A stretch of 16,551 nucleotides of DNA from a bacterium (GTDB lineage Bacteria; JAMCPX01): the NCBI GenBank assembly GCA_021789095.1, contig JAJYJX010000035.1, positions 1 to 16,551 on the forward strand, in the 5' to 3' direction. Below, piece by piece: positions 1 to 16,551 of this stretch. The position numbers and the translations under genes were made by a program. The notes beneath the pieces were generated by a model. The model had not been told where the DNA came from and searched no databases. It saw nothing but the letters and a program-made list of their open reading frames with translations. Each line of letters begins with the position of its first letter. Position 1 is the first letter of the stretch.

Positions 1-2325
1 ATCTGCGTATTTGTTAAGAGCAGGCTCCTATGGATAATAATTGCGGCATTTACGGCGTTCATTGCTGTTGTCGGTCTGTATCATCATAAAACGTCAGGGC
101 ACGACGTATGCGCAGACGAGATCATTTCTTATGCCGGCGGAAGGAAGGTTTTTATTTCAGGATGGATAGTAGAACCTGTGATCGGGTATGCAGACAGGGA
201 TAAAATAGTATTAAAAATTGATACAATAGATAATGATATGAATGCCGTAAGCGGCTGTCGAATCCAGATCACGATCTTTTATAAGGATGGTGGTTTCATG
301 CGATTTGTCAGAGGGGATTATATCACTATACATGTATTGCCAAGGGAACCAAAAAATTATAAAAACCCCGGTTCATTTGATTACATCAATGCGCTCAGGA
401 GAAAAAATGTAGGACTGATTGCCTACATAAATAATAAAGACGATTTGTCTGTTCGTTCAGACAAGGCTAAAAGGGGCGTACTGCGTACAATAGATGGGGT
501 AAGGCTGCAATTAAAAGATATTATAAGAAATCATGTAACCGACCGGACTGCATTGGGCATCGTTACTGCTCTCGTAATAGGGGATCAGGGGTATATCGGA
601 CAGGATGTCAGAAAAATGTTTGCATCTACAGGCATTGTTCATATCCTTGTCGTAGCAGGACTGCACCTTGCGATCATAACCCACCTTTTTTACCTGCTCA
701 TCAAGTTTTTGCTGTCACGCTCAAAGTACCTGTGCCTTCATACCAGTATTCCGAAACTTTCACTGCTTCTATCAATGGTGCCAATGACTGCCTACATTTT
801 TATCAGCGGGGCCAACCCTCCCGTTATAAGGAGCGGCATAATGATTGCTGTATACGGCATTATGTTTCTTATGAACAGAACGCAGGCAAGATGGGCAGGA
901 ATCCTTGTCTCTGCATTTTTTATACTGATGCTGGATCCAACGGCACTGTACAGTATTTCATTCCAGCTTTCATTCATAGCGGTAGGATCAATTATTGCGT
1001 TTGCTCCGGCAATAACCCGCATTCTATCCGCGTTAAACATAGGGAAGGGCAATCATATCGGCAGGATTGTAAAGTATATAACAGGCATGTTTCTTGTAAG
1101 CTTTTTTGTAACTATAGGGCTCGGCGGTGTAACTGCATTTTATTTCAATACGCTGCCCTTATTCGGCATATTGCTAAATGTTATAGTAATACCTGTTTTC
1201 TGCTATCTGATTTTGCCGCTTTCACTCATATCTTCTGCAGCAGGTTTTGTTATGCCTGTTATAAGCCATTATATTTTTGTTATTGTAGTACTGTTCATAC
1301 ACATCATTGTTAACGTAATACACGCTATATCGGGTTTATCCGCAGCATCCGTAAAAGTTCCTGCGCCTTCGTTGTTTGAGCTTTTTCTGTATTATTCAGC
1401 TATTATAGTTATGCTGAATGCAAAAAGGATCGGACCGAAGACGGCGTTAACAGCACTATCGATGCTTTCACTGCTGATACTGTCCGATGCGGGTTACTAT
1501 GCATATAGGACGCGCTGGAACAGGGATATGTCCGTAACATTTATTGACGTCGGACAGGGTGACAGTGCATTTATAGAGCTCCCTTATGGTAAAACATTAC
1601 TCATTGATGCAGGCGGAGGAGCTTATCGCAGCTATGACACGGGCGAATCTGTTGTTGCACGGTACATCTGGTCGTTGAAAAGGACGCATGTCGATTACGT
1701 AATTGCCTCGCATCCCCAGATTGATCACATAGGAGGGCTGGGGTTTATTATCATGAACATGAATGTAAGAGAGGTTTATAAAAATGACTGTTCTCCGGAT
1801 ACGGATGTTTACACGAAGTTTATAAATGCAGCGAACAGATCCAGGACAGCGGTTTATACCATTACAGGTCAGACGGTATTAAAGGATATAAACGGTGCAA
1901 AGGTAGAGTTGTTTTCTGTACCGCATGAAGTCTGCGATTCATCATCGAACAAGGATATAAATAACACTGTACTGCTCTCCAAGATAACATACGGGGATGT
2001 CAGCGTGCTGTTTACAGGAGATATAGAGAAAGATGCGGAACAGGTACTCTCCTATACCTATCAGTCCAGATTAAAAGCAGATATTATGAAAGCTGCGCAT
2101 CACGGCAGCAGAACATCAAATTCAGAACAGTTCCTCAGTACAGTCAAACCGGAGATTGTTGTTGTCCCTGCTGGAGAGGGCAATCCGTTTCATCTGCCGT
2201 CAAAGGTCGTTTTAAAACGGTTTTTTGAAAAAGACATACAGGTCTTGAGAACCGACAGGAGCGGTGCAATAAGGATAACAACAGACGGGAAACATATAAA
2301 GATAAAAAGATATAGAGAACCATGA
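1..2325 (+). CDS. comEC: ComEC/Rec2 family DNA-uptake channel protein (5' end outside window)
   Basis: ComEC forms the inner-membrane channel that carries single-stranded DNA into the cytoplasm during natural transformation. The frame is open from base 1 with no stop, and 774 residues are visible. There is no in-frame ATG before the GTG at 178, and the residues before that GTG already look like the ComEC N-terminal region, so the true start is upstream. Order seen: a hydrophobic helix (about codons 10-28), an OB-like DUF4131 region with the NPGSFDY motif, a multi-helix Competence membrane domain containing AGLHLAII (codons 219 on), then a C-terminal metallo-beta-lactamase-like domain from about codon 511. 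That domain has VGQGDS, SHPQIDHIGG, FTGD (to codon 674) and AAHHGS (codons 698-703). Codon 573 is Gln where ComEC usually has Asp or His. The gene stops directly against the convergent lipM-like gene. Certain as to family; whether the cell is transformable is not shown. Confidence 0.95.
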   Translation: MCVFVKSRLLWIIIAAFTAFIAVVGLYHHKTSGHDVCADEIISYAGGRKVFISGWIVEPVIGYADRDKIVLKIDTIDNDMNAVSGCRIQITIFYKDGGFMRFVRGDYITIHVLPREPKNYKNPGSFDYINALRRKNVGLIAYINNKDDLSVRSDKAKRGVLRTIDGVRLQLKDIIRNHVTDRTALGIVTALVIGDQGYIGQDVRKMFASTGIVHILVVAGLHLAIITHLFYLLIKFLLSRSKYLCLHTSIPKLSLLLSMVPMTAYIFISGANPPVIRSGIMIAVYGIMFLMNRTQARWAGILVSAFFILMLDPTALYSISFQLSFIAVGSIIAFAPAITRILSALNIGKGNHIGRIVKYITGMFLVSFFVTIGLGGVTAFYFNTLPLFGILLNVIVIPVFCYLILPLSLISSAAGFVMPVISHYIFVIVVLFIHIIVNVIHAISGLSAASVKVPAPSLFELFLYYSAIIVMLNAKRIGPKTALTALSMLSLLILSDAGYYAYRTRWNRDMSVTFIDVGQGDSAFIELPYGKTLLIDAGGGAYRSYDTGESVVARYIWSLKRTHVDYVIASHPQIDHIGGLGFIIMNMNVREVYKNDCSPDTDVYTKFINAANRSRTAVYTITGQTVLKDINGAKVELFSVPHEVCDSSSNKDINNTVLLSKITYGDVSVLFTGDIEKDAEQVLSYTYQSRLKADIMKAAHHGSRTSNSEQFLSTVKPEIVVVPAGEGNPFHLPSKVVLKRFFEKDIQVLRTDRSGAIRITTDGKHIKIKRYREP

Positions 2326-3009
2326 TTAACGGGTTGTTTCTGCTGTTACGGCAAAATTCCTGGAGAAGACTTTTGATACTTCCAGTTCGTCTTTCGTCAG
2401 CGGCTCATCAGTATATTCTATGTTAAGGGAAAGCCTGAGTCCTTCAAGCAGTGCATTGATAAGTCTGTCCACCGGGACATGATGATCTTTCATTATCGAT
2501 CCCTGCTGAAGCAGTATGCCCTTTGCCCTTTTCTGCGCACTTCCAACCAGTTTCTTTCCCTGTAGGGATAGTTCATATATCCATGCCTTGTTAAAGCATA
2601 CCGGCTCATTCTGGTGCTGATCACTGCTGCCGTACTGTACATCGACACCGCACAATTTAAATCCATGTTTAAGACCGCCTGTGATCATCCTGTAACTGTT
2701 CATCAGGGCGCTGTTTGGACCAAGATAACTCTCGGGCAGGACAAGGGCGTAGCATAGATCCCGGTCATGCATTACAGCACCGCCCCCTGTAGGCCTTTTT
2801 ACAATCTCTAACCCGGCGTTCAGGAACTCTTCGGGCAGTTTATCCGTCCTCTGATTCTTGCCTATCGAGATACATCTTCTGTTAAAGGTAAAAAATCTTA
2901 ATGATGCAGTTTTGTTGTTTTCCAATGCCCTTTTGAAGAGCATCTCATCGACTGACATGTTTACTGACGGATCAAAATTTGAAAAACCGAGGTATCTGAT
3001 CTGATTCAT
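2326..3009 (-). CDS. lipM: LipM/LplA-family octanoyl- or lipoyl-transferase
   Basis: A cofactor transferase of the biotin/lipoate A/B ligase family, about 227 residues. Such enzymes attach octanoate or lipoate to the lipoyl domains of 2-oxoacid dehydrogenases or the glycine cleavage H protein. Numbered from the TTG at 3018, the protein has RPTGGGAVMH (75-84), the acyl-pocket signature of the family, and VCFNKAWIYEL followed by GKKLVGSAQKR (140-164). The Cys at 141 sits where LipM-type octanoyltransferases carry the catalytic cysteine, and the Lys pair at 155-156 matches the conserved lysine. This favours LipM over an ATP-dependent LplA, but by eye only. I chose the ATG at 3009, one base after the accC stop; the in-frame TTG at 3018 would overlap accC by 8 bases. 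No clear ribosome site is present, so translation is probably coupled to accC. Octanoyl-ACP, the LipM substrate, comes from the pathway that accBC feed. Confidence 0.85.
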   Translation of the reverse strand: MNQIRYLGFSNFDPSVNMSVDEMLFKRALENNKTASLRFFTFNRRCISIGKNQRTDKLPEEFLNAGLEIVKRPTGGGAVMHDRDLCYALVLPESYLGPNSALMNSYRMITGGLKHGFKLCGVDVQYGSSDQHQNEPVCFNKAWIYELSLQGKKLVGSAQKRAKGILLQQGSIMKDHHVPVDRLINALLEGLRLSLNIEYTDEPLTKDELEVSKVFSRNFAVTAETTR

Positions 3010-3010
3010 G

Positions 3011-4345
3011 CTAAACAAACTTGTCTATAAACCTGGTTGATATGTTGCCGAGCAGGAATTCCTTGCTTGATAGTATCTTTTTATGAAGCGGTATGTTGGT
3101 TTTTATGCCATCTATAATGAATTCATCGAGGGCCCTGAGCATTCTTCTGATAGCGCTGTCCCGATCCTCTGCCCATACTATAAGCTTTGCGATGAGTGAA
3201 TCATAATAGGGAGAAACCTCATACCCGGAGTAAGCAAAACCATCAACCCTGACCCATGGGCCTCCGGGGGGGACATACGCACGTATTGTTCCTGTAGACG
3301 GAACAAGTGTTTCCGGGTCCTCTGCATTTATTCTGCATTCTATTGCATGCCCCCTGAGTTTTATATCCTTCTGTGACAGGGACATTCTCTGTCCGCCGGC
3401 TATATTTATCTGTTCTGCCACTATGTCAATGCCTGTTACAAACTCCGTTACGGGGTGCTCTACCTGAAGGCGGGTGTTCATCTCCATGAAATAGAATCTT
3501 CCTTTTTCATCGAGAAGGAACTCAACAGTGCCAACCCCCCTGTAATTTATGTGCCTTGTTATCTTTACGGCTGCATCGTTTATCCTGTTCCTGAGTTTAT
3601 CGTCAACCGCTATTGATGGAGATTCCTCTATAAACTTCTGATGCCTTCTCTGGATGGAACATTCTCTCTCTCCCAGGGCAATGACGTTCCCGTTGCCGTC
3701 ACCTATGATCTGGATCTCTATATGGCGTACTTTTTCAAAGTACTTTTCAATGTAGAGCGATGCACTTCCGAATGCCATTTTGGCCTCAGCCCTTGCAATC
3801 TTGATTATGTTTGGTATCTGGTCTTCGGCATAGATGATCTTAATCCCTCTGCCGCCTCCGCCTTCTGCAGCCTTGATAACGAGTGGAAGGCCTATGTCTT
3901 TTGCAATTCTTATAGCGTGCTGTTCGTCCTCTATTTCCTGAAATGTACCCGGCAATACCTGTATGCCGATCTTATCCACATATTCCCTTGCCTTTAGCTT
4001 GTTGCCCATGAGTTCTATGTCCTCGGGCTTCGGCCCTATGAACTTGATGCCTGCTTCCTCGCAGACTTCCGCAAACCCAGGATCTTCCGAGAGAAATCCA
4101 TAACCCGGATGTATGGCGTCAGCTCCCTTTATCTGTGCGGCGCTTATGATGGCAGGGGCATTGAGATAGCTGTTCTTGCTCTGGGCAGAGCCTATGCATA
4201 TTTTTTCATCAGCCAGCTGGGTGTGAAGGGCATTTTTATCTGCAGTGGAGTAAACCGCGACCGATTTTATTCCAAGCTCTTTCAGAGCCCGGATAATCCT
4301 TATTGCAATCTCGCCCCTGTTTGCAACGAGCACTTTTGAGAACAT
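3011..4345 (-). CDS. accC: Biotin carboxylase subunit of acetyl-CoA carboxylase
   Basis: AccC uses ATP and bicarbonate to carboxylate the biotin carried by AccB, the first half-reaction of malonyl-CoA synthesis. At 444 residues it is close to the E. coli length. The ATP-grasp glycine-rich loop is EGGGGRGIKI (161-170), the catalytic block is RRHQKFIEESPS (233-244), and the carboxylase core is MEMNTRLQVEHPVTE (287-301), with Glu288, Asn290, Arg292 and Glu296 as in the known enzyme. The C-terminal lid domain starts with GHAIECRINAEDP. The ATG at 4345 follows a GGAAGG ribosome site by seven bases and lies three bases after the accB stop. No active-site change was noticed. accA and accD are not in the window. 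Confidence 0.98.
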   Translation of the reverse strand: MFSKVLVANRGEIAIRIIRALKELGIKSVAVYSTADKNALHTQLADEKICIGSAQSKNSYLNAPAIISAAQIKGADAIHPGYGFLSEDPGFAEVCEEAGIKFIGPKPEDIELMGNKLKAREYVDKIGIQVLPGTFQEIEDEQHAIRIAKDIGLPLVIKAAEGGGGRGIKIIYAEDQIPNIIKIARAEAKMAFGSASLYIEKYFEKVRHIEIQIIGDGNGNVIALGERECSIQRRHQKFIEESPSIAVDDKLRNRINDAAVKITRHINYRGVGTVEFLLDEKGRFYFMEMNTRLQVEHPVTEFVTGIDIVAEQINIAGGQRMSLSQKDIKLRGHAIECRINAEDPETLVPSTGTIRAYVPPGGPWVRVDGFAYSGYEVSPYYDSLIAKLIVWAEDRDSAIRRMLRALDEFIIDGIKTNIPLHKKILSSKEFLLGNISTRFIDKFV

Positions 4346-4348
4346 GCA

Positions 4349-4792
4349 TCAGCCTTCCGGATCAATGATAAATAAAGGTTCACCGAATTCTACAGGTTCG
4401 CCGTCCTTTTTGAGGATCTGTTTGACGGAACCGTCGGCATCGGCTTCTATCGCATTCATAAGTTTCATGGCTTCAACTATACCTATGGTCTGTCCCTTTT
4501 TGACCCTGCTTCCTATCTCTACAAAAGGCTTTTCACTCGGTGACGGCGCGCAGTAGAATGTTCCGACGAACGGAGAATTTACGCTGACAAGCAATTTTTC
4601 GGCAGTTGTATCGACCTCGGCTTCGGGCTGAACCTCAGCGGGTCTTGCCTGTTGCACTTCCTGTGCCTTTTTTACTCTGCCGGAAGATGATCTGACGATC
4701 CTTATTTTTTTATCGCCATGACTGTACTCTATTTCTATGATATCTTTGCCCTCTATAAGCTCAAGGAGTTCTTTTACATCATTAACATCCAT
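4349..4792 (-). CDS. accB: Biotin carboxyl carrier protein of acetyl-CoA carboxylase
   Basis: AccB carries the biotin that shuttles CO2 between AccC and the AccAD carboxyltransferase. The 147-residue protein has the usual three parts: a short N-terminal segment that docks on AccC (1-37), a Pro/Glu/Gln-rich flexible linker (about 40-65), and a C-terminal biotinyl domain (about 68-146). The biotin-acceptor Lys is residue 110 in VEAMKLMNAIEAD. The stretch APSPSEKPFV just before it is the protruding thumb seen in bacterial AccB. The ATG overlaps the stop of the upstream peptidase gene by one base (TAATG), which implies translational coupling. Confidence 0.97.
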   Translation of the reverse strand: MDVNDVKELLELIEGKDIIEIEYSHGDKKIRIVRSSSGRVKKAQEVQQARPAEVQPEAEVDTTAEKLLVSVNSPFVGTFYCAPSPSEKPFVEIGSRVKKGQTIGIVEAMKLMNAIEADADGSVKQILKKDGEPVEFGEPLFIIDPEG

Positions 4793-5859
4793 TATGCCTC
4801 CAGGTTTATAACAGGATTGTTCCTTCTTGTCAGGACTTCTTTGCCCCGGTCCGACAGGTATAGCATACTCTCTATCCTTATACCACCCCAGTCGGGGATA
4901 TAAACACCGGGTTCAATCGTAAAGACCATGCCGTTTTTTAAAATATCCTTGGATCTGTGGTTAATCGAAGGGGATTCATGAACGTCCAGCCCTACGCCGT
5001 GACCGAGAGCATGACCGAAATATTTGCCGTAACCCTTTTTATCGAGGAATTCCCTTGCGACACTGTCAAGCTTTGATGCACGCATGCCTGCTTTTGCGGC
5101 GTCTATTGCCCTGGTGTGAGCTTCGAGCACCGCATTGTACAGCTTTCTGGCATCATCACTCCAACTGCCTGCAAAAAATGTATGTGTTTCATCGGTATGG
5201 TAACCTTTATATACAGCGCCAAAATCGCACAGCATCAATCTTTTACCTCTCAGTTTTATGGCGTTCGATGGTATTGCATGCGCATAAGCCGCCCTCTCGT
5301 CAAAAGCGACTATAGTGTCAAATGAAATATCATCAGCGCCTGCATTTATGAGCTCAAGGTTCAGCATTGCTGCCACCTGTTTTTCTGTCATATCAGGGGT
5401 AATCGTGTTTATCAAGAGATTGAGCGCCTTACCCGAAGCCCTTGCGGCGGTTTTAATGTAACCCACTTCTTCCGCACTTTTGACAGCTCGTATCTTAAAC
5501 AGTTCCTGTTCTATAAAACGGAACTTCTGCCTGTCCAGCTTTGATGTAATGAGCATAAAATCCCTGTGCAAAAGCGCCGAGCCGTCAATACCTATGGTAT
5601 GGTATCGCTTCAGCGATCTGTTCAATTCAACCACCGGCTGCCTTGCTTCAATGACCTCAGCAGCCTTTACCCGCTGCTGTGCATAGATGCTGAACCTCGG
5701 ATCAACGAACAGTTTTAATCCTGCAGTATCTATTAACAGGAAGCCCTCATCGTATTCGTATCCGGAGAAATAAAGTTTATTGGCCCTTGAAATAATAACA
5801 ACTGCATCAAGCCTCAATCTGGACAGGAGTCTGAGCAAGCTTTTTAATGACGGTTTCAT
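4792..5859 (-). CDS. M24 family Xaa-Pro-type aminopeptidase
   Basis: A creatinase-fold metallopeptidase (M24B), 355 residues, the short form common in bacteria (YqhT/PepQ-like). It should remove N-terminal residues before proline or split Xaa-Pro dipeptides in the cytoplasm. An N-terminal creatinase-like domain (1-125) precedes the pita-bread catalytic domain. Metal ligands can be assigned by motif: Asp212 (CDFGAVYKG), Asp223 (HTDETHTF), His287 (GHGVGLDVHESP), Glu316 (TIEPG) and Glu330 (GGIRIES); His294 is also conserved. All are intact, so the enzyme should be active. In many bacteria a gene of this family is followed by efp before accB; here efp is absent and the stop codon overlaps the accB start. 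The start lies 27 bases downstream of the Roadblock gene. Exact substrate (PepP or PepQ type) cannot be told. Confidence 0.9.
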   Translation of the reverse strand: MKPSLKSLLRLLSRLRLDAVVIISRANKLYFSGYEYDEGFLLIDTAGLKLFVDPRFSIYAQQRVKAAEVIEARQPVVELNRSLKRYHTIGIDGSALLHRDFMLITSKLDRQKFRFIEQELFKIRAVKSAEEVGYIKTAARASGKALNLLINTITPDMTEKQVAAMLNLELINAGADDISFDTIVAFDERAAYAHAIPSNAIKLRGKRLMLCDFGAVYKGYHTDETHTFFAGSWSDDARKLYNAVLEAHTRAIDAAKAGMRASKLDSVAREFLDKKGYGKYFGHALGHGVGLDVHESPSINHRSKDILKNGMVFTIEPGVYIPDWGGIRIESMLYLSDRGKEVLTRRNNPVINLEA

Positions 5860-5886
5860 TGAGTATAAAGTACCGCCGCGGTATAG

Positions 5887-6246
5887 TTACAATTCCCGGG
5901 AAAGATTTAAAATATTTTTTCTGAGCAAAAACCTCGCCTTGCCTATATTGCCGCTCCTGTTCATGGCAAGGATCACGAAGTAATCTTTATTGATGCTGCG
6001 TACAATAAGGGTCATGCCCTGGTATTCCACGACAAGCTGATCGGGCTCTTCAAATCCGAGTGTATGTGAAGTATCAGAAATGCTTTTCATCAGGGTGGTG
6101 TATTCGACGCCGATGTTCTGGAAATCAATTGACTCATTCTCCCTGACATATTGCTCTATGACTATCCCGTCTATACCTATTACAATCCCGCCTGTGCAGC
6201 CAGGATTGTCATCGACTATTTTCTGTAAGATTTCTAAGAACGACAT
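5887..6246 (-). CDS. Roadblock/LC7 domain protein (MglB-like)
   Basis: A 119-residue single-domain protein that fits the Roadblock/LC7 (longin-like) fold. Visible hallmarks are CTGGIVIGIDGIVIEQY (17-33), a helix with IGVEYTTLMKSI (45-56), then LVVEYQGMTLIVRSI and DYFVILAM (71-95) as the central strands, and a C-terminal helix. Bacterial members dimerise and often act with Ras-like GTPases of the MglA type, MglB being a GTPase-activating protein; others act as scaffolds. The ATG starts immediately after the stop of the TPR gene (TAAATG), so the two are almost certainly made together. No MglA-like GTPase gene lies in the window, so a role in polarity or signalling is inference. Assignment is by motif and hydrophobic pattern only. 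Confidence 0.8.
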   Translation of the reverse strand: MSFLEILQKIVDDNPGCTGGIVIGIDGIVIEQYVRENESIDFQNIGVEYTTLMKSISDTSHTLGFEEPDQLVVEYQGMTLIVRSINKDYFVILAMNRSGNIGKARFLLRKNILNLSREL

Positions 6247-7734
6247 TTACCCTCCCTTTTTTATTTTCTCCAGCCATGCATTCAACCTCTTCATGTTTTC
6301 CTTGATTGCATCTGATTGTTCCGGTCTTGATGGTTTTGGTTCCTGTTCTTTCAATGCCTCGAGTTTGCTTTTATCAAGCTCGTCCTGTTGTTTTGATTCA
6401 ATAAGTTTTTTAACCTTTACAAGCTTTGCACGTATAATGGAATTATCAGAGTTTTTCAGCAGTATTTTTTTATAAATCTGATAAGCTTTGTCAAGATGTC
6501 CCTGTTTGACATAAAGGTCTGCCATTGTAACCGTCTGTATTTCTTCACCCTGGCCTTCAAGAGGCTGTTGTTCATCCTGTTCTGCTGGCTGCTGTACCGG
6601 TTCGGATATGAGTTCCAGGGGTGCAGGTTCAGGCTCTTCAGGATGCATACGCGAAGGCGCTGGTCCCATCTCTGAACGTATTGGTTCTGTCATGACATGC
6701 TCTTGCGCCGCAAGCCCCTGTTCCTGAGGAGTTTCAGCCTTTCCCGAGAGTTCTTCAAAAACAGCCTCGAGTTCTTCTGTTTTTACCTCCTCCTTCGCCC
6801 CGCTCATTACGTGTGCCTCCGCAGTTTCTGCTGTCTGTGTAGCCTGAAAAGGCTCTTCTGCCGGCTGCTGAGTTTTAATCTCTTCAATTTTTGCTTCAGG
6901 CATCGGCTGGCTTAGCTCTGTTTCAAGCTCGCCTTCAACAGACACGGCCGCAGATGCAGTACCTGCAGCAGGTGCTTCTTCCTGCTTCCATTCTTCTGGT
7001 TCAGCCTGTGGCACAGGTTCTTCCGGCTGCTTCACCGGCCCAGGTATCTCAGCGCTTGTTTCTCCTTTTTGGCCCTGCAACTCTGCAGTAGTTTGTCCCT
7101 CTTTTTCAGCCGGTTTTTCCGGTTCCTTTTTTAAGGCGCCTGTTACAGTTTCCTGCGGTACTGGTTCTGCTTCTTTAATAGCCTGTTTTGGGATTTCTTG
7201 CACAGCAGGTTCATGTTTTATGGGCTCCTGTTTGGCAGGTTCCGCTGCCTCTTGTTTTCCCTCCTGTCCGGGCACAGGTTTTGAGAGGCTTCCCATAAGT
7301 GTTTTTGCTTCTTTATCGTCGGGTGAAAGGAACAGTGTTGTTTTTAATTCCTGTAGAGCGGCGGGTACATTCGATTGTTTTATATAGATGTCTGCTATAA
7401 GTTTATGGGAGATAATGTTGTCAGGAGTTGTCTTTATGACCTTTTTAAGCTCTTCAACGGCCTTGTCAAATTCTCCTTTATCGTAATATGCCCTGCCGAG
7501 CGCCACCCTTCCGCTTATATAATTTGGGTTATACTTAAGGCCGTCGATGGCTGTTGTTATTGCTTCATCCAGCAGGCTACCTTTCCTGTAAGCTTCACTT
7601 AATGCTGCGAAAACCGGCGATTTCGGATCCTTGCGCAGGATCTGCATATACCTTTCTATTTCAGGGGAGATAACAAATTTATTATCTTTTTTGTCTTCTT
7701 TCTTGTCGGGCTGTGGCTGCCGTTTCTCATCCAT
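6247..7734 (-). CDS. TPR protein with long disordered Pro/Glu/Gln-rich linker
   Basis: A 495-residue protein with about three tetratricopeptide repeats near the N-terminus (roughly 38-140; for example LGRAYYDKGEFDKAVEELKK), then about 250 residues rich in Pro, Glu, Gln and Ala (150-400) that look disordered. A further TPR follows (VTMADLYVKQGHLDKAYQIY, 402-421) and a conserved-looking tail with LNAWLEKIKKGG. TPRs bind other proteins; no enzyme motif, signal peptide or membrane helix is visible. It is the first gene of the minus-strand operon and abuts the Roadblock gene. The ATG at 7734 has no ribosome site upstream, and the next Met is at residue 30, too close to the first repeat to be the start. 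Likely a scaffold that works with the Roadblock protein; function otherwise unknown. Confidence 0.85.
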   Translation of the reverse strand: MDEKRQPQPDKKEDKKDNKFVISPEIERYMQILRKDPKSPVFAALSEAYRKGSLLDEAITTAIDGLKYNPNYISGRVALGRAYYDKGEFDKAVEELKKVIKTTPDNIISHKLIADIYIKQSNVPAALQELKTTLFLSPDDKEAKTLMGSLSKPVPGQEGKQEAAEPAKQEPIKHEPAVQEIPKQAIKEAEPVPQETVTGALKKEPEKPAEKEGQTTAELQGQKGETSAEIPGPVKQPEEPVPQAEPEEWKQEEAPAAGTASAAVSVEGELETELSQPMPEAKIEEIKTQQPAEEPFQATQTAETAEAHVMSGAKEEVKTEELEAVFEELSGKAETPQEQGLAAQEHVMTEPIRSEMGPAPSRMHPEEPEPAPLELISEPVQQPAEQDEQQPLEGQGEEIQTVTMADLYVKQGHLDKAYQIYKKILLKNSDNSIIRAKLVKVKKLIESKQQDELDKSKLEALKEQEPKPSRPEQSDAIKENMKRLNAWLEKIKKGG

Positions 7735-7739
7735 AGTAT

Positions 7740-7769
7740 ATTAAAACCACAAGCAGGGGATAGTGTCAA
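7740..7769 (-). promoter_or_regulatory. Putative sigma-70 promoter of the TPR-accBC-lipM operon
   Basis: On the minus strand a perfect TTGACA (7769-7764) is followed after 18 bases by TTTAAT (7745-7740), five of six matches to the -10 consensus. Transcription would begin at about 7733-7734, on the ATG of the TPR gene, so the mRNA would have essentially no leader. This agrees with the absence of a ribosome site there. Prediction by eye. Confidence 0.5.
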
Positions 7770-7795
7770 GAATACGGAAGTCAGATGTAGCATCC

Positions 7796-7825
7796 TTGAC
7801 ATTCTGCTTTTTATAAAATAATAAT
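7796..7825 (+). promoter_or_regulatory. Putative sigma-70 promoter of the ffh-rpsP-trmD-rplS operon
   Basis: A perfect TTGACA (7796-7801) is followed after 18 bases by AATAAT (7820-7825, five of six matches). A start near 7832 would give a leader of about 19 bases containing AGGAG (7841-7845), five bases before the ffh ATG. An alternative TATAAA at 7812-7817 is too close to the -35. The two divergent -35 boxes are 26 bases apart. Confidence 0.5.
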
Positions 7826-7850
7826 ACAAATTCCACGAACAGGAGCATAA

Positions 7851-9158
7851 ATGTTTGAGTTTCTTGAGGAAAAGATTACAAAACTTTTCGATAAACTGTC
7901 TAAAAGGGGCATGCTTTCAGAAAAGGATGTCGATGATGCCCTCAGGGATATAAGGATTGCTCTGCTCGAAGCGGATGTTCATTACTTGGTTGTAAAGCAA
8001 CTGCTCGACAATATAAGGCAGAAGGCCATGGGAGAAGAATTGTCCCGCAGTATTGATCCGTCAAAGTATCTCCTCAGACTGCTCAAGCAGGAATTGATAA
8101 ATATAATGGGACCCGCTGTGCAGATGAAAACAGACGGTGTCATTGTGCTTATAGGCCTGCAGGGTACGGGTAAGACGACAACTGCGGTCAAACTCGCAAA
8201 ATACATGAAAGAAAAAAAAGGACTCAATCCATATCTTGTATCCGTTGATTTTAACAGGCCTGCTGCGCAGGAACAGCTTATAACACTCGCAAAAGCGAAC
8301 GGGTTCCCTGTTCATGGGGATATCCGGGCCAAAGGATACGACGGGCTTAAGGATCTGCGGCTTTCCTCTGCGCGCGCAGGATGCGATTTCATCATTGTGG
8401 ACACAGCGGGCAGGCTGCATATTGATACTGAACTCATGGATGAGTTAAAACAGGTAAAGGATGCCTTGAAGCCGACCCAGACAGTACTTGTAATTGATTC
8501 AATGATGGGGCATGATGTGCTCAGGATGGCGCAGGGATTTATGAACAGCGTGGGTTATGACGGAGCAATATTTACAAAATTTGAGGGTGACACAAGGGGC
8601 GGAGCTGTAATCTCTTTTAAAAAGATCATTGATAAGCCTATATTTTACACAGGGATTGGGGAATCTGTTTCTGCTCTTGAACCCTTTGTCCCGGACAAGC
8701 TTGTGTCAAGGATGATCGGCAGCGGGGATATAGAAGGACTGGTGGAAAAGGTATCGGAGGTTGTAACAGATACCGATGTCGAACATGCGAAGGGGATTGC
8801 AAAGGGTAAATTCACCTTCCATGATTTTATAAAACAGCTTAAAATGGTAAAAAGGCTCGGTTCGATCGAATCGCTGTTTGATATGGTGCCGGGTTTTGGC
8901 AAATTGAAAGGCAGCGTCAAAGCGGACACCGTGAAAAAAGATATGAAGGTATACGAAGCCATAATAAATTCAATGACAACCAAGGAGCGGGATAATCCCG
9001 ATATACTGAACGGTAAAAGAAAACAGCGAATAGCAAACGGCAGCGGAACAAAGGTAGAAGATGTTAACAGGCTTATAAAGCGTTTTTATGAATCACAGCG
9101 GATGATGGACATTATTCAAAAAGGTGGTATAAAAGGCATACAAAGATTTCTACACTAA
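7851..9158 (+). CDS. ffh: Signal recognition particle GTPase Ffh (SRP54)
   Basis: Ffh binds 4.5S RNA and signal sequences of nascent membrane proteins and docks with FtsY to target ribosomes to the membrane. Its 435 residues cover an N domain (1-90), G domain (95-295) and M domain (320-435). G1 is GLQGTGKTT (102-110), the catalytic block DFNRPAAQEQL keeps Asp133, Arg136 and Gln142, G3 is DTAGR (184-188), and the M domain has INSMTTKERDNPDIL and RIANGSGT for RNA binding. Several normally strict positions differ: the G4 motif reads TKFEG (242-246) instead of TKLDG, GQDA is GHDV, and LGMGD is IGSGD. The M-domain finger region has few methionines. It heads the translation operon, which is common. 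Identity is certain; the divergence is real but probably tolerated. Confidence 0.96.
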   Translation: MFEFLEEKITKLFDKLSKRGMLSEKDVDDALRDIRIALLEADVHYLVVKQLLDNIRQKAMGEELSRSIDPSKYLLRLLKQELINIMGPAVQMKTDGVIVLIGLQGTGKTTTAVKLAKYMKEKKGLNPYLVSVDFNRPAAQEQLITLAKANGFPVHGDIRAKGYDGLKDLRLSSARAGCDFIIVDTAGRLHIDTELMDELKQVKDALKPTQTVLVIDSMMGHDVLRMAQGFMNSVGYDGAIFTKFEGDTRGGAVISFKKIIDKPIFYTGIGESVSALEPFVPDKLVSRMIGSGDIEGLVEKVSEVVTDTDVEHAKGIAKGKFTFHDFIKQLKMVKRLGSIESLFDMVPGFGKLKGSVKADTVKKDMKVYEAIINSMTTKERDNPDILNGKRKQRIANGSGTKVEDVNRLIKRFYESQRMMDIIQKGGIKGIQRFLH

Positions 9159-9174
9159 GCATGGAGGAAAAAAG

Positions 9175-9414
9175 ATGGTAGCAATAAGACTTAAAAAGTT
9201 TGGCAGAAAACATATCCAGAAGTACAGGATAGTTGTTGAGGATTCCCGTTATACATCCGGTGGAAGGGTGATAGAGGTTCTGGGCAACTACAGTCCTGAA
9301 ACACAACCTTATACATTAAAAATTGAAACAGATAAGATAAAAGAATGGATTAATAAGGGAGCTCAGGTCTCACCACGGGTAAGAACTTTACTGAAGGCTC
9401 AAAAGATCTTATAA
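9175..9414 (+). CDS. rpsP: 30S ribosomal protein S16
   Basis: A small-subunit assembly protein that binds 16S rRNA. The 79 residues match S16 throughout: MVAIRLKKFGRKHIQKYRIV, then the SPRVRTLL block near the end. The start is well supported by GGAGG (9163-9167) seven bases before the ATG. It lies 16 bases after ffh and 24 bases before the KH gene, the standard order for this operon. Confidence 0.98.
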   Translation: MVAIRLKKFGRKHIQKYRIVVEDSRYTSGGRVIEVLGNYSPETQPYTLKIETDKIKEWINKGAQVSPRVRTLLKAQKIL

Positions 9415-9438
9415 AGGCTCAAATAATAGAGGTGGGTG

Positions 9439-9672
9439 ATGAAGGATCTGGTAGAGAGTATAGCAAAACAGCTTGTGGATAAACCGGAGATGGTGGAGGT
9501 TAAAGTGATTGAAAGCGAGCATACATCAGTTATCGAACTCAAGGTAGACAAGGAGGACATGGGCAAGGTCATCGGCAGAGAAGGCAAGACGGCAAAGGCT
9601 ATAAGAACAATTCTTGGTGCTGCGGGGAACAAGCTTAAAAAGAGATACGTGCTGGAAATAGTTAACGATTAA
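9439..9672 (+). CDS. khpA: KH-domain RNA-binding protein (KhpA/YlqC family)
   Basis: A 77-residue single KH-domain protein. The GXXG loop is GREG (46-49) within MGKVIGREGKTAKAIRTIL, the classic RNA-backbone-binding element. In other bacteria KhpA binds many RNAs and may act with KhpB; its place between rpsP and rimM/trmD is conserved. I chose the ATG at 9439 because GAGGT (9429-9433) lies five bases upstream and the family typically begins MK-[ED]-LVE. A GTG immediately before it (9436) would add one residue. The usual next gene, rimM, is missing. Confidence 0.93.
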   Translation: MKDLVESIAKQLVDKPEMVEVKVIESEHTSVIELKVDKEDMGKVIGREGKTAKAIRTILGAAGNKLKKRYVLEIVND

Positions 9673-9718
9673 TAGATCTGCCTGATTTTTTTAACTTAAC
9701 TAAGTTTCATTTTATTTT
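9673..9718. other. 46-base AT-rich spacer where rimM is usually found
   Basis: This gap between the KH gene and trmD is strongly AT-rich, with a run of seven T and TTAACTTAAC-type repeats. No ribosome site precedes the trmD ATG and no stem strong enough for a terminator is visible. There is no room for rimM (about 170 codons) and no frame that resembles a remnant. Confidence 0.6.
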
Positions 9719-10465
9719 ATGCTTACATTTAAGATCCTTAGTATTTTTCCAAAATATTTTGTATCGCCTTTTATGGATGGCCTGCTGAAACAGGCCATAG
9801 AAAAGGGCAGTATAGTAATCGATGTTATAGATATAAGGGATTTTTCCAATGACAAGCACAGGACTGTCGATGATACGCCTTACGGCGGGGGTGCGGGTAT
9901 GGTCATGAAGCCCGAACCCATTGTGTCCGCTATTCAGCATGCAAAGGCGGATGAGAAGGATTATGCAGTGATTGTTTTTTCACCAAAAGGCAGGAAATTT
10001 GATCAGGGTACCGCAAAAAGGTATTCAAAGCATACCAGGTTCATACTTGTTTGCGGCAGGTATGAAGGTATGGATGAAAGGGTACCGGAATTCTACGCGG
10101 ATGAGGAATTATCAATAGGTGACTATGTACTTTCAGGCGGGGAAGCAGCTGCTCTTGTTTTTATAGAGAGTATAGCAAGGTTGATGCCCGGCTATATGGG
10201 CAATAAAGAATCGGTTGTTGATGAATCATATGAGAACAACCTGCTTGAGTATCCCCAGTATACAAAGCCAAGGGTGTTTGAAGGCCACGAAGTGCCGGGG
10301 GTATTATTGTCAGGGAATCATAAGGAGATACAGCGCTGGCGGCTGGAACAATCGGTAAAGATTACCGCCATGAGGCGGCCCGATCTTTTGACAGCGGCTA
10401 AGAAGGATAAGCATGTTTTAAGCATTATCGAAGCGATAGACAAAGGAAATGAGGAGGGAAAATGA
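9719..10465 (+). CDS. trmD: tRNA (guanine-N1-)-methyltransferase TrmD
   Basis: TrmD methylates G37 of tRNAs reading CNN and related codons with S-adenosylmethionine, which prevents frameshifting. The 248-residue length is typical. The deep trefoil-knot motifs are present: [13 protein letters not shown] (51-63), [15 protein letters not shown] (108-122), [15 protein letters not shown] (131-145) and [16 protein letters not shown] (169-184). By eye Glu169 falls where E. coli has the proposed general base Asp169, with an Asp just before it; this may be ordinary family variation. The ATG at 9719 lacks a visible ribosome site, but the protein begins as the family does ([10 protein letters not shown]). 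It overlaps rplS by four bases (ATGA). Confidence 0.97.
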
Positions 10466-10863
10466 ACAATCTTACATTTTTGGAAAAAGACTTGACCGGT
10501 TCTGAAAAAAAACAGATAGATTTCAGGGCCGGTGACACTGTCAAGGCGTACACAAAATACAAGGAAGGTGATAAAACCAGGATACAGCAATTCGAAGGTG
10601 TTGTGATCGGCATAAGCGGAGAAGGTATTAATAAAAACTTCACCATAAGGAAGGTATCTTACGGGGTCGGAGTTGAAAGGATATTTCCTCTTTATTCACC
10701 ATTCATAGACAAGATAGAGGTGGTTCAGCGGATGAAGGTAAAAAGGGCTAAGCTGTACTATCTCAGGGGCCTAAGCTCCAAGTCAAGCAGGTTGAAAAGG
10801 GTAAAGGAAATGCAGTCTTCCGGACAGGAAACAGAACAAACGCCTTCCGGCAATAATACATAA
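10462..10863 (+). CDS. rplS: 50S ribosomal protein L19
   Basis: L19 sits at the interface between ribosomal subunits. The 133-residue protein shows the family blocks: [51 protein letters not shown] and [12 protein letters not shown] Ser/Gln/Thr-rich tail of about 20 residues follows the conserved core. The start overlaps the trmD stop (ATGA) and is preceded by GAGGAGGG. No terminator follows; the next gene starts 11 bases later. Confidence 0.98.
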
Positions 10864-10874
10864 TACAAACAGGC

Positions 10875-12848
10875 ATGGTAATAAAAGAATTCATCCTTCA
10901 GGGCATCAGGAAATTTAAAGAGCCTGTAAGATTCCAGCTTGACGATGGTTTGAATGTCCTCTGCGGAGGTAATGAAAAAGGAAAGACAACCATATCCGAT
11001 GCACTTTTTTTTCTTCTGTCGCTTGCCGGAGATAAAGATTACAGGGAAAGCCTTAAAAATGAGGGCGCAAAAGATATAAGACTCGGCGTAACATTCAAAG
11101 AGGGTCCGGATACATTCAGGCTCCTTATGGATGTGACTTCAGAGGCCGTACTTCTTTCCAAATATAACCCCGAGTCAAAAAAGTTTGCCACTGTTTCCAA
11201 GGATGCCGGTGAAATACGGGGTTTTTTTAAAAGGGATCTGCTTTTTAAGCCGCTTGATAGGTACAGGGACTTGTACATGATTAATTCATACAATCTTGTG
11301 AATCCATACAGTTACGAAACAAAAACGACACAAGCAGAACCGGTACCTTTTACCATGGGAAGCGATCAAAACGATTACCAGAATGATTACATGGACCAGA
11401 TGGATGAATTTGAACCGACATCCTTTACAGGCAGGGATGATCTGCAGCAGGATGACATGACAAAAGAGGAGATACAGTCCAGGATAGAAGAGCTTGAAAA
11501 CGATCTCAAGGTATCCTCAAACGCGGCTGCCCATCAGGATAAGATAGACCAGATGGAATCCAGCCTTGCCGATATACAGGGCAGAATAAACGCAATAGAT
11601 AACAATGCTCAAGAGCTTAAAGAAACAGAGAAGCAGGTTAACGAACTGAACAGGTTTTCGGATCTGCCGGATGATATAGAGAAAAGAATAGACGAGTACG
11701 TTCAGTTTGAAGCAAGGATGAAAACGGAAATAGATACTATAGAAAGACAGAAATCACAGTATGCATCTGTCAGTACAAGCACCCCGCCGTTTTACAAAGA
11801 CAGGATATTTATTGCAGGTGGAGGTGTTGTGCTGTTATTTATAGTGGCCCCCGTGCTGCTTACTTTTTTTGCGGGTTCGTGGGGCATGTATCTTTCAGCA
11901 GGCGTTTTTGCAGGGCTGAGCATGATGGGTTATGCATTGTGGAATGATGCAAGCAAAAGGGGTGAAATTAGAAAGAGGCAGGATGCCGTTTCGGCACTCG
12001 AAAAACAGATAAAAGAACAGAAGAAAAAATATGATATAGAAGGTTCTGTTATAACAAGCCTTGTAAGTTCAATGAAGCTTGAATCTCCTTCTGCGCTGAA
12101 GGAAGGAATAAAAAAATACAAAGAGGTTCTTGATCAATTTGCGAATTCAAAGAAAAAATACAATGCAGTTGCCTCTGAAGGCAACGCAGAGCTTCTGAAG
12201 AAACAGGAAGCCCAGATAAAATCGGACATAGAGAATCTTCAGGAACAATTAAGATCAATGACAGGTTCAACAATGGATCCATATTCAATATCCCGGCAGA
12301 TAGAAGCACTGAAGAAAAGATTAAACACCACAGAAGACAGGCCGGTACGGAAGAGAAGGGAACCGGTTGTCCGTAAACAGGAAATACAAGCCGGAAAACC
12401 AGAGATCGTTCCAGTACCTGTATTCCTCAGCACCATGAACACTCTATCGGAGTTGACCGGCGACAGCAGGGACCGCATCATGTCTCTTACTGCTTCCAGG
12501 GCCAGTACCCATTTCAGCACATTAACCAATGGTGCATTTCAGGAACTTTCGTTTATCGGTGATAGGATTGTTCCGATCAGGAATTCAGGCAAAGAACTCG
12601 GGTTCAGCGCGTTGTCCGGTTCTCTGAAGGAAAAGGGCATATTTTCAATATTCTTATCAATGCTGGAGATTTCCGTGGAAAAATGGCCATGGCCGGTTGT
12701 TATGGACGAACCGTTTGTAACACTTGATGAAGCTAACAGGGCAGCAGTGTACGGCATGATTAAAAACCTTTCAAAAGAAACTCAGGTGATATATTTGACA
12801 AGGGATGCCTCTATAAAACCGCTTGCAAATGTATTTATACCCCTGTAA
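10875..12848 (+). CDS. Membrane-anchored SMC/SbcC/YhaN-like coiled-coil ATPase
   Basis: A 657-residue P-loop ATPase of the RecF/SMC/SbcC type. The N-terminal lobe begins VIKEFILQGIRKFKE and has Walker A GGNEKGKTT (31-39). The C-terminal lobe has a weak ABC signature LSGSLKEKG (580-588), Walker B PVVMDEP (607-613) and a D-loop-like TLDEANR. Between them are an acidic Asp/Gln-rich insert (155-195), a coiled coil (about 195-300), two hydrophobic helices (about 311-332 and 336-356) and a second coiled coil (360-485). The two arms are of similar length, so the membrane hairpin occupies the place of an SMC hinge. YhaN-type proteins are the nearest family I know, but no SbcD/YhaO nuclease gene is adjacent. 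It is probably read with rplS; AGG before the ATG is a weak ribosome site. Role unknown; DNA repair, chromosome handling or envelope attachment are possible. Confidence 0.85.
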   Translation: MVIKEFILQGIRKFKEPVRFQLDDGLNVLCGGNEKGKTTISDALFFLLSLAGDKDYRESLKNEGAKDIRLGVTFKEGPDTFRLLMDVTSEAVLLSKYNPESKKFATVSKDAGEIRGFFKRDLLFKPLDRYRDLYMINSYNLVNPYSYETKTTQAEPVPFTMGSDQNDYQNDYMDQMDEFEPTSFTGRDDLQQDDMTKEEIQSRIEELENDLKVSSNAAAHQDKIDQMESSLADIQGRINAIDNNAQELKETEKQVNELNRFSDLPDDIEKRIDEYVQFEARMKTEIDTIERQKSQYASVSTSTPPFYKDRIFIAGGGVVLLFIVAPVLLTFFAGSWGMYLSAGVFAGLSMMGYALWNDASKRGEIRKRQDAVSALEKQIKEQKKKYDIEGSVITSLVSSMKLESPSALKEGIKKYKEVLDQFANSKKKYNAVASEGNAELLKKQEAQIKSDIENLQEQLRSMTGSTMDPYSISRQIEALKKRLNTTEDRPVRKRREPVVRKQEIQAGKPEIVPVPVFLSTMNTLSELTGDSRDRIMSLTASRASTHFSTLTNGAFQELSFIGDRIVPIRNSGKELGFSALSGSLKEKGIFSIFLSMLEISVEKWPWPVVMDEPFVTLDEANRAAVYGMIKNLSKETQVIYLTRDASIKPLANVFIPL

Positions 12849-12997
12849 TGCTCTAAAATTTTAGCTGTTACTGCAAAAATTCATTGCCCCGGCAGTTAAA
12901 GTTCTGCAATCATGAAATCAATGTCTGTTGCTTTACACGTATCAAGTGGTATGATAATGAAATCATAATATAATTGTAGAGGAGAACATCAGCATAA
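12849..12997. other. 149-base intergenic region before the chemosensory operon
   Basis: Holds a 12-base palindrome CTAAAATTTTAG (12853-12864) just after the ATPase stop, a nine-base direct repeat ATGAAATCA (12912-12920 and 12957-12965), a weak promoter candidate and the ribosome site GAGGAG (12979-12984). No convincing terminator hairpin with a T run is visible, so read-through from the ATPase gene cannot be excluded. Confidence 0.6.
12932..12960 (+). promoter_or_regulatory. Weak candidate promoter for the PATAN-cheY-cheA operon
   Basis: TTTACA (12932-12937) is followed after 17 bases by TAATGA (12955-12960), or after 15 bases by GATAAT. A perfect TATAAT at 12969-12974 lacks a -35 and would start transcription inside the ribosome site. 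No sigma-54 or sigma-28 motif was recognised. Confidence 0.3.
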
Positions 12998-14680
12998 ATG
13001 AGCCTAATAGGTAGCCTTGAAGATCTGGCACTGGGGGATATACTACAGATCCTTAGCTTAAGCAGGCGATCGGGTATCCTCTATCTTACCAGGAAAGGCG
13101 AAGAAGGTAAAATTGTCTTTATCGAAGGCCAGATTATTTCTGCATCAAGCACCCTGCACCCGAACAACATACTGGAATTACTCAGGGGGGGAGACATACT
13201 ACAGGATAAACAGCTTGCCGAGATAACAAACAGGCTGAAAACAGGCAATAAAACCGATGCAAAGGCATTCCTGATTGAATCAAGCATGGTAAAAGCCGAT
13301 GTTATTGAAGACATCGTACAAAACTATATTACCAACACCATTTTCGATTTTTTTACATGGGAAGAAGGCAATTTCAATTTTGAGATAACAGAAAATCTGA
13401 AGAAAGTTTATAAGCCCGGTCTTGACAGCTACCTTGCAGCGCCACTGAACCCGCAGTATGTGGCAATGGAGGGCACAAGGAAGATCGATGAAAAGAGGAG
13501 GGATGTGGGCATTGAGGAGCACCGTAAGGACGAATTTACATCCCAGATAAGAGAAATGGAGGAACTGATCATTGTCGATCAAAGTGCAGATTCTCAGACT
13601 TTCCTAAAAGACAGCTTCGAATCAAGGGGATTCAGAACATCTTCCATGGCGGATTTAAATGCCCTTTATGAATATCTTGAGACAATAAAGGATTCTCCAA
13701 GATTTCCTATGATCGTCGTGGATCTTACCATTCCCAAAACAAGCGGAGAAGGGATGCTGGGAGGGGTGGAACTGCTCAGATGGGCATCGGATAAAAAGTT
13801 AAAGATACCTGTTGTCCTGTTAAGCAATATAAACAATGAAGAAGTCGTAAAAGAGGCCCAGATGCTCGGCGTGTATGCCTATCTAAAAAAACCAAAAAAG
13901 TTTTCAAGAGCATCACCCGACATTGATGCGTACATGGAAATACTTGAGAAGATTACGTCCCTTTACAGGCAGTATCAGGAGGCAGGTTTTACGTTCAAGC
14001 CCGGCATAAAGGAGGTCAAAGCTGCAGCCGAGGAAACGCACGAAGGGGATGATACGGGGTCCAGGTTTGTCCAGGACATCACGGAAGAACTTACCAGGGA
14101 ATTTCAGGACGAAGTAGAACTACTGCCGGAAACCACAGGACAGAAGGTAGATACAAGCCCGGGCCTGCTTACACTCAAATCTATGATAGATGAACTTATG
14201 AGCCCCAACTTTACCGGAGAAATAACCCTGTTGATTATGAGGTTCGCAAGCGAATTGCTGAACAGGGGTGTACTTTTCCTTGTTGCCAAGAACAAACTCA
14301 GGGGGCTCGGTCAGTTCGGTCTTGAAGCATTCTTTGATAACCCGAATGTAGTGGTTAAAAAGATGGAAATAGAAATAGAGGAGCATTCCCTGATAGGCAA
14401 GGTTCTTAAGTACAAAACACCCGTTAAAGAATCTCCCGAGCAAACCGAAGGGAATAAGAAACTCCTGAGCCAGATAGGCGGGGACTGGCCGGCAGAGTCC
14501 TATGCCGTACCACTGTTAACTGCAAACCGGGTTGCAGCCATATTTTATGGCGATAATGTGCCTTTTAAGAAAAGGGTGTCGGATATGACAACATTTGAAA
14601 TATTCATGAGCCAGGCAAGTGTTGTTATGGAAAAGGCTTATCTGGAGAGAATACTAAGGGAACGGAAGGATGAGCAATGA
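12998..14680 (+). CDS. PATAN (DUF4388) - receiver - GAF-like signalling protein
   Basis: A 560-residue cytoplasmic regulator. Residues 1-135 match the DUF4388/PATAN domain (SLIGSLEDLALGDILQILSL, SRRSGILYL, GKIVFIEGQIISA). Residues 188-302 form a response-regulator receiver: phosphoacceptor Asp242 in VVDLTIPKT, Ser276 in place of Thr, and Lys298-Pro299. The usual acidic pair reads VDQS, so one acid is Gln195, and the loop after Asp242 is longer than usual. Residues about 388-555 look like a GAF domain by pattern only, with a mostly charged linker before it. PATAN domains occur in two-component and motility regulators, often in Deltaproteobacteria-like genomes. The ribosome site GAGGAG is 13 bases before the ATG, longer than usual, but the N-terminus fits the domain. 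The end overlaps cheY by four bases. Likely receives a phosphoryl group from the adjacent CheA; output unknown. Confidence 0.82.
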   Translation: MSLIGSLEDLALGDILQILSLSRRSGILYLTRKGEEGKIVFIEGQIISASSTLHPNNILELLRGGDILQDKQLAEITNRLKTGNKTDAKAFLIESSMVKADVIEDIVQNYITNTIFDFFTWEEGNFNFEITENLKKVYKPGLDSYLAAPLNPQYVAMEGTRKIDEKRRDVGIEEHRKDEFTSQIREMEELIIVDQSADSQTFLKDSFESRGFRTSSMADLNALYEYLETIKDSPRFPMIVVDLTIPKTSGEGMLGGVELLRWASDKKLKIPVVLLSNINNEEVVKEAQMLGVYAYLKKPKKFSRASPDIDAYMEILEKITSLYRQYQEAGFTFKPGIKEVKAAAEETHEGDDTGSRFVQDITEELTREFQDEVELLPETTGQKVDTSPGLLTLKSMIDELMSPNFTGEITLLIMRFASELLNRGVLFLVAKNKLRGLGQFGLEAFFDNPNVVVKKMEIEIEEHSLIGKVLKYKTPVKESPEQTEGNKKLLSQIGGDWPAESYAVPLLTANRVAAIFYGDNVPFKKRVSDMTTFEIFMSQASVVMEKAYLERILRERKDEQ

Positions 14681-15045
14681 ACAATAATATACTGATTGTA
14701 GAAGATTCACAGACAATGAGGTCATTTATATCATCTGCAATAGAAGGTTGCGAGAGTTGCGAGGTGTACGAAAGCGCAACCGGCTTTGAAGCGCTTAAAC
14801 TTCTGCCCCAGATAAATTTCAAACTTATAATAACTGACATAAACATGCCGGATATAAACGGTCTTGAACTTATAAGCTTTGTGCGGAAGAACCAGCAGTA
14901 TAAGAATATTCCGCTGGTTATCATATCGACAGAGGGAACAGAGATGGACAGGCAGAAGGGCATGGCGCTGGGTGCCAATGAGTACCTTGTTAAGCCTTTC
15001 AAACCCGAAGAACTTCAGAAAATTGTCAAGAAGTACATTGGATAA
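14677..15045 (+). CDS. cheY: CheY-like response regulator
   Basis: A stand-alone receiver of 122 residues with all CheY positions: Glu9-Asp10 acidic pair (LIVEDSQTMR), phosphoacceptor Asp54 (ITDINMPDINGLEL), Thr85 (ISTEG) and Lys106 followed by Pro (LVKPFKPEEL). No output domain is attached. The ATG overlaps the stop of the PATAN gene (ATGA), and cheA starts three bases after its stop, so it is almost certainly phosphorylated by that kinase. Whether it acts on a flagellar motor, type IV pili or another output cannot be seen. Confidence 0.93.
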   Translation: MNNNILIVEDSQTMRSFISSAIEGCESCEVYESATGFEALKLLPQINFKLIITDINMPDINGLELISFVRKNQQYKNIPLVIISTEGTEMDRQKGMALGANEYLVKPFKPEELQKIVKKYIG

Positions 15046-15048
15046 TAT

Positions 15049-16551
15049 ATGGAACAAAACAAGGCCACAAAAGAATTTATCGCTGAATCAGAAGAATTAA
15101 TAGATAAAATATTCAAGGATATTAATGAAATAGACACTGCGAGAAAAACAGGCAAGCCAAATCCGGATACCATAAACGATCTGTTCAGATCAGCACATTC
15201 GTTAAAGGGTATATCAAGCATGTTCGGTTTTAGGGAGATCACGGAGACCAGTCATAAGATGGAGGACCTGCTGGACAAGGTGAGATTGAGCAAGATACCC
15301 ATTTCAGACATCCTTATAAAAGCCCTGTATGCTTCAGGTGATACGCTCAGGACAATGATATCTTCTGAAGCGTTCGGGAAGGGTATGGATATAGAACCGC
15401 TGCTCACGCAGTTGAAGGAAGCTGAACTGGCAAAGCAGGAAGACAAGAAGGAGTCTCTGTTTTCGGAGCTCACGCTGAACAAGGATATTCTGTCCGTACT
15501 AACAGAGTACGAAGAGTCAAGGTTAAAAGAGAACATAAAGGACAGCAATAACCTCTTCAAAGTGGACGTGTCATTCAGCCTGATGAGCTTTGACAAAGAG
15601 CTCGCGGACCTGACAGCACAGCTCAAAGATTTCGGTGAGATCATTACAACCCTCCCGAGTACGACTGAAGCAAAGGAAGGAGAAATAAAATTTGATATCC
15701 TCCTGGGCACAAAGGAGTCCGAGGATAAGATAGTATCCGGCATTGATTTTAAAGACATAAAGATACAGAACATCAGGAAAGGTGCGGCTGTGCTGCCGGA
15801 CAAAAAGCCGCCGGTCGAGGAAGCGGTCACAACGAAGGGCGTTATGGATGAATCTGCATCCATTAAAGGAATCGCACAGACTGTCAGGGTGGACATATCA
15901 AGGCTTGATTACATTATGAATATTGTCGGTGAACTTGTGCTCGCAAAAACAAACCTTGTAAGGATATCGGAGAGTGTAAGACAAGAAATAGGATTCAAAA
16001 GTACAGCGGTAGATCTTGCCAAAACAATAAAAGAACTGGAGAGGAAACTGAAGGAGCTCCAGCTTGGTGTGCTTGAAATAAGGATGATACCTTTGAGCCA
16101 GCTTTTTGACAAGCTTACGAGAACAGCGACGAGAATAGCAAAAGGACTGAACAAGGAAATAGAGCTTGAATTCTACGGCGCCGATACAGAGCTCGATAAG
16201 CTCATCATAGAAGAATTGACCGATCCCATGATGCACATAATCCGCAACTCCATCGACCATGGCATAGAATCATCCGAAGAAAGGCTTGTTGCAGGCAAGC
16301 CGCAAAAAGGTAAAATTGTGATACGCGCCTATCAGAAGGGCAATCATGTGCTCATAGAGATAGAGGATGACGGCAGGGGTATTTCGCTGTCAGAGGTGAG
16401 AAAAACTGCCATAGGAAAGGGATTTCTTTCTCCGTCTGCAAAACCCGCAAAAGAAGAGCTTTTTAACATGATTTTTATGCCGGGATTCTCCACGAAGACC
16501 GACGTAAGCGAGGTTTCAGGCAGGGGCGTGGGTCTCGATGTTGTAAAAACG
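15049..16551 (+). CDS. cheA: Chemotaxis histidine kinase CheA (3' end outside window)
   Basis: A CheA kinase that links chemoreceptors to response regulators; 501 codons are present and the frame is still open at the edge. The N-terminal HPt (P1) domain has FRSAHSLKG with the phospho-accepting His50. Residues 165-250 (about) resemble a P2-like regulator-binding domain (FKVDVSFSL), flanked by linkers. The dimerisation domain is VRVDISRLDYIMNIVGELVL, and the ATPase follows: N box DPMMHIIRNSIDHGIE, G1 box EDDGRGI, and the F/G2 region FSTKTDVSEVSGRGVGLDVV at the window end. The CheW-like regulatory domain must lie beyond. The ATG at 15049 has only a weak GGA upstream (15040-15042), consistent with coupling to cheY. 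No kinase-critical residue is missing in the visible part. Confidence 0.95.
   Translation, partial: MEQNKATKEFIAESEELIDKIFKDINEIDTARKTGKPNPDTINDLFRSAHSLKGISSMFGFREITETSHKMEDLLDKVRLSKIPISDILIKALYASGDTLRTMISSEAFGKGMDIEPLLTQLKEAELAKQEDKKESLFSELTLNKDILSVLTEYEESRLKENIKDSNNLFKVDVSFSLMSFDKELADLTAQLKDFGEIITTLPSTTEAKEGEIKFDILLGTKESEDKIVSGIDFKDIKIQNIRKGAAVLPDKKPPVEEAVTTKGVMDESASIKGIAQTVRVDISRLDYIMNIVGELVLAKTNLVRISESVRQEIGFKSTAVDLAKTIKELERKLKELQLGVLEIRMIPLSQLFDKLTRTATRIAKGLNKEIELEFYGADTELDKLIIEELTDPMMHIIRNSIDHGIESSEERLVAGKPQKGKIVIRAYQKGNHVLIEIEDDGRGISLSEVRKTAIGKGFLSPSAKPAKEELFNMIFMPGFSTKTDVSEVSGRGVGLDVVKT

Follow-up and report, generated by a model that had tools for sequence, protein, structure and literature searches.

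An rplS-linked SMC/Rad50-like protein with arms of near-constant length and a predicted membrane hairpin at their apex

The gene at positions 10875..12848 (+) of the window, by which we mean the whole 16,551-nucleotide stretch analysed (contig 155 of a 2.15 Mb metagenome-assembled genome), begins with ATG and encodes a 657-residue protein of SMC/Rad50 type in which the two coiled-coil arms meet at a hydrophobic hairpin, predicted to lie in the membrane. The explanation we favour, at a probability of about one half, is that the protein serves as a clamp or tether anchored in the inner membrane, its heads fixed ~17 nm below: gated by ATP in the window's own family, and a pseudo-ATPase tether elsewhere.

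All parts of the protein are encoded on the plus strand. The N-terminal half of the ABC head (residues 1-145; 10875..11309) carries the Walker A motif GGNEKGKT (residues 31-38; 10965..10988), and is followed by a disordered head-proximal insert (residues 146-195; 11310..11459; pLDDT 32-52) and the ascending arm (residues 196-309; 11460..11801). The hairpin (residues 310-357; 11802..11945), delimited by hydropathy and orthologue conservation, comprises segments at ~311-330 and ~337-356. The descending arm (residues 358-487; 11946..12335) leads through a second disordered linker (residues 488-515; 12336..12419; pLDDT 35-38) to the C-terminal half of the head (residues 516-657; 12420..12845), which holds the ABC signature LSGSLKEKG (residues 580-588; 12612..12638) and Walker B, WPWPVVMDEPF (residues 604-614; 12684..12716). 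The original prediction had assigned Walker A to the N-terminus and Walker B to the C-terminus and had called the signature degenerate, and on these points it was right.

The fold was modelled with AF2 from 33 orthologues (mean pLDDT 81, pTM 0.47); an earlier model from eight close sequences (pLDDT 65, pTM 0.39) was too weak and is superseded by this one. Both halves of the head, and the arms, are mostly at pLDDT 80-97, and the linkers, here residues 147-193 and 487-512, are disordered (pLDDT <50). The ascending arm is modelled as helices 197-257 and 268-297; on the descending side a helix runs to 399 and is followed by helices 405-435, 438-462 and 469-485. As modelled, both ends of the protein join into one Rad50-like ABC head, which matches Pyrococcus furiosus Rad50 (4ncj_D) with a Z score of 28.8 and an rmsd of 3.1 over 282 aligned residues, the heads of SMC3 and SMC ranking closely behind; the best solved chains in a profile search are likewise Rad50 chains, none of the solved chains found there covering the hairpin. 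A head fold built from both ends places the protein, at the level of the model, in the SMC/Rad50-type superfamily of ABC ATPases. The Pfam matches of the window protein, to SMC_N (PF02463; 46 bits, cut-off 40), AAA_23 and AAA_15, are superfamily-level signals only. PF13514 (AAA_27, the YhaN family) stays below its curated cut-off at 16.1 bits vs 22, no NCBIfam equivalog comes near its cut-off in a search with this protein, and for the 16 members of alignment A2 Pfam and NCBIfam offer generic AAA, SMC or Rad50 models and nothing more specific: the rplS-linked branch has no name in any model of either collection.

The gene is present in all genomes of the window's family that were examined, the copy in G007 consisting of two fragments at contig ends. 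Beyond the family, full-length orthologues that share ~15-24% identity with the window protein are spread over at least six phyla, a count that relies on the grouping used by the search tool. The phylum of G035, which we take to be Myxococcota, apparently including cultured myxobacteria, has the gene in 158 of 193 genomes (E 1e-30 or better); given this frequency, and the strong constraint on hairpin and arms described below, we rejected the idea of a decaying pseudogene. Phylum-restricted searches recovered it in three of three genomes for the group of G047, G192 and G324, two of two for G157 and G295, two of two for G051 and G196, and two of five for G185 and G577; these four groups are phyla separate from one another, from the window's and from that of G035, and two further phyla are probably represented by G022 and G056.

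Two hydrophobic helices at the apex of the arms (311-356) were the central claim of the original prediction, and hydropathy and the model both bear it out. The strongest hydrophobic 19-mer of the protein is 311-329, with a Kyte-Doolittle mean of 2.73 that 16 of 20,000 shuffled versions of the sequence equalled; the model places residues 310-357 at the arm tip as two consecutive helices (310-340 and 343 onward, confidence 64-86), rather than burying them in a soluble domain. Nor do homologues dispense with the feature: a central hydrophobic region with at least one strong segment was found in 64 of 64 orthologues checked, and the pair in 57. Mean pairwise identity among eight family members is 0.665 for the hairpin, 0.654 for the N-terminal head, 0.51 for the C-terminal head and 0.55-0.58 for the arms, so that the hairpin is, in these eight sequences, conserved at least as well as the N-terminal head and better than the other parts. 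Its second helix is the best-conserved stretch measured (0.78), and G343, F345, A346, G347, G352, Y353, L355 and W356 are invariant in the family.

The first helix has hydropathy means of 2.4-2.7 over 19 residues, values typical of membrane helices; the second segment, ~337-356, is less hydrophobic (1.3-1.6 in relatives, and 1.2-1.7 in many members in a further measurement). The outer flanks of the hairpin are basic, KDR before it and KRGEIRKR after, and its short loop, FFAGSW, is uncharged; from this pattern we predict insertion in the inner membrane, and under the positive-inside rule the heads would be cytoplasmic. The same residues might be read as a buried helical hairpin by which soluble rods dimerise tip to tip, doing with hydrophobic residues what the zinc hook does with metal. 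We consider such an arrangement quite improbable: the moderate hydropathy of the second helix, the invariant GxxxG-like G343-A346-G347 and the limited AF2 confidence in the hairpin would all suit it, but the first helix is as hydrophobic as membrane helices are, the charges lie on both outer sides of an uncharged loop, and hydrophobic residues surround the whole segment instead of lining a single face.

The two predicted arms are present, though somewhat longer than supposed, at ~114 and ~130 residues rather than 105 and 125. A coiled coil rises 0.15 nm per residue, so arms of 114 and 130 residues would span 17-19 nm; the distance of ~15 nm first proposed between heads and membrane thus kept its order of magnitude and grew a little. 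Arm length proved to be nearly constant. With boundaries taken from the alignment of 33 orthologues, the ascending arm has 112-125 residues (117.5 +/- 2.5 in the distant ones, which are 15-23% identical to the window protein) and the descending arm 128-138, with one exception of 153, while the head-proximal linker ranges from 18 to 97 residues in distant orthologues and the second linker from 6 to 87 in orthologues, a 5-15-fold variation. Alignment-free measurement gave a similar picture: 115.3 +/- 3.2 residues from an arm-base motif (QFxLDGL-like) to the centre of the hairpin in 27 sequences, and 134.2 +/- 3.4 from there to a DxxxxxxEIxxLE-like motif in 22. In YhaN relatives, whose chains run from 600 to >1200 residues, the corresponding standard deviations are 70 (P-loop to hairpin) and 95 (hairpin to C-terminus), part of this contrast being due to the spans measured, which are wider than those taken in the rplS-linked branch. 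In these sequences, arm length within the rplS-linked branch is fixed across phyla, with a standard deviation of ~3 residues. The disordered head-proximal insert of some members (L063, L064, L034), all from the phylum of G047, contains long PGM/GMP-type repeats of Gly, Met and Pro.

The ATP site has not been kept so uniformly. Walker A and Walker B are present and conserved in the window's family, where G31, N33, E34, K35, G36, K37, T38 and T39 are invariant in all eight members and Glu612 of Walker B is replaced by Asp in four. The window protein lacks both the canonical LSGG signature, having LSGSLKEKG, and the H-loop histidine, the T-H motif being replaced by YLTRDA; none of the rplS-linked proteins has the canonical signature, and almost all are without the H-loop histidine as well. 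With Walker A retained, signature and H-loop gone and the Walker B Glu partly Asp, we conclude that ATP binding is conserved in the window's family and hydrolysis doubtful. Elsewhere Walker A is intact in the groups of G047, G157, G051 and G022, lost in G185/G577 and in G056 (K to R), and lost in nearly all Myxococcota-like members: it was seen in none of 24 re-read loci of that kind, one family there (G388, G404) retaining it. The tree requires at least four changes of Walker A state and, regain being unlikely, this amounts to at least three independent losses. Hairpin, arms and gene position persist where Walker A is lost, and the proteins outside the window's family that lack it are likely to be pseudo-ATPases. 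Residues invariant or nearly so over all 33 orthologues are Q9, R69, R82, L94, G315 and Q637; those of the N-terminal head may mark a conserved surface, and G315 sits in the first predicted membrane helix.

The place of the gene behind rplS, whose conservation had been left as a question for homologues, holds far outside the window's family. In the window, rplS (L19; 10462..10863, +) stops 11 bases before the SMC-like gene and shares an operon with ffh (7851..9158, +), rpsP (9175..9414, +), khpA (9436..9672, +) and trmD (9719..10465, +). It lies directly upstream in eight of eight full-length loci of the family; all distant full-length matches of the family profile adjoin rplS on its downstream side, as does a full-length relative outside the profile that was found later (G182). 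The same neighbour precedes the gene in 30 of 30 further loci, 29 from the phylum of G035 and one from that of G185, and in 27 of 28 diverse loci it lies 6-230 bases upstream, often with ffh-rpsP-khpA-trmD beyond it. On the other side, rnhB and/or yraN follow directly in 21 of these 28, at times overlapping. A promoter and terminator scan, whose overall counts were close to those in shuffles, placed no terminator on the plus strand in the gap that separates rplS from the SMC-like gene. A chance position was rejected since the rplS neighbour is common to six phyla, and horizontal spread since the position is constant; we take the branch to be vertically inherited.

Other features of these loci are recorded here for themselves. 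The next gene in the window, for a protein with DUF4388 and receiver domains (12998..14680, +), has this position in five family genomes and nowhere else; after it and a further receiver gene, a CheA-like histidine kinase gene (Hpt, H-kinase_dim, HATPase_c; 15049-16551) runs off the window end, and minus-strand ORFs at 15252-16260 were discarded as neighbour markers, being antisense to this open-ended gene. The window contains no scpA-like (kleisin) gene as a neighbour. Its operon is missing rimM, usual between khpA and trmD (9436-10465), and a RimM-like gene is present at that place in some distant relatives (e.g. G192, L064 3163-3714). In two phyla a conserved extra gene of ~190 codons (NRIYIGLLHYPVYNKTGEV...), possibly an RNA methyltransferase, stands between trmD and rplS (L063 4814-5395, L064 4555-5139, L035 3381-3956). 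G003, which belongs to the family, has a SecD-SecF fusion gene ~540 bases downstream of its SMC-like gene (L029 9582-12236). At 2326-5859 (-) the window has a lipoate/biotin ligase-family gene clustered with genes for biotin carboxylase, biotin carboxyl carrier protein and an M24 peptidase.

A role in translation or protein targeting suggests itself from this setting: the protein could hold ribosomes or SRP at the membrane, or could regulate the products of the ffh-rpsP-trmD-rplS operon. The strict position behind rplS, frequently with the rest of the operon upstream, is what one would then expect, as are a membrane hairpin, if the prediction holds, and a tolerated loss of the ATPase. Set against this are a fold that is the DNA-handling head of SMC and Rad50, the nucleic-acid genes rnhB and yraN downstream, and the common co-location of unrelated genes with ribosomal ones. 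We judge this role unlikely.

The proposal that YhaN-like proteins are the nearest relatives was borne out: hhalign of the 33-member alignment (A3) against 14 YhaN-type proteins (A4) gave a probability of 100 and an E value of 3.7e-48 over 633 columns, hairpin on hairpin. Comparison with E. coli SbcC gave a probability of 67 over just 86 columns, the first 86 residues. Like the rplS-linked proteins, YhaN/SbcE has a Rad50-like head, with homology over the whole length and, in most members sampled, a central hairpin, which is missing from three long YhaN-like proteins (G117, G272, G232) and from two SMC chains checked. The differences are these: YhaN keeps Walker A and a signature LSxGTxxQ, whereas the rplS-linked signature is degenerate and Walker A repeatedly lost; YhaN arms vary greatly in length, whereas those of the rplS-linked branch are fixed; and YhaN mostly lies beside yhaO, whereas no Mre11-like gene was found next to any rplS-linked locus searched, in keeping with the original prediction that no nuclease partner is adjacent. 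An Mre11-like (yhaO) gene adjoins 12 of the 14 YhaN-type genes (G304 and G248 are without one, and G147 is cut by a contig end), an estimate that is biased, some of these genes having been noticed because of that neighbour. One YhaN-type gene with a membrane hairpin, in G202 (L075 4174-7800), has Metallophos (Mre11-like) genes on either side of it.

On the head tree YhaN forms one clade (98/91), with the rplS-linked rows on the other side and SMC chains outside; support for the split is 65/52 in the careful tree, while a quick tree that also included E. coli SbcC gave SH-aLRT 95; the separation is modestly supported. In G035 a YhaO-YhaN pair occurs together with the rplS-linked gene, so that the two are not interchangeable in this genome. 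The rplS-linked proteins would act as a YhaN-type rod does, but as the Pfam cut-off, the clade and the nuclease neighbour all failed to mark them as YhaN, we filed them as a separate branch, sister to YhaN/SbcE (COG4717; PF13514).

Kinship with YhaN raises the possibility of a DNA-repair ATPase of YhaN/SbcE type at the membrane, acting with a nuclease from another locus, which might be a distant Mre11-like protein or, in genomes where their genes come next, YraN or RNase HII. The homology over full length, the Mre11-like gene beside most YhaN relatives sampled, the four Metallophos proteins encoded in the window genome and the adjacency of rnhB or yraN in several phyla all point this way, as does work on B. 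subtilis (Krishnamurthy 2010, as cited in PMC4205851) and the listing of yhaO and yhaN in the LexA/SOS set (PMC3896406). It remains improbable in our estimate, since no Mre11-like gene adjoins the rplS-linked loci searched, many members have lost the ATP site by which nucleases of Rad50 type are powered, and a YhaO-YhaN pair coexists with the rplS-linked gene in G035. The role of YhaN/YhaO itself has been termed poorly characterised (PMC6452273), and the literature consulted, an incomplete selection that did not take in the SbcE paper (Nucleic Acids Res 2010), describes neither the rplS-linked gene nor a membrane hairpin for YhaN.

Other known systems are more remote. SbcC/Rad50 shares the ABC head fold and the order head-arm-apex-arm-head, but the rplS-linked protein has a hairpin, no zinc hook (the window protein's sequence contains no CxxC), no Mre11 partner and much shorter arms. 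Bacterial SMC is alike in head fold and arm layout; the rplS-linked protein is half its size, lacks the canonical LSGGE and has no hinge domain, only the ~48 residues of the hairpin lying between the arms. Similarity to SMC-like defence ATPases, Lamassu LmuB among them, is confined to weak matches in the head (LmuB E 3e-14), and the window gene lies in a vertically conserved housekeeping operon without defence partners: no lmuA effector gene adjoins it, the neighbours being ffh-rpsP-khpA-trmD-rplS and signalling genes, and Lamassu-type defence was rejected on this context.

The clamp or tether that we prefer would work as follows. From a Rad50-like head, formed by both ends, two antiparallel arms of fixed length rise, as the computations show, to the hydrophobic hairpin, which takes the position that the zinc hook has in Rad50 and the hinge in SMC. 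Anchored by the hairpin in the inner membrane, two rods would stand side by side and their heads would dimerise ~17 nm below. In the window's family ATP binding would close the pair of heads over nucleic acid as the substrate and, with hydrolysis slow or absent, the result would be a long-lived clamp or tether, not a motor; in lineages without Walker A the same rod would be a constitutive tether. Since the rod persists without Walker A, the ancient core function is likely to have been spacing between membrane and ligand, and not hydrolysis. From the kinship with YhaN and Rad50, and from the rnhB and yraN operon of other phyla, the ligand would most likely be nucleic acid; ribosomes or SRP are less likely ligands, yet a real alternative because of the operon with ffh, trmD and rplS. 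The weak hydrophobicity of the second helix in several members counts against the clamp or tether, as do the modest support for the split from YhaN and the chance that linkage in an operon means no more than co-expression.

What the analysis adds to the original prediction, as far as sequences can indicate, is a branch apart from YhaN, arms fixed across phyla and loss of the ATP site in some lineages. SMC/Rad50 proteins are usually defined by ATP-driven engagement of the heads and by a hinge or hook at the apex; here is a widespread branch in which the apex appears to have been exchanged for a membrane hairpin and arm length is near-constant despite very large divergence. With the ATP site dispensed with in several lineages and the rest kept, one can ask which part of an SMC-like protein is useful without ATP. 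The constant place behind rplS, often before rnhB or yraN, suggests that a well-studied operon encodes a basic membrane-linked function. We tentatively suggest, as a possibility somewhat short of even, that these proteins form a family of their own with a conserved role that is mechanical rather than enzymatic, a membrane-anchored SMC-like ruler holding its ligand ~17 nm from the inner membrane, with ATP gating kept by some phyla and given up by others; if so, a single SMC-like family would offer a natural gradation between ATPase and pseudo-ATPase, with members in the genetically tractable Myxococcota.
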